DNA of 64,000 nt from Oscillospiraceae bacterium (GTDB lineage: Bacteria > Bacillota > Clostridia > Oscillospirales > CAG-272), in the NCBI GenBank assembly GCA_015063385.1, contig SVUG01000003.1:1-64000 (forward strand). Direction: 5' to 3'. Of this stretch, positions 1 through 64,000 are shown in pieces; position 1 is the first letter of the stretch; every line of letters starts with the position of its first letter. A program made the translations under genes and the position numbers. The notes below the pieces were generated by a model, which saw only the letters and a program-made list of their open reading frames with translations, was not told the origin of the DNA and searched no databases.

Positions 1-1
1 G

Positions 2-73
2 TTAAAGCAAGACAAAGAAAGTGATCAAATAGCAATGTTTGACCCACGGGACCCATTTATGGGTGGTAAGTAA
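2..73 (+). CDS. C-terminal fragment of a CDS truncated by window edge (…LKQDKESDQIAMFDPRDPFMGGK*)
   Basis: Open frame from base 2 to TAA at 71-73; too short to assign a family. Confidence 0.3.
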   Translation, partial: LKQDKESDQIAMFDPRDPFMGGK

Positions 74-196
74 CGATTGCATGGCTGGCAGGCCAATCTG
101 AAACGCACTTGTACGTCGCCAGTAGTGGTTAGGGCTATGCCCGAAAATGAAATACCCCCCGTTTTACGGGGGGATATTTATTAAGTGAGGGAGGCA

Positions 197-394
197 ATGT
201 TTATTTATAGGCGAGTTCGCGATTTGCGCGAGGATAAGGATAAAACGCAAAAGGAAATTGCCGAGCTTCTCAATATGCAGACTACCGTATATCAACGATA
301 CGAGCGCGGTGAGCGCGAGCTGCCGCTTTGGGCTGCGATTAAGCTGGCAGAGTATTACGGAGTCACGCTGGATTATCTTGTCGGCAGAGAATAA
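197..394 (+). CDS. Small XRE/Cro-type HTH regulator
   Basis: HTH pattern TQKEIAELLNMQTTVYQRYERGERELPLWAAIKLAEYYGVTLDYLVG; ATG at 197 preceded by gagggagg RBS. Confidence 0.85.
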   Translation: MFIYRRVRDLREDKDKTQKEIAELLNMQTTVYQRYERGERELPLWAAIKLAEYYGVTLDYLVGRE

Positions 395-400
395 GTAAAA

Positions 401-437
401 ATAAAAAATGGATGCTTTGGGCATCCATTTTTTATTA
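401..437. terminator. Bidirectional intrinsic terminator
   Basis: aaaaaatggatgc tttg ggcatccatttttt stem-loop between convergent genes. Confidence 0.75.
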
Positions 438-1127
438 AAAGAACAGCTTTCTTTCCATAAGCTCGCGTGCGGTGCGATTGATTCCGAGATATATCAGCGC
501 GCCACCGATAAGCATCAGGGCAATGAGCGGATAGAACGACCAGCCGATGAAATCAACCTTAAAGGTTATGTCAACGAGGAATTCAATAAGCAGCATAAGT
601 GCGCCGAACGCCATAATTCCACCACCGAAAATATAAAGCCTTCCTCGGTTGAGATAATAAGTAAGCGTCACTATAGCACATACAATCAGTGCCACCGCGC
701 CCGTCACGGGCAGGGCAAAGCTTAAAAACCAATTTCCGCCCGTTGCGAAATTGATATAAAAAAGATAAAGAGCTATTGCAGCAAAATTACAGGGTGTGAA
801 AATGACGGGATTAGGTTTTTTGAACCAGAGGGGCAGGGCGAACATAACGTATCCGACAATCAAGCCACCAAGCGCGAGACCGAACCAGCTAATTTCATCG
901 TCGCGTCGTAAGTCGGCAAAGAAGCATATAAGAGTCGGAATCAGATAAAGTATCAGCACGAGTCCACAGAACGCCTTAGAGTTCTTTTGCGGCCTTGGAA
1001 TACGTCCCTCGGGATAGATAGGGGGCACATCATCCTGCTTCAAGTCTGGGTGATATACCACAGTGTCGCAAAGCGGACATATTTTCTCGGTATCAGCAAG
1101 CTTGACACCGCATTTTACACAATACAT
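435..1127 (-). CDS. Zinc-ribbon multi-TM protein (DUF6320-like)
   Basis: N-terminal MYCVKCGVKLADTEKICPLCDT zinc ribbon followed by several TM helices; adjacent to the condensation-like protein. Confidence 0.7.
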   Translation of the reverse strand: MYCVKCGVKLADTEKICPLCDTVVYHPDLKQDDVPPIYPEGRIPRPQKNSKAFCGLVLILYLIPTLICFFADLRRDDEISWFGLALGGLIVGYVMFALPLWFKKPNPVIFTPCNFAAIALYLFYINFATGGNWFLSFALPVTGAVALIVCAIVTLTYYLNRGRLYIFGGGIMAFGALMLLIEFLVDITFKVDFIGWSFYPLIALMLIGGALIYLGINRTARELMERKLFF

Positions 1128-1130
1128 AGG

Positions 1131-2432
1131 TTATACCTCAACGTTTTTATTGCTCTCAACCGTAGCCGAGAGTCCCATATCTCTCATAACCGCGAAGAAA
1201 TGCCTCTCAAGCTCGCTCTCGCGGATATTGCGGATAAAGTTAATATAAATTGTATCACCAAACGACAGCATACCGCAGTTATAGGGGGCGGCAGCCTGTA
1301 CTCCGAGAATGAAATCCATTCTCTCAATATAAGGATACATAATTTCAGGCAGCTGAATTTTGCCAAGATTAGAGAGCGAAAGGCAGGATTTGATTTCGCC
1401 TGTCGCATCGAACACCGCCTTCATAACAAGGTTCTTAAGCGGCAGCGGAATAAGTCTGACCAGTGGATTTTTTTCATCATTGACGTTAGTGGTAATTACC
1501 GTCTGCATATGCTTCGGCGTAATTTCGCTACCCATTTTATGTATGATAATCTTACAAATCTCGTCGAAGGTGTATTCGCCAAGTCGCGGGTCAAGCTCGG
1601 GAATGGTATACATAGCAAAGTTGCGAAGCGTTTTGCTGGGGAACAGTGCGCGCAAATTTACGGGAATTAACAGCTTAATTCTCTTACGCTTTCTCCTTTC
1701 AGGCACCTTTTCCTTTTGGAGATTTTGCAACGCCTGCATCATAATTGCACTGAAAAGTACCGTTATGGAAATCCCGCGCTCGCGAGCCATAGCTAAGGCT
1801 TCGGCAACCGGCACTTTAAAGCAAGTCAGATGCAAAAATCCGTCGTGTCTTGGCTCGTTTGGCAGTCGCCAGGCATTCGTGTCCTTGCGGCTCGCGGATA
1901 CGCTGCCCGCATATTTTAAGAAGCTGTCCTCGAATTCCTCCTCAGCAGGTTGGTCGTGCCTGTCAAGAACACCGTGTTCGCAGGGAATAGAGATGCCGTG
2001 CTTTTGCTCAAGATATTCGGCGGTAAGGGTTTTGAGGAAAATCAACGCTCCCGTGCCGTCAGTCAGCGAGTGGAAGAGCTCCACCGCAATACGATTACGG
2101 TACACGATAACGCGCAGAGCGCAGCTTTCAAGCTCCTTATTGTTCATGAACGTCAAAGGATAACTCGCCTCGCAGCGTATATCCGGGGGCGACTCCACTT
2201 GCTCCAGATAATACCAGAACAAGCCCTTTTCAAGCCTTGCGACGATAGAGGGGAAGCGCTTCATCGTCACCTTGAGTGCCGAGCGCAGCACCGCTACGTC
2301 AACGTCCTCGCATAGTGTGACGGACTGGCGGTAAACGTTGCTCCAGTTTCTGCGTCTTGCAGCGGGATATATTTTAGCTGCATTATCAAGTCGCAGCCAG
2401 CGCAGCGACTTCTTTTTTTTCTTTTTAGCCAT
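1131..2432 (-). CDS. Condensation-domain / alcohol acetyltransferase-like protein
   Basis: Contains VELFHSLTDGTGALIFLKTL (HHxxxDG-like motif variant) and NLRALFPSKTLRNF; ATG at 2432 preceded by gaggtga. Confidence 0.65.
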   Translation of the reverse strand: MAKKKKKKSLRWLRLDNAAKIYPAARRRNWSNVYRQSVTLCEDVDVAVLRSALKVTMKRFPSIVARLEKGLFWYYLEQVESPPDIRCEASYPLTFMNNKELESCALRVIVYRNRIAVELFHSLTDGTGALIFLKTLTAEYLEQKHGISIPCEHGVLDRHDQPAEEEFEDSFLKYAGSVSASRKDTNAWRLPNEPRHDGFLHLTCFKVPVAEALAMARERGISITVLFSAIMMQALQNLQKEKVPERRKRKRIKLLIPVNLRALFPSKTLRNFAMYTIPELDPRLGEYTFDEICKIIIHKMGSEITPKHMQTVITTNVNDEKNPLVRLIPLPLKNLVMKAVFDATGEIKSCLSLSNLGKIQLPEIMYPYIERMDFILGVQAAAPYNCGMLSFGDTIYINFIRNIRESELERHFFAVMRDMGLSATVESNKNVEV

Positions 2433-2531
2433 TCCGTCACCTCCTCGAAAAAAGTCGTTAATTTTATTTATTATATCATAAACGCCCCAAAAAAGCAATC
2501 CCCAAAGGACGAGATAATATTAGATAATAAA

Positions 2532-3536
2532 TTAATCAGATTTTCGCTTGTAAATTCTAAAAGCTCCGATTGCGATAAAAACTGCGCTTATAAGTAAGCA
2601 GACTATTAAAATGATAGCCTGAACATTGCCCTCTACGCATTGAGTCCAATCGCTGAAATCCACCTGATAGGAGCTATCGTTTGTTCCAAACAGCAAGTCT
2701 ATCATGAACTCAATAAAGTAATACGCAACTGCGCTGAGCGCCGTGCAAATACCGGCCTTGAGAAAGGGGTCAAGCTTAAAAGCGCAGATAACCGTAGAGA
2801 GAATCGCAGGCGCAAATGCATACAAGCTAATTAATATGGCGGAAACGATATTAAATGGATGCCATAAATGTACGTTCACTAACAGCAAAACGGTTAAAAC
2901 GCAGCTACCCGTAAATGAAATTATAAATTTATATCGAGCGAGTCTTGTGTTAGATAAAAGTATTGGCACGAACACAAGAACATAACCTATCAGAATACCG
3001 ATACAAGCAGTTAACAGCCAAGACAACCTCTCGGTGTATATAGCGCAGGTAAAAAGGAGCAGGCAAATCGAAAGATATGTCGAAGCAGCAAATGATATAA
3101 GTCTTTTGGACTCAAAGAATATGCTGATCGTAGGTACGAAGGTGTAAGCACAAATCAGCGCTGACAAGACGATGAAGAACCATGAGAGTGTATGATTTAC
3201 CGCAATATTGCAGATAAAGCACACGAGCAGTGCAACCGAATAAGAAATAGTTGGCACCCAGAACCACGCGCTGCGAATTGTTCTAAAGCTCCTAGCCTCC
3301 TTTTTAATCTTTTTTGCATCCTCGTCGGTTGAAGCGGTAATCAACTCGTGCTCGCTTATATCAAGTGCGCGGCAAATCTCCGAAATCATAGTGATGTCGG
3401 GGTAGGATACACCCCTCTCCCATTTGCTCACCGCCCCCTCTGTGACGAACAGCATTTCCGCTAAATCTCTTTGAGAATAATTTTTTTCTGTTCGTTTTTC
3501 TTTTATAAAAGCGCCGAAGCTTTTTTTGTCAGTCAT
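2532..3536 (-). CDS. XRE HTH regulator with C-terminal multi-TM domain
   Basis: N-terminal HTH (YSQRDLAEMLFVTEGAVSKWERGVSYPDITMISEICRALDIS) followed by many TM segments. Confidence 0.85.
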   Translation of the reverse strand: MTDKKSFGAFIKEKRTEKNYSQRDLAEMLFVTEGAVSKWERGVSYPDITMISEICRALDISEHELITASTDEDAKKIKKEARSFRTIRSAWFWVPTISYSVALLVCFICNIAVNHTLSWFFIVLSALICAYTFVPTISIFFESKRLISFAASTYLSICLLLFTCAIYTERLSWLLTACIGILIGYVLVFVPILLSNTRLARYKFIISFTGSCVLTVLLLVNVHLWHPFNIVSAILISLYAFAPAILSTVICAFKLDPFLKAGICTALSAVAYYFIEFMIDLLFGTNDSSYQVDFSDWTQCVEGNVQAIILIVCLLISAVFIAIGAFRIYKRKSD

Positions 3537-3990
3537 TTGTTAAACCTCCAATAAGTACTATTTATAATATAACAAAAAACGGCTTAAACTGTCAATAGAC
3601 TGTTAAGCCACCCGTGATTTAGTGTGAAAACATGTGTATTGGCACCAACGTTGTTTGTCTACGGCAATATTTTTCGCTCGCCTTACGAAAGCGAGCTTTC
3701 GACGGCTGACGCTCAAATGTGCACCCGTATTCGCGCAGGAGTGTTTTAGTATACAATGTGCTGTTAGAACGTTAGCGTAAGCAGAGCGTGAAGGGCGAGC
3801 GGGTTCAGCTTCCAAGCCTTTTGTCATTTGCTCGTGGACTTCAGTCTACGAAGCCCGTCGCAAATGACCTACGGGAGTTTGCCATCGCGGTCAGAAATTT
3901 GTTTAGATTTTCAAGGTCCCGGTGTTTATATACTCGCTCTGGCAATTTTCTGCACCCGATTCGGCACGGAGTGCCGAGCGGGTTCGACTC

Positions 3991-4063
3991 CACGGTCGGT
4001 CTCTCCAAAGAAAAAGAGGGCACACAAGGTGTCCTCTTTCTCTTTGGTGGAACCGACCCGTAA
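3991..4063. repeat. Long imperfect inverted repeat / terminator-like hairpin with tmRNA-3'-end-like arm
   Basis: acggtcggtctctccaaagaaaaagagggcac … ggtgtcctctttctctttggtggaaccgacccgt: arms of about 30 nt are near-complementary. Confidence 0.6.
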
Positions 4064-4263
4064 CTGCTCATTCTCACGAAAAAGACTATATGGGTATAGT
4101 CGGCAAAAGGTCTATAATAACCACAATAATAAGTATAACTCTATGTATAATTGAAACTTATGCGAAAAAAATATAAGATTCAACAAAAGTTTTAAAAATG
4201 ATTTTGTAAAAATGAATGGTAGCGACCGGTATTATTATTCATTAATAAAAAACGACATATATA

Positions 4264-5067
4264 TTATTTTTTTTTGCTTGGCGTGATTAATATTCTCTCA
4301 AGTTTTTCTGCATGACTTTCTAAATTTGGAACATATCCGTAACGTAAAATCAAGCTGTATTTTTGAGTATCTTGAAAAATAACAAATTTAAATGTATAGT
4401 TTTCATTTACGGCTAAGTAAGTGTCCTTTTCTGAAAAAATGTTTGGATTATAATCATCGCAAATATTAAGAAACCTAATCTCGTTTTTTCTAAAAAGTCC
4501 TATAAACGCTTTGAATCCTTCAAGTGAAACCTTTACAATAATAACATTGATATCATATTTTCCTTCAGGCGTGTTTAAACTTGAACAGTCCTTTAATATT
4601 ACTATTTTTCCATTTACTTCCGCAATCTTATGCCTAATGGTATTTTCTTTTTCCTCACCAAGAATACTATTAGTACGAAGATAAACTATGAAATTGTTTA
4701 TTTGACTTGTTTCAGAATGAAACTCAACAAGTTTAACTATTCTGTTAATGTAAAAAGAAGCATTTGCATTTTCGTGAACCCAAATATTACCTTCATTATT
4801 GTACTTTCCAATTTCTGATAAAAAATAATGGTTGTCAACAGGAGTACTTGTTTCGGTTTTTATTTTTTGCATTTTTTCATTAAATTCTGTACGTTCTGTT
4901 TCTTTTTTGTTCTTTCTTAGGAGTGTTGATATGGTGATCCAACCAGAAAAAAACGCTATAAAACCACTTATGACTCGCAGTAAGTCAGCACCATCACTTA
5001 AAAAGAAAACAATTAAACTTATTATGAAAATAATTCTAGAATATTGATCGAACTTATCGTTATTCAT
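4264..5067 (-). CDS. Hypothetical membrane-anchored protein, AT-rich
   Basis: Two N-terminal TM segments then a soluble domain; aaggag RBS upstream of ATG at 5067; composition visibly more AT-rich than neighbours. Confidence 0.65.
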   Translation of the reverse strand: MNNDKFDQYSRIIFIISLIVFFLSDGADLLRVISGFIAFFSGWITISTLLRKNKKETERTEFNEKMQKIKTETSTPVDNHYFLSEIGKYNNEGNIWVHENANASFYINRIVKLVEFHSETSQINNFIVYLRTNSILGEEKENTIRHKIAEVNGKIVILKDCSSLNTPEGKYDINVIIVKVSLEGFKAFIGLFRKNEIRFLNICDDYNPNIFSEKDTYLAVNENYTFKFVIFQDTQKYSLILRYGYVPNLESHAEKLERILITPSKKK

Positions 5068-5281
5068 CTCTATATTCTCCTTCATCAATTATTGACTATG
5101 CGATTTATTATACCACATATTTTGCATTTTTTCAATAGAATAATATCATTCGCAACCTTTCAAGAAAAATGTAAATTTTATCTCTCATTATTAATCAATT
5201 AGAAAAAACAAACACCCGCAAAGCAACTAAATATTACTATGCAGGTGTCTTTTGTAATTTCTCTTTTTACGAGAGAATGAA

Positions 5282-5649
5282 TGGTGGAACCGACGGGAGT
5301 TGAACCCGTGTCCGAAAACCTCTTGATATGACCTTCTCCGTGGGCAGTCTTATCTACTGAAAATTCCCTCCGTGAGTGCCGATAGACAGGCTCTCACTTT
5401 AGTAGCACTTTGATGCCTGACAGATACAAGTGCGAAATCTCTGTTCAGGTTTACTACTAAATTTGACGCACGGCGTGGGTCGTAGTCCTCCCAGGCGGTA
5501 CGGGCGGCGCTTATGGCCGCGTCACAGCTTACGCTGCAAGAGCAACTTTATTGTTGTCGTTTATTTTTAAGTTTGGACAGTTTTACGGGATTACCCAGCC
5601 CGCCACGCTTATCATACCTCAAAATCCCCGTCGAAACCCTTACGGCCCC
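5282..5649 (-). ncRNA. ssrA: tmRNA
   Basis: Minus strand begins GGGGCCGTAAGGGTTTCGACGGGG and ends GGGTTCAACTCCCGTCGGTTCCACCA; acceptor arms pair; tag frame ...AACGACAACAATAAAGTTGCTCTTGCAGCGTAA (NDNNKVALAA*). Confidence 0.95.
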
Positions 5650-5678
5650 ATAAGATTTATAATGGTTATAGAATGTAG

Positions 5679-5836
5679 AAAAGGCTCAGAAGCCTTTTCA
5701 CGGCTGAAAATCAGCCGTAGCAAAAAGCAAAGAATAGCTTTTTGCCACTATATCATTGCAACAGAAATCGACAAGTTTCTTTTTTGAAACTTGTTGGCAA
5801 ATCAAAGATTTGCCGTCGAAATTCACGAATTTCGAC
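5679..5836. repeat. Tandem array of six distinct short perfect hairpins
   Basis: Stems of 8-9 bp at 5679-5698, 5700-5718, 5720-5745, 5771-5794, 5796-5814 and 5815-5836, all with different sequences. Confidence 0.8.
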
Positions 5837-5927
5837 TTTCGATTGTCGTTATCAGCGTAATGCACTGAAATTAGCTGCATATATATTATATCTCCAATAT
5901 GTAAAAAAGTCAACAGAAATATTTTGA

Positions 5928-5957
5928 CAAAAATCCCCCTGCTTTTGGCAGGGGGAA
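5928..5957 (-). terminator. Intrinsic terminator of purC
   Basis: Minus strand ccccctgccaaaagcagggggattttt. Confidence 0.8.
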
Positions 5958-5962
5958 AGGGC

Positions 5963-6661
5963 TTATCTATTGTTTATAATTTTGGTAAGCTCAATGGGGT
6001 CAACTATTTTGCCGTCCTTATATACTCTCATATTGCCCGATGCAATCTCGTCGATAAGAATGACCTCACCGTTATTGTAGCCAAACTCAAACTTTATATC
6101 CCAAAGGTCAAGACCGATGGACTTAAGGTCGTCTGCAACAATCTTGGTGATTTTGAGAGTCTGATCCTTGAGGCTCTTGAACATCTCCTCGGTCATAACC
6201 TTGAGTGCAACAAGGCCCTCACCGGTGACAAGCGGATCGCCCTTTTCGTCGTTTTTGAAGGTACATTCAACGTATCCGCCCTCAAGAGGAGTACCGTCCT
6301 TGATATACTCGCCGTATCTGCGGATGAAGCTACCGGTTGCAACGAGTCTGCAAATTACCTCAAGACCGCCGCCTCCAAGCTCCTTGCCGAAGCACTCAGC
6401 GGGGAGAACCTCCATAGTAGCGTTCTCAATATCTGCGCTGACGTAGTGCGTCTTGATGCCTGCCGCCTTCAGAAGCTCGAAATAATGCACGGATGTCTGA
6501 AGGTTTGCCTTGCCTATGCCCTCGATAGTGAGGCCAACTGCGTTTTCACCGGGATCGAATACTCCGTCCTTGCCGGTGCAGTCGTCCTTGAATTTAAGCA
6601 TTACGTTGCCGTTATCAAGAGCGTAAACGTCCTTTGTTTTACCCGAATAAGTCTTAACCAT
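5963..6661 (-). CDS. purC: Phosphoribosylaminoimidazole-succinocarboxamide synthase
   Basis: [80 protein letters not shown] synthetase motifs. Confidence 0.95.
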
Positions 6662-6846
6662 TTGAGTTTTCCTTTCGATTTTTGAAAAATACTTTTACAT
6701 TTTAGCACATTTTTTTCCGCTTGTACATAGGTTTTTGCAAAAAAAATAAAAAAATCGAAATTTCTTATTTTCTTAACACCGCGACACCTTGACAAGCGAT
6801 GGGAAAATTGTTAAAATTATTAAGTAATAAACAAAGGACGCACGTT

Positions 6847-8199
6847 ATGGAAAAAAAAGAAATTAGAATAGATTTTAATAAAAAATGCGGAAAAATCAAG
6901 CCGATGCACGGCATTAACGGTGGTCCGCGCTCCGGCGGATATGCGTTGCCGTTCGATTTCTCGGACGAGTTTTGCGAGATGGGGGTACCCGTCGTTCGCA
7001 CGGTCGGCTCTGCTGGGGAGTACGGACATAATCAGTATATCAATATTCATGCCATTTTCCCTGATTTCGATGCTGACGAGACGCTTGAGGAATCCTACAA
7101 CTTCCTGCCGACCGACCTGTATCTACAGACTATTCGTGATACGGGTGCTGAAATATTTTATCGCCTCGGTGAGAGCTCAGAGCCCTATTCAAGAAAGCTT
7201 TATGCTCGTTCGCCTCGTGATAAGGAAAAATGGGCACGAATCGCGGAGCATATTATAATGCATTACAACGAGGGCTGGGCAAACGGCTTCAAAATGGGTA
7301 TAAAGTATTTTGAAATCTGGTCAGCGCCCGATTCTCCCGAGGGCTTTGCAGACGATATGTACGAGTATTTCGAGCTTTATCGTATAACCGCAAATCACCT
7401 GCGCGAGCGCTTTCCGAAAATCAGAATCGGAGCATACGGTGCAAGAGGCTTTTACGCGCTCAACCGCCTTGATGCTAGCGAGGAGATGAAAAGCTATATC
7501 CCCTTTATGCAGAAGTTCTTCGCTTACGTGACGGCAGAAGAGACTTTGGCACCGCTAGATTTCTTTACCTGGGCGTGCTATACGTCAAATCCTGACGAGA
7601 TTGCAATACATACGCAATATGCGAGAAATTATCTCGACCTCGCAGGACTCAGGCGCACGAAAAGCATAATCTGCGAGTATAATACCGTGGATAGGGGTGG
7701 AACGCCCCCTGCGCTCCGCGAGAGTCTGCCGTCAGAGCTTGGTGCGGCACTAATTCTTGCGCAGAAAAGCTCAGCGGACATGATGATGTACTCAAGCTCG
7801 GATGCATATTCGAGAGCAAACGCGCTCTTTTCAATGGACGACCATACGGCGGCGCATCGCTACGCTGCTTTTAACGTAATGTGCGCTTATTCAAGGCTGT
7901 ATAAGCTCGGCACGCAGATTGATACGGGCGACGATACACGAAAGGAGCTTTATTCTCTGGCGGCAACCGACGGGAACTCCGCTACTCTTATGATAGTCAC
8001 TCGAAAATTTGAGGGCAAGACCGAGCTGATACTTCAAGTGGCATCCTTTGATACCTGTTTGATTTCAAGAATCGTCCCCGGCGGTACTCGTGGTAAGGGT
8101 ACGGTATATCGCTCAAAGGATATCGCCGTTAGCTCGGGAAGAGTCGCTATACCCCTGAAGCCGAACGAGATATATACTGTGTCGTTTTTTAACAAATAA
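6847..8199 (+). CDS. GH39-like glycoside hydrolase (beta-xylosidase type)
   Basis: FDFSDEFCEMGVPVVRT, KYFEIWSAPD, IGAYGARGF, SIICEYNT fit a GH39-type TIM barrel; no signal peptide; start taken at MEKKEIRIDF. Confidence 0.65.
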   Translation: MEKKEIRIDFNKKCGKIKPMHGINGGPRSGGYALPFDFSDEFCEMGVPVVRTVGSAGEYGHNQYINIHAIFPDFDADETLEESYNFLPTDLYLQTIRDTGAEIFYRLGESSEPYSRKLYARSPRDKEKWARIAEHIIMHYNEGWANGFKMGIKYFEIWSAPDSPEGFADDMYEYFELYRITANHLRERFPKIRIGAYGARGFYALNRLDASEEMKSYIPFMQKFFAYVTAEETLAPLDFFTWACYTSNPDEIAIHTQYARNYLDLAGLRRTKSIICEYNTVDRGGTPPALRESLPSELGAALILAQKSSADMMMYSSSDAYSRANALFSMDDHTAAHRYAAFNVMCAYSRLYKLGTQIDTGDDTRKELYSLAATDGNSATLMIVTRKFEGKTELILQVASFDTCLISRIVPGGTRGKGTVYRSKDIAVSSGRVAIPLKPNEIYTVSFFNK

Positions 8200-8216
8200 T
8201 TTTGAATAAAATAACA

Positions 8217-8254
8217 AGCAGGAGAAAAGGAATAAGTCCTATTCTCCTGCTTTC
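8217..8254. terminator. Bidirectional intrinsic terminator
   Basis: agcaggagaa … ttctcctgct stem between convergent genes. Confidence 0.7.
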
Positions 8255-8279
8255 ATCATGCGTTTTTGCTATGTATTGT

Positions 8280-8936
8280 TTACATTTTAACCCTTGCAGA
8301 GGCTATGAGCGCATTCGCAGTTGCCTTTGCTGATGCCTCGTCCTTGGGTACGTCGTTTTCAAATTCCGAGTAAATCTCGAATACCTTCTCTGCACATTTT
8401 TCTACCGTAGAGCAGTTCTTTTGGAAACGGTAAATGAACGGCTCGTATTCCGCCATTCGTGAAAAGTCCTCAACGTTCTGCGCGGTGCGCGAGTCGTAGC
8501 GTCGCTGGTCCTCGGGAGAGGTGTTCTCGCTGATATAGCGTGCGCGCAGGCGCTCCTCCATAACGTCAAGCTCGTCATAGAGGTATACGGTGCAGGGCGA
8601 AATGCCCTCGGCGTGATAGAGTGAATTCGCACCGTTGAGGTCAAGAATCAAAAGCGGAACCTTGCCCTCGGAGGTGATTCTGTCTATCTCCCATCGCGGT
8701 GTGCCGTAGAGCTGACCTGCATACTCGGTGTACTCAAGCACTCCACCCGTCTTTATGTGATGCTCAAACTCGTCGCGGCTGATGTAGATGTACTCACTGC
8801 CGAACGAATCGGCGCGCATTTCTCTCGTTGTGACCGAGCGCACGAGCTCGTAGCGGGGATTCGCCTCGAGCATAGCGTGTCCGACGGTTGTTTTTCCAAC
8901 CGCAGATGGTCCTACTAAAATTACTACCTTTTTCAT
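8280..8936 (-). CDS. Guanylate kinase family protein
   Basis: VILVGPSAVGKTTVGHAML P-loop, RSVTTREMRADSFGSEYIYISRDEFE guanylate kinase signature. Confidence 0.8.
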   Translation of the reverse strand: MKKVVILVGPSAVGKTTVGHAMLEANPRYELVRSVTTREMRADSFGSEYIYISRDEFEHHIKTGGVLEYTEYAGQLYGTPRWEIDRITSEGKVPLLILDLNGANSLYHAEGISPCTVYLYDELDVMEERLRARYISENTSPEDQRRYDSRTAQNVEDFSRMAEYEPFIYRFQKNCSTVEKCAEKVFEIYSEFENDVPKDEASAKATANALIASARVKM

Positions 8937-8937
8937 A

Positions 8938-10224
8938 TTATTTTTTAGGCACGAGTTTTTCGACGCCGCCCATGTAAGGACGAAGTGCTACGGGAATATT
9001 CACGCTGCCATCGGCGTTAAGATTGTTCTCAAGGAAAGCGATAAGCATTCTGGGCGGAGCAACAACGGTGTTGTTAAGAGTGTGAGCAAGATAAGTGCCG
9101 CTCTCTCCCTTAACGCGAATCTTAAGACGGCGAGCCTGTGCGTCACCAAGATTGGAGCATGAGCCGACCTCAAAGTACTTCTGCTGTCTTGGAGACCATG
9201 CCTCAACGTCAACCGACTTAACCTTAAGGTCTGCAAGGTCACCCGAGCAGCACTCAAGAGTTCTCACGGGAATATCAAGTGTGCGGAACATATCAACGGT
9301 GTTTTTCCAGAGCTTGTCAAACCAGACGGGAGATTCCTCGGGGCGACATACCACTATCATCTCCTGCTTTTCAAACTGATGGATACGGTAAACACCGCGC
9401 TCCTCAATGCCGTGTGCACCCTTTTCCTTGCGGAAGCAGGGGGAGTAGGAGGTGAGAGTGTAGGGAAGCTCTGCCTCGGGTACAATTTGGTCGATAAACT
9501 TACCTATCATAGAGTGCTCGGACGTACCGATAAGGTAAAGGTCCTCGCCCTCAATTTTATACATCATAGCGTCCATCTCTGCAAAGGACATAACGCCCGT
9601 CACAACGCTCGAGCGAATCATAAAAGGAGGAACGCAGTAGGTAAATCCTCTGTCAATCATAAAGTCGCGAGCATAGGATATAACTGCGGAATGAAGTCTT
9701 GCAATATCACCCATAAGGTAGTAGAATCCGTTTCCTGCAACGCGGCGTGCGCTATCAAGGTCAATGCCCAGGAAGCGCTCCATGATATCGGTGTGGTAAG
9801 GCACCTCGAAATCAGGGGTAAGTGGCTCTCCAAAGCGCTCCACCTCAACGTTTTCGGAGTCGTCCTTTCCAATCGGCACGCTCTTATCGATAATGTTGGG
9901 GATAATCATCATTATCTTCTGCACCTTTTCGGAGAGCTCAGCCTCCTTTGCCTCGCATTCGGCAAGCTCAGCTGCCTGCTGTGCAACAAGCTTCTTGGCT
10001 TCCTCTGCCTCCTCAAACCTCTTCTGTCCCATAAGCGCGCCTATGGACTTGGAAATCTTATTTCTGTTTGCACGAAGGTCGTCAGCACGCTTTTTGTTCT
10101 GGCGAAGCTCCTCGTCAAGCGCTATAACCTCGTCAACGAGAGGAAGCTTTGAATCTTGGAACTTGTTTCTGATGTTTTCTTTTACAACATCGGGATTTTC
10201 TCTGAGAAATCTGATATCTATCAT
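8938..10224 (-). CDS. serS: Seryl-tRNA synthetase
   Basis: MIDIRFLRENPDVVKENIRNK N-terminus; class II aaRS motifs GTSEHSMIG, CFRKEKGAHGIEERGVYRIHQFEKQEM, EVGSCSNLGDAQARRLKIR. Confidence 0.97.
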   Translation of the reverse strand: MIDIRFLRENPDVVKENIRNKFQDSKLPLVDEVIALDEELRQNKKRADDLRANRNKISKSIGALMGQKRFEEAEEAKKLVAQQAAELAECEAKEAELSEKVQKIMMIIPNIIDKSVPIGKDDSENVEVERFGEPLTPDFEVPYHTDIMERFLGIDLDSARRVAGNGFYYLMGDIARLHSAVISYARDFMIDRGFTYCVPPFMIRSSVVTGVMSFAEMDAMMYKIEGEDLYLIGTSEHSMIGKFIDQIVPEAELPYTLTSYSPCFRKEKGAHGIEERGVYRIHQFEKQEMIVVCRPEESPVWFDKLWKNTVDMFRTLDIPVRTLECCSGDLADLKVKSVDVEAWSPRQQKYFEVGSCSNLGDAQARRLKIRVKGESGTYLAHTLNNTVVAPPRMLIAFLENNLNADGSVNIPVALRPYMGGVEKLVPKK

Positions 10225-10422
10225 TTCTATCTCCTTTTGGATTTGTCACATATTATATCCCCTATTTTACACTATGATAGTAAAAAATGCAAGTATTTTC
10301 AGGATTTTCTATAAAATATTTTTTTGCTGTATAAGATTCTTTTATTTTCGCTAAAGGTATTGATTTTTCGCTAATCATTTGTTATAATGGGTGTTGTTAA
10401 ATTTTATTTAAGGAGAACAAAT

Positions 10423-11286
10423 ATGTTAGTTTCTGCAAAGGAAATGCTGATCAAGGCACACGAGGGACACTATGCCGTCGGTCAGTTCAATATCAACAAT
10501 CTTGAGTGGGCTAAGGCAATTTTGCTTACCGCAGAGGAGATGAAGTCTCCCGTTATTCTCGGCGTGTCCGAGGGCGCAGGTAAGTATATGTGCGGCTACA
10601 AGACCATCGTAGGTATGGTTGAGGGTATGATTGAGGGACTCGGCATCACCGTTCCCGTTGCTCTCCACCTTGACCACGGCTCTTACGAGCACGCATACAA
10701 GTGCATTGAGGCAGGCTTCTCTTCGGTTATGTTCGACGGCTCGCACTATCCCATTGAGGAGAATATCGAAAAGACCAAGGAGCTCGTTCGCGTTTGCGCT
10801 GAGAAGGGTATCTCGCTTGAGGCGGAGGTTGGCTCTATCGGTGGTGAAGAGGACGGTGTTGTTGGCGGCGGTGAGGTTGCTGACCCTGCTGAGTGTAAGA
10901 TGATTGCCGACCTCGGCGTCACTATGCTTGCTGCGGGTATCGGTAATATTCACGGTAAGTATCCTGCTAACTGGGGCGGTCTTCGCTTTGACGCTCTCGA
11001 GGCTATCAGCGAGCAGGTTGGCAATATGCCTCTCGTTCTTCACGGTGGTACAGGTATTCCTGCCGAAATGATTCAGAAGGCTATTTCTCTTGGCGTTTCC
11101 AAGATTAACGTTAATACCGAGTGCCAGCTCTCCTTTGCTGCCGCTACCCGTACATATATCGAGGCAGGTAAGGACCTTGAGGGTAAGGGCTTCGATCCCA
11201 GAAAGCTTCTTGCTCCGGGTACTGAAGCAATCAAGGCTACCGTAAGAGAAAAGATTGAGCTCTTCGGTTCTGCTAACAAGGCTTAA
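10423..11286 (+). CDS. fba: Class II fructose-bisphosphate aldolase
   Basis: HEGHYAVGQFNINNLEWAKA, VALHLDHGSYEHAYKCIEAGFSSVMFDGSHYP, LVLHGGTGIP, KINVNTECQ. Confidence 0.96.
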   Translation: MLVSAKEMLIKAHEGHYAVGQFNINNLEWAKAILLTAEEMKSPVILGVSEGAGKYMCGYKTIVGMVEGMIEGLGITVPVALHLDHGSYEHAYKCIEAGFSSVMFDGSHYPIEENIEKTKELVRVCAEKGISLEAEVGSIGGEEDGVVGGGEVADPAECKMIADLGVTMLAAGIGNIHGKYPANWGGLRFDALEAISEQVGNMPLVLHGGTGIPAEMIQKAISLGVSKINVNTECQLSFAAATRTYIEAGKDLEGKGFDPRKLLAPGTEAIKATVREKIELFGSANKA

Positions 11287-11296
11287 TTATGATTAT

Positions 11297-11327
11297 AAAC
11301 GGCGTGGATATTCCGCGCCGTTTTTCA
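11297..11327 (+). terminator. Intrinsic terminator downstream of fba
   Basis: aaacggcg…cgccgttttt. Confidence 0.7.
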
Positions 11328-11392
11328 TTTGGAATATTGCGACATTTCTCCGCATATCCTTTTTATGAAAAGAATTTTGCGGAGGTTTTTTT

Positions 11393-12850
11393 ATGCAGGA
11401 TAATTCTATATACTCGGATATTGCAAAGCGTACGGGAGGAGATATTTACATAGGTGTAGTCGGCCCCGTAAGAACGGGCAAATCTACATTCATTCAGCGC
11501 TTCCTTGACGGCGTCGTGATTCCTAATATTGAAAATGAGTACGACAGAGAGCGCACTCTTGATCAGATGCCCCAGAGCGCATCGGGAAAGACGGTTATGA
11601 CCACAGAACCCAAGTTCGTGCCAGACGAAGCGGTGCGAGTCAGCTATGGTGATGGCGCAGAGTTTAACGTCAAGATGGTCGACTGTGTCGGCTATATGGT
11701 TGAGGGTGCACTTGGCGGAAGCGAGGACGGTGAGGTCAGAATGGTTATGACTCCCTGGTCGGAGGAGGCTATGCCCTTTGCCGATGCGGCGGAGCTTGGC
11801 ACGAGCAAGGTTATCGGCGAGCACGCGACTATTGCTATGCTGGTCACGACCGACGGAAGCATTGCCGATATTCCGCGAGAGAGCTATATTCCGGCAGAAG
11901 AGAGAGTTGTAAAGGAACTGCGTGAGTGCGGCAAGCCTTTTGCGATTATTTTGAATTCTGCAAATCCCGACGGTGAGGAAGCTCACGCTCTTGCGCACGA
12001 GCTCGAAGAAAAATACGGTGCACCGGTTGCGCTCGTCTGCTGTCCCAGGCTTAACGCTGAGGATATACGCGAGATACTTGCGCTCGTGCTTGGAGAATTT
12101 CCTCTTACAGAGATGACCTTCTCACTCCCGGATTGGACCGAGGTTCTCTCCGAGGAGCATCCGTTAAAATCGGCTATTTTAGACAGTATAATTGCTTTTT
12201 CGGACAGGGTAGAGCGACTTGGAGATATTGAGCGCGAGGTGTGTGATTTCGATTTTGAAAGCGCCTGCATTGACGCAGGTGAGGGCACTGCGCTCTTCAA
12301 TATTCCCGTGGCTGAGAGCGAATACTATCGCGTTATGAGCGAGATGACAGGACTCGATATATCCGACCAACGCTCACTTATGGCAACCGTAAAGGAGCTC
12401 GCCGAGGTGCGCGACAAGTACGAAAGAGTCGCCGACGCGCTCGCAGACGTTGAGGAAAAGGGATACGGCATAGTTATGCCTTCAATGAAGGACTTAAAGC
12501 TGGATGAGCCAAGACTCGTCAAGCAGGCAAACGGCTACGGCGTCAAGGTGACGGCACATGCCGACTCCATTCACATGATTAAAACGGGCATCAAGGCAGA
12601 CCTTTGTCCCGTGGTGGGAAGTGAGGAGCAGTCTGAGGAGGTCGTGAAATTCCTTTCGGGAGAGCTTGACGAAAATCCTGAAAAGGTCTGGGAGTACAAT
12701 ATGTTCGGCCGTTCGCTTTACGATATGGTAAGCGACGGAATGAACGCAAAGCTTTCTCATATGCCCGACGACTCTCGTGAGAAGCTGGGTGAGACTCTCG
12801 GAAAGATTATCAACGAGGGCTCGAATGGCTTGATTTGCATTCTGCTTTAA
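11393..12850 (+). CDS. spoIVA: Stage IV sporulation protein A
   Basis: IAKRTGGDIYIGVVGPVRTGKSTFIQRFLDGVVIPNI, DQMPQSASGKTVMTTEPKFVPDEA; conserved C-terminus GLICILL. Confidence 0.97.
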   Translation: MQDNSIYSDIAKRTGGDIYIGVVGPVRTGKSTFIQRFLDGVVIPNIENEYDRERTLDQMPQSASGKTVMTTEPKFVPDEAVRVSYGDGAEFNVKMVDCVGYMVEGALGGSEDGEVRMVMTPWSEEAMPFADAAELGTSKVIGEHATIAMLVTTDGSIADIPRESYIPAEERVVKELRECGKPFAIILNSANPDGEEAHALAHELEEKYGAPVALVCCPRLNAEDIREILALVLGEFPLTEMTFSLPDWTEVLSEEHPLKSAILDSIIAFSDRVERLGDIEREVCDFDFESACIDAGEGTALFNIPVAESEYYRVMSEMTGLDISDQRSLMATVKELAEVRDKYERVADALADVEEKGYGIVMPSMKDLKLDEPRLVKQANGYGVKVTAHADSIHMIKTGIKADLCPVVGSEEQSEEVVKFLSGELDENPEKVWEYNMFGRSLYDMVSDGMNAKLSHMPDDSREKLGETLGKIINEGSNGLICILL

Positions 12851-12947
12851 TTTTTATTCATATTTCAAATAAAACAATACAAATCTATTGACAAAATCCG
12901 ACAAGAAGTATATAATTTAATAAAAAATGCTTCTTAGAGGATATGCT

Positions 12948-13454
12948 ATGAAAATCAATAGAATTCTTTCTATCCTTCTCATAATAACGCTTATGTTTTC
13001 TGTTGTTGGATGCAAAAAAGATAAAGATGACGATTACGTTGAGATAGAGGACGGTGACGGCAACGAGGACAAAACCGAGGGGGATGTGATTTACTGCTAC
13101 ACGAGTAAAAATCAGACTTTGCACCGCGAAAACTGTCCTTATGCTAAAAGAATTGCAGCGCATGAGCTTCTAACGTGGGATAAAGATATAATCACTCTTG
13201 TCGATGATGGCTACAAATTCTGCGGTCTTTGCTGTCCTGACGAAAAATTGCAATATACCGATGATGACGAACATGCAAGCGGAGTTGATCCCAGCGAGGC
13301 AACCTATGTCTTGAACATTAAGCAGAAAAAGATACACGAGCTTGATTGTGTTCACGTTGAAGCAATGAGTCCGAGTAATACTGAATACACCGACCTGGAG
13401 CGCGACGTGATTTTGGAAAGCGGATACGCTCTTTGTCAGACCTGTAAGCCTTAA
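12948..13454 (+). CDS. Lipoprotein with two copies of an H-x3-C … C-x2-C motif
   Basis: Lipobox LLIITLMFSVVGC; copies at LHRENCPYAKR…GYKFCGLCCPD and IHELDCVHVEAM…GYALCQTCKP. Confidence 0.75.
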   Translation: MKINRILSILLIITLMFSVVGCKKDKDDDYVEIEDGDGNEDKTEGDVIYCYTSKNQTLHRENCPYAKRIAAHELLTWDKDIITLVDDGYKFCGLCCPDEKLQYTDDDEHASGVDPSEATYVLNIKQKKIHELDCVHVEAMSPSNTEYTDLERDVILESGYALCQTCKP

Positions 13455-13538
13455 GCTGAAGGTGCTAATTTGTATAAAATCACTAAAAAATCAATCTTTT
13501 TAATTCCAATCTTTTTTAATACTTAATTTATTATCTTA

Positions 13539-13568
13539 TTGACATTTTATAATATAGTATGATACAAT
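13539..13568 (+). promoter_or_regulatory. SigmaA-type promoter of the pur operon
   Basis: TTGACA (13539-13544), 18-nt spacer, TACAAT (13563-13568). Confidence 0.75.
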
Positions 13569-13574
13569 AGGTTC

Positions 13575-13656
13575 GGTAAGGATTTTTGCAACCGACGGTG
13601 AGCGGAATAGACCGCGAGGGAGCAAAAATTTTGATTTATGTCGACCGTCTGGGCAG
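13575..13656 (+). ncRNA. ZTP (pfl motif) riboswitch
   Basis: …gacggtgagcggaatagaccgcgagggagcaaaaatttt…cgaccgtctgggcag directly upstream of purE; matches pfl conserved GGGAGC and CCGNCUGGGC elements. Confidence 0.87.
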
Positions 13657-13687
13657 AACTACCTTATGGGGTAGTCCTGCCCTTTTT
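13651..13687 (+). terminator. Riboswitch expression-platform terminator
   Basis: gggcagaactaccttatggggtagtcctgccctttttg; left arm overlaps the conserved ctgggc of the aptamer. Confidence 0.85.
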
Positions 13688-13715
13688 GATTTTTTGAAAA
13701 ATATAGAGGTGGATT

Positions 13716-14210
13716 ATGAAAAAAGTTGCAATTATTATGGGCAGTGATAGCGACCTTCCTATAGTTGAAAAGGGGATTTCGGTTCTTCGCGATTACGGTA
13801 TTCCCTTTGAGGTACATATATATTCGGCTCACAGGACTCCCGCGGAGGCTGCCGAGTTCGTAAAGAATGCCAAGAAAAACGGTTTTGGTGTAATTATCGC
13901 AGCGGCAGGAATGGCTGCCCACCTTGCAGGTGCGGTAGCAGCAAACACCACTCTTCCCGTAATCGGTATTCCGATTTCCTCGGGTGGCCTTGGCGGTCTT
14001 GACGCTCTTCTTTCCACCGTGCAGATGCCCTCGGGTATTCCCGTGGCTACCGTTGCTATCGGTGGTGCTGCCAACGCGGCACATCTTGCAGCAGAGATTC
14101 TTGCGCTTTCCGACGATAATCTTGCGGGGCTGCTTGAAGAAAAGAGAAGTGCTGCAAGCGATGCGGTTCTTATGAAAAACCAAGCAGTAGAGGAAAAGTA
14201 TAACGCGTAA
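13716..14210 (+). CDS. purE: 5-(carboxyamino)imidazole ribonucleotide mutase
   Basis: MGSDSDLPIVEKG, YSAHRTPAEAAEF, GLGGLDALLSTVQMPSGIPVATVAIGGAANAAHLAAEIL. Confidence 0.96.
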   Translation: MKKVAIIMGSDSDLPIVEKGISVLRDYGIPFEVHIYSAHRTPAEAAEFVKNAKKNGFGVIIAAAGMAAHLAGAVAANTTLPVIGIPISSGGLGGLDALLSTVQMPSGIPVATVAIGGAANAAHLAAEILALSDDNLAGLLEEKRSAASDAVLMKNQAVEEKYNA

Positions 14211-14240
14211 ACGGTTTTGGCTTAGCGGAGGTATATAAAA

Positions 14241-15650
14241 ATGGCAGTATTCGGAATAGTAAGTAAGGAAAAAACAAGTGTCGCGTCAAGCGTATATTAC
14301 GGACTTTTTGCACTTCAGCACAGAGGCCAGGAGAGCGCAGGAATCGTTGTAAACGATGACGGCGTTTTTTCGACGCATAAGGATTCTGGAATAGTAAACG
14401 ATATTTTCACGCAGAAGATTATCAGCGCACTTGGAGAGGGAAATATGGCAATCGGCCACGTGCGCTACGGCACCCTTTCAACGAAGGAGAGAGTTAACGC
14501 AGAGCCGATAGTCGTTAATCATATAAAGGGTAGAATGGCAATAGCAACTTCGGGTTCACTCGTAAATGCAGCCAGCATCAAGCGCGAGCTTGAGCTTTCG
14601 GGCAACATTTTTCACACGATGAGTGACGCCGAGGTTGTTTCTTACGTTATAACGAGGGAAAGACTTACCGCCCCAACCATTGAGGACGCGGTTTCTCGTG
14701 CGATGGACAAGCTTGACGGTGGACTTTGCTTCCTGCTTATGTCACCGCAGAAGCTCGTTGCAGTGAGGGATAAGCGCGGTATGCATCCTCTTTGCTACGG
14801 TATCCGAGAGAACGGAGAATACGTCGTGGCTGACGAGACCTGTGCGCTCGATTCGGTAGGTGCTACCTTGGTGCATGAGCTGCTTCCCGGTGAAATAGTC
14901 GTATTCACAGGCAGTGAGGTAAAGCATATCACCGAGCATTGTGACGATGCACCCGAGCGCCTTTGTATATTTGAATATATCTATACCGCTCGCCCTGACT
15001 CTCATATAGGCGGCTACGCGGTACACAAGGCTCGCCGCCGTGCAGGCGCTCTGCTTGCAAAGGCGCATCCCGTCGAAGCGGATATCGTTATCGGTGTTCC
15101 CGATTCGGGACTTGATGCGGCAATAGGCTATTCCTGGACGTCGGGAATCCCCTACGGAATTGGACTCATAAAGAACAAATATATAGGCAGAACCTTTATT
15201 AATCCCGGTCAGGATATCAGAGAGGATAAGGTGAAAATCAAGCTCAATCCCATCAGAGATACCGTAGAGGGTAAGCGCGTTGTGCTTGTTGACGACTCTA
15301 TAGTACGAGGCACTACCTGTGCAAAGCTCGTAAAGCTTTTAAAGAGTGCCGGTGCAACCGAGGTTCATCTCCGTTCGTCAGCACCTCCCTTCGTCAATCC
15401 CTGCTACTACGGCACTGACATAGATTCGCGTGATTCGCTTATTGCAGCGCACCACACGGTTGAGGAAATCCGCGAGATGACGGGAGCTGATTCTCTTGGA
15501 TATCTGCTGCTGGAGGACGTTCTCAAAATATGCGATGGAGCTGCGGCAAAGGGCTATTGCACCGCCTGCTTCGATGGCAATTATCCTACCGAAATTCCTG
15601 AAAAATATAATAACAAATACGATACTAAAATTTCCGAAAATAAAGGTTAA
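14241..15650 (+). CDS. purF: Amidophosphoribosyltransferase
   Basis: [54 protein letters not shown]. Confidence 0.97.
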
Positions 15651-15661
15651 GGAGAGAAAAA

Positions 15662-16705
15662 GTGAAGAATTCAAGATCCGAAAGCTACGCTGCGGCAGGA
15701 GTAGATATTACCGCAGGCTACAAGGCTGTTGAGCTGATGAAAAAGCATATTGCACGCACTAAGAACGAGGGCTGTCTTGATGACCTCGGTGGATTTGGCG
15801 GTTGCTTCGGTCTTCCTATGGGATTGGAGGAGCCGGTGCTCGTTTCCGGCACTGACGGCTGTGGAACAAAGGTAAAGCTGGCTATTCTGATGGACAAGCA
15901 CGATACAATAGGCATTGACGCCGTTGCTATGTGCGTAAACGATATTATATGCTGCGGAGCGAAGCCGCTGTTCTTCCTTGATTATATTGCATGTGGCAAG
16001 AATATCCCAGAGAAAATAGCCGCTATAGTTTCGGGCGTTTGCGAGGGCTGCGTTCAGTCGGGGGCTGCGCTTATCGGCGGTGAAACCGCAGAGCATCCCG
16101 GACTTATGCCCACCGAGGACTACGACCTTGCAGGCTTTGCAGTAGGTATAGTTGATAAGAAAAAAATTATAGATAATAAGAAAATGAACGAGGGCGACGT
16201 TGTAATTGCTCTTGCATCTACCGGTATTCACTCCAACGGCTTTTCACTTTGCCGTAAGGTGTTTGATATTGATAATAATCCCGCATCTCTTTATACCCCG
16301 AACGAGAAGCTTGGCGGAAAAAGCGTGGCAGAGGCGCTTCTGACACCCACGAGAATTTACGTCAAGTCTATTCTTGCCTTGCTTGACAAGATAGAGGTCA
16401 AAGGCATCTCTCATATCACCGGCGGCGGATTCTACGAGAATATTCCTCGCTCGATTCCCGAAGGGCTGGGTGCGAAAATAGATAAGAGTGCCGTAAAGGT
16501 GCTTCCCATATTCGACCTTATAGCAGAGGTCGGAGGTATCCCTGAGAGAGATATGTTCAACACCTATAATATGGGCGTTGGTATGAGCGTTGTCGTTGCT
16601 CCCGAGGACGCAGAGAGTGCGCTTAAGATTCTTCGTGAAAACGGTGAGAACGCATACGTTATCGGTGAAATTATTAAGTCCGAGGACGGAGTTGTACTAT
16701 GCTAA
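15662..16705 (+). CDS. purM: Phosphoribosylformylglycinamidine cyclo-ligase (GTG start)
   Basis: [83 protein letters not shown]. Confidence 0.97.
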
Positions 16706-17328
16706 AAAATATTGCCGTGCTCGTTTCGGGTGGCGGAACGAATCTTCAGGCTCTTATTGATGCCGAGCAGAGAGGAGAGCTTGGCAGCGGAAAAATCGTC
16801 ACGGTTATCGCATCCAAGCCCGGCGTCTATGCTCTTGAACGTGCAGAAAGGGCGGGTATTGAGGCGTTTGCACTTCCGAGAAAGGACTATCCGGACGCAG
16901 CGGCTTATTCTGCCGCACTCGCAGAGGCACTCACCGAGAGAAAAATTGACCTCATTGTACTCGCAGGCTTTTTGACCATTCTCGATAAGGTAATTTACGA
17001 TAAATTTGAAAACAGAATTATTAACGTTCACCCTGCGCTTATCCCCTCATTTGCAGGCAAGGGCTATTACGGTCTTGCGGTTCACGAGGCGGCTCTTAAA
17101 AAAGGTGTTAAAATTTCGGGTGCAACCGTGCATTTTGTCACCCCCGAGTGCGACGGCGGTCCTATAATTCTTCAAAAGGCGGTTGAGGTACGAGAGGACG
17201 ATACTCCCGAGTCGCTTCAGAGAAGAATTATGGAGGAGGCGGAATGGAAAATACTCCCCGAGGCAGTAAGACTATTCTGCGAGGACAGGCTTACTCTTAA
17301 AGACGATAAAGTTTACATAGGAGAATAA
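16699..17328 (+). CDS. purN: Phosphoribosylglycinamide formyltransferase
   Basis: [68 protein letters not shown]. Confidence 0.96.
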
Positions 17329-17330
17329 AA

Positions 17331-18047
17331 ATGAAGATTTCCACTATAAAGGACGAGCTTAACTCTCTTGCCTATCACGGCAGAGGTATTATAATCGGCA
17401 AGAGTGCCGATGAAAAAAAGGCAATAACCGCCTACTTCATTATGGGCAGAAGCGAGAACAGCCGCAACCGTGTTTTCGTTTCCGAGGGCGACGCTATGCG
17501 TACCAAGGCTTTTGATGAGTCGAAGATGACCGACCCACACCTTATAATTTATTATCCCGTGAGAGTTCTCGGCAACAAGACCATAGTGACCAACGGTGAC
17601 CAGACTGACACGATATACGCTCTTATGGACAAGCAGATGACCTTTGAGCAGGCACTTAGAACACGTGAGTTTGAGGACGATAAGCCAAACTTCACTCCCA
17701 GAATTTCGGGTATTATCCGACGCGAAGCAGACGGAATGAACTTCGCTATGTCCATTCTTAAGAGTGCAGAGGGTGACGACTCCTCCTGCGAACGCTTCAC
17801 CTACGCTTACTCAAGCCCCAAGGCAGGCTTTGCAAAGTTTATCCATACCTATAACGGTGACGGAAATCCGCTTCCCTCGTTTGAGGGCGAGCCCAAGACG
17901 CTTATTCTTCCCGATGTGGACATTGATACACTCACCGACCTTATCTGGACGAATCTCAACGAGGATAATAAGGTATCCCTCTTCGTCAGATACATAGATA
18001 TTGCAAGCGGTGAGTATGAAACAAGAATAGTAAATAAGAACGTGTGA
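17331..18047 (+). CDS. PurO-like IMP cyclohydrolase
   Basis: LNSLAYHGRGIIIGKSADEKKAITAYFIMGRSENSRNRVF and DPHLIIYYPVR resemble the IMP_cyclohyd (PurO) fold; lies directly before an AICARFT-only ORF. Confidence 0.85.
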   Translation: MKISTIKDELNSLAYHGRGIIIGKSADEKKAITAYFIMGRSENSRNRVFVSEGDAMRTKAFDESKMTDPHLIIYYPVRVLGNKTIVTNGDQTDTIYALMDKQMTFEQALRTREFEDDKPNFTPRISGIIRREADGMNFAMSILKSAEGDDSSCERFTYAYSSPKAGFAKFIHTYNGDGNPLPSFEGEPKTLILPDVDIDTLTDLIWTNLNEDNKVSLFVRYIDIASGEYETRIVNKNV

Positions 18048-18057
18048 GGTATAGAAA

Positions 18058-19242
18058 ATGAAAGAATTTGAGCTTAAATACGGCTGCAATCCCAATCAAA
18101 AGCCGGCAAAGATTTATATGCACGATGGAAGCGAGCTTCCTATCGAAATTCTCTCCGGCAGACCCGGCTATATCAATTTTCTTGATGCGTTTAACTCCTG
18201 GCAGCTCGTTAAGGAGTTGAAGGGGGCAACCGGACTTCCCTCGGCTACCTCCTTTAAGCACGTAAGCCCTACCTCTGCGGCAGTTGGCAGAGTCCTCTCA
18301 CCCGAATTAAAAAAGGCTTGCTTCGTTGACGATATTGAGGGACTTGACGAGTCTCCTCTTGCTTGTGCTTACGCAAGAGCCAGAGGTACGGACAGAATGT
18401 CCTCGTTCGGTGACTGGATTGCACTCTCTGACGTCTGCGACAAGACTACGGCACTTCTTATCAAGCGTGAGATTTCCGACGGTATCATAGCTCCCGGCTA
18501 TACCGACGAGGCACTTGAAATCCTAAAAACCAAGAAAAAGGGCAACTATAACATAGTTAAAATTGACGAGAACTTCGTTCCTGCCGAGATTGAGCGTAAG
18601 CAGGTATTTGGCATCACCTTTGAGCAGGGAAGAAACAATTTTGAAATCAATGACGCTCTTCTTGAGAACATTGTCACCGAGAACAAGAATATGCCCGAAG
18701 AAGCAATTCTCGACCTCAAAATTGCACTTATAACCCTTAAATATACTCAGTCAAACTCTGTATGCTATGCATATAAGGGACAGGCTATCGGTGTCGGTGC
18801 AGGTCAGCAGTCGAGAATCCACTGCACTCGCCTTGCAGGCACTAAGGCTGATACCTGGCATCTTCGCCAGTATAAAAAGGTGCTTGATTTGCCATTCCTT
18901 CCGACCATCTCCCGTCCCGACAGAGATAACGTAATTGACGGCTACATCAACAAGAACGAGGAGGACGTCACGGCTGATGGAAATTGGCAAAAATACTTTA
19001 CGCATCAGCCCGAGCCCCTGACTGACGAGGAAGCACGCGCATACCTCGACTCCATCAGCGGTGTATCGCTTGGCTCTGATGCATTCTTCCCATTCGGAGA
19101 TAACATCGAGCGTGCAAAGCGTAGCGGTGTTTCATATATAGCCGAGCCCGGCGGCTCTGTCCGTGATGACGTTGTTATTGAAACCGCCAATAAGTATGGC
19201 ATGGTAATTGCATTTACCGGTATGAGATTATTCCATCACTAA
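18058..19242 (+). CDS. Standalone AICAR transformylase (no MGS-like IMPCH domain)
   Basis: 394 aa, begins FELKYGCNPNQKPAKIYM; LKYTQSNSVCYAYKGQAIGVGAGQQSRIHCTRLAG; DAFFPFGDNIERAKRSGVSYIAEPGGSVRDD…IAFTGMRLFHH: C-terminal PurH domain only. Confidence 0.93.
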   Translation: MKEFELKYGCNPNQKPAKIYMHDGSELPIEILSGRPGYINFLDAFNSWQLVKELKGATGLPSATSFKHVSPTSAAVGRVLSPELKKACFVDDIEGLDESPLACAYARARGTDRMSSFGDWIALSDVCDKTTALLIKREISDGIIAPGYTDEALEILKTKKKGNYNIVKIDENFVPAEIERKQVFGITFEQGRNNFEINDALLENIVTENKNMPEEAILDLKIALITLKYTQSNSVCYAYKGQAIGVGAGQQSRIHCTRLAGTKADTWHLRQYKKVLDLPFLPTISRPDRDNVIDGYINKNEEDVTADGNWQKYFTHQPEPLTDEEARAYLDSISGVSLGSDAFFPFGDNIERAKRSGVSYIAEPGGSVRDDVVIETANKYGMVIAFTGMRLFHH

Positions 19243-19328
19243 TTTTTTGGATATAATTGCCCTTCGCTCTCGCTCGACGTAGGTCACTACGCCTTCGGGG
19301 CGCGAAGAACAATTCTATCTCAAAAAAT
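19242..19328. repeat. Palindromic/MITE-like intergenic element inside pur operon
   Basis: attttttggatataattgcccttcgc … gcgaagaacaattctatctcaaaaaat imperfect inverted arms around a GC-rich hairpin core. Confidence 0.55.
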
Positions 19329-19359
19329 GGGTATAAACTATTAAGAGGTAAAAATCCTT

Positions 19360-20631
19360 ATGAAAATAATGGTAGTCGGTGGTGGCGGCAGAGAACACGC
19401 CATCATCAAGAAAATCAAGGAAAACAAGAACGTCACCGAAATTTTTGCTCTTCCCGGCAACGGCGGTATGGCATCTGATGCCACACTTGTTCCAATCGGA
19501 GCAAAAGAAATTGATAAAATCGTTGACTTTGCTGTAAAAGAAGGAATAGACTACGCAGTAGTAGCACCCGATGACCCACTTGTGCTCGGCTGCGTTGACG
19601 CACTTGAGGCAGCGGGCATATCCGCCTTTGGCCCTCGCGCGAATGCTGCAATTATTGAGGGAAGCAAGGTGTTTTCCAAGAATTTAATGAAAAAATACGG
19701 TATTCCCACCGCTGCCTACGAGGTGTTTGACAACGCTGAGGCTGCACTTGAGTACGTAAAGAACTGTCCTATCCCCACCGTAATTAAGGCAGACGGACTC
19801 GCACTTGGCAAGGGCGTTATTATCGCCACCGAGAGAGACGAGGCTGTTAATGCTGTCATTTCAATTATGAAAGAGGGTAAGTTCGGTGCAAGCGGCAACT
19901 CTATCGTAGTTGAGGAGTTCCTCGAGGGTCCCGAGGTTTCAGTGCTTGCATTCACGGACGGAAAGACTCTCATTCCTATGGTTTCCTCAATGGACCACAA
20001 GCGTGCGCTTGACGGTGACGAGGGACTTAACACGGGCGGTATGGGTACTATAGCTCCCAACCCCTATTACACCGACGATATTGCCGACGTTTGTATGAAA
20101 ACAATTTTTCTCCCCACCATTGACGCTATGAACCGAGAGGGAAGAAGCTTTAAGGGTTGCCTTTACTTCGGTCTTATGCTCACAAAGGACGGCCCTAAGG
20201 TTATCGAGTATAACTGTCGCTTCGGCGACCCCGAAACGCAGGTTGTGCTTCCACTTCTTGAGTCGGATTTGCTTGAGGTTATGATGGCTACATCAAGCGG
20301 AAATCTCGATAAATGTGAAGTTAAGTTTGCAAAAAAACACGCTTGCTGTGTAATTATGGCATCAAAGGGCTATCCCGAAAAGTACGAAAGCGGATATGAA
20401 ATCACTATTTCGCCGGAGGTTCTCTCCTCGGTGTATGTTGCGGGAGCAAAGCTTGATGGCGGAAAGCTCGTCAATGCAGGCGGCAGAGTGCTTGGCGTGA
20501 CGGCGGTTGGTGAAACACTTGAGGACGCTATTAGCTCCTCCTACGCAAAATGCAAGAAAATCCACTTTGAAAACGCATATTACCGCTCGGATATAGGCGA
20601 GCGTGCAAAGAAAGCATTGAAGGGTGACTAA
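19360..20631 (+). CDS. purD: Phosphoribosylamine-glycine ligase
   Basis: MKIMVVGGGGREHAIIKKI, TVIKADGLALGKGVIIA, GGMGTIAPNPYYT, EYNCRFGDPETQVVLPLLESDLL. Confidence 0.97.
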   Translation: MKIMVVGGGGREHAIIKKIKENKNVTEIFALPGNGGMASDATLVPIGAKEIDKIVDFAVKEGIDYAVVAPDDPLVLGCVDALEAAGISAFGPRANAAIIEGSKVFSKNLMKKYGIPTAAYEVFDNAEAALEYVKNCPIPTVIKADGLALGKGVIIATERDEAVNAVISIMKEGKFGASGNSIVVEEFLEGPEVSVLAFTDGKTLIPMVSSMDHKRALDGDEGLNTGGMGTIAPNPYYTDDIADVCMKTIFLPTIDAMNREGRSFKGCLYFGLMLTKDGPKVIEYNCRFGDPETQVVLPLLESDLLEVMMATSSGNLDKCEVKFAKKHACCVIMASKGYPEKYESGYEITISPEVLSSVYVAGAKLDGGKLVNAGGRVLGVTAVGETLEDAISSSYAKCKKIHFENAYYRSDIGERAKKALKGD

Positions 20632-20632
20632 T

Positions 20633-23600
20633 ATGGTATATCGTATATACGTTGAAAAAAAGGCAGGACTTGATAACGAGGCAAGGGCACTTCTCTCGGA
20701 AATCAAAACCTTCCTTGGCATAGAAAATATTGAGCGCGTTAGAATTATAAACAGATACGACGCGGAAAACATAACGGAAAAGCTCTTTAACTACGCAGTA
20801 GGCACGGTTTTCTCCGAGCCCCAGCTCGACGACGTTTATAAGAGCATTGAGAACGACGGTGCTACCGTTTTTGCGACCGAATATCTCCCCGGTCAGTTTG
20901 ACCAGAGGGCAGATAGTGCCGCACAGTGCATTCAGCTTATCTCTCAGGGAGACAAGCCCACTGTTGCAAGCGCGAGAGTCTATATGCTTTACGGCAGACT
21001 CTCCCCCGAGGATATAGCAAAAATCAAAAAGCACGTAATAAATCCCGTTGAGGCAAGAGAGGCTTCGCTTTCTCAGAAGGAAACGCTCGCTACCGAGTAC
21101 GATATTCCCACCTCGGTTAAGACACTTGACGGCTTTACCGAGCTTGACGGTGAGGGACTTTCAGCTCTTATTTCGGAGCTTGGACTCGCTATGGATAAGG
21201 ACGACATAAAATTCTGTCAGGACTATTTTAAGAGCGAGGGAAGATGCCCCACCATCACCGAGATTAAGATGATAGACACCTATTGGTCGGACCATTGCCG
21301 TCATACCACCTTCCTTACCACCGTTGACTCGGTGAAATTTGAGGACGAGGTAATTGAGCGTGCATATAACGACTATCTTTCCTCTCGCAGATTTATTGAC
21401 AGAAAGAAGCCCGTCAACCTTATGGACATAGGCACTATTGCGGCAAAATGCCTTAGAAAGTGCGGCAGACTCGACGGTCTTGACGAGAGTGAGGAAATCA
21501 ATGCATGTACGGTGAAGATTACCGTTGACGTTGACGGCAATCCTGAGCCCTGGCTTCTTCTTTTCAAGAATGAAACGCATAATCACCCCACAGAGATAGA
21601 GCCCTTTGGCGGTGCGGCAACCTGTATTGGCGGTGCTATACGTGACCCGCTTTCTGGACGCTCGTACGTATACGGTGCAATGCGTCTTACCGGTGCTGCC
21701 GACCCCACCCGTCCCATAGAGCAGACTCTCGTTGGTAAGCTCCCCCAGCGTAAGATTGTGACAACTGCCGCTGCGGGTTATTCCTCATACGGCAACCAGA
21801 TTGGTCTTGCAACGGGTATCGTTGACGAGATTTATCACGACGGTTATGCGGCAAAGCATATGGAGGTCGGTGCGGTAATTGCAGCCGCCCCCGCATGCAA
21901 CGTAAGACGAGAGGTTCCGGCACCTGGAGATATCGTAATACTACTTGGCGGCAGAACGGGCCGTGACGGCTGCGGCGGTGCAACAGGCTCCTCGAAGTCG
22001 CATAACGTAAATTCGCTTGAGAGCTGCGGAGCAGAGGTGCAGAAGGGTAATGCTCCCGAGGAGCGTAAGCTCCAGCGTCTCTTTAGAAACCCTGTAGCCT
22101 CGGCTATGATAAAGCGCTGCAACGACTTTGGTGCAGGCGGTGTGTCTGTTGCTATCGGTGAGCTTGCCGACGGCCTTGACATTAATCTTGACGCAGTTCC
22201 TAAGAAGTATGACGGTCTTGACGGAACCGAGCTTGCAATATCCGAGTCGCAGGAGAGAATGGCTGTAGTTATCGAGCCTAAGGATAAGAAAAAGTTCCTC
22301 GCTCTTGCCGAGTCCGAAAACCTTGAAGCGACCGTTGTTGCCAAGGTCAAGGCAGAACCAAGACTCACTATGAAATGGAACGGCAAGACTATTGTTGATA
22401 TCAGCCGTGAGTTCCTTAACTCCAACGGTGCAGAAAAGCATATTACTATTGAAACGCCCAAGATTCAGAGCTTTGAAAAGCCTATTCCACAAAGCTTTGC
22501 CGAAGGTATGAAGGCTATCGCCTCCGACCTTAACGTATGCTCTAAGCGTGGACTCTCCGAACGCTTTGACAGCACTATCGGCGCCGGCACGGTGCTTATG
22601 CCCTTTGGCGGAAAGCATCAGCGCACACCCATTCAGGCAATGGTGCAGAAGATTTCGGTAGAGAAGGCTCATACCGACCTTGCTTCCTTTATGTCCTGGG
22701 GCTACAACCCAGATATTTCCTCGGCATCTCCCTATCACGGTGCGTATCTTGCAGTCGTTGAGTCGGCGGCAAAGCTCGTGGCAACCGGTGCAAGATACGA
22801 GGACGTATATCTCACTTTCCAGGAGTACTTTGAAAAGCCCGGCCGCGACCCGAAGAGATGGGGTAAGCCTATGGCTGCACTCCTTGGTGCATACAAGGCG
22901 CAGATGGAGCTCGGCATCGCCGCGATAGGCGGTAAGGACTCTATGTCTGGCTCGTTTGAGAAGCTTGACGTTCCTCCTACCCTTATCTCGTTTGCTGTGA
23001 CGACCGACAAGGCGGCACACGCTATTTCCCCCGAGTTCAAAAAGGCGGGCAATAAGCTCGTTATCCTCTCTCCCAAATATGACAAGGACGGACTTCCAAA
23101 GACCGACTCGCTCCTCTCGCTCTTTGAGCGTGTGAACTCTCTTATGCGTGAGGGCAAGGTTTATTCTGCATACACGCCTACCTACGGCGGTGTCAGCGAG
23201 GCAGTAATCAAAATGTGCCTTGGCAACAGACTCGGCTTTGCCTTTGACGAGAGCGTTAAAATTAAGGATATCTTCGCTTACAGCTACGGCTCGTTCTTGC
23301 TTGAGGTTGCTCCTGAGGAAAGAGTCGGAGAGCTTCTCGGCTTCATAACCGAGGAGGATATCTCCTATAAGAACGAAAAAATTTCACTTATAGAAATCGA
23401 GGCAGCTTATGAGAATAAGCTTGAGGGCGTTTATTCCTGCAATATTGCATCTAGCACCGAAAAGCCCGAAACTATTTCCTATAACGCAAGGAAATGGGCT
23501 GCACCCTCAGTAAAATGTGCAAAGCCCAGAGTGCTTATTCCCGTATTTCCCGGCACAAACTGTGAGTACGATTCTGCAAAGGCGGTCCGTGACGGCGGAG

Positions 23601-24322
23601 CTGAGCCGGAGATATTCGTTATCAACAACCTTACAGCCGACGGTGTAAAGAGAAGTGCAGAGACCTTTGCAAAGAAAATTGCAGACTCACAGGCAATCTT
23701 TATTCCGGGTGGCTTCTCTGGCGGTGACGAGCCCGACGGCTCCGGCAAGTTCATTACGGCATTCTTCCGCGGTGCTGAGGTAAAGGCTGCCGTTAGCGAC
23801 CTGCTTGACAACCGTGACGGTCTTATGTGCGGTATCTGCAACGGCTTCCAGGCACTTGTTAAGCTCGGACTCGTTCCGTTTGGCAAGATAATCGACACTG
23901 ACGAGACCTGTCCCACCCTTACCTTTAATAACATAGCACGCCATCAGTCGAAGATTGTCAGAACACGCATCGCGTCTAACAAGTCCCCCTGGCTTGCAGA
24001 GTGTAAGGTTGGTGAGATATACAACGTTCCGATTTCTCACGGAGAGGGCAAGTTCCTTGCAGATGAGGCAACCATTGCCCGCCTTATAAAGAACGGTCAG
24101 ATAGCAACGCAGTACGTTGACCTTGACGGAAAGGCGACCTATGATATTCAGTATAACCCCAACGGCTCAACCTTGGCAATCGAGGGTATAACCTCTCCCG
24201 ACGGCAGAGTCTTCGGTAAAATGGGTCACTCCGAGCGTATTGGAAAGGATTTGTATCGCAATGTAATCGGCGAATATGATATAAAAATGTTCGCTTCAAT
24301 GACCAAATATTTTAAGGGTTAA
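20633..24322 (+). CDS. purL: Phosphoribosylformylglycinamidine synthase (single-chain, with glutaminase domain)
   Basis: YWSDHCRHTTF, FKNETHNHPTEIEPFGGAATCIGGAIRDPLSGR, C-terminal GATase PGTNCEYDSAKA…GLMCGICNGFQALVKLGL. GTG at 20624 is an alternative start. Confidence 0.95.
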   Translation: MVYRIYVEKKAGLDNEARALLSEIKTFLGIENIERVRIINRYDAENITEKLFNYAVGTVFSEPQLDDVYKSIENDGATVFATEYLPGQFDQRADSAAQCIQLISQGDKPTVASARVYMLYGRLSPEDIAKIKKHVINPVEAREASLSQKETLATEYDIPTSVKTLDGFTELDGEGLSALISELGLAMDKDDIKFCQDYFKSEGRCPTITEIKMIDTYWSDHCRHTTFLTTVDSVKFEDEVIERAYNDYLSSRRFIDRKKPVNLMDIGTIAAKCLRKCGRLDGLDESEEINACTVKITVDVDGNPEPWLLLFKNETHNHPTEIEPFGGAATCIGGAIRDPLSGRSYVYGAMRLTGAADPTRPIEQTLVGKLPQRKIVTTAAAGYSSYGNQIGLATGIVDEIYHDGYAAKHMEVGAVIAAAPACNVRREVPAPGDIVILLGGRTGRDGCGGATGSSKSHNVNSLESCGAEVQKGNAPEERKLQRLFRNPVASAMIKRCNDFGAGGVSVAIGELADGLDINLDAVPKKYDGLDGTELAISESQERMAVVIEPKDKKKFLALAESENLEATVVAKVKAEPRLTMKWNGKTIVDISREFLNSNGAEKHITIETPKIQSFEKPIPQSFAEGMKAIASDLNVCSKRGLSERFDSTIGAGTVLMPFGGKHQRTPIQAMVQKISVEKAHTDLASFMSWGYNPDISSASPYHGAYLAVVESAAKLVATGARYEDVYLTFQEYFEKPGRDPKRWGKPMAALLGAYKAQMELGIAAIGGKDSMSGSFEKLDVPPTLISFAVTTDKAAHAISPEFKKAGNKLVILSPKYDKDGLPKTDSLLSLFERVNSLMREGKVYSAYTPTYGGVSEAVIKMCLGNRLGFAFDESVKIKDIFAYSYGSFLLEVAPEERVGELLGFITEEDISYKNEKISLIEIEAAYENKLEGVYSCNIASSTEKPETISYNARKWAAPSVKCAKPRVLIPVFPGTNCEYDSAKAVRDGGAEPEIFVINNLTADGVKRSAETFAKKIADSQAIFIPGGFSGGDEPDGSGKFITAFFRGAEVKAAVSDLLDNRDGLMCGICNGFQALVKLGLVPFGKIIDTDETCPTLTFNNIARHQSKIVRTRIASNKSPWLAECKVGEIYNVPISHGEGKFLADEATIARLIKNGQIATQYVDLDGKATYDIQYNPNGSTLAIEGITSPDGRVFGKMGHSERIGKDLYRNVIGEYDIKMFASMTKYFKG

Positions 24323-24339
24323 AATTAGGTTATAATTTA

Positions 24340-24372
24340 CAAAACTCGGCTTTATATAGTCGAGTTTTGTTT
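24340..24372 (+). terminator. Intrinsic terminator of pur operon
   Basis: caaaactcg…cgagttttgtttta. Confidence 0.75.
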
Positions 24373-24469
24373 TATTCTCGTAAAATCACTTGAATTTTGA
24401 CAGCATTTTTATTATAATTAGCCTATTCAAGAGAAAGCTTTTATGAGCATTATCAGCGAGGGAGAGGTT

Positions 24470-25651
24470 ATGACGAAAACGAAGAACTATAAAAAAACAC
24501 TGATTGCCTGTTATCTCGGTTTTATCACACAGGCAATATCTGCAAATTTTGCGCCACTTCTGTTTTTGACGTTTAAGGATACATACGGAATTTCACTCGA
24601 AAAAATTGCCCTTATTCCAATGGTGTTTTACTTAACGCAGCTGATAGTTGACCTTGTGGCAGTAAAATTTGCCGACGCCATCGGATATCGCACTTGCGTT
24701 ATTGTTTCACAAATGGTTTCCGCACTGGGACTTATCTTAATGGCATTTCTTCCACAGATGCTCCCTAATGCCTTCGTTGGTATTATCATTTCCGTAGTTT
24801 TTTATGCAATAGGCAGCGGGCTCGTCGAGGTTTTGATAAGTCCGATAGTTGAAGCCTGCCCGTTTGATAATAAGGCAGGTGTGATGAGTCTCTTGCATTC
24901 GTTTTACTGCTGGGGTGCTGTTGGAGTAATACTTGGCTCAACCATATTTTTCGCAATATTCGGTACGCAGTATTGGCAGATTCTTACACTGATATGGGCG
25001 ATAGTGCCGTTGCTTAACACCTTTAATTTTATTTCATGCCCGATAGAGCGATTGGTTGAGGACGGGGAAGAAATGAGTATTGGGCAGCTGCTTCGGCTTC
25101 CTTCGTTTTTGCTTATGATTATGCTTATGATATGTGCGGGCGCGTCCGAGGCAACGATGGCTCAATGGGCATCAGCCTTTACGGAATCAGCGCTTGGAGT
25201 TTCCAAAACCATAGGCGACCTTGCAGGTCCGTGCCTTTTTGCTGTTTTTATGGGACTTTCGCGCGTGTATTACGGAAAGAAAAGCGAGAAGCTAGACTTG
25301 ACAAAGGCTATGCTGGCCTGCGGACTGCTATGTGCGGTATGCTATCTTCTCGTAGCACTCTCGCCAATCTCAGTTATAGGTCTTATTGGCTGTGCTCTTT
25401 GCGGATTGTCGGTCGGAATTATGTGGCCGGGAACAATCAGCATTTCATCGCAAAAATGTTCAAGGGGCGGAACCGCGATGTTCGCCTTTTTGGCACTGGC
25501 GGGAGATATGGGTGCAGCGCTTGGTCCTGCCATGGTTGGCGGAATTGCTGATGCCGCAGGAAGCGGTCTGAAAACAGGCTTACTTTTTGCTACCGTATTT
25601 CCGGCGGTTTTGATACTCGGACTTGCTTTGCTTGTCAAAAAGCTCGACTAA
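24470..25651 (+). CDS. MFS transporter
   Basis: About 12 hydrophobic segments; ATG at 24470 behind gggagagg. Confidence 0.85.
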   Translation: MTKTKNYKKTLIACYLGFITQAISANFAPLLFLTFKDTYGISLEKIALIPMVFYLTQLIVDLVAVKFADAIGYRTCVIVSQMVSALGLILMAFLPQMLPNAFVGIIISVVFYAIGSGLVEVLISPIVEACPFDNKAGVMSLLHSFYCWGAVGVILGSTIFFAIFGTQYWQILTLIWAIVPLLNTFNFISCPIERLVEDGEEMSIGQLLRLPSFLLMIMLMICAGASEATMAQWASAFTESALGVSKTIGDLAGPCLFAVFMGLSRVYYGKKSEKLDLTKAMLACGLLCAVCYLLVALSPISVIGLIGCALCGLSVGIMWPGTISISSQKCSRGGTAMFAFLALAGDMGAALGPAMVGGIADAAGSGLKTGLLFATVFPAVLILGLALLVKKLD

Positions 25652-25669
25652 ATATTTTTAATGCTAAAT

Positions 25670-25702
25670 AAAAAGACTAGCGAAAATCGCTAGTCTTTTT
25701 AT
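25670..25702. terminator. Bidirectional intrinsic terminator
   Basis: aaaaagactagcgaaaatcgctagtcttttt perfect stem. Confidence 0.85.
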
Positions 25703-25730
25703 GCTTTTGTGGTTGAGCGCTACCGTTTTT

Positions 25731-28700
25731 TTACGCGCGTTTTTCTTTTTTATTTTTTCTTCTGTATACGATAGACGCTACGACGGCAACAAGGAGAAGA
25801 ATTATACCGATAGAGAGAAGCGAAATTGCAATGATTTTTGGCGTTTTTTTAACAACCGCAATTCTTACCTCGTCCTCCTCGGTGTCAAAGGTCAGATAGC
25901 TGCCAAGCTCCTTTGCATCGATTTCCTGCCATACGCCTTCCTCGTTTATATAAAGCGTCACATCGTACTCGCTTGGCAGGAAATGTATATTATGCCCATC
26001 GCTCTTGTCTTCTGGTATGTAAACATTCCAGCATTCAAGAATTTCGTAGGTTAAAAACAGTCTTTCGTCAAGTGAGGATATCCCGTAGGGCAGAGGACTC
26101 TTTGTGAGTGCGATTTTGTCCTTGTCGGTGAACTTTCCGCTGACGAGGAATATTTCCTTGCCATTATCGCGTTTACTTCCACTTTCTATTGCGGTGACGT
26201 ATGGCTTATATACCGCGTGCACCACCGTGTCAAATGTCAGATTTTTTAGCTCTGTAGTATCCCAGTATCCGTAGTGCCCCTCTTTTTCAGGTACTTCGGG
26301 GAACACCTCGTCACCAAAGCTTTCACCAAATCCGTGCTCCAGCGATTTTACCACCTCGCCGTCTGCGACGAAATCAAGCCTGAAGCTGTGGAATCCCGCA
26401 GGTACGAACCTGCGCTTTGCAAGCTCCTCGTAGGTAATAGGCTCTGCCTTGCCTTGATAGCTCACGCGGTCAATGCCCGAAAGAGTGTCAGAAACGAAGA
26501 GGTTGCTCTCGTACTCACCGACATTAACACCCGCGATAGCACCTGCATACTGCTCGCATCTTGTGATAATTACCATTGAGTAGCAGTCTTTTACAAGGCT
26601 ACAGTCACCCGAGTAGTCCTCACTGACACCCGAGCCAATGATACCTCCGACGTACTTACCGCCTGCGAGAGAGCATTTTGCATAGCAGGTGGAAATAAGC
26701 CCCGCGCTGATACCTGAAATACCGCCAACGTAATCGCCGTTTTCACTCTCTACAATCGAGTAAGCCTCACAGTCGTAAAGTGTGCCGAAGTCCATTTTAC
26801 CGACCACTCCGCCCACCGCGTCATATTTTGCCGTCACCGAGCCGCGATTTATTGAAGCGTGAATTACTGCCTTTAATTTATAATACTTTTTCTCGGTCAC
26901 AGACATCTCGGGACTCAAATCGTCCTCGGGGTCGAGTGCATATTCAATGCCGATAGCACCTGCAATACCTCCTACGTTGATGTCTGCGTAAACGCTGCCG
27001 AAATTATGCGAGGCGAATACCTTTCCGTAGGTGACCTCACCAATTTCCTCCTCACTTACGCCCTTGTCAATAAAATCGGTGTCGTTAAGACCGTAAATCA
27101 TGTCCACGGCGGTGTCCGAGATGCGCTTGGCGCATATGTTAATTTCGCTGAGTATGTCTATCAGCTCGTCTGAGAGTGATGTGACGTCAAGGTTGAGAAG
27201 CTTCAGCTCCTTTTCCATAGCCTTCAGCGATACGAACAGCTCTCCCGCCTCGACCTTTATATCCTCACTCGGTGAAGGGAGCTGTATCGGGGTGACACCA
27301 TTCAGGTAGGTGATAAGCTCGTTTATCTCGACTGCTATATCACCAATCAGCTCGGTTGCTTTTTTTATGCTTGAGATAGAGTGACCGAGGTGTGCGAGCG
27401 TGACGTCAAGTGCGTCTGATAGTCCCTCTAGGTCCTCTATTGCATCGGATAGGTAGCCGAACGTGAGTTCGATGTGTTCAGCGGAGGTGACAAGCTCGCC
27501 GAGTCCTTTAGTAATCAGCGAAAGCCCCTCTTCCATTTTCTTAAAATCAAGCGATATATTGTTTCCAAGCTCGCTAGTGCCGTCGGAAATTACGGAAATC
27601 GCATCCGACATGTCAAGAAATGCTCCCGCCATATCCGAGATGCCGTCTGCAATTTTTTGCATATCGGGGCTGCCTTGCTCTAGCGCCTCTGCTATATCGT
27701 CAAGAGCTGAGGAAAAGCTCGTGAGCGCACTTGATAAATTTGTGAGTCCCGTGAGAATATTTTTGAGTGCGTTCTTGGCTGCTTCCTCGTCGTTTACGAT
27801 TACCGCGCTTTTTAATGCGCTTATTCCGTCGCTTATATCTGAGACGCTCTGACCGATTACGTTGGCGGCAGCCTCTGCACTGTCCATAGCGAGCTGCATA
27901 TCCGAAAGCGCATCCTTTCCGAAGCCTGAAACGCTGTCAAGGGAGTCAATAGTCTTTTCAAGATAATCAAGACTTTCTGCGAGTGCGTCTGAAACGTCGG
28001 GCAGGGGAGCCGTCACGTCTGCGAGTAGCTTAAGGGTTTCCGAAAGCACCTCGCTCGCACGGTTGACCTCTGCGGTCAATCCGTTTCCGTAGTCGCCAAG
28101 AGCATTCATAATAATTTCAAGCGAGTCGGTCGAATCCTCCAGATGAGTAAGAATTTTGTCAATTCTTCCCGAAACGGTAGGCACGGCATCGCTTGCGGCA
28201 TTTGCCGCGTCGTCAACGAGGCCGTTCAGGATGTCAAGCTCGCCCTTGAGTCTTGCAAGCAGGTCCTCGGACAAATCGTAGGTGATATAAGGCTCCATTT
28301 GACCGACGACACCGCCGACGTCCTTTCTACCGAACACTGCACCGTGATTCTCGTTGTTTGCAAGATGTCCCGCGCTTCGTCCGACGATACCGCCGACGTT
28401 GTATCCGATATGCTTGTAGCCTATTTCAGCAAAATTTTTGCATCCGAGCAGCATACCGGTGGAATATCCCGTTATACCGCCCGTGTCGCTCGCCCCCGTG
28501 CCCATAATTGAGGGCAGCTTCTTTATATCAAGCGTGAGCAAAAGGTTAAGCTCATCGAGCGAAAGGCTGGGAGTTATGCTGACGGTATTTACTCTTGCCG
28601 CGTTTTCCGAGCCGGATATAAGTCCCTCGTTGCTTCCTGTAATACCGCCTGTGCGGCTCTCGCCTATTATCTCACCCTCTGTGTAGCACTCCTTGAGCGT

Positions 28701-29210
28701 TCCTTCGAGGCGGTTGATGCCTGCAATACCGCCGACGTCGGATTTTCCAATAACAGTACCGACGAAACGACAGGATTCAACACTACCTGCATTATCACCG
28801 ACTATGCCGCCGACCTTTCCCTTATCGCCCGATGGAACTATCGTTCCGATGACGGTGAGATTTTTAACTACACCCTCAACGCGAATTTCGGAGAAAAGTC
28901 CCGCGGGGGAATATGCCCCCTCAATATTAAGACCGCTTATAGTGTGTCCCTGACCGTCAAAAATACCGCTGAAGCTCGGGATAGGCTCAAACGCCTCACC
29001 GCCAAGCTCAATATCCGCATCAAGAAGCACGGTTTTACCTCTCGACCAGGAGTCAAGAGAGCAGCTTTTAGCAAATTCGACAAGCTCTGACTTGCTGCTT
29101 ATGTAAATTACCTCATCATCGGCATAGCTTACGAGAGGAGAAAATGCACACAACAGGATGCTTGTAATGATAGTGCATAAAAGTATTGCAGAAATTTTAC
29201 TTTTCTTCAT
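25731..29210 (-). CDS. Secreted/surface GLUG-motif protein with central coiled region and C-terminal TM anchor
   Basis: Signal peptide MKKSKISAILLCTIITSILLCAFSPLVSYA; repeats VGGIVGDNAGSVESC, VGGIAGINRLEGTLKEC, TGGITGSNEGLISGS, VGGVVGKMDFGTLYDC, etc.; about 400 aa heptad-like middle; C-terminal TM + RRKNKKEKRA. Confidence 0.8.
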   Translation of the reverse strand: MKKSKISAILLCTIITSILLCAFSPLVSYADDEVIYISSKSELVEFAKSCSLDSWSRGKTVLLDADIELGGEAFEPIPSFSGIFDGQGHTISGLNIEGAYSPAGLFSEIRVEGVVKNLTVIGTIVPSGDKGKVGGIVGDNAGSVESCRFVGTVIGKSDVGGIAGINRLEGTLKECYTEGEIIGESRTGGITGSNEGLISGSENAARVNTVSITPSLSLDELNLLLTLDIKKLPSIMGTGASDTGGITGYSTGMLLGCKNFAEIGYKHIGYNVGGIVGRSAGHLANNENHGAVFGRKDVGGVVGQMEPYITYDLSEDLLARLKGELDILNGLVDDAANAASDAVPTVSGRIDKILTHLEDSTDSLEIIMNALGDYGNGLTAEVNRASEVLSETLKLLADVTAPLPDVSDALAESLDYLEKTIDSLDSVSGFGKDALSDMQLAMDSAEAAANVIGQSVSDISDGISALKSAVIVNDEEAAKNALKNILTGLTNLSSALTSFSSALDDIAEALEQGSPDMQKIADGISDMAGAFLDMSDAISVISDGTSELGNNISLDFKKMEEGLSLITKGLGELVTSAEHIELTFGYLSDAIEDLEGLSDALDVTLAHLGHSISSIKKATELIGDIAVEINELITYLNGVTPIQLPSPSEDIKVEAGELFVSLKAMEKELKLLNLDVTSLSDELIDILSEINICAKRISDTAVDMIYGLNDTDFIDKGVSEEEIGEVTYGKVFASHNFGSVYADINVGGIAGAIGIEYALDPEDDLSPEMSVTEKKYYKLKAVIHASINRGSVTAKYDAVGGVVGKMDFGTLYDCEAYSIVESENGDYVGGISGISAGLISTCYAKCSLAGGKYVGGIIGSGVSEDYSGDCSLVKDCYSMVIITRCEQYAGAIAGVNVGEYESNLFVSDTLSGIDRVSYQGKAEPITYEELAKRRFVPAGFHSFRLDFVADGEVVKSLEHGFGESFGDEVFPEVPEKEGHYGYWDTTELKNLTFDTVVHAVYKPYVTAIESGSKRDNGKEIFLVSGKFTDKDKIALTKSPLPYGISSLDERLFLTYEILECWNVYIPEDKSDGHNIHFLPSEYDVTLYINEEGVWQEIDAKELGSYLTFDTEEDEVRIAVVKKTPKIIAISLLSIGIILLLVAVVASIVYRRKNKKEKRA

Positions 29211-31650
29211 TGTGTGCGCCCTCCTTTTCATCACTTGTGGTATCTGAAAGCAAAGTAAGATTTACATTTCCGTCAATTATAGCGTCAATTACACCATTTA
29301 CAGTGCCGTTTATCTCGCCTTTTACGCGACCGCTTACGCGTACCGTTCCGCGCTCTTTTTTCTCCTTCTTCTCCCACAGTGAGAGCTTGAAGGAGGTCTT
29401 ATCCACAACGCCGTCACTAAGCAGCAGAAGCTGAGGAAGCACGAACAGCACGAGAATAACCGAAATTATAGTTCCGCGTCCGAGGTTGATACCAAGGCTG
29501 GATATAGTTGCCTCGCTTGATAGATAACCAATAAGCAATCCTGTGATAGCAAGTATTGCACCCGAGGTGATAACCGTCGGGAATGCAAAATTCATAGTTT
29601 TTATAATTGCTTCTCGCTTAGACATTTTGCGCTTTAACTCGTTATATCTTGTTGCTATAACTATCGCGTAGTCGATATTTGCTCCCATCTGTATTGCCGA
29701 GATTATCTGATAACCAAGGAAGAACAGCGGTGTGCCAAGAAGCGAGGGAATGGAGAAGTTAATCCAGATAGCGCCTTGAATGACGAGTATGAGTATTACA
29801 GGCATTATCAGGGATTTGAAGGAGAAGAGAAGAACGAGCAGAACGATTATAATCGACACCGCTGTAACTACGATATTATCGAGCTTGAAGGCGTTCTTGA
29901 AATCCTCTGCGGTGGTCGAGTTGCCGACGAGATAGATATTCTCCTCGCCGTAGTATTTTTCTGCCGTAGCCCTTACTTTGTCAAGGAACTGGAAGGTTTC
30001 CTCGCTGTCCTCGGGCAAATCTATGTAAAGCACCATTCGATTGTAATTTTCACCAACCATCTGGCTTTTTGCACTCATTATCATCTCCTTGCCATCGGTA
30101 AGCATAGCACCCTGCTCACCGTCGAGAGAAATGAGACCGGAGTCAATCTGCTCTATGACGAATAAGAACATATCTATAAGCGGCACTCCGTAGGAATCGA
30201 GGTCGTTTATGATAACTCCTATCTTCTCCTGCTCTGCAGCGTAAGCCGCATACACTAGCGCTGCCATTTCATAGTCGAGATTTGCAAGCTCGGAGAACTG
30301 TCTCGGCGTCAGCTTATCTGCAAGAGTATATCCGTCTATTGCCTCCACGTTTGCAAGGCCCATGGTCGAGGAAACCTCCTCAAAGCTATCAAGCTCTGCG
30401 AGCAGCTCCTTTTCCTTATCATAATCTCCCGTGGGGACGATGAGAGCCAGCATATTAGTCGAGCCGAAGTTGTCGCTTATAAGCTTCTTTGCCAGTGTCT
30501 GTTCATTTAGCTTTGCCGCCTCCTGACTCGTATAGCCATATGCAAACGGACAGTTGCTTGAAAGAATTATAGCGGCAATTACCAGGATAGCAAATATCGG
30601 AGCAACCACCTTGCGCGATGCGTAGGCGAACTTGCCGATAAATGATACGTCGGGAATAAGACTCTTGTGCTCGGTTTTTTTCATAATATTGCCGAAAACC
30701 ATAAGCAATCCCGGCATGAATACAAACACCGACAGCATAGCAAAGAATATAGCCTTGATAAGACAGATGGCCATATCAGGTCCCAGCTTGAACTGCATAA
30801 ACAGCATTGCCGCCATACCTCCGATGGTGGTCAGTGAACTGCCTGCAACCTCGGGAATGGAGCTTCTCAGAGCTACTACGGCAGCATCTCTTTGTGAGAG
30901 GTGTCTGCTCTCCGCCTTATAGCGATTTATCATAATAACCGCATAGTCGAGCGAGAGTGCAAGCTGAAGCATGCTCGTCACGGAGTTTGAAACGAATGAA
31001 ATTTTACCGAATACAAAGTTCGTACCCATATTCAGTATCATAGCCACGAGAAATGTCAGAAGAATGACGGGAACCTCCATGACCGTCCTTGAGGTCACAA
31101 GAAGCATCAGGAGTATGATGACCGAGGCAACGCCCATAATAAGAATTATTTCCTTATCCAGCATCGCCTCCAAGGGATTTCCAACGTCGGAGCTGACGTA
31201 AATATCGTAGTCCGAGAGCCGTGACTTCAGTAGTTCGAGAGACTCAATCGCTTCCTCTGAGGAGGAAGTGCCGTTGAAAATAATAGAGTAATACGCAGAC
31301 AAATTATTATAGTGCGCTGTCGTGTCGTCAAATTCAACGAGCTGAACGCCCTCTGTGTCCAGAATTTCTCTGTAAATTCGCTGTGCATCGTCAAGCGTGA
31401 CGTTCGCCACCATTATTTGTGCCGTGCCGGGCATTATGAACTCCTCGTTCATTATCTCCACGCCCTCGCGCGAGGGAGATTTATCGGGAAGAAAGCTTGT
31501 CAGGTCGTTCTCAACCTCAATCCAACCGATAGAGAAGAACGAGAATATCACTCCTGCGATAACGAGTAGGAAAATCAGTTTTCTCTTATCAACTATCCAT
31601 TCGGACACTCTGTATAGAAAATCAGTTTTTCCTATTTTCTTTTCTTTCAT
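29197..31650 (-). CDS. MMPL/RND family transporter
   Basis: Two repeats of the RND topology; SLDYAVIMINRYKAE and GANIDYAIVIATRYNE are MMPL signatures. Confidence 0.9.
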   Translation of the reverse strand: MKEKKIGKTDFLYRVSEWIVDKRKLIFLLVIAGVIFSFFSIGWIEVENDLTSFLPDKSPSREGVEIMNEEFIMPGTAQIMVANVTLDDAQRIYREILDTEGVQLVEFDDTTAHYNNLSAYYSIIFNGTSSSEEAIESLELLKSRLSDYDIYVSSDVGNPLEAMLDKEIILIMGVASVIILLMLLVTSRTVMEVPVILLTFLVAMILNMGTNFVFGKISFVSNSVTSMLQLALSLDYAVIMINRYKAESRHLSQRDAAVVALRSSIPEVAGSSLTTIGGMAAMLFMQFKLGPDMAICLIKAIFFAMLSVFVFMPGLLMVFGNIMKKTEHKSLIPDVSFIGKFAYASRKVVAPIFAILVIAAIILSSNCPFAYGYTSQEAAKLNEQTLAKKLISDNFGSTNMLALIVPTGDYDKEKELLAELDSFEEVSSTMGLANVEAIDGYTLADKLTPRQFSELANLDYEMAALVYAAYAAEQEKIGVIINDLDSYGVPLIDMFLFVIEQIDSGLISLDGEQGAMLTDGKEMIMSAKSQMVGENYNRMVLYIDLPEDSEETFQFLDKVRATAEKYYGEENIYLVGNSTTAEDFKNAFKLDNIVVTAVSIIIVLLVLLFSFKSLIMPVILILVIQGAIWINFSIPSLLGTPLFFLGYQIISAIQMGANIDYAIVIATRYNELKRKMSKREAIIKTMNFAFPTVITSGAILAITGLLIGYLSSEATISSLGINLGRGTIISVILVLFVLPQLLLLSDGVVDKTSFKLSLWEKKEKKERGTVRVSGRVKGEINGTVNGVIDAIIDGNVNLTLLSDTTSDEKEGAHNEEK

Positions 31651-31672
31651 AAAGCACCTCTCCCATTAAATC

Positions 31673-31701
31673 TTGACAATTTTACATTTTAATATTATAA
31701 T
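31673..31701 (+). promoter_or_regulatory. SigmaA-type promoter for TetR gene
   Basis: TTGACA (31673-31678), 17-nt spacer, TATAAT (31696-31701). Confidence 0.7.
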
Positions 31702-31785
31702 ATAATCATTCAAAACACAACGACTAATATTAACCAAAAATATAATTTTGGACTCTGTGACCAAAAAAGTACAGAAAGGATAGGC

Positions 31786-32346
31786 ATGAAAAGGGAATAT
31801 CGCAATTCTACAAGGACGAAAAAAATGATAAGAACGGCGTTTGCAGAGCTAATCGGTGAGAAGAAAATGATTGCTAATATAAGCGTCTCGGAGCTTGCCG
31901 AGCGCGCCGATATTGCCAAAAGCACCTTTTATAATCACTATGATGACATATACGCCGTTGCCGACGAGCTGTACCGTGAGCTCGTTGATAGTCTTAACAC
32001 GGTTATTGACGAGATGGTTGCAGACCATACTAGTGACTATCGTGTTTATCTTGAAAAGATTTTTGATTTCCTGAAGGAAAATGAGGAGATTTACCGCAGG
32101 GTATCGACATCGCCCGACGCATTTTTGTTTATAGAGCAGATAAAGCATCTCGTTTTAAGGCGCGTGTTTTCACAGGCGCGCTTTCTCGGTGCGGCAAAGT
32201 CGCCGGAGGAAGAATATATACAAATGCATTTTCTCACCAATGCATGTGTTGATATTATGGTGAATTACTACAGAGGAGATATAAATATTTCCTTTGACGA
32301 GCTGAAGGCCGCGGTGCTTAAGCTTCTTGAAAAAATGCTTACCTAA
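31786..32346 (+). CDS. TetR/AcrR family regulator
   Basis: TKKMIRTAFAELIGEKKMIANISVSELAERADIAKSTFYNHYDDIYAVADEL HTH; divergent from the MMPL gene. Confidence 0.9.
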   Translation: MKREYRNSTRTKKMIRTAFAELIGEKKMIANISVSELAERADIAKSTFYNHYDDIYAVADELYRELVDSLNTVIDEMVADHTSDYRVYLEKIFDFLKENEEIYRRVSTSPDAFLFIEQIKHLVLRRVFSQARFLGAAKSPEEEYIQMHFLTNACVDIMVNYYRGDINISFDELKAAVLKLLEKMLT

Positions 32347-32348
32347 CA

Positions 32349-32384
32349 AAAAAGCTACCCAAATTAAAGGGTAGCTTTTTTATA
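32349..32384. terminator. Bidirectional intrinsic terminator
   Basis: aaaaaagctacccaaattaaagggtagctttttt. Confidence 0.8.
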
Positions 32385-33269
32385 TTCTTTTCCTTGATAT
32401 GCGCCTCGCATTTGCATAGCGGTGACGATAGCCGAAATGATTTCGTGCTTATTTCTGTTCCAGTCGGGTGCGATAAGCATATCTCTCGGGCAGTCGCCTG
32501 TCAGACGGTGAATCACTGTCCCGGGGTGCAGATGCGTAATGATATATAACGCTGCGTCAACGTACTCTGCCATGGACGGCGGGGTATATTCGCCCGCACG
32601 GTACATATCCGCAAGGCGTGTGCCCTCCATGACGTATATTGAGTGGATTTTAACGCCGAAAAGCCTGAAGCGCGAGATATATTCAACGGTATTTTTTACG
32701 CTTTCGATATTCTCACCGGGAAGCCCTACGATAAGATGCACCACTACGGGTATTTCGTAGCGGTTAAGGATTTCCATAGCGCAATTAAATGCATCTTGTC
32801 CGTATCCGCGGTTGATAATCTCTGCCGTTTCGTCACTTGCGGTCTGAAGTCCCAGCTCAACCCACACGTCAACGCGCTCCTTGTACGAAGCGATAAGAGC
32901 AGCAATCTCCTCGTCAATGCAGTCTGGCCTTGTGCCTATTGCCAGCACCCTTATGCGCTCGTCTACGAGAGCTGCATCGTACCGTTCCTTTAAGACACTG
33001 ATGGGTGCGTAGGTGTTTGTGAAATTCTGAAAATATGCAACAAACTCCTCGTCCTCGTCGGCAGAGTCCAGCACCGAGCGCACCTGCTCACCGATAGATT
33101 TGAGGGGGTTAATATGCTCGCCGGCACCTCGCTCACCGCAGTATATGCAGCCACCAGTGCCGCATTTTCCGTCGCGGTTTGGACATGAAAAGCCTGCGTC
33201 AATGCATATTTTTCCTAGTCTCTTACCATATCTTTGCCTTAAATATCCGCTTAAATTATTGTAAAGCAT
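32364..33269 (-). CDS. Radical SAM protein, TIGR01212/YtqA-like
   Basis: CIDAGFSCPNRDGKCGTGGCIYCGERGAGEH, YFQNFTNTYAP, WVELGLQTASDETAEIINRGY, THLHPGTVIHRLTGDCPRDMLIAP; start overlaps upstream stop (TGATG). Confidence 0.9.
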   Translation of the reverse strand: MLYNNLSGYLRQRYGKRLGKICIDAGFSCPNRDGKCGTGGCIYCGERGAGEHINPLKSIGEQVRSVLDSADEDEEFVAYFQNFTNTYAPISVLKERYDAALVDERIRVLAIGTRPDCIDEEIAALIASYKERVDVWVELGLQTASDETAEIINRGYGQDAFNCAMEILNRYEIPVVVHLIVGLPGENIESVKNTVEYISRFRLFGVKIHSIYVMEGTRLADMYRAGEYTPPSMAEYVDAALYIITHLHPGTVIHRLTGDCPRDMLIAPDWNRNKHEIISAIVTAMQMRGAYQGKEYKKATL

Positions 33270-34249
33270 CAGAGCGACCACTCCTCGCGATAGCTTATCG
33301 AAAGTCTGCCGTCGCCCACGAAGTCAATCGGCAGCCATATATACGAGCAGTGCAGGAAATTTTCCTTGTTGTGTTTTTCTGCCATGTGAATAAAACTATC
33401 AGTACCTTCAATTCTGAATGCGTAGGTTGTCTGGGACATAAAGCTGTTGCCCTCACTGTCATTAGCGTAAGGGTCGCCCATATCCTCCCACTCGCCAAGG
33501 AGAGATTTTGCTCTGAAGTATTTTGCCTTGTTTGCCTCCCATGCGGTCATATCAGAGGTAATCATATAATAATACCCGTCGCGGAAAATCACCGCGGGGG
33601 CCTCACGTCGGAAGCAGGGAGCAATTCTCTTATACTCATCGCTTGGCAAAAGATAATCGTCGGTCAGCTTGACGATATGAATGCATCTGGTTGGCACGTC
33701 GAAGGTCTCGTCACGGTCGTAGATGAAATATGCCGAGCCGTCCGAGTCTTTATAGAGAGTGCAGTCCCTCACAACACCCTCATTGTCAATCGGGCGTAGG
33801 GTATAGAGAAACTTATACGGTCCCGTCACCTTGTCGGCAATAGCAATACCTGCCTCGCCTCCGCCTTCGCCGAAGCTATGGTCTCCGGGAGCTTTTATGT
33901 AGTGAAACCACATCACGTACTTGCCCGTCTTGTCATTGTATATAATCTTAGGTCTCTCAAAGCGCAAGGGGGGACAAAGCGGACTCTGTACGTCGTTTTC
34001 AACCGCCAGTGCCACACCCTCGTATTTCCAATTTAAAAGGTCGGGGGAGGAGTACATATTAACGCCAACGTCGGTCACCTGACCGCCAGTGCCCTTGAGT
34101 CCGAATCCTTTATTACGCATGGCCTGACCGTACCAGTAATATTTGCCCTCGACAAAGATTATACCGCCGTCGCTGGCGTTTATAACGTTCCCGTCGGTGT
34201 CCTGCCAATCAACAAAATCAGAGTATTTGCCGTGAATGAATTTTTCCAT
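33269..34249 (-). CDS. GH43-like glycosidase (arabinanase/beta-xylosidase type)
   Basis: INASDGGIIFVEGKYYWYGQA, FERPKIIYNDKTGKYVMWFHY, VRDCTLYKDSDGSAYFIY, EAPAVIFRDGYYYMITS five-blade propeller motifs. Confidence 0.85.
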   Translation of the reverse strand: MEKFIHGKYSDFVDWQDTDGNVINASDGGIIFVEGKYYWYGQAMRNKGFGLKGTGGQVTDVGVNMYSSPDLLNWKYEGVALAVENDVQSPLCPPLRFERPKIIYNDKTGKYVMWFHYIKAPGDHSFGEGGGEAGIAIADKVTGPYKFLYTLRPIDNEGVVRDCTLYKDSDGSAYFIYDRDETFDVPTRCIHIVKLTDDYLLPSDEYKRIAPCFRREAPAVIFRDGYYYMITSDMTAWEANKAKYFRAKSLLGEWEDMGDPYANDSEGNSFMSQTTYAFRIEGTDSFIHMAEKHNKENFLHCSYIWLPIDFVGDGRLSISYREEWSL

Positions 34250-34375
34250 AATGCACTCCTTAACTAAAATCATTATAAATTTTAGCACATTTTAAGAGAA
34301 AAATCAAGTAAAAAGCACATAATTCGCCAGTACGGTGCACAAGATATGGATACCACACGAGAAAAGAGGTGCAAA

Positions 34376-34618
34376 ATGGAAGACAAGAAAAACAAAACTC
34401 CTACTACTAAGGAAACCGAAAAGAAGAACGTGAAAAATTACCGCAAGGACGCCCCCGGTGCAGTATCGGGAATAAACACTCCGGATATTGAGCTTCCCGC
34501 CTACAATCCTCCGGTGCCTAACCGCGCCTGGACTGCTATGCGCAATGGGCTTGACATCGACTCTCTTTCCGAGGAGGAGAAGCGAAGCATGTATCTCGGC
34601 AGGGATAATATTTTCTGA
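34376..34618 (+). CDS. Small hypothetical protein
   Basis: Highly charged 80-aa ORF with a following terminator; no family recognised. Confidence 0.5.
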   Translation: MEDKKNKTPTTKETEKKNVKNYRKDAPGAVSGINTPDIELPAYNPPVPNRAWTAMRNGLDIDSLSEEEKRSMYLGRDNIF

Positions 34619-34621
34619 TGA

Positions 34622-34654
34622 TAAAAAGGAATCCTTTGGGGTTCCTTTTTTATA
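34622..34654 (+). terminator. Intrinsic terminator
   Basis: aaaaaggaatcctttggggttcctttttta. Confidence 0.75.
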
Positions 34655-34721
34655 TCCCTGTTGACTTTTTCTTGTAATTAGTCTATAATTATTCTAGTAA
34701 TAACGGCAAAGGACGAAAAAA

Positions 34722-35432
34722 ATGGATGATTTAGAACGCTACGGCGATTATAACGAAATAGACGAGCCGCCGACGAGAAGCCGAGGCGCGCTCATAATAA
34801 AAATTATTGCAGCGGTGCTTATCGTTTTCGTGGTGGGCGTCCTTGGCGCGAGGCTTTACGTCTTTAACTACTACCCGAGGGCGATGAAGAGCATCTATTT
34901 CACCCCCGCGCTTACCGAGTATTATAATGCAAACGGTGGTGAAATTTCCGCCTTGACGCAGAAGCTGCTTTACCCGTACGACGACAACGATGAGGGCAAT
35001 TTCTTTGCCTCCAATCTCATAGTCGTGCGTGAGGCAGGTGAGCTTCAGATTACACTCCGATACAACGTATCTCTTGGTGACTCGCTTGAAAAAAACTACG
35101 GACTGGAGGATTTTAACCCCGACGACCGTGAGCAGTTCAGCTTCCGCCTCTGGCGCGACGGTCTTTCCGAGGGGGACGAGGGAAGTGAGGTCGGTAAACT
35201 CGTGCATACAGAGTGGGATTCGTTCGCTATGTATCGCTATGCCAAGCTCGTTTTTGAGGACGTGGATTTCGGTGCGGAGGACTCTGACGAGAAGATTGAA
35301 TGGATACGCCTAGAGGTGTTCGTTGACGGTGCACAGAAGAGCGAGCCGTTTATGATACTTATTTATGAAAATCACGAGGAGCGCTCGGTCTTTGACGAGT
35401 ATACCCTCAGCAAGAAGGAGCGTCCCTTATGA
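34722..35432 (+). CDS. Hypothetical single-TM protein
   Basis: One TM segment (IIKIIAAVLIVFVVGVLGARLYVF) then extracytoplasmic domain; ATGA overlap with next gene. Confidence 0.65.
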   Translation: MDDLERYGDYNEIDEPPTRSRGALIIKIIAAVLIVFVVGVLGARLYVFNYYPRAMKSIYFTPALTEYYNANGGEISALTQKLLYPYDDNDEGNFFASNLIVVREAGELQITLRYNVSLGDSLEKNYGLEDFNPDDREQFSFRLWRDGLSEGDEGSEVGKLVHTEWDSFAMYRYAKLVFEDVDFGAEDSDEKIEWIRLEVFVDGAQKSEPFMILIYENHEERSVFDEYTLSKKERPL

Positions 35433-35971
35433 TAAGAGAATTTTCGGCATCACCAAAGCCGAGCAATAAAAAGGCTGAGATTTCGGCATACGCCTCGTTT
35501 ATACTTGCTATCGTTATATTCTTCGTGTCTACGCAGATTTCGCATTACAGAGGCGTTGTCAGCCTTTTTGCATCAGTCTTTCTTATAGCGGGAATATTAT
35601 TTTATACTAAATATATTTCCACCGTATACTACTATGACATAATGCTAGACTGCGAGGGCACGCCACTTTTCGTGGTACGTGCCATTGGCGGTAAGAGGGA
35701 AACTACGCTTTGCCGTATTGGTCTTTCCGAGATTATGAAGGTAGAGCGCGAGGACCGCGCCGCGCGCCGCGCGCATAAAACTCCAAAGTCGTATATGAAA
35801 TACGTTTATATGCCCACTCTCGACCCCGACGTAAGCTATCGTATTACCACTGCCAGCCGCTACGAGCACGCCGAGATAATAATTGAGGCGAGTGACGAAT
35901 TTGCTTCACTTCTCCTTGCCTACTCGCAGCAAGCGCGAGATATGGCACAATCAATAGAGGACGATTATTGA
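35429..35971 (+). CDS. Hypothetical two-TM protein
   Basis: Two TM segments then soluble domain; translationally coupled to previous ORF. Confidence 0.65.
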   Translation: MIREFSASPKPSNKKAEISAYASFILAIVIFFVSTQISHYRGVVSLFASVFLIAGILFYTKYISTVYYYDIMLDCEGTPLFVVRAIGGKRETTLCRIGLSEIMKVEREDRAARRAHKTPKSYMKYVYMPTLDPDVSYRITTASRYEHAEIIIEASDEFASLLLAYSQQARDMAQSIEDDY

Positions 35972-36034
35972 TTTAAAGCATACTGCGTTCTCAATAACAC
36001 TCTAAAGCTATAATTACAGGCAAGTATTTTTGCC

Positions 36035-36072
36035 AAGAACAGCCCCTTTTCGTAAGGGGCTGTTCTTTTTCT
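36035..36072 (+). terminator. Intrinsic terminator
   Basis: aagaacagccccttttcgtaaggggctgttctttttc. Confidence 0.85.
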
Positions 36073-36103
36073 ACGCCTCTTTCAAATATTTTTTTATTTT
36101 CTG

Positions 36104-36132
36104 TTGACAAAGTATGCAGAATATTGTATTAT
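36104..36132 (+). promoter_or_regulatory. SigmaA-type promoter of gntR-ABC operon
   Basis: TTGACA, 17-nt spacer, TATTAT; followed by tgtattagtaca inverted repeat. Confidence 0.65.
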
Positions 36133-36167
36133 TGTATTAGTACATTAACACAAGAAAGGAGAAGCAA

Positions 36168-36536
36168 ATGGCGTGGAGCTTTAGTGCCGGTACGGCGGTG
36201 TATATTCAGATTGCGAGAAAAATACGACGCTTTGTCATCAGCGGCAAGTATTTGCCGGGTGAAAAAATACCAACGGTTCGCCAGATGGCAACCGATGCCG
36301 CGGTTAATCCAAACACCGTTCAGCGAGCCTTCTCGCTGCTTGAAAGCGAAGGACTTATAGAGTCGCGCGGAACGCTTGGCAGATTCGTTACGAGCGATCC
36401 CGAAAAGGTAAAGCGCGCGAGGGAAATCGAGGCGGCGTCGATTGCTTTGGAATTTGTCAGAGAGGCTGACGAGTTGAAAATATCAAAGGCAGAAATTATT
36501 AAACTGATAGAGGAGGCAAGGAATGAGCATTCTTGA
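36168..36536 (+). CDS. GntR family regulator (YtrA-like)
   Basis: VYIQIARKIRRFVISGKYLPGEKIPTVRQMATDAAVNPNTVQRAFSLLESEGLIESRGTLGRFV. Confidence 0.93.
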   Translation: MAWSFSAGTAVYIQIARKIRRFVISGKYLPGEKIPTVRQMATDAAVNPNTVQRAFSLLESEGLIESRGTLGRFVTSDPEKVKRAREIEAASIALEFVREADELKISKAEIIKLIEEARNEHS

Positions 36537-37230
36537 ATGTAAGGGCTTAAAAAAGGCGTATAAGAAGGGGAAATATGTCCTTGACGATTTTAATTTGAAT
36601 ATAGAGGGCGGTAAAATTGTTGGACTCCTCGGTCCGAACGGCTGTGGAAAATCTACGCTTATGAAGCTTATATCCGGACTTTTAGTTCCCGACGGCGGTG
36701 AGATTTTGGTTGCGGGAGAGCCTGTTGGAGATAAGAGTAAGGCTCTAGTTTCTTTCCTGCCTGAGCGAACCTATTTCAATTCTCAGCAGAAGATATCGGA
36801 GCTTCTTGACTTTTTTGCCGATTTCTACGAGGATTTTGATTTGGAACGAGCAAATAATCTTCTTAAAATACTTGATATTGATAAAACCGCAAGACTCAAA
36901 ACTCTTTCGAAGGGGACTAAAGAAAAGGTACAGCTTATTCTCGTTATGTCACGCAGAGCAAGGCTTTACCTTCTCGATGAGCCGATTGCAGGCGTTGACC
37001 CCGCAGCAAGAGAGTATATACTCGGCACGATAGTTGATAACTATTCAGACGATTCCACGATAATCATTACAACTCACCTTATCAGCGATGTTGAGCAGGT
37101 TCTTGACGATTACGTATTTCTTTCCGGCGACGGTAAAATCCTTGAGGAAGGCTCGGTTGAGGACGTAAGAGATAAGATGGGAATGTCGCTTGACGAACGA
37201 TTCAAGGAGGTGTTCAGATATGTTAGGTAA
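36523..37230 (+). CDS. ABC transporter ATP-binding protein
   Basis: Walker A GLLGPNGCGKSTLMKL, signature LSKGTKEKVQ, Walker B LYLLDEPIAGVDP. Confidence 0.95.
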   Translation: MSILECKGLKKAYKKGKYVLDDFNLNIEGGKIVGLLGPNGCGKSTLMKLISGLLVPDGGEILVAGEPVGDKSKALVSFLPERTYFNSQQKISELLDFFADFYEDFDLERANNLLKILDIDKTARLKTLSKGTKEKVQLILVMSRRARLYLLDEPIAGVDPAAREYILGTIVDNYSDDSTIIITTHLISDVEQVLDDYVFLSGDGKILEEGSVEDVRDKMGMSLDERFKEVFRYVR

Positions 37231-38014
37231 GCTTCTGAAATATGATATACGCTCGTTTTATAAGCTCTGGATTATCACGGCAATAACCTCGCTTTTCTTC
37301 TCGGTAGTCGGCGGACTTTGCTCTCCGTATGCGCTTGATTATTCTTCAAGTGTCGACCAAACCATACATACCGTAACGCTTATAGGATACATTATTTCTA
37401 CTCTTTGTATTGCCGGATTTTTCGCATTGGGCTTTATCGTTCCGTACTATAGATTTTATTATAATTACTATACCGACGAGGGATATCTCACCTTTACACT
37501 TCCCGCAACGAAGCATCAGCATCTTTTATCCAAGCTGATTTTTGCTCTGATATTCAATTTGTCAACGGCGCTTGTTCTGGCGTTGGATATCATAGTTATA
37601 AATCTGCTTTCTCACGGATTTGACGGTTTCGGAGGCGACGTGGCGGAATTCAACCCGTGGTCAATAGTATACGGCGCGCAGGTGCTGATTATCGTAGCAT
37701 CGGTTATCGTGTCAGGAGTGCTTTTGTCATTCTTCCTTATTTCGTTTTGCTCCAAATTCTCAAAAAAGATACAAACGCTTATCGGATTTTTCTTGATTTA
37801 CGGCTTGTTTATGATATTTATTATACTGGTATTCTTTATCATTGGCATAGGCGCGATGGACGGTATCTCGTGGAGTGATTTAATTCCCGACGGTGCTATG
37901 AATTTGGTCACAGCGCTGCTGCTTCTTTCAGTAGATGGGGCTTGCGTGACGGTCACGGCACTTCTGTATCTTGCCGAGTACCGTATGCTTGACAAGGGAC
38001 TCAATCTTGCATAA
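37220..38014 (+). CDS. ABC transporter permease
   Basis: Multi-TM protein (MLGKLLKYDIRSFYKLW…) overlapping the ATPase gene. Confidence 0.8.
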   Translation: MLGKLLKYDIRSFYKLWIITAITSLFFSVVGGLCSPYALDYSSSVDQTIHTVTLIGYIISTLCIAGFFALGFIVPYYRFYYNYYTDEGYLTFTLPATKHQHLLSKLIFALIFNLSTALVLALDIIVINLLSHGFDGFGGDVAEFNPWSIVYGAQVLIIVASVIVSGVLLSFFLISFCSKFSKKIQTLIGFFLIYGLFMIFIILVFFIIGIGAMDGISWSDLIPDGAMNLVTALLLLSVDGACVTVTALLYLAEYRMLDKGLNLA

Positions 38015-38028
38015 GGGGGGGATGAGTG

Positions 38029-38940
38029 ATGAAAAAGTTTAGATTTTTAATTGTAGCCGTGATTGCTCTCGTCCTTACCCTTGCATTTTCGCTTGGAGTA
38101 TCCGCGCAGGAAGATAAAACTCTCACGATTTCTGAGGACTATAAGACCGTTACCTATATGGGCGAGGAATATTTTTTCGTATCTACACATGGAGAAGTAG
38201 ATAAATATGGTTACGACCCCGTCGAGGACGTCGAAATTCTTTATACCGAAAAGCAGAGTGCTGTAATAGAGCGCGCCAAGGTTTTTCAAAGTGGAATAGG
38301 AATGGCGTTGCGCCTCAATTTTAAGGGCGTGGATGCGTATTCAGACTCATACGTGTATTTGACTTATTGCTCCGTCGAGGCGCGTGACGAATATCTTCGC
38401 TTACTTGAGGGCGAAGCTCCCATTTTTACTTTTATGAGCGAAGACATTTCCAAAGACGACCTCTTTGGCGACAGTAATAAAATGTCGGGCGTTGAGGTTA
38501 TGACGAGGTTTGATGGCAGTCGAGTATATAACGAAGATGAAAGCCGTGCGTTTTACATTTGCAGAGGCGAGGTTCTGTTCAATCAGGATGGCGAGTGCTA
38601 CTACCTTGATTATTTTGAAAACAGCATTAATCGAACGGGTTGTGACTATATTTTATTTGACGAGCTTATAGTGCACAAGATTACAAATCAGGATATTATC
38701 GATAGTGTGATTGAAAAGGAAGAAGTTGACACTACCGACAATAGCAAGCTCATATTAACGGCTATATTGTTGGCAATTTTGTTCTTAGCTTTACCTCTTG
38801 CAGTTGCAATAATCTGTACGCTCAAGCTTCGCAGCGCTTCGAAGCATTACAGAAAGCTTTTGAAAATAGTATCCTATCTTGCATATGCTACGGCAGCAAG
38901 CTTTATCCTGCTCGCAGTAGTTGTTCTGCTTGTGATTTAA
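38029..38940 (+). CDS. Hypothetical secreted/membrane protein, fourth gene of gntR-ABC operon
   Basis: Signal peptide (FRFLIVAVIALVLTLAFSLGVSA) and two C-terminal TM helices. Confidence 0.65.
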   Translation: MKKFRFLIVAVIALVLTLAFSLGVSAQEDKTLTISEDYKTVTYMGEEYFFVSTHGEVDKYGYDPVEDVEILYTEKQSAVIERAKVFQSGIGMALRLNFKGVDAYSDSYVYLTYCSVEARDEYLRLLEGEAPIFTFMSEDISKDDLFGDSNKMSGVEVMTRFDGSRVYNEDESRAFYICRGEVLFNQDGECYYLDYFENSINRTGCDYILFDELIVHKITNQDIIDSVIEKEEVDTTDNSKLILTAILLAILFLALPLAVAIICTLKLRSASKHYRKLLKIVSYLAYATAASFILLAVVVLLVI

Positions 38941-38955
38941 AAAACAAAAAACAAA

Positions 38956-38983
38956 AAACGCCGAGAAATCGGCGTTTTTTATT
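38956..38983. terminator. Bidirectional intrinsic terminator
   Basis: aaaaaacgccgagaaatcggcgtttttt. Confidence 0.8.
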
Positions 38984-40370
38984 CTCTGATGAGCCTTCCG
39001 GCAGAAAAGAAAGATCCAAGCAGCATTACTGCAGGCGCGCATAGGAGTAGGACGCGCAATGCAAGGTGATGATAAAGGCTGACAGCCATAGCACCAAAGA
39101 GCACAGTCAGTATAAAATAGTATAAGAGGCTTTTTAAGGGAAGCGTTAGAATTTCGCTTTTGTAGCACAGATAAAGAGAAAGAGCAGCGCCTACAATCTG
39201 TGAGAAAAGCAGCGAGAGCCCGGCGCCGAAATACCGCATAGGCGGAATTAATAGTAAATTGAGCAAAATTCCCAACAAGAGCGCGACTACCGAGGAGTAT
39301 GAGGCATATTTACTTCTGCCCTCGTGCACGAGAACGACCGTTGATATAAGGATAACTAGAGAGGGAAGCACCGATAGTGAAATAGGCAGCACGGCAACGA
39401 GAGCCTCGGAGTATTCGTAGGGGGCAAGTATCAGCATAGCCTCGGGAGCGAGCGTCACGAGAAAGACGGTAGCAGCCCCAAGCCCCTTGAATATTAGCTC
39501 GCTGATTTCAGAGATTCGCTCTGTCTCGCCAGCTCTCAGCCGCCTCATTATCCAAGGGCCGAGTGCCGAGCCGACACCGCCTACGACAAATGATAATCCT
39601 GCGCCCAGAGAATGAGCGACCGAGTATCTTGCAAGTGCCGCGTTTCCAAGTGCCGCGGTAAATATGAGCTTGTCCGCCTGTGCTGACAGCGCGCCTGATA
39701 AGCTGTGGGGCAGGAGTGCAAGCGAGCTTTTTACGCTATATTTAAGCATGCTAAAGCGTACTTTGCCACCACCCGAAAATAGCTTGTAAAGCGCGTATAT
39801 AGCCGAAATAAAAGATACTAAAAGCAACGAGTAAGCCCTGACCTTGTATCCGCCGCCAATGGCACAAAGCCAAAACATAGCGATTAGAGGTGAGAATGTT
39901 GATTCAAAGAGGCTAATTAAGGCCACCTCTTTATACGAGTACGAAAATCGGGCGTCTGAAAGGTAGACCGCAACCACCGAGTCGAAAATTAATTGCAAAA
40001 AAATCAGTGCCACAACCTCGCGATTTAGGCCTAAAAATGTTGAAAATGCAAATAAAAGCGTACAAACGACTCCGGAAAATACGATTGAAGCCGATAAGAC
40101 TGATTTAAGATACGAGCCTTTTTCGTTTGAAAAATCATCGAGCCCCTTATATATCGAGCTTCCGCTTGTGAATGCTGAAAGAATGACCGAAACGACTCCG
40201 AGAAGGCTGATGTACAGTGTAAAAGCACCGTACTCTTCCTCGCTTTGCAGTCTGGTGAAAAATGGAGTGACGGCTATACCTATCGCCTTGGAAATAAGGC
40301 TTACTCCTATATACCATACAGAAGCCTGTGCCGGTAGCTTGATATTTTTGAGTATGCTTTTTCTCGCCAT
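38979..40370 (-). CDS. Polysaccharide flippase-like (MOP superfamily) membrane protein
   Basis: SVWYIGVSLISKAIGIAVTPFFTRLQSEEEYGAFTLYISLLGV N-terminus typical of Wzx-type flippases; about 12-14 TM. Confidence 0.8.
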   Translation of the reverse strand: MARKSILKNIKLPAQASVWYIGVSLISKAIGIAVTPFFTRLQSEEEYGAFTLYISLLGVVSVILSAFTSGSSIYKGLDDFSNEKGSYLKSVLSASIVFSGVVCTLLFAFSTFLGLNREVVALIFLQLIFDSVVAVYLSDARFSYSYKEVALISLFESTFSPLIAMFWLCAIGGGYKVRAYSLLLVSFISAIYALYKLFSGGGKVRFSMLKYSVKSSLALLPHSLSGALSAQADKLIFTAALGNAALARYSVAHSLGAGLSFVVGGVGSALGPWIMRRLRAGETERISEISELIFKGLGAATVFLVTLAPEAMLILAPYEYSEALVAVLPISLSVLPSLVILISTVVLVHEGRSKYASYSSVVALLLGILLNLLLIPPMRYFGAGLSLLFSQIVGAALSLYLCYKSEILTLPLKSLLYYFILTVLFGAMAVSLYHHLALRVLLLCAPAVMLLGSFFSAGRLIRE

Positions 40371-40555
40371 TTCCCACCTCAAAAGACCGTTTTTGGAATA
40401 CTAAATGTCAAAATTGACCATTTATTCCAATCAAAACAATAAAATGAATATATTTTTTGCAAGTTTTAATAAAAAATCTTGCGTTTTCTATTGATTTTTC
40501 TTCTGCTTTGTGATATATTGATTTATAGTTAATATTTTTTTAGGAGATATTCATT

Positions 40556-41905
40556 ATGTTCAAATCCCAGTATCTTAACGATTTAATGGAAACCGTAATC
40601 AGAAGAAATCCCGGTGAGAATGAGTTCCACCAGACAGTTCGCGAGGTTCTTGAGTCTATCGAGCCAGTAATCGAACAACGCCCCGAGTACGTCACCAGTG
40701 GCGTTCTTGAGAGAATGGTAGAGCCCGAGAGAATTATCAAGTTCCGCGTTCCGTGGACTACCGACGACGGTAAGGTTATGGTAAACAGAGGCTTCCGTAT
40801 CCAGTTTAATTCGGCTATTGGTCCTTACAAGGGCGGTCTCAGATTTCACCCGTCCGTAAACGAGAGCATTATTAAGTTCCTCGGCTTTGAGCAGACCTTC
40901 AAGAACTCTCTTACCAGTCTTCCCATGGGCGGTGGTAAGGGTGGCTCCGACTTCGACCCCAAGGGTAAGAGCGATGCTGAGGTTATGCGCTTCTGTCAGA
41001 GCTTTATGACCGAGCTTTGCAAGTACATCGGCCCTGATACAGACGTTCCCGCAGGTGATATTGGCGTTGGCGCAAGAGAGATTGGCTACCTCTTCGGTCA
41101 GTACAAGAGAATACGCAACGAGTTCACCGGTGTTCTTACGGGTAAGGGTATTCCTTACGGAGGCTCTCTCATTCGTCCTGAGGCTACCGGCTACGGAGCG
41201 GTTTACTACACCGTTGAGATGCTCAAGCACTTCGGTGACAGCATAGAGGGTAAGACCTTTGCTATCTCCGGCTTCGGCAACGTTGCTTGGGGTACAGTTA
41301 AGAAGGTTAATGAGCTCGGCGGTAAGGTCGTCACCATTTCCGGCCCTGACGGCTATATTTACGATAAGGACGGTATCTCTACCGAGGAGAAGGTTAATTA
41401 CCTTCTTGAAATGCGCGCTTCCTGCCGCAACAGAGTGGAGGACTATGCGGATAAGTTCGGCGTTCCCTTCTTCAAGGGTGAGAAGCCATGGGGCGTTAAG
41501 GTTGACGTCGTTATGCCTTGCGCTACTCAGAACGAGGTTGACGTTGCCGACGCTAAGAAGATTATTGAGAACGGCGTTAAGTACTACGTTGAGGTTTCAA
41601 ATATGCCTACCACTAACGAGGCAGTTGCGCTCCTTCAGCAGAGCGGTGTAAAGGTTGCTCCCTCCAAGGCTGTAAATGCGGGCGGTGTTTCGGTTTCCGG
41701 TCTTGAGATGAGCCAGAACTCAATGCGTTATTCCTGGACCGCAGAGGAGGTTGACGAGAAGCTCAAGATGATTATGAAGAACATCTTCGACGCTTCGGTA
41801 AAGGCTGCCGAGACCTACGGTATGAAGGATAATCTCGTTGCAGGCGCAAATATTGCGGGCTTCATCAAGGTTGCAGACGCAATGCTTGCACAGGGTGCGG
41901 TTTAA
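40556..41905 (+). CDS. gdhA: NADP-specific glutamate dehydrogenase
   Basis: GPYKGGLRFHPSVNESIIKFLGFEQTFKNSLTSLPMGGGKGGSDFDPKGKSDAEVMRFCQSFM; GFGNVAWG. Confidence 0.98.
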   Translation: MFKSQYLNDLMETVIRRNPGENEFHQTVREVLESIEPVIEQRPEYVTSGVLERMVEPERIIKFRVPWTTDDGKVMVNRGFRIQFNSAIGPYKGGLRFHPSVNESIIKFLGFEQTFKNSLTSLPMGGGKGGSDFDPKGKSDAEVMRFCQSFMTELCKYIGPDTDVPAGDIGVGAREIGYLFGQYKRIRNEFTGVLTGKGIPYGGSLIRPEATGYGAVYYTVEMLKHFGDSIEGKTFAISGFGNVAWGTVKKVNELGGKVVTISGPDGYIYDKDGISTEEKVNYLLEMRASCRNRVEDYADKFGVPFFKGEKPWGVKVDVVMPCATQNEVDVADAKKIIENGVKYYVEVSNMPTTNEAVALLQQSGVKVAPSKAVNAGGVSVSGLEMSQNSMRYSWTAEEVDEKLKMIMKNIFDASVKAAETYGMKDNLVAGANIAGFIKVADAMLAQGAV

Positions 41906-41919
41906 TATTGATATTTACA

Positions 41920-41950
41920 GAGCGCAGTTTATGCTGCGCTCTTTTTTATG
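41920..41950 (+). terminator. Intrinsic terminator of gdhA
   Basis: agagcgcagtttatgctgcgctctttttt. Confidence 0.8.
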
Positions 41951-42018
41951 CTAATATTTTGTTGACTTTTAGGGAATTTTATACTATACTATAAAAAATG
42001 AAGCATCAAGAGGTAAAA

Positions 42019-42666
42019 ATGAAAAAATACGATTATATTGCCTTTGACCTTGACGGCACACTTTCCGACCCTGAGCACGGTCTTGTCGAGGGCTTTATAT
42101 ATGCCTTTAAAAAAATGGGCATCTCTGACTACGGTGACCGCGAGTCGCTTCGCCGCTTTATCGGACCGTCACTTTATGAGGTCTGGCAGGAGGAGTTCGG
42201 CTTTACCAAGGAAACTGTGGTTGACGCTATTGAAAAATTCCGTGAATATTACAACATATACGGCTTGTGGGACAACAAGCTTTACCCCGGCATAAAGGAA
42301 ATGCTCCGTGAGCTTAAATCGCGAGGCAAAACCGTAATTCTTGCTACATCAAAGCCGCAGGACACCGCAAGAAAGATAATTTCGCTCTTTGAGCTTTCGG
42401 AGTATTTTGACTTTCAGGGCGGAGCGTCAGGGGATACGCGCGACCACAAGTGGCAGGTGCTATCGTACAGTATGCAGGCGGTAAACGCACTCCCGGAGTC
42501 AACCGTGCTGGTCGGGGACAGAAAATATGACGCCGAGGGGGCGAAAATCTGTGGAATTGACTCGATAGGCGTTCTCTGGGGACACGGCTCGGAGGAGGAG
42601 CTTCTGGCTTCGGGATTTACTCATATCGTAGCAACTCCGGATGAGCTTCTTGAAATGCTAAAATAA
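42019..42666 (+). CDS. HAD hydrolase, phosphoglycolate phosphatase-like
   Basis: YIAFDLDGTLSDPEHG, VILATSKPQDTARKI, VLVGDRKYDAEGAKICGIDSIGVLWGHGS. Confidence 0.88.
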   Translation: MKKYDYIAFDLDGTLSDPEHGLVEGFIYAFKKMGISDYGDRESLRRFIGPSLYEVWQEEFGFTKETVVDAIEKFREYYNIYGLWDNKLYPGIKEMLRELKSRGKTVILATSKPQDTARKIISLFELSEYFDFQGGASGDTRDHKWQVLSYSMQAVNALPESTVLVGDRKYDAEGAKICGIDSIGVLWGHGSEEELLASGFTHIVATPDELLEMLK

Positions 42667-42703
42667 AAAAATCCGAGACGGATGTCCGCCTCGGATTTTT
42701 TGC
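42666..42703. terminator. Bidirectional intrinsic terminator
   Basis: aaaaaaatccgagacggatgtccgcctcggatttttt. Confidence 0.8.
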
Positions 42704-42741
42704 ATAATATAGCGCATTTTAGTGGATTTTTCTTTGAAAAA

Positions 42742-43212
42742 TTACACAATATACACCTTTTTCATTCTTACGGCAATCTTAGGTCTGTCGCTGTAATCTG
42801 TGGGAATGGAGGCTATCTCGTCAACTGCCTCGATGCCTGAAACAACCTTGCCAAATGCCGCGTACTGACCGTCAAGGTGTGGCGCGTCAGCGTGCATAAT
42901 GAAGAACTGCGAGGACGCAGAATTGGGGTCAAAGGCTCTCGCCATAGAAATAACTCCGCGAGTGTGCTTTATGGGGTTCGGATGTCCGTTAGCACGGAAC
43001 TCGCCCTTGATATTCTCCTTAGCACCGCCCATGCCGTTTCCAAGCGGGTCGCCGCCCTGAATCATGAAGCCGGGAATTACTCTGTGGAAGGTCAGACCGT
43101 CATAGAAGCCCTGACCGACGAGCTTGAGGAAATTCTCAACCGTTTTGGGTGCTGCGTCAGGGTAGAGCTCAAGCTCGATTTTTGCACCGTTTTCCATTTC
43201 AATTACTACCAT
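42742..43212 (-). CDS. Cyclophilin-type peptidyl-prolyl isomerase
   Basis: TVENFLKLVGQGFYDGLTFHRVIPGFMIQGGDPLGNGMGG, SQFFIMHADAPHLDGQYAAFGKVVSG. Confidence 0.95.
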   Translation of the reverse strand: MVVIEMENGAKIELELYPDAAPKTVENFLKLVGQGFYDGLTFHRVIPGFMIQGGDPLGNGMGGAKENIKGEFRANGHPNPIKHTRGVISMARAFDPNSASSQFFIMHADAPHLDGQYAAFGKVVSGIEAVDEIASIPTDYSDRPKIAVRMKKVYIV

Positions 43213-43291
43213 TTTTGTTTTCTCCCTTAAAGGTTATTATTTTTTAATTTCCAGTCTATAATTTAATAAGTAATATTCCCACGGAGGAAAT

Positions 43292-44338
43292 ATGTTAGGA
43301 AAGCTTAAGGATTATTCGATTATTGCCGTAGGTGTGATTGCCGCTGCTGCTCTTGCGCTCATAGCGCTCAAATATCTTCTTCCCGTGCTTTTGCCGTTTA
43401 TTATTGCATGGTCGATTGCAGCAATCACGCGCGCGCCTGCAGAGCGACTTGCAGAAAAAAGCAGAGTGCCCGAAAGGGTATTCCGTCTTATGCTTTCGCT
43501 TTTGCTTACCGCACTGATTTTCGGCACTCTCGCACTGCTAATCTGGCAGATAACGGCTGCTGTGTGGCGATTTCTCTCGAATTTCGGTGAGGGCAACAGA
43601 CTCTACGATATAGTTATATCGCTAAGCTCGTCTGATTTTTCATTTTTGGGAATATCCTTACCAGAGGAGCTTGCGGTAAAAATCAACGATTCCCTCGGAG
43701 CTCTTTTATCCTCTGCGCTCACTGCGCTTGCGGACTCAGTGCGCGAGGCAGCTATGGGAGTGCCGCAAATTCTCTTTTTCCTTTTGGTGACCGTCATATC
43801 ACTGATATATATATCGCTGGATTTTGAGAGAATAAACGGCTTCCTTTCTTCGCTTATGCCTGACAGAGCGAGGGTGTGGCTCGGAAAAATCCGTGACGGC
43901 GCGTTCACAACCGTGAAAAAATATATTCGCTCTTACGTCTATCTCACTGCCATAACCTACGCGCTGATGCTCATGGGCTTTATGCTTCTCGGCATAAAAA
44001 GTGCGCCCCTCGTTGCGCTCGTAGTAGCGCTGCTTGATATTCTGCCCGTAATAGGCGTTGGTACCGTGCTGGTGCCGTGGAGTATTCTGGAGCTTGCCAC
44101 GGGCAATCTGTTTTTGGGAATAGGACTGCTCGTTCTGTTTGTGATAAATACCGTAGTTCGTCAGTTTTCCGAGCCGAAGATAGTTGGCAAAAGCCTGAAT
44201 CTCCACCCCGTAGCAACCCTTATAATGCTTTACGCAGGATATAGTCTCTTTGGATTCCTTGGGCTTTTGCTTGTTCCGCTCGTGAGCGTGGCTTTAGCCG
44301 TTATTTTAAAGAAAAATCATCCCACCCAAGTCGCGTAG
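43292..44338 (+). CDS. AI-2E family / sporulation membrane protein YtvI-like
   Basis: Multi-TM; VALVVALLDILPVIGVGTVLVPW and PKIVGKSLNLHPVATLIMLYAGYSLFGFLGLLLVP. Confidence 0.85.
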   Translation: MLGKLKDYSIIAVGVIAAAALALIALKYLLPVLLPFIIAWSIAAITRAPAERLAEKSRVPERVFRLMLSLLLTALIFGTLALLIWQITAAVWRFLSNFGEGNRLYDIVISLSSSDFSFLGISLPEELAVKINDSLGALLSSALTALADSVREAAMGVPQILFFLLVTVISLIYISLDFERINGFLSSLMPDRARVWLGKIRDGAFTTVKKYIRSYVYLTAITYALMLMGFMLLGIKSAPLVALVVALLDILPVIGVGTVLVPWSILELATGNLFLGIGLLVLFVINTVVRQFSEPKIVGKSLNLHPVATLIMLYAGYSLFGFLGLLLVPLVSVALAVILKKNHPTQVA

Positions 44339-45016
44339 CGGCTCGTCTGAGAGTGAAATCGGGGTAAATCCCGCACGTCTTACGGTGTTGCATATCAGCT
44401 CGCCGTCGGGGTGTGATAAAATATCGCCTAGGAAATAAACCTTCTCCCCGAAAACGCCGGACGCTCCGCCGATAAAGCCGTATTCACAGGAGTCTAGCAG
44501 AATATGCCCCGCGCGTATAAGTGTGACATCTACTCCCTCATCGGAAAGCACCGCCGCCATACCTCTATCGGCGGTAATAGCAGAATTTCCGAACGCAAGA
44601 ACCGTGCAGGCAGGGTATCCCTGCCTCGTGTGACATATTTTATATCCGTGTGCTGAAGCAAATTCCTTGATTTTTTCGGAGAGTGTGTCGCTTTTTGCAA
44701 ATAGTTTATCCCCGATAGCCAAGGCGTTCATTATGCAATCACGGGGATATTTCTCACCACGACTGTCTGCCGTGAAGCTGATTTTGACATCTTTGCATAT
44801 CTCTCGCAAATCGCTGAAGAAATACGCCGCATCGTCACAATATTCGGCGGTCGTGATTATCTCACCGTCAGAGTGGAAAAGCACCGTATCGGGATGGGAG
44901 GCTACCGCTTTCCCAAGGTGCGAGTCGGCTGGCAGGCGCATCACTTTGAAGCCTTCCAGCAGAAGCGACCTCTCGCACTTATCTGAAATTTTTTCGTCTA
45001 CAATTACTGCTTTCAT
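44306..45016 (-). CDS. DUF6873-like protein
   Basis: ITADRGMAAVLSDEGVDVTLIRAGHILLDSCEYGFIGGASGVFGEKVYFLGDILSHPDGE; recognised from memory of the family. Confidence 0.6.
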   Translation of the reverse strand: MKAVIVDEKISDKCERSLLLEGFKVMRLPADSHLGKAVASHPDTVLFHSDGEIITTAEYCDDAAYFFSDLREICKDVKISFTADSRGEKYPRDCIMNALAIGDKLFAKSDTLSEKIKEFASAHGYKICHTRQGYPACTVLAFGNSAITADRGMAAVLSDEGVDVTLIRAGHILLDSCEYGFIGGASGVFGEKVYFLGDILSHPDGELICNTVRRAGFTPISLSDEPLRDLGGMIFL

Positions 45017-45069
45017 ACCTTATATAATTAAAAAACTCTGCTTTCATTCAGCAGAGCTTTTTAATAACC

Positions 45070-45255
45070 TTATGCACGCTCGATCTTTCCCGAACGAAGG
45101 CAACGAGAGCAAACGTAAACAGTAGTATTAGTTCCGTTTACTACAGCCTTAACCCTACGGATGTTGGGCTTCCAGGTTCTGTTGGTCTTACGGTTGGAGT
45201 GAGAAACGTTGTGTCCGAAAACAACGCCCTTACCGCAGATACTGCACTTAGCCAT
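45070..45255 (-). CDS. rpmB: 50S ribosomal protein L28
   Basis: MAKCSICGKGVVFGHNVSHSNRKTNRTWKPNIRRVKAVVNGTNTTVYVCSRCLRSGKIERA. Confidence 0.97.
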   Translation of the reverse strand: MAKCSICGKGVVFGHNVSHSNRKTNRTWKPNIRRVKAVVNGTNTTVYVCSRCLRSGKIERA

Positions 45256-45513
45256 TTTTACACCTCCAAAAATCCCGTCAAAAAGACGAAAATTTTATAT
45301 AAATTATTTATTCGCATAAATCAGCAGGGACTATTATAGCATATAAATCAAAAAAATGCAAGTGTTTTTTTAAATTTTTTATAAGAATTTTAATATATTG
45401 TAAACCTCTCTATAAAATCACCGCCCCGAATGATATTTATTCACCATTTTTCATATAAATGTAGAGATTGACGTCAACTGTCAAAGTCTTTTTTTGTTTT
45501 TTTGGGAGATTTT

Positions 45514-47034
45514 ATGAGCGAGAAAATGCGCTTTTTCAGAAGCGGAATACTTTTAACGCTGGTCGGACTTGCGATGCGTACGGTGTCAATGTTTTTCGGC
45601 GCGTTTATATCGCGCACGGTTGGCGCTGAGGGTACGGGACTTTTCACTCTCGTGACAACGGTATATTCCTTTGCAGTCACTTTTGCCACCTCCGGAGTAA
45701 GCCTGACCGTGACGAGCCTTGTTGCCTCTGCACTTGGAGAAGGAAAACCGCGTGAGGTGGGCAGGGTAGTGCGAGGTGCACTGATTTATGCCGCTGTTTT
45801 TGGAACTTTGGCAAGCGTTATACTATTTTTTGGCGCGGATTTTCTAGGCACTCGCGTTCTCTCTGACGAGCGTACCGTCACCTCGCTCAAGGTGCTTTCG
45901 TTTTCCCTTGTTCCGACCTCACTCGGAGCAGTATTTGCGGGATATTTCGTTGGAGTAAAGCGTGTGGGCTTCAACGCTGCAGTATCGGTTTTCTGCCAGG
46001 CGGTAAAAATCGGTCTGACGGTAGCACTCGTGGGTGCGCTGGCAAAGGATGGTATAGTCAGCGCTGTTGTCGGTCTGTGTATTGGCATTACTCTGACGGA
46101 AATTCTCGGATTTTTGCTGATTTTCGTCGAATTTCTTATTGATAGAGCAAGACATTTTGACAAAGCAAAAGGCGCGTCGGCAGAGCTTCGCGGAGTGTCG
46201 AAAATGGCGCTTCCGCTTGCTTTTTCCGCATACGTGCGCTCGTTTCTTCTGAATATCGAGCATATACTTATACCGAGAAAGCTGCGCGAGCGCGGCGAGG
46301 ATACCGCCGAGGCATATTCGCATTACGGAACTCTGCACGGTATGGCTCTGCCGCTCATCATATACCCGATGTCGCCGCTTTCCTCATTTGCAGGTCTGCT
46401 CGTTCCGGAATTTGCAGAGGACTTAGCGGCTGGCAGGTCATCTCGCATGGAGAAAATCGCAACGCGAGCATTAAACACCACGCTAACATATGCGACGGTC
46501 TGTGCGGTTTTCCTTTTTGTGTTTGCCGAGGAGCTGGGATATGCGATTTATGATTCCTATGATGCAGGATATTACATATCAACCCTGTCGTTCATAGTGC
46601 CGATAATGTACATGGACCACGTTGCCGACTCAATGCTTAAGGGCATAGGTGAGCAGGTATACTCGATGTGGGTAAATATAACCGATTCGCTTCTGTCGGT
46701 TATATTAGTCTGGGTTCTTATTCCAAGACTCGGAATAATGGGCTATGCCGTGGTTATCGTTATTATGGAAGCGTACAATTTTATACTCTCGATATTCCGA
46801 CTCAGGAAACGGGTTAAATTCACTCTGAATCCGCTTACCGCTATAGCACAACCGCTTTTTGCCGCACTTTTTTCGACTTACCTGACACGCAGACTATTTG
46901 CCTTCGGTGGAAGCTCTGCACCGTTTTTGTGGATATTCCTCAAGATGCTATTTGCGGTAGCTCTTACCGTTGCGATTATGACGCTTGCAAGGCTCGATAG
47001 GTCGGAGCTTAAAAGAGTTGTAAATGAAAAATAA
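45514..47034 (+). CDS. Stage V sporulation protein B-like MOP flippase
   Basis: SGILLTLVGLAMRTVSMFFGAFISRTVGAEGTGLFTLVTTVYSFAVTFATSGVSLTVTSLV matches SpoVB N-terminus. Confidence 0.85.
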   Translation: MSEKMRFFRSGILLTLVGLAMRTVSMFFGAFISRTVGAEGTGLFTLVTTVYSFAVTFATSGVSLTVTSLVASALGEGKPREVGRVVRGALIYAAVFGTLASVILFFGADFLGTRVLSDERTVTSLKVLSFSLVPTSLGAVFAGYFVGVKRVGFNAAVSVFCQAVKIGLTVALVGALAKDGIVSAVVGLCIGITLTEILGFLLIFVEFLIDRARHFDKAKGASAELRGVSKMALPLAFSAYVRSFLLNIEHILIPRKLRERGEDTAEAYSHYGTLHGMALPLIIYPMSPLSSFAGLLVPEFAEDLAAGRSSRMEKIATRALNTTLTYATVCAVFLFVFAEELGYAIYDSYDAGYYISTLSFIVPIMYMDHVADSMLKGIGEQVYSMWVNITDSLLSVILVWVLIPRLGIMGYAVVIVIMEAYNFILSIFRLRKRVKFTLNPLTAIAQPLFAALFSTYLTRRLFAFGGSSAPFLWIFLKMLFAVALTVAIMTLARLDRSELKRVVNEK

Positions 47035-47128
47035 AAATCAAAACAAAAAACACTCGGAAATGCAGAATATGCATCTCCGAGTGTGATTTTTGTAAAGTAT
47101 TGTTATTATTTTAAATGAAAAAACGGGA

Positions 47129-48418
47129 TTATTCTTCGCTTACCTCGGATTCATCATCCTCGGAATCTTCTTCATCCTCACTCGCTCTGACGTCGGTGAC
47201 GTGCACGTTTTCAACGCGTCTGCCGTCCATTTCAACGACCTCGACTGCAAGACCGTATTCCTCAAAGCTGTCGCCAACCTCGGGAATCTTACCAAGCACC
47301 TCCATAGCCCAGCCGCCAACGGTGACCGCCTCAATTTCCTCCTCGGTGTCAATATCAAAGAGTGAGAAGAGTTTTTCTGTGTTAGCCTTACCGGAAACTA
47401 TATATTCCTTTTCGCCAAGCTCCTTGATTTCCTCAACTATTTCGTCGTGCTCATCCCAGATTTCGCCAACTATTTCCTCAAGAATATCCTCAAGAGTGAC
47501 GATACCCGCAGTCGAGCCGAACTCATCGGTGACGATTGCCATGTGTAGCTGCTTTTCCTGCAGCTCCTTCATAAGCTCGTTTACAGGCTGAGTCTTTGCT
47601 ACGAATATTACCGGCTTGATTATTTCGTCGAGTGAAACACTCGTTTTATAAGCTGTAGTATAGAAGTCCTTGTAGTAGAGAATGCCTACGATGTTATCAA
47701 TATCGCCCTCGTAGACGGGGAGTCTTGAATATCCGGACTCGGCAAAGGTTTTAGCAACTGTTTCCTTTGTAGCGTCCTTTGGAAGTCCCGTGACGTCGAT
47801 TCTGGGAGTGAAGATGTCGCCAACCTCAAGGTCACCAAACTCGATTGCGCTCTTGATAAGGTCGCTTTCCTCCTTATCAATGTCGCCATCCTCCTCGGCC
47901 TCCTCAATAATCGAGATGAGCTCCTCTTCCGTCATACCCTGGTCGTCCTCCTTCTTGAAGAGCTTTGCGAGCAGCTTCTGCCAGCCTCTGAAAATGAGGT
48001 TAAAGGGCGTAAGAATTATGTATAAAAAGTTGATTATAGGTGCAGAGAAGAGCACAAATGATTCAGGTGAATTTTTAGCCATGGTTTTTGGGGAAATCTC
48101 GCCGAAAACGAGAATAACTACCGTAAGAACTGCTGTAGAAACGGTGGCTGCAAGGTCTTGGTTGACAATCAGCTTTGCAAAGAGCAGCGTACCCATAGCC
48201 GATGCAAGAATGTTAACGATATTGTTGCCTATCAAAATGGTAGAGATAAGTGAATCGTAGTTGTCAGCAAGCTTTAAGACGAGTGCCGCTTTTTTGTTCC
48301 CTTTCTCCGCCATGTTCTTTATTCTGATACGGTTAAAGGTGGAAAACGCAGTTTCCGTGGCCGAGAAATAGGCCGATAGGATTACACAAACAACTATAAT
48401 TATTATGTGAATTTCCAT
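47129..48418 (-). CDS. CNNM/CorC (hemolysin C-like) membrane protein, CBS pair and CorC_HlyC domain
   Basis: N-terminal CNNM TM domain (SAYFSATETAFSTFNRIRIKNMAEKGNKKA), FTPRIDVTGLP, VTDEFGSTAGIVTLEDILEEIVGEIWDEHDE. Confidence 0.93.
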   Translation of the reverse strand: MEIHIIIIVVCVILSAYFSATETAFSTFNRIRIKNMAEKGNKKAALVLKLADNYDSLISTILIGNNIVNILASAMGTLLFAKLIVNQDLAATVSTAVLTVVILVFGEISPKTMAKNSPESFVLFSAPIINFLYIILTPFNLIFRGWQKLLAKLFKKEDDQGMTEEELISIIEEAEEDGDIDKEESDLIKSAIEFGDLEVGDIFTPRIDVTGLPKDATKETVAKTFAESGYSRLPVYEGDIDNIVGILYYKDFYTTAYKTSVSLDEIIKPVIFVAKTQPVNELMKELQEKQLHMAIVTDEFGSTAGIVTLEDILEEIVGEIWDEHDEIVEEIKELGEKEYIVSGKANTEKLFSLFDIDTEEEIEAVTVGGWAMEVLGKIPEVGDSFEEYGLAVEVVEMDGRRVENVHVTDVRASEDEEDSEDDESEVSEE

Positions 48419-48483
48419 GATTTTTTTGTTTTAATATTACCTTTCAAAAATGTTTTTTAATAGTAAGTCGGTTTGAAAAACAG

Positions 48484-48524
48484 CAAAAAAAGGCATAACC
48501 GTACCCCAAAAGTGCGGCTAAGCC
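48484..48524 (-). terminator. Intrinsic terminator between sORF and CNNM gene
   Basis: Minus strand aggcttagccgcacttttggggtacggttatgccttttttt. Confidence 0.75.
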
Positions 48525-48534
48525 TGATATAAAC

Positions 48535-48579
48535 CTATTCTACGGTACTGTTAGTATCGTACCCGTCGCCGTCGTCCAT
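48535..48579 (-). CDS. Putative 14-aa acidic leader peptide MDDGDGYDTNSTVE
   Basis: ATG preceded by ggagg (ttggaggttgcATG), 14 codons then TAG, 10 nt before terminator stem; downstream of consensus promoter. Confidence 0.55.
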   Translation of the reverse strand: MDDGDGYDTNSTVE

Positions 48580-48630
48580 GCAACCTCCAAAAAATAATGC
48601 CATGAATTCTCAAAGCGTTATACAGATAGC

Positions 48631-48659
48631 ATTATATCATATACTTCCGGAAAAGTCAA
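48631..48659 (-). promoter_or_regulatory. SigmaA-type promoter of leader transcript
   Basis: Minus strand TTGACT (48659-48654), 17-nt spacer, TATAAT (48636-48631). Confidence 0.8.
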
Positions 48660-48755
48660 GTGCTTTTCAAAAAAACGCGAGAATAAGCACTTTTTCGTTG
48701 ACTTTTTTTACAACGTGTGTTAAAATGCTTTTGCAAAACGCTGAAAGGGGAAAAT

Positions 48756-49262
48756 ATGCAGAGTGAAATTAAGTCCTGCGCCTTTACCGGCCACAGACAA
48801 ATAAAAAAAGAGCATATAAGCTTGATAAACGAGCGACTTGGTGCGGCGATAGAGTATGCTTATTCGCAAGGCTGTAAAAGGTTTCTCTCGGGCGGTGCGG
48901 TTGGATTTGATACCGCCGCGGCACGCGAGGTTTTGCGCTTTAAGCTTGCTCACCCCGATGTCTCGCTGATTATGCTTTTGCCCTGCGTTGAACAGGATCG
49001 ACTTTGGTCGGATAGGCAAAAGGATGCCTATGAGTATATTCTTAGCAATTCCGACGAGGTTAGATACATATCTGACTCCTACGACAACATATGTATGCGC
49101 CGACGAAATCAGGCGTTGGCAGAGGAGTGCGATATTATGATAGCCTATCTTTCACATTCAATAAGTGGTGCGGGACAGACTGTCAGAATGGCACAGAAGC
49201 TTGGAAAAAGCGTGTTTAATCTGTATCACGACATCGAAAGCAGACTGAAAAATAGCATATGA
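48756..49262 (+). CDS. SLOG-superfamily (DUF1273-like) protein
   Basis: CAFTGHRQIKKEHISLINERLGAAIEYAYSQGCKRFLSGGAVGFDTAAAREVL. Confidence 0.85.
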   Translation: MQSEIKSCAFTGHRQIKKEHISLINERLGAAIEYAYSQGCKRFLSGGAVGFDTAAAREVLRFKLAHPDVSLIMLLPCVEQDRLWSDRQKDAYEYILSNSDEVRYISDSYDNICMRRRNQALAEECDIMIAYLSHSISGAGQTVRMAQKLGKSVFNLYHDIESRLKNSI

Positions 49263-49399
49263 ATTTACTTTACGGATTGCACGGTATGCGTGCGATCCGT
49301 TTTTATTTTAATAAAATTAAATAATACATAATATTTTTATTGACAATTCGGCTAAATTGTAGTAAAATGATATTTGACAAATATTTTACGGAGCGTTTT

Positions 49400-50248
49400 A
49401 TGGAACATTCAAAGCAAAAACAACTAAAGCAAATTGCAAACAACCTGCGTATCAGCATTATTGAGGGAGTTTATAACGCAAAGTGCGGTCATCCCGGCGG
49501 CTCGCTTTCTATTGCAGATATTATGACTTATCTCTATTTTGAGGAGATGAATATAAATCCCGAAAATCCCGGGGATGAAAAAAGGGACAGATTCGTTCTT
49601 TCTAAGGGACATACATCGCCCGCACTTTACGCGGCACTCGCCGAGCGCGGCTTTTTCCCAAAGGAAGATATAAAGACGCTTCGTAAAACGGCATCATATC
49701 TTCAGGGCCATCCCGATATGAAGGGTGTGCCCGGAGTCGATATGTCCACAGGCTCGCTCGGACTCGGCTTTTCCGCTGCGTGCGGTATGGCACTTTCGGC
49801 AAAGGTAAGCGGTGACTCCTATCGCGTTTACACCGTTCTTGGCGACGGTGAGAGTGAGGAGGGGCAGGTATGGGAGGCGGCTATGTTCGCCGCGCATTAT
49901 AAGCTCGATAACCTCGTGGCGATACTCGACCTCAACGGCTTGCAGATTGACGGTGCTATAACTGAGGTTATGAACCCCACTCCCCACGATGAGAAGTTCC
50001 GCGCGTTCGGCTGGAACGTTATTACTATAGATGCACACGACTTTAATGAAATTGAAGCAGCGTTTGCCGAGGCTAAGACGGTTAAGGATAAGCCTACCGT
50101 GATTATTGCAAAATCGGTCAAGGGCAAGGGCGTTTCCTATATGGAGAACGCGTGCGAGTGGCACGGACAAGCGCCTAAAGAGGATCTTTACAGGGTTGCG
50201 ATTGCCGACCTTCTGAAAATCGAAGAAGAACTTGCTAAGGAGGACTGA
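49400..50248 (+). CDS. Transketolase, N-terminal subunit
   Basis: GHPGGSLSIADIMTYLYF, DRFVLSKGHTSPALYAALAERG, YTVLGDGESEEGQVWEAAMFA. Confidence 0.95.
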   Translation: MEHSKQKQLKQIANNLRISIIEGVYNAKCGHPGGSLSIADIMTYLYFEEMNINPENPGDEKRDRFVLSKGHTSPALYAALAERGFFPKEDIKTLRKTASYLQGHPDMKGVPGVDMSTGSLGLGFSAACGMALSAKVSGDSYRVYTVLGDGESEEGQVWEAAMFAAHYKLDNLVAILDLNGLQIDGAITEVMNPTPHDEKFRAFGWNVITIDAHDFNEIEAAFAEAKTVKDKPTVIIAKSVKGKGVSYMENACEWHGQAPKEDLYRVAIADLLKIEEELAKED

Positions 50249-50252
50249 AACA

Positions 50253-51200
50253 ATGGCAGATAAGAAGGCAACCAGAGAGGCTTACGGCGCGGCACTTGCC
50301 GAGCTTGGAGAAAAATACGATTTCCTCGTTCTTGACGCTGACCTTGCGGCAGCAACCAAGACGGGCATGTTTAAAAAGAAATTTCCCGAGAGATTTTTTG
50401 ACTGCGGTATTGCCGAGGGCAATATGGTCAGCGTGGCGGCAGGAATTGCCGCAACGGGCAAAAAGGTCTTTGCCACCTCGTTTGCGATGTTCGCAGCAGG
50501 CAGAGCCTACGAGCAGATAAGAAATTCTATCGGTTATCCACATCTTAACGTAAATATCGTCGGCACTCACGCATCCATCACCGTAGGTGAGGACGGTGCT
50601 ACCCACCAGTGCAGCGAGGACCTTGCGCTTATGCGCACTATCCCCGGCATGACGGTTATCTGTCCTGCGGATGCGACCGAGGCGTATGCGGCGGTTGAGG
50701 CGGTGCTTAATCACGATGGCCCCTGCTATCTGAGATTCGGCAGATACGCCGTTCCCAACCTTACTCCCGAGCTGCTCCCCGATTATAAATTTGAGCTTGG
50801 CAAGGGCATCACGTACCGAGAGGGAAGTGACGTTGCTATAGTTGCAAACGGATATATGGTGCATCTTGCTCTCGAGGCGGCGGATATTCTTGCCGCAGAG
50901 GGCATCTCTGCCGAGGTGATAAATATACATACGATAAAGCCGATTGACTCCGAGCTTTTAATAAAGGCGGCAAAAAAGACAGGGGCAGTCGTCACCGCGG
51001 AGGAGCACAGCGTTATCGGCGGTCTTGGTGCTGCCGTTTGCGAGTGCCTTTCGGAAAGTTGCCCAACTCCCGTGCTTCGCGTAGGCGTTGAGGACACCTT
51101 CGGCAGAAGTGGTCAGGTGCCCGAGCTTCTTGAAATATACGGTCTGACTGCAAAGAATATTGCAGATAAGGCAAGACGTGCGATTTCTCTGAAAAAATAA
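50253..51200 (+). CDS. Transketolase, C-terminal subunit
   Basis: LDADLAAATKTGMFKKKFPERFFDCGIAEGNMVSVAAGIAATGKKVFATSFAMFAAGRAYEQIRNSI; GEDGATHQCSEDLALMRTIPGM. Confidence 0.95.
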   Translation: MADKKATREAYGAALAELGEKYDFLVLDADLAAATKTGMFKKKFPERFFDCGIAEGNMVSVAAGIAATGKKVFATSFAMFAAGRAYEQIRNSIGYPHLNVNIVGTHASITVGEDGATHQCSEDLALMRTIPGMTVICPADATEAYAAVEAVLNHDGPCYLRFGRYAVPNLTPELLPDYKFELGKGITYREGSDVAIVANGYMVHLALEAADILAAEGISAEVINIHTIKPIDSELLIKAAKKTGAVVTAEEHSVIGGLGAAVCECLSESCPTPVLRVGVEDTFGRSGQVPELLEIYGLTAKNIADKARRAISLKK

Positions 51201-51231
51201 AGCGGATTTTTATAGAGGGGATGTTGAACAT

Positions 51232-51930
51232 ATGAAAAGAGTATTACTTAAGCTCTCCGGCGAGGCGCTTTCTGCCGGCACGGGCGAGATTTACGACGGC
51301 AATTTCGTTGACAAGGTTGCCGCCTCCCTTTGCGAATGTAAGGATAAGGGCTACGAGATAGCCGTGGTTGTCGGAGCGGGAAACATCTGGCGCGGCAGAG
51401 CAGGCGGTGAAATGGACCGCACGGATGCCGACCGTATGGGAATGCTTGCTACGGTTATCAACGCTATCTGCTTAAAGGACGCAGTAAATCGAGCAGGGGG
51501 TAAGGCTGCCGTTATGACGGCGGTTCCCATGTATCCGTTCGCAGAGATCTATTCCTCCGATGCTGCTAAGGCGGCTCTTTCGGACGGCAAAATCGTTATT
51601 TTTGGTGCAGGACTCGGAATTCCGTTCCTTTCCACCGACACCGCAGGCGCTGTTAGAGCGGCTGAAATCGGCGCTGACGCTATGCTTATGGCTAAGAACG
51701 TCGATTATATTTACACCGACGACCCGAGGAAAAATCCTGATGCAAAGCCCATAATTAACATCAAGGCGTCCGAGGTGCTTGCAAAAAATCTCAAGGCAAT
51801 CGATGCTACCGCAACGGCGTTTTGTCTTTCTGTAGGTATGCCTATTCGAGTTTTCGGACTCAACACTCCCGACGATATTCTTAAAGCTATCAGCGGCGAG
51901 AGTGTCGGTACTGTAATTAGCGCAGAATAA
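51232..51930 (+). CDS. pyrH: UMP kinase
   Basis: MKRVLLKLSGEALSAG, VVVGAGNIWRGRAG, DRMGMLATVINAICLKDAV. Confidence 0.97.
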   Translation: MKRVLLKLSGEALSAGTGEIYDGNFVDKVAASLCECKDKGYEIAVVVGAGNIWRGRAGGEMDRTDADRMGMLATVINAICLKDAVNRAGGKAAVMTAVPMYPFAEIYSSDAAKAALSDGKIVIFGAGLGIPFLSTDTAGAVRAAEIGADAMLMAKNVDYIYTDDPRKNPDAKPIINIKASEVLAKNLKAIDATATAFCLSVGMPIRVFGLNTPDDILKAISGESVGTVISAE

Positions 51931-51974
51931 TTTTTATATAATTTTACATAAAATTGAAAGGCTAGGTTAACACT

Positions 51975-52529
51975 ATGAAGCTTGATACTAAAATTTACGA
52001 AGAAAAAATGAAGAAGACACTCTCGTCTTACGCAGATAATCTTTCCACCATCAGAGCGGGCAGAGCAAATCCCGACGTTCTTAAAAAGATAAGCGTTGAT
52101 TACTACGGCTCTCCCACACCTATAAGCCAGATTGCAGAGATAAAGGTGACCGACGCTCGCACTATCATGATTACCGCATGGGATAAGTCTATTATCAAGG
52201 GCATCGAGAAGGCAATCCTTACCTCTGACCTTGGCATCAATCCCCAGAGCGACGGAACTGCTATTCGTCTTTCCTTCCCCCCCACAACCGAGGAGCGCAG
52301 AAAGGAGCTCTCAAAGCAGATTGCCAAGCTTGGCGAGGATGCAAAGGTTGCAATCCGTAATATCCGCCGTGACGCCAACGATAAGGTTAAGGCAGATAAG
52401 AAGAATTCTATCATGACCGAGGACGAGGCAAAGCAGTCTGATAAGCTCGTTCAGGACCTTACCGACAAGTACATCAAGGAAATAGATACCGTCACCGCAG
52501 CAAAGACTAAGGAAATAATGGAGATTTAA
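51975..52529 (+). CDS. frr: Ribosome recycling factor
   Basis: LSTIRAGRANPDVLKKISVDYYGSPTPISQIAEIKVTDARTIMITAWDKSIIKGIEKAI. Confidence 0.97.
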   Translation: MKLDTKIYEEKMKKTLSSYADNLSTIRAGRANPDVLKKISVDYYGSPTPISQIAEIKVTDARTIMITAWDKSIIKGIEKAILTSDLGINPQSDGTAIRLSFPPTTEERRKELSKQIAKLGEDAKVAIRNIRRDANDKVKADKKNSIMTEDEAKQSDKLVQDLTDKYIKEIDTVTAAKTKEIMEI

Positions 52530-52549
52530 TTCTCACACAGGAGTTCACT

Positions 52550-53293
52550 TTGGCATTATTCAAAAAAGAAAAAACAAATACCCCAAAAGCACCGGAGTCG
52601 GTTGCCATTATTATGGACGGCAACGGCAGATGGGCGAAGCGACGCGGTCTGCCTAGAAGCGCAGGTCACGTCGAGGGGGCAAAGAACGTGATGAACGTCT
52701 TGCGCGAGCTTCGCAGTCGGGGCGTTCACCACGTCACTCTTTACGCCTTTTCTACGGAAAACTGGAAAAGACCTGACGATGAGGTTCTTGCGCTTATGGA
52801 TATTTTTGCACAGTACGCCGACAAAATTATCGCACGCTCAAAGACCGACGAGGAGCAGTTTACCGTTAAGTTTCTCGGTGACAAGTCGCGTCTGCCCGAG
52901 AGGGTGCGTGAGAAGTGCGTGGCGGCAGAGGAGGCGACCGCGGGACACCCGTTCGTCTGCAACATTGCCTTGAACTACGGCGGCCGTGACGAGATAGTTC
53001 ATGCTGCAAACGCTGCGCTCGCCGACGGACACACCGTGCTTAGCGAGGAAATACTTTCGCGTTATATGTACACGGCACTCTCGCCTGACCCCGACCTCGT
53101 GATACGTACGGGTGGCGAATTCCGTATATCTAATTTCCTGCTTTGGCAGAGCGCGTATTCCGAGTTTGTAATTACAGACACACTCTGGCCCGATTTTGAC
53201 GGGGCGGAGCTTGAAAAATGCATATCCGAGTTTAACAAAAGGACCAGACGCTTCGGCGGTCTTAATCCCGAGGACTCGGAGAGTAAGGTATAA
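52550..53293 (+). CDS. uppS: Isoprenyl transferase (TTG start)
   Basis: VAIIMDGNGRWAKRRGLPRSAGHVEGAKNV, LYAFSTENWKRP, DLVIRTGGEFRISNFLLWQSAYSEF. Confidence 0.95.
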   Translation: MALFKKEKTNTPKAPESVAIIMDGNGRWAKRRGLPRSAGHVEGAKNVMNVLRELRSRGVHHVTLYAFSTENWKRPDDEVLALMDIFAQYADKIIARSKTDEEQFTVKFLGDKSRLPERVREKCVAAEEATAGHPFVCNIALNYGGRDEIVHAANAALADGHTVLSEEILSRYMYTALSPDPDLVIRTGGEFRISNFLLWQSAYSEFVITDTLWPDFDGAELEKCISEFNKRTRRFGGLNPEDSESKV

Positions 53294-53303
53294 GGATATA
53301 AAG

Positions 53304-54146
53304 ATGAAACAACGCGTATTAACCGGCATACTTATTTTCGTTATGACGGTTTTACTTATAATTTTCTCGGGATATATCGTATATCCCATCGTTATTGCTA
53401 CGCTTTGCGTGAGAGCAGTGTTCGAGCTGCTTCGAGTTATGGAGGTTGAAAAAAAGCTTGCACTGGCTATTCCTGCCTACGTATTTGCCACCGTATTTCC
53501 AATTTGCGCCTATTTCGTGGATTCGGATACTACAATAATATATCTTCTCGCGCTAGCCGCGGCTATGTTCGTATACATGTTGATGCTTATGGGCTGCGGC
53601 GTGTTCTCGAGGGGTAAGCTACCTTTCGTTAAAATTGGTGAGATTTTTATTTCCGTCACTTACGCGACTGTATCCTTTTCGTCGCTCTCGCTTATGCGTT
53701 ATCTTGACCGCGAGGTTGGCGTTTTCGTCATAGTTCTCGTTTTCTTGGTATCTTGGGCGTGCGATACGGGTGCGTATTTTACGGGCATGCTCTTCGGTAA
53801 GCATAAGCTGATACCCGAAATCAGTCCTAAAAAAACGGTCGAGGGAGCAATCGGTGGTATAGTAATCGCAACGCTCGCGTATCTGCTTTACGGTTTCGTA
53901 CTTGATAAGCTCATTCCCGAAATGAGTGTAAATTATATATTTCTTGGCGTATGCGGTCTGCTTTTGTCGATATTCTCTCAGCTTGGCGACCTCGTTGCCT
54001 CGCTTATAAAGCGCGAATACGGTGTAAAGGATTACGGCAGAATTTTTCCCGGTCACGGCGGTGTTATGGATAGATTTGACTCAACCATATCCGTATCCAC
54101 CGTGCTTATGATACTTTGCGCTGTTCTTCCGCCGTTCAGCCTTTAA
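53304..54146 (+). CDS. cdsA: Phosphatidate cytidylyltransferase
   Basis: CDTGAYFTGMLFGKHKLIPEISPKKTVEGAIGG; SLIKREYGVKDYGRIFPGHGGVMDRFDS. Confidence 0.96.
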   Translation: MKQRVLTGILIFVMTVLLIIFSGYIVYPIVIATLCVRAVFELLRVMEVEKKLALAIPAYVFATVFPICAYFVDSDTTIIYLLALAAAMFVYMLMLMGCGVFSRGKLPFVKIGEIFISVTYATVSFSSLSLMRYLDREVGVFVIVLVFLVSWACDTGAYFTGMLFGKHKLIPEISPKKTVEGAIGGIVIATLAYLLYGFVLDKLIPEMSVNYIFLGVCGLLLSIFSQLGDLVASLIKREYGVKDYGRIFPGHGGVMDRFDSTISVSTVLMILCAVLPPFSL

Positions 54147-54215
54147 TTAACTAAAAACAACCGCCGATGATTCACGGCGGTTTTTGAAACCAACAACTCC
54201 GAGAGGAGAATTTCT

Positions 54216-55364
54216 ATGAGTAAAACTATTGCTATCCTTGGTGCTACCGGCTCAGTAGGCATACAGGCACAGGAAGTAGCACTTGCACGCGGATACAAGG
54301 TAGACCTTATCAGCGCCAATCGCGATTATCGCGCGGCGGAGGAGGCGGCAAGACGTCTTTTGCCCGCCACGGTCGTTATGGCTGACGCTGACGCGGCAGG
54401 CGAGCTACGCACGAGACTTGCCGATACTGATATAAAAGTGCTTTCGGGCGCTGATGCTATTTGTGAGAGCATAGCCGAATCAAGTGCTGAGGTGGTAGTC
54501 AATTCTATACTTGGTGAGGCGGGACTTTCTCCCACTATTGCAACCATAAATTCGGGTAAAAGACTCGCGCTTGCAAACAAGGAGTCGCTCGTTATAGCAG
54601 GTGAGATAGTTATGAACCTTGCTAAAGAAAAAGGAACAGAAATCATTCCCGTTGATAGCGAGCATTCTGCAATATTTCAGTCCTTAAAGTCGGGTAGAAA
54701 AGATGAAATCAGAAGAATTATTCTCACTGCCTCGGGCGGTCCGTTCTTTGGCAGAACGAGTGAGGAGATTAAGTCGGTCACTCTTGCCGACACTCTTGCA
54801 CACCCGACTTGGAAAATGGGTAAGAAAATCACAGTTGACAGTGCGACCCTTATGAATAAGGGCTTTGAGATAATTGAGGCGGCGCATCTTTTCTCTGTAA
54901 GTGCAGAGCAAATTGAGGTGGTCGTCCACCGTGAGAGCATACTTCACTCTGCGGTTGAATATATTGATAACACTATAGTGGGCGAAATGTCGCTTCCCGA
55001 TATGCGCTCTTGCGTTCAGTACGCGGTCGATTATCCCGAGCGATTCGCTGGCGTTTGTAAGCCGCTTGATTTTGCCTCACTTGGCAAAATGACCTTTGCA
55101 AAGCCCGACGAGGAGGCGTTCCCACTGCTTTCTATGGCGAAGCGCTCGCTTTCTGACGGCGGTGCTATGTCGGCAGTGCTTAACGCGGCAGACGAGATTG
55201 CGGTTGACGCATTTCTCAAGGAGAAAATCAGTTTCTGCGATATTTTTGACTCTGTTATTTCCACCTACGAGCGCATGAGCGCGGCGAAAAGCGCACACAC
55301 CCTTGAGGAAATTATATCTGCCGACCGCGAGGCGAGAAAAATCGCACAAGAATACGCAAAATAA
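54216..55364 (+). CDS. dxr: 1-deoxy-D-xylulose-5-phosphate reductoisomerase
   Basis: IAILGATGSVGIQAQEV, LANKESLVIAGEIV, IIPVDSEHSAIFQ, ILTASGGPFFGRT. Confidence 0.96.
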   Translation: MSKTIAILGATGSVGIQAQEVALARGYKVDLISANRDYRAAEEAARRLLPATVVMADADAAGELRTRLADTDIKVLSGADAICESIAESSAEVVVNSILGEAGLSPTIATINSGKRLALANKESLVIAGEIVMNLAKEKGTEIIPVDSEHSAIFQSLKSGRKDEIRRIILTASGGPFFGRTSEEIKSVTLADTLAHPTWKMGKKITVDSATLMNKGFEIIEAAHLFSVSAEQIEVVVHRESILHSAVEYIDNTIVGEMSLPDMRSCVQYAVDYPERFAGVCKPLDFASLGKMTFAKPDEEAFPLLSMAKRSLSDGGAMSAVLNAADEIAVDAFLKEKISFCDIFDSVISTYERMSAAKSAHTLEEIISADREARKIAQEYAK

Positions 55365-55381
55365 AATTTAGGAGAAACACT

Positions 55382-56425
55382 TTGGGACCGATACCAACCA
55401 TACTTATAGCTATATTAGTTTTCGGCTTTCTCATTTTCATTCACGAGTTCGGACATTATATATTTGCAAGAATTTTTAAGGTGACGATTAAGGAATTTTC
55501 GATAGGCATGGGCCCGAAAATTCTTAAGTACACCTCGGAAAAGACGGGTATCTGTTATGCTATTTCGGCAGTTCCGCTTGGTGGCTACGTTGCTATGGCG
55601 GGCGAGGACGAGGAGTCTGACGACCCGAACGCATTCAACAAAAAGCCCGCGTGGCAGAGACTTATAATAACGGTTGCAGGCGCAACTATCAATATTATCG
55701 CGGGCTTTATAGCGATGATAATAATCACTGCTGTCATTGACATCGGTGGCACTACTGTTCACAGCTTTGGATACGGTGACTATGAGGTTTCCTCCGAGCA
55801 GTCAGGACTTATGGCAGGCGACACGATTATCCGCGTTGACGGTAAGCGCGTTCGCATAGCTGACGAGCTTTCATACGAGATTATGCGCCGCGGACACGAG
55901 CCTATTGATATTACGGTTATCCGTGACGGCGAGGAAATTACACTTCGTGACGTCGTTTTCCCAACCGACAGCGAGGCAGGGCAGACCTTTGGTATGATGG
56001 ATTTCTATATCCTTGCCGTTGACAAGACCTTTGGCAATACTCTCGGCTATGCCTTTTCTAAATCGGCGCTTATAGTGCGTATGTGCTGGGAGTCGATATT
56101 TGACCTGATTACAGGCAGGTATTCTCTGGGCGCGGTTTCGGGTCCTGTCGGAATTTCCGAGGCGATAGGTGATGCGGCAAAGGCGGGCACGCTTCAGCTT
56201 CTTAATATTGTTGCCCTTATTAGCATCAACCTAGGTGTGATGAATCTTATGCCGATTCCCGCACTTGACGGTGGAAGAATGATAACCACTCTAGCTGAGA
56301 TGATAACCCGCAAGAAAATTCCCGCAAAAATTGAAGCAACCATAAACGCCGTTGGCCTTGCAATCCTGCTTGGCTTCTCGGTGATAATACTGATAAAAGA
56401 CGTAATAATGCTGTTTATAGGATAG
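55382..56425 (+). CDS. rseP: RIP site-2 metalloprotease (TTG start)
   Basis: FGFLIFIHEFGHYIFAR (HExxH), AVPLGGYVAMAGEDE, PDZ region, NLMPIPALDGGRM. Confidence 0.95.
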   Translation: MGPIPTILIAILVFGFLIFIHEFGHYIFARIFKVTIKEFSIGMGPKILKYTSEKTGICYAISAVPLGGYVAMAGEDEESDDPNAFNKKPAWQRLIITVAGATINIIAGFIAMIIITAVIDIGGTTVHSFGYGDYEVSSEQSGLMAGDTIIRVDGKRVRIADELSYEIMRRGHEPIDITVIRDGEEITLRDVVFPTDSEAGQTFGMMDFYILAVDKTFGNTLGYAFSKSALIVRMCWESIFDLITGRYSLGAVSGPVGISEAIGDAAKAGTLQLLNIVALISINLGVMNLMPIPALDGGRMITTLAEMITRKKIPAKIEATINAVGLAILLGFSVIILIKDVIMLFIG

Positions 56426-56434
56426 GAAAAAGCC

Positions 56435-57511
56435 TTGAAATATAACGATTACAGAAGATTTTCGCGCGAGGTGAGCGTTGGCAGTGTTAAAATCGGCGGC
56501 AAATCACCCATTTTCGTGCAGTCTATGACCAACACCGATACCCACGACGTCGAGGCAACCTACCGTCAGGTATTGGCGCTTTCAGAGGCGGGCTGTGACA
56601 TCGTCAGAATCACTGCTCCTGATATAGAGTCGGTGGACACATTCGCGCAGATAAAGTCGCGTGGAGTGAATACCCCGTTGGTCGCGGATATTCATTTTAA
56701 TTATAAAATAGCCGTAGCCGCTGCAAATGTAGGGGTAGATAAAATACGCATTAACCCCGGCAATATCGGCTCGCGTGATAAAGTGCGCGAGGTTGTTCTC
56801 GCATGTCGCGAGCGCGGTATTCCAATTAGAATAGGAGTTAATTCCGGCTCTCTTGAGGAGTCGATACTGAAAAAATACGGTGCACCCACAGCCGAAGCAC
56901 TTGCCGAGTCGGCAATTTATCACGCATCACTTCTTGAGGAATTTGATTTTAGGGATATTTTAATATCGGTTAAGTCCTCCGACGTTCAGACTATGATACG
57001 CGCGAACCGCATTCTTGCCGAAAAAAACGATTATCCGCTTCATCTCGGTGTCACCGAGGCAGGCGCAGGTGAGCGCGCGATAGTTAAGAGTAGCATCGGC
57101 GTCGGCACGCTTCTTTCCGAGGGTATAGGAGATACCGTGCGAGTGTCGCTTACCGACAATCCCCTCGAGGAGGTATTTGCTGCAAGGCGAATACTTGATG
57201 CGCTCTCTATTTCCGAGTGCGCCGGTATGGATATTATCTCTTGCCCCACCTGTGGCAGAACGAAAATTGACCTTATCCCCCTTCTTCGCGAATTTGAACA
57301 AAGAGCTAGGATAGAAGGACTTGATAGGAAAAATATAAAGGTTGCCCTGATGGGCTGTGCCGTCAACGGACCCGGCGAGGCGCGCGAGGCTGACATAGGC
57401 ATCGCGGGTGGTGTCGGTGAGGCGTTGCTCTTTAAAAAGGGCGAGATTGTTAGAAAAATAGACGAAAAAAATATAGTGGACGAGCTTATAAAGGAAATAA
57501 AGCTCCTCTGA
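56435..57511 (+). CDS. ispG: (E)-4-hydroxy-3-methylbut-2-enyl-diphosphate synthase (TTG start)
   Basis: VQSMTNTDTHDVEATYRQVLALSEAGCDIVRI, IISCPTCGRTKIDLI, VALMGCAVNGPGEAREADIGIAGG. Confidence 0.97.
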   Translation: MKYNDYRRFSREVSVGSVKIGGKSPIFVQSMTNTDTHDVEATYRQVLALSEAGCDIVRITAPDIESVDTFAQIKSRGVNTPLVADIHFNYKIAVAAANVGVDKIRINPGNIGSRDKVREVVLACRERGIPIRIGVNSGSLEESILKKYGAPTAEALAESAIYHASLLEEFDFRDILISVKSSDVQTMIRANRILAEKNDYPLHLGVTEAGAGERAIVKSSIGVGTLLSEGIGDTVRVSLTDNPLEEVFAARRILDALSISECAGMDIISCPTCGRTKIDLIPLLREFEQRARIEGLDRKNIKVALMGCAVNGPGEAREADIGIAGGVGEALLFKKGEIVRKIDEKNIVDELIKEIKLL

Positions 57512-57533
57512 AAATAAAGGAAAGGAAGTAAAA

Positions 57534-60500
57534 ATGCAAGCGGAAAAGAAGTTTTTCGACGTATTTTCAAGATATAAGCCATCGGACGAAAAAGCAAGTC
57601 TTCTTCGCCGCGGACATTCTGCGCGCTTCAGATATACAAAAGACCCGATGCGCGTTGAGGTTGACCTCTCCTTTGATTCTCACGAGGATGCAGAGCTTAT
57701 ATATGAGATAGAGGACGAGTGCCGCGCGCTATATTCGGCAGAGTCCTTTAAGATACTTCCGCATTTTCCCCCCGAGTCGTTTGAAATAGGCAATTTCGGT
57801 GAAATAGCCTGCGAGGCGGCGATGTGCGGTGCGGTCACCAACGGCTTTTTCACGAATGCCGAGTATCTTGACGACGGTGTAACTATAAGCATCCTCATTC
57901 CATTCGATTCTACCGGTGTCGGCTTTGTCAAAGGAGCGGATACCGAAAATATACTTGAAAATATTCTGCGCAGCAGATACGGAGTCAGCCGTCGAATCGT
58001 AGTGACCGAGGGAGCAGGCGCAGACGCACGCCGAATCGAGTGGGAGAAGAAGCGCGAGCAGCTTCTCGCCGCTGCCGAGGAGGAGAGCAGAGAGCGCTTT
58101 ATCCGCGAACGTGAGGAGAGAGCCAAGGCACGCGAGGCAGAGGCGCGCGCGGCAGACCCGCAATACGACTTTGAGTCGCGCTCGGGCATTTCTACCGCCA
58201 CCGGTATAGCAGAAGCTGTCGGTGAGAGCTCGTATAAAATGGGCGCTACCACCTACGATTTTTCAAGCTCTACGGCAATTTACGGCGAGTCGTTTGATAT
58301 ATGCGAGCCTACGCCCCTCGCTGACGCACCGAGCGCAAAGGGCAGGGTTATGGTTCTCGGCACGGTGTTTGACGTGTCAATGAAGGAAACCAGACAGGGT
58401 GATAAAACATCCTGCATGATAGGCGTTTCTGATGGCGCATCTGCTATATATGTAAAGAAAACTTTACCAAATGACGAAATTGGTTGGGCAAAAGGCATTA
58501 AAAATGGTATGCATCTTGCCGTACTCGGCAGAGTGCAAACAGATAAATTTGACAATGAGCCGTATATTTCGGCACTCGGTATTCAGTCCATAGCCATATC
58601 CGAGCGTACCGACGACGCGCCCGAGAAGCGCGTTGAGCTTCATTTGCACTCAAATATGTCGCAGATGGACGCTATCATTACCCCCTCAGAAATTATCAAC
58701 ACTGCGATTCGCTGGGGGCACAAGGCTATTGCCGTCACCGACCACGGCAACGTTCAGGCATTCCCAGAGGTAATGCTTGCACTTGAAAAAGCAAAGAATG
58801 AAAACCTTAAGGTCCTTTACGGAACCGAGGCGTATTTCGTCAACGATACGGCAAAATGCATCTTCGGCAAAAGCTATCCCGCATTCGACGAGGAGATGAT
58901 AGTTTTCGATATAGAAACCACCGGTCTTTCAAACCGCACTGCTAGAATTATCGAAATCGGTGCGGTAAAAATCAAGTCAGGAAAGATTCTTGAGAGCTTT
59001 GATATTTTCGTTGACCCCGAGACCGAGATTCCTGAGGAAATTACTCGTCTTACCTCTATTACAAACGATGACGTTAAGGGCGCGCCCAAGGAGCGCGAGG
59101 CGCTTGAAATGTTTCTTGCCTTTGCTGGCGAGAGACTTCTTATTGCGCATAACGCGAACTTTGACGTAGGATTTATCCGCGTTGCCGCGGAGCGTCAGGA
59201 AATTCCATTCAATAACCCATATCTTGACACCCTCGGACTTTCAAAATACGTTAATCCCGAGCTTAAAAATCATAAGCTTGATACCATAGTAGAACATTAT
59301 GAGATAGGCGAGTTCCACCATCACAGAGCGTCCGACGACGCCGAGGTGCTAGCGAAAATTTTCATAATAATGCTTGACCGACTCAAAAAGGAGGGTATCA
59401 CCGACTTTGAGAGCGTAATCAGCGCGATGGGCGAAAAGGTTGACCCTGTAAAGCTCCCCGCGTATCATATGATAATGTTCGCTAAAAATGCAGAGGGGCT
59501 TAAAAACCTCTACAAGCTTATTTCGTACAGCTATCTTAATTACTACGGTGGCTTCGGCAGACAGAAAAAAGTGCCTAGAATGCCTAAAACGGTAGTTGAA
59601 CAGCACAGAGATGGCTTGATTTTGGGCTCTGCCTGCGTTTCCGGCGAGCTCTACGGCGCAATTCTTGACGGCAAAAAGGAAGAGGAAATCGAGGAGATTG
59701 CATCATTCTACGATTATCTTGAAATTCAGCCGATATGCAACAATCGCTTCCTTATCGAGGAGGAAAAGGTTGCAAATGAGGAGGCGCTCTACGATATAAA
59801 TAAGCGCATTTATGCGCTTGGTAAAAAACTCGGCAAGCCTGTCTGCGCTACCTGCGACGCGCATTTCCTTAACAAAGAGGACGAGATTTACAGAAAAATT
59901 TTGCTCTCCGGTATGAAGTTCAAGGATGCCGACCGCGACGAGCCTATATATCTTCGAACCACAAAGGAGATGCTTGAGGAGTTCTCTTATCTTGGCGAGG
60001 AGGCGGCGCGTGAGGTCGTTATCACTAACCCAAACAAAATCGCAGATATGTGCGAGAAAATCCGACCTATTCCCGAGGGCAGATACGAGCCCGACCTTCC
60101 CGGTGCAAAGGAGGAGCTGGTTAATTCCTGCTGGCAGAGAGCACACGAATGGTACGGTGACGACCTGCCCGAGATAGTTGAAAAGCGACTGGAAAAGGAG
60201 CTTACCTCTATTATCAATAACGGCTTTGCCGTGCTTTATATGATTGCCGTCAAGCTGGTTGCATACTCCGAGAGCCTTGGCTATCAGGTCGGCTCGCGTG
60301 GCTCGGTCGGCTCGTCGTTCGTTGCTACGATGTCGGGCATTTCCGAGGTTAACCCACTTCCGCCTCATTACAGATGCCCGAAGTGCCGCTATTCCGAGTT
60401 CTTCACCGACGGCTCGGTTGGCTCGGGCTTTGACCTTCCCGACAAGGCTTGTCCCGTCTGCGGCGAAATGCTTTATCAGGACGGACATGATATACCCTTT

Positions 60501-61958
60501 GAAACATTCCTTGGCTTCTACGGTGATAAGTCCCCCGATATTGACCTGAACTTCTCGGGCGACGTGCAGGGCAGAGTACATAAGTACACCGAGGAGCTTT
60601 TCGGTGAGGGGCACGTATTCCGAGCAGGAACGATAACCGGCCTTGCTGACAAGACTGCATGGGGATACGTTGCAAAATATCTTGAGGAGCGTCGTGTTAA
60701 AATCCCAAAGGCACAGCTCGCATATATGGCAACCAGAATTATGGGTATAAAGAAAACTACGGGTCAGCACCCCGGTGGTATCATAGTTGTACCCAGCGAG
60801 TACGATATTTACGATTTCACCCCCGTTCAGCATCCTGCCGACGACCCGAAGGCAGATACCGTCACCACGCACTTCCAGTTCTCATATCTTCACGATACGA
60901 TACTTAAGCTTGACGAGCTCGGTCACGATATTCCGACCAAGTATAAGATGCTTGAGAAATATACGAACACCAGCGTCCTTGACGTTAAAATGAACGACAA
61001 GACGATATACGAGCTCTTTGAGTCCACAAGACCGCTGGGCATCACACCCGCTGACATTGGCGGCAGCCAGCTTGCCACCTTTGGTATCCCCGAGTTCGGC
61101 ACTCGTTTCTTGCAGCAGGTTCTCGTTGAGGCAAAGCCAAAGACCTTTGCCGACCTCGTTCAGATTTCGGGACTGACTCACGGTACTGACGTGTGGCTCG
61201 GAAATGCGCAGGAGCTTATTAAGCAGGGCACCTGTACGATTTCTGAAGTTGTCGGAACGCGTGACAGTATAATGCTTTACCTTATCGCCCACGGTCTTGA
61301 GAGTAAGCTCTCGTTCGATATAATGGAGTCGGTAAGAAAGGGTAAGGGCTTGAAGCCGGAATGGGAGGCGGAAATGCTCGCCCACGACGTACCTGAGTGG
61401 TATATCTGGTCGTGTAAGAAGATAAAGTACATGTTCCCGAAGGCTCACGCTGCTGCTTACGTCATGTCGGCTATCCGCCTTGCTTGGTACAAGATTTACT
61501 ATCCTATGGAGTTCTACGCAGCATTCCTGACGGTTGCACCAGGCGGGTTTGATGCCGAGATAGTGGGCAAGGGATATGAGGGTGTTAACGCTCACATAGA
61601 GGAAATTGAGAAAAAGGGCAACGAGGCAACAGCCAAGGAGCACGAAACCTGCCAGACTCTCTATCTTGTCAGAGAGGCGCTTGCAAGAGGAGTCAAGTTC
61701 CTCAACGTTGACCTCAAAAAGTCTGATGCCACGGCATTCCTGCCCGAAAACGGCAGAATAAGAATGCCCTTCAACTCGCTTCCCGGTCTTGGTGAAACCG
61801 CAGCGGAGAAGATAATTGAGGCTAGGGATAACTACGATATCTTCTCGGTTGAGGAGCTTCGTCAGCATACGGGAATTTCCAAAACTGTGGTTGAGATTCT
61901 CCGTCGCAATCACGTTCTTGACGGACTTTCTGAAACTAATCAGTTCTCACTTTTCTAA
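57534..61958 (+). CDS. polC: DNA polymerase III alpha subunit, PolC type
   Basis: PHP domain (ELHLHSNMSQMDAI), inserted DnaQ-like exonuclease (VFDIETTGLSNRTARIIEIGAVKI), polymerase motifs PDIDLNFSGDVQGRVHKYTEELFGEGHVFRAGTI. Confidence 0.97.
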   Translation: MQAEKKFFDVFSRYKPSDEKASLLRRGHSARFRYTKDPMRVEVDLSFDSHEDAELIYEIEDECRALYSAESFKILPHFPPESFEIGNFGEIACEAAMCGAVTNGFFTNAEYLDDGVTISILIPFDSTGVGFVKGADTENILENILRSRYGVSRRIVVTEGAGADARRIEWEKKREQLLAAAEEESRERFIREREERAKAREAEARAADPQYDFESRSGISTATGIAEAVGESSYKMGATTYDFSSSTAIYGESFDICEPTPLADAPSAKGRVMVLGTVFDVSMKETRQGDKTSCMIGVSDGASAIYVKKTLPNDEIGWAKGIKNGMHLAVLGRVQTDKFDNEPYISALGIQSIAISERTDDAPEKRVELHLHSNMSQMDAIITPSEIINTAIRWGHKAIAVTDHGNVQAFPEVMLALEKAKNENLKVLYGTEAYFVNDTAKCIFGKSYPAFDEEMIVFDIETTGLSNRTARIIEIGAVKIKSGKILESFDIFVDPETEIPEEITRLTSITNDDVKGAPKEREALEMFLAFAGERLLIAHNANFDVGFIRVAAERQEIPFNNPYLDTLGLSKYVNPELKNHKLDTIVEHYEIGEFHHHRASDDAEVLAKIFIIMLDRLKKEGITDFESVISAMGEKVDPVKLPAYHMIMFAKNAEGLKNLYKLISYSYLNYYGGFGRQKKVPRMPKTVVEQHRDGLILGSACVSGELYGAILDGKKEEEIEEIASFYDYLEIQPICNNRFLIEEEKVANEEALYDINKRIYALGKKLGKPVCATCDAHFLNKEDEIYRKILLSGMKFKDADRDEPIYLRTTKEMLEEFSYLGEEAAREVVITNPNKIADMCEKIRPIPEGRYEPDLPGAKEELVNSCWQRAHEWYGDDLPEIVEKRLEKELTSIINNGFAVLYMIAVKLVAYSESLGYQVGSRGSVGSSFVATMSGISEVNPLPPHYRCPKCRYSEFFTDGSVGSGFDLPDKACPVCGEMLYQDGHDIPFETFLGFYGDKSPDIDLNFSGDVQGRVHKYTEELFGEGHVFRAGTITGLADKTAWGYVAKYLEERRVKIPKAQLAYMATRIMGIKKTTGQHPGGIIVVPSEYDIYDFTPVQHPADDPKADTVTTHFQFSYLHDTILKLDELGHDIPTKYKMLEKYTNTSVLDVKMNDKTIYELFESTRPLGITPADIGGSQLATFGIPEFGTRFLQQVLVEAKPKTFADLVQISGLTHGTDVWLGNAQELIKQGTCTISEVVGTRDSIMLYLIAHGLESKLSFDIMESVRKGKGLKPEWEAEMLAHDVPEWYIWSCKKIKYMFPKAHAAAYVMSAIRLAWYKIYYPMEFYAAFLTVAPGGFDAEIVGKGYEGVNAHIEEIEKKGNEATAKEHETCQTLYLVREALARGVKFLNVDLKKSDATAFLPENGRIRMPFNSLPGLGETAAEKIIEARDNYDIFSVEELRQHTGISKTVVEILRRNHVLDGLSETNQFSLF

Positions 61959-61965
61959 AATAAAA

Positions 61966-62008
61966 ATAATCGGGTGTTAAGCGAAAAAACCTCGCGAAGC
62001 ACCCGATT
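61966..62008 (+). terminator. Intrinsic terminator downstream of polC
   Basis: atcgggtg…cacccgattt stem. Confidence 0.6.
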
Positions 62009-62029
62009 TGTAAACTAATATTGACAAAA

Positions 62030-62368
62030 TTAGTTAATAAACAGTAAAATAAGTAAAATTATTGCACATTCCTTATCTCCACCCTTGGAGAAAAGCAGAA
62101 ATGCCGCAGCGGCGAGAATGAGTAGTTCCTCAGTGCCTATTTTGTTCAGAGAGAATTTATCCTTATCGAAGAAATCAAAGAGTCCTGAAAGACCAAAAAG
62201 CGCTCCCGAGCCCGATGGCTTTGTCGGTTGAAAATTCAGTCCTGCGCTGACGGTTTCGCCGCCTTCCCCCGACTCGCTTCCACTCGAAAAAGCTGTGCCG
62301 TCGTAATTTACAGGCGGAGTAGGCATTTCATCTTCCTGATAGTAGCTTCTCGAATACACTCCCGTCAC
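62030..62368 (-). CDS. Small uncharacterised protein with C-terminal hydrophobic hairpin
   Basis: IGTEELLILAAAAFLLFSKGGDKECAIILLILLFIN; ATGA overlap with upstream ORF. Confidence 0.65.
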   Translation of the reverse strand: MTGVYSRSYYQEDEMPTPPVNYDGTAFSSGSESGEGGETVSAGLNFQPTKPSGSGALFGLSGLFDFFDKDKFSLNKIGTEELLILAAAAFLLFSKGGDKECAIILLILLFIN

Positions 62369-62682
62369 CTCGCTTTCATCATATCAATAATATCCGCGAT
62401 AGTCATCATAGAGTCTATCGCTTTGGCTCGCGATTCTGACAAATATGGCTTTAGTGCACCGAGCAGCTGGGTTCGGTTGCTACGAATACTTGATGTCGGT
62501 GCGCTTGCTGGCAGACTAACTTCACTTATCTCTGGCTTTGATTCTGCGACTACCTGCGTCGATTCCACTGACTCGCTTTGCTCCTCTTTTTTGACCAGAC
62601 TAGAAATTTCTGCTATCAGTGCGGGATTTTCCATCAGCACGCTTATTACCTTGCTGACGTCGATATTTCCGTTATCACTCAT
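62365..62682 (-). CDS. Small uncharacterised helical protein
   Basis: KVISVLMENPALIAEISSLVKKEE … RTQLLGALKPYLSESRAKAIDSMMTIADIIDMMK; coupled to neighbours. Confidence 0.65.
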   Translation of the reverse strand: MSDNGNIDVSKVISVLMENPALIAEISSLVKKEEQSESVESTQVVAESKPEISEVSLPASAPTSSIRSNRTQLLGALKPYLSESRAKAIDSMMTIADIIDMMKAR

Positions 62683-62685
62683 AGG

Positions 62686-62904
62686 CTATTTTCCCTTTCT
62701 GTAGCTGTTCAAAAGGCGCATGGCGTCAGAGACGTTTATTTTATCTGCACTTACAGCTGCGCGTAGCTTTTCAAGGTCCTCGTGCGGCGGTGTCTTGTCG
62801 GGCAGGGAAAAGCCGTAGCCTCTCGCCATTGATACCACGGTTGCCCACAGCTTATCGTCAGGCATCGCAGCTATTGCTTCGAGCTGTGCCTTGTCAATTC
62901 TCAT
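62686..62904 (-). CDS. Small uncharacterised protein
   Basis: 72 aa starting MRIDKAQLEAIAAMPDDKLWATVVSMARGYGF; ggagaacc RBS; first gene of a three-gene set. Confidence 0.6.
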   Translation of the reverse strand: MRIDKAQLEAIAAMPDDKLWATVVSMARGYGFSLPDKTPPHEDLEKLRAAVSADKINVSDAMRLLNSYRKGK

Positions 62905-62973
62905 TCGGTTCTCCTTTCGGTTTTAAAATATATTTTTAGCATTATATGAGAGTAATTTATGAAAGGTTCTTTT

Positions 62974-63462
62974 ATGAAATGCCTTTGTTTTTCCGATTCA
63001 CACGGTAATCCTTACAATATTCGACGCGTACTTAATATGCATCCCGATGCCGAGGTGATTTTCTTTCTGGGTGACGGTCTTTCGGACCTTGAGCCGTTCG
63101 TTCTTGACCGCACTCGTGCGTTTCTTGCCGTTCGCGGAAACTGTGACGGCTCATTCGTTCTTGGCAGCGCTATTCTGAAGAAAACAGACGAGATAAATCT
63201 TCTTGGTAAGCGAATCGTATTTACACACGGAGACCTATATGGTGTTAAATACAGCCTCGACGGAGTAAAAAAGCTCGCACTTGAAAGACGCGCGGACCTA
63301 GTCCTCTTCGGCCATACCCATATGCCGCTTGAGCGCTACGATGCCGATATAAACGACGGAGTATATTTCTTTAATCCGGGCAGCATTGCCACTTCACCCG
63401 CAAGCTATGGAGTTATGAATATTACGGAGAAGGGAATTCTTCTCTCGCACGGCATTCTTTAA
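62974..63462 (+). CDS. YfcE/MJ0936-type metallophosphoesterase
   Basis: CLCFSDSHGNPYNI, FFLGDGLSDLE, AVRGNCD, FTHGDLYGVK, LVLFGHTHMPL, FNPGSIATSP. Confidence 0.92.
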   Translation: MKCLCFSDSHGNPYNIRRVLNMHPDAEVIFFLGDGLSDLEPFVLDRTRAFLAVRGNCDGSFVLGSAILKKTDEINLLGKRIVFTHGDLYGVKYSLDGVKKLALERRADLVLFGHTHMPLERYDADINDGVYFFNPGSIATSPASYGVMNITEKGILLSHGIL

Positions 63463-64000
63463 ACAGGAATGCCGTTTATTTTTTCAGCTACGAACATAGC
63501 TACCTCTCTTGCCAGTTCCTCGGACTCCGCCTCCGCCATTATCCGTATCAGCGCCTCCGTGCCCGATGGACGAACGAGAAGCCTTCCTGATTTACCCAGC
63601 TTTTTCTCGCCCTCCTTGATAATAGCTCGAACGGTGTCTGTATCAAGACTCCTCTTTTTTTCTTTATCGGCGCTTATATTTACCGTCAGCTGCGGATATT
63701 TTTTCATGACGCGCGCAAGCTCTGCAAGGCTTTTTTTGCTTTTTTTTATATGTGAGAGTAGGGCAATAGCCGTCAAAAGTCCGTCACCCGTTGTTGCAAT
63801 ATCACCGAAAATTATGTGTCCCGACTGCTCTCCGCCAAAGCAGTATCCACCCTCGCGCATCATATCGGATACGTATCTGTCACCCACGGCGCTTGCTTTA
63901 AAGCTTATGCCGTTTTCCTCGCAGAATTTGGAGAGTCCAAGATTCGTCATTACCGTGCCGATCAGAGTATTGTGTGCGAGTTTGCCCTCACTCTTTAAAT
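63459..64000 (-). CDS. glmM: Phosphoglucosamine mutase, C-terminal part (truncated by window edge)
   Basis: Open frame through the edge (LKSEGKLAHNTLIGTVMTNLGL…), FGGEQSGHIIFGDIATTGDGLLTAIAL, LVRPSGTEALIRIMAEAE. Confidence 0.92.
   Translation of the reverse strand, partial: LKSEGKLAHNTLIGTVMTNLGLSKFCEENGISFKASAVGDRYVSDMMREGGYCFGGEQSGHIIFGDIATTGDGLLTAIALLSHIKKSKKSLAELARVMKKYPQLTVNISADKEKKRSLDTDTVRAIIKEGEKKLGKSGRLLVRPSGTEALIRIMAEAESEELAREVAMFVAEKINGIPV

Follow-up and report, generated by a model that had tools for sequence, protein, structure and literature searches.

The window analysed here is the whole 64,000-nucleotide stretch of DNA, in which purC and the tmRNA gene (ssrA) both lie on the minus strand with the presumed native tmRNA promoter between them (Table 1). 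Six near-perfect hairpins, at 5678-5836 in the 64-kb window, occupy the space between this promoter and the tmRNA gene. An earlier note on this DNA had reported six inverted repeats here, and all of them were present; it had given their extent as 5679-5836, where the hairpins do lie, but the feature is longer, running from 5659 to 5852 with terminal inverted repeats and two closing stems. The purC terminator, which the note had set apart from the array, proved to be a real, separate hairpin. The note was also right to hold that the array is not accounted for by ordinary termination.

Table 1. Features of the tmRNA locus and of the six-hairpin element, in window coordinates.
Feature	Position	Strand	Basis or remark
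tmRNA gene (ssrA), tag DNNKVALAA	5282..5649	-	
Whole element (ATAATGG...CGTTAT), 194 bp	5659..5852	+ (family-model orientation)	Bounds from 98-99% identical copies; ends compared over ~95 copies
Left terminal inverted repeat ATAATGGTTATAG	5659..5671	+	Conserved end
First half, closing stem around hairpins 1-3	5661..5757	+	MFE and centroid fold; pairs counted
Hairpin 1	5678-5699	+	Stem 9 bp; first half
Hairpin 2	5700-5718	+	Stem 8 bp; first half
Hairpin 3	5720-5745	+	Stem 9 bp; first half
Second half, closing stem around hairpins 4-6	5760..5850	+	MFE fold; pairs counted
Hairpin 4	5771-5794	+	Stem 9 bp; second half; compensatory changes seen
Hairpin 5	5796-5814	+	Stem 8 bp; second half; compensatory changes seen
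Hairpin 6	5815-5836	+	Stem 9 bp; second half
Right terminal inverted repeat (CGATTGTCGTTAT on +)	5840..5852	-	Conserved end
-10 box TATAAT, presumed native tmRNA promoter, 17-bp spacer	5885..5890	-	
-35 box TTGACT, presumed native tmRNA promoter	5908..5913	-	Sequence; relatives' promoters
purC terminator hairpin	5934..5956	-	
purC (SAICAR synthetase)	5963..6661	-	Pfam PF01259, E 1.5e-39

Perfect hairpins (stem of at least 8 bp, loop of 3-10) numbered 23 when counted over the 64-kb window, and six of these fell within the 159 bp of the array, whereas no other 200-bp window contained more than one. First-order shuffles of 5659-5852 (n = 3000) never produced more than two, and the MFE z-score of the array strand against shuffles was -9.6 when folded as RNA and -10.8 when folded as DNA. 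A chance origin in AT-rich DNA, which the note had also doubted, was rejected on the shuffles and z-scores. The array matched nothing in Rfam at gathering or permissive thresholds, at which the window yielded only the tmRNA and a ZMP/ZTP riboswitch (13578-13661, plus strand, RF01750, 59.6 bits). Further long perfect hairpins with 12-16 bp stems, possibly terminators, were observed at 25668-25702, 36035-36067, and 38953-38980.

In four relatives, TTGAC[AT]-17/18-TATAAT was found approximately 20-30 nt before the tmRNA, the leader was short, and the element and its hairpins were absent. As the window element sits between the presumed promoter and the tmRNA, it is predicted to form part of the pre-tmRNA leader, which it would lengthen to roughly 230 nt; both transcription and maturation of this leader are predictions. 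Among the matches in relatives, none paired purC with the tmRNA gene, so there is no strict empty site for the window copy.

Architecture of the element

The MFE fold of the window copy contained exactly two four-way junctions, each consisting of a closing stem and three hairpins in a cloverleaf-like arrangement. The first closing stem pairs AATG (5661-5664) and TATAG (5667-5671) with CTATA (5748-5752) and CATT (5754-5757); the second pairs AAC (5760-5762) and AATCGA (5766-5771) with TCGATT (5839-5844) and GTT (5848-5850). The element ends on both sides in 13-bp inverted repeats of the ATAATGRTTATAG type, and the covariance model matched the window copy at 5655-5857. When distant copies were aligned, the ends proved fixed and a conserved centre separated two groups of three hairpins, the conservation of the ends being partly fixed by the expressions with which copies were collected. 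The order of the six hairpins was preserved across host families.

At the centre, the end repeat recurs as two internal copies set back to back, so that each half comprises a closing stem and its own three hairpins. The model also matched many copies on both strands, which indicates that each half is a distant inverted version of the other. The note's view that the stems are unrelated in sequence is therefore correct only in part. Some versions have fewer hairpins but keep both ends: L243 is a half element with three, and L258 is a 66-bp element with one. The number of hairpins among versions ranges from one to six. Copies in genome G217 (e.g., L028 and L034) belong to a subfamily of approximately 250 bp, in which a longer, less regular segment (ggttggctcc...gagccaat) replaces a simple hairpin in one half.

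Copies, host range, and insertion sites

The source genome carries five copies of the element according to DNA search and the covariance model. Two copies in tandem elsewhere in the genome (C22:55397-55590 and 55587-55782; 194-196 bp) were 98% and 99% identical to the window copy; the others were a diverged copy (C22:195894-196084) and a shortened one on C15. The covariance model, R1, whose automatic structure spans only the right half and the ends and whose E-values are rough, matched 12 of 295 genomes of the order, over at least nine families. With up to eight candidates scored per genome, G045 and G162 each had at least eight matches, and G217 had at least seven. In G162, DNA search located 47 matches, chiefly to the element or parts of it, and copy number was patchy among related genomes, from none to dozens. 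A pattern built on hairpins 5-6 found 98 stretches among approximately 85,000 species genomes, nearly all in uncultured Clostridia/Oscillospiraceae and mostly from the herbivore gut. A few pattern matches in Lysobacter and Dehalococcoidia were rejected, as neither model search nor inspection by eye found the element there. Outside the order, no copy was found in a 399-genome sample of the phylum except in the source genome itself, and neither IMG/VR (pattern search) nor INPHARED or PLSDB contained a match on a phage or plasmid. The genomes searched are largely MAGs. Because both pattern and model were derived from the element, these copy counts and the host range are lower bounds. Many copies lay at contig ends, as expected of repeats that break assemblies.

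By crude ORF calling, one copy lay inside an ORF and 50 lay between ORFs; divergent spacers were the commonest and convergent ones were rare. The right-hand gene was in sense orientation in 36 of 50 copies. A single intergenic region (L101:1-520) contained two different subfamilies of the element with about 90 bp between them, so that several lineages occur in one genome. At L113:6150-7150 (JAFTKM010000026.1, RGIG3901), we observed an array of at least a dozen palindromes of 14-16 bp, unrelated to one another and connected through TATAAT/TATCAT linkers; the six-hairpin element is inserted twice in this array, and a similar array lies near a tRNA gene in G162 (C39). The shared TATAAT/TATCAT linker suggests that such arrays and the element may be related.

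Comparison with relatives, which had been put forward as the proper test of the array, revealed both dispersed copies and empty sites. The best-resolved site is that of G217:C31, where the element lies between TGTGCTA and TAATATTACTG (GTGCTA[element]TAATATTACTG). At the orthologous site, TATAAT is uninterrupted in G285, G069, and G275; the alignment of G285 with G217:C31 is gap-free at the junction, and the insertion lengthens the site by exactly one element. In G304, two sites that are occupied in G162 are without the element, namely C105, where a 1-bp indel adjoins the junction, and C73, the promoter of a murA-like gene (named by eye from its sequence), where the comparison is complicated by an AAT repeat and by another element, a truncated one. 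At the C64 site, G304 has a native TTGACT-17-TATAAT, with a downstream flank too diverged for alignment. The dispersed, tandem, and truncated copies, together with the empty orthologous sites, demonstrate that the element is mobile.

Across 74 copies, left flanks favoured TT and right flanks AA, the two sides being uncorrelated, and the junctions of tandem copies read CGTTATAATG with nothing added. Judging from these sequences, insertion is into TTATAA/TATAAT motifs, which are sometimes true -10 boxes. The sites are compatible with a target-site duplication of either 0 bp or an invariant 2-bp AT, between which sequence cannot separate. A simple mariner-type TA duplication was rejected, as the aligned empty sites, the restored promoters, and the junctions between tandem copies all agree with there being no added TA; taken by themselves, the flank statistics do not settle this point. 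A -35 box at 17 bp was present at 11 of 213 junctions (~5%) and was enriched over other spacings (11 versus about 1.6). Ordinary TATAAT sites in the same DNA carried such a box with about the same frequency as element junctions (8.7% versus 6.9%), which argues against promoter-specific targeting. The target thus seems to be a TATAAT-like motif rather than a promoter.

Conservation of pairing and competing explanations

Pairing was evaluated on MAFFT alignments built from sequence alone, comprising 37 window-type copies and 26 copies of a second type. In the window-type alignment, 94.1% of cells over 69 pairs were formed, and 72 double changes were counted against 25 ± 3.6 in shuffles; in the second type, 91.4% of cells were paired, with 93 double changes against 28 ± 4.6. 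When partners were slid as a control, only 32-50% were paired. Since the shuffles keep the relatedness among copies, more weight is given to this control and to how many distinct pairs carried double changes, namely 9 in the window type and 27 in the second. The stems thus change in sequence while pairing is kept. Covariance analysis, which the earlier note had suggested, revealed compensatory changes in the stems. Stems were also more conserved than loops in the two alignments (entropy 0.24 and 0.35 versus 0.86 and 1.03).

In otherwise paired columns, the stem mismatches comprised 15 distinct G-T and 16 distinct A-C events (8:8 and 7:8 in the respective alignments); stems of the transcribed strand thus showed no wobble (G-U) excess over A-C in these two alignments of approximately 31 events. 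As there is no bias towards G-T, we infer from these small numbers that the structured molecule is probably DNA and not RNA. This result bears on the possibility that the array is a structured RNA, be it a leader, a regulator, or an ncRNA, with selection acting on its fold as RNA and its dispersal being secondary. The strong fold z-score, the compensatory changes, the mostly intergenic placement with the right-hand gene predominantly in sense, the position of several copies directly behind promoters, and that of the window copy in the predicted pre-tmRNA leader would all suit such an RNA. Selection on RNA should favour G-U, however, and the even mismatches, the lack of an Rfam match, the patchy presence among related genomes, and the inverted end repeats with empty sites, which fit mobile DNA, make this explanation, one of those proposed in the earlier note, unlikely. 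That note had also raised a palindrome-generating mutational process. In such a process, templated correction or template switching would perfect short palindromes and add hairpins, and copies would spread by homologous recombination without a mobilising enzyme. The paired changes of the stems, the L113 array of unrelated palindromes, and the variable number of hairpins are consistent with this process, but empty sites and fixed ends require precise insertion, the stems are more conserved than the loops, and the order of six hairpins is constant across families. Whole elements are present or absent at orthologous sites, and as a sole origin this process appears very improbable.

The note had further named a protein-binding or processing region, and a local role specific to tmRNA or purC was considered in the form of a processing site, attenuator, or insulator. 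It would account for the position between promoter and tmRNA; the other copies lie at unrelated genes, and the tmRNA of four relatives has a short, hairpin-free leader. The dispersed copies refute it as a general explanation, and we consider it extremely unlikely. The search for a mobiliser is relevant to the remaining alternative, that of an element derived from REPINs or IS200/IS605 and moved as single-stranded DNA by a Y1 (HUH) transposase. The hairpin-rich body, the lack of a clear target duplication, and the Y1 genes present in other bearers tested speak for this origin. Y1 transposase was not found in G162 (~90% complete, with dozens of copies), G304 (68% complete), or G275, and the symmetric inverted ends are unlike those of IS200/IS605, so that this origin is quite improbable. 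IS630-type DDE_3 transposase (PF13358) was found in none of 18 genomes, 11 of them bearers (incomplete MAGs). An autonomous long element with paired ends was likewise not found in the loci examined or among the unpaired ends of the incomplete genomes G217 and G045, where many unpaired ends are contig ends.

Taken together, we put the probability at roughly 80% that the array is one copy of a small, non-autonomous, MITE-like mobile family in one order of gut Clostridia; most likely, these non-autonomous mobile repeats are a new family that depends on structure. The element is built as a double four-way junction whose second half is a diverged inverted copy of the first, and it enters TTATAA/TATAAT motifs with at most an invariant AT duplicated. 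In the mechanism we propose, the fold would be needed as DNA, either extruded or single-stranded, and would be recognised by a recombinase supplied in trans. At the window locus, the element may have inserted between the tmRNA promoter and the tmRNA, where it would be transcribed and then cut off with the pre-tmRNA leader, so that the insertion would be tolerated. A more specific version is tentative and, in our estimate, rather doubtful: an undescribed recombinase might recognise the double four-way junction, extruded or single-stranded, by its shape and not by sequence alone, and might join the element into TATAAT without duplication, the insertion rebuilding a -10 box at its border so that host promoters survive.

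Relation to known repeats and significance

Interspersed repeats able to fold, such as bcr1 and BOX, occur in Firmicutes, and double-hairpin elements of fungal mitochondria were reportedly described by Paquin et al. in 2000. Bacterial MITEs, including Correia elements, RUP, and QMITEs, are AT-rich, non-coding, multi-copy intergenic sequences of 100-250 bp with terminal inverted repeats and a foldable transcript, and some carry or adjoin promoters (PMC10969869). They are closest in kind to the present element, which shares their size, terminal inverted repeats, copy number, intergenic siting, lack of coding capacity, and empty sites. It differs in that any target duplication is confined to an invariant AT, unlike the ordinary kind, and in its double four-way junction, which is kept by compensatory change across families and is unusual; moreover, no IS with matching ends was found for it, nor was IS630, as in the Correia/RUP type, found in the bearers tested. 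REPs/REPINs and BIMEs with RAYT transposases (PMC3116915, PMC2817692) are also hairpin-based, dispersed extragenic repeats in inverted arrangement. In contrast to these, the element has six hairpins with closing stems and symmetric inverted ends, and no RAYT/Y1 was found in G162, the genome with the highest copy number. The fungal-mitochondrial double-hairpin elements (PMC5910586) and the yeast mitochondrial GC clusters (PMC4478555), compared here through secondary descriptions, are likewise mobile, non-coding hairpin repeats; as so described, they are organellar with two hairpins, whereas the element is bacterial with six. BOX (PMC3049150) and bcr1 resemble the element only in kind. No description of the element family was found in the open-licence papers searched.

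If this interpretation is correct, uncultured gut Clostridia harbour a widespread family of miniature mobile DNA that apparently has not been described before. The elaborate fold kept across host families and the insertion without the usual duplication would point to a recombinase that reads structure. The element would also explain some of the assembly breaks and odd 5' leaders in MAGs of gut Clostridia, and the window locus would be a naturally occurring example of a pre-tmRNA whose leader is both very long and structured, as predicted here.
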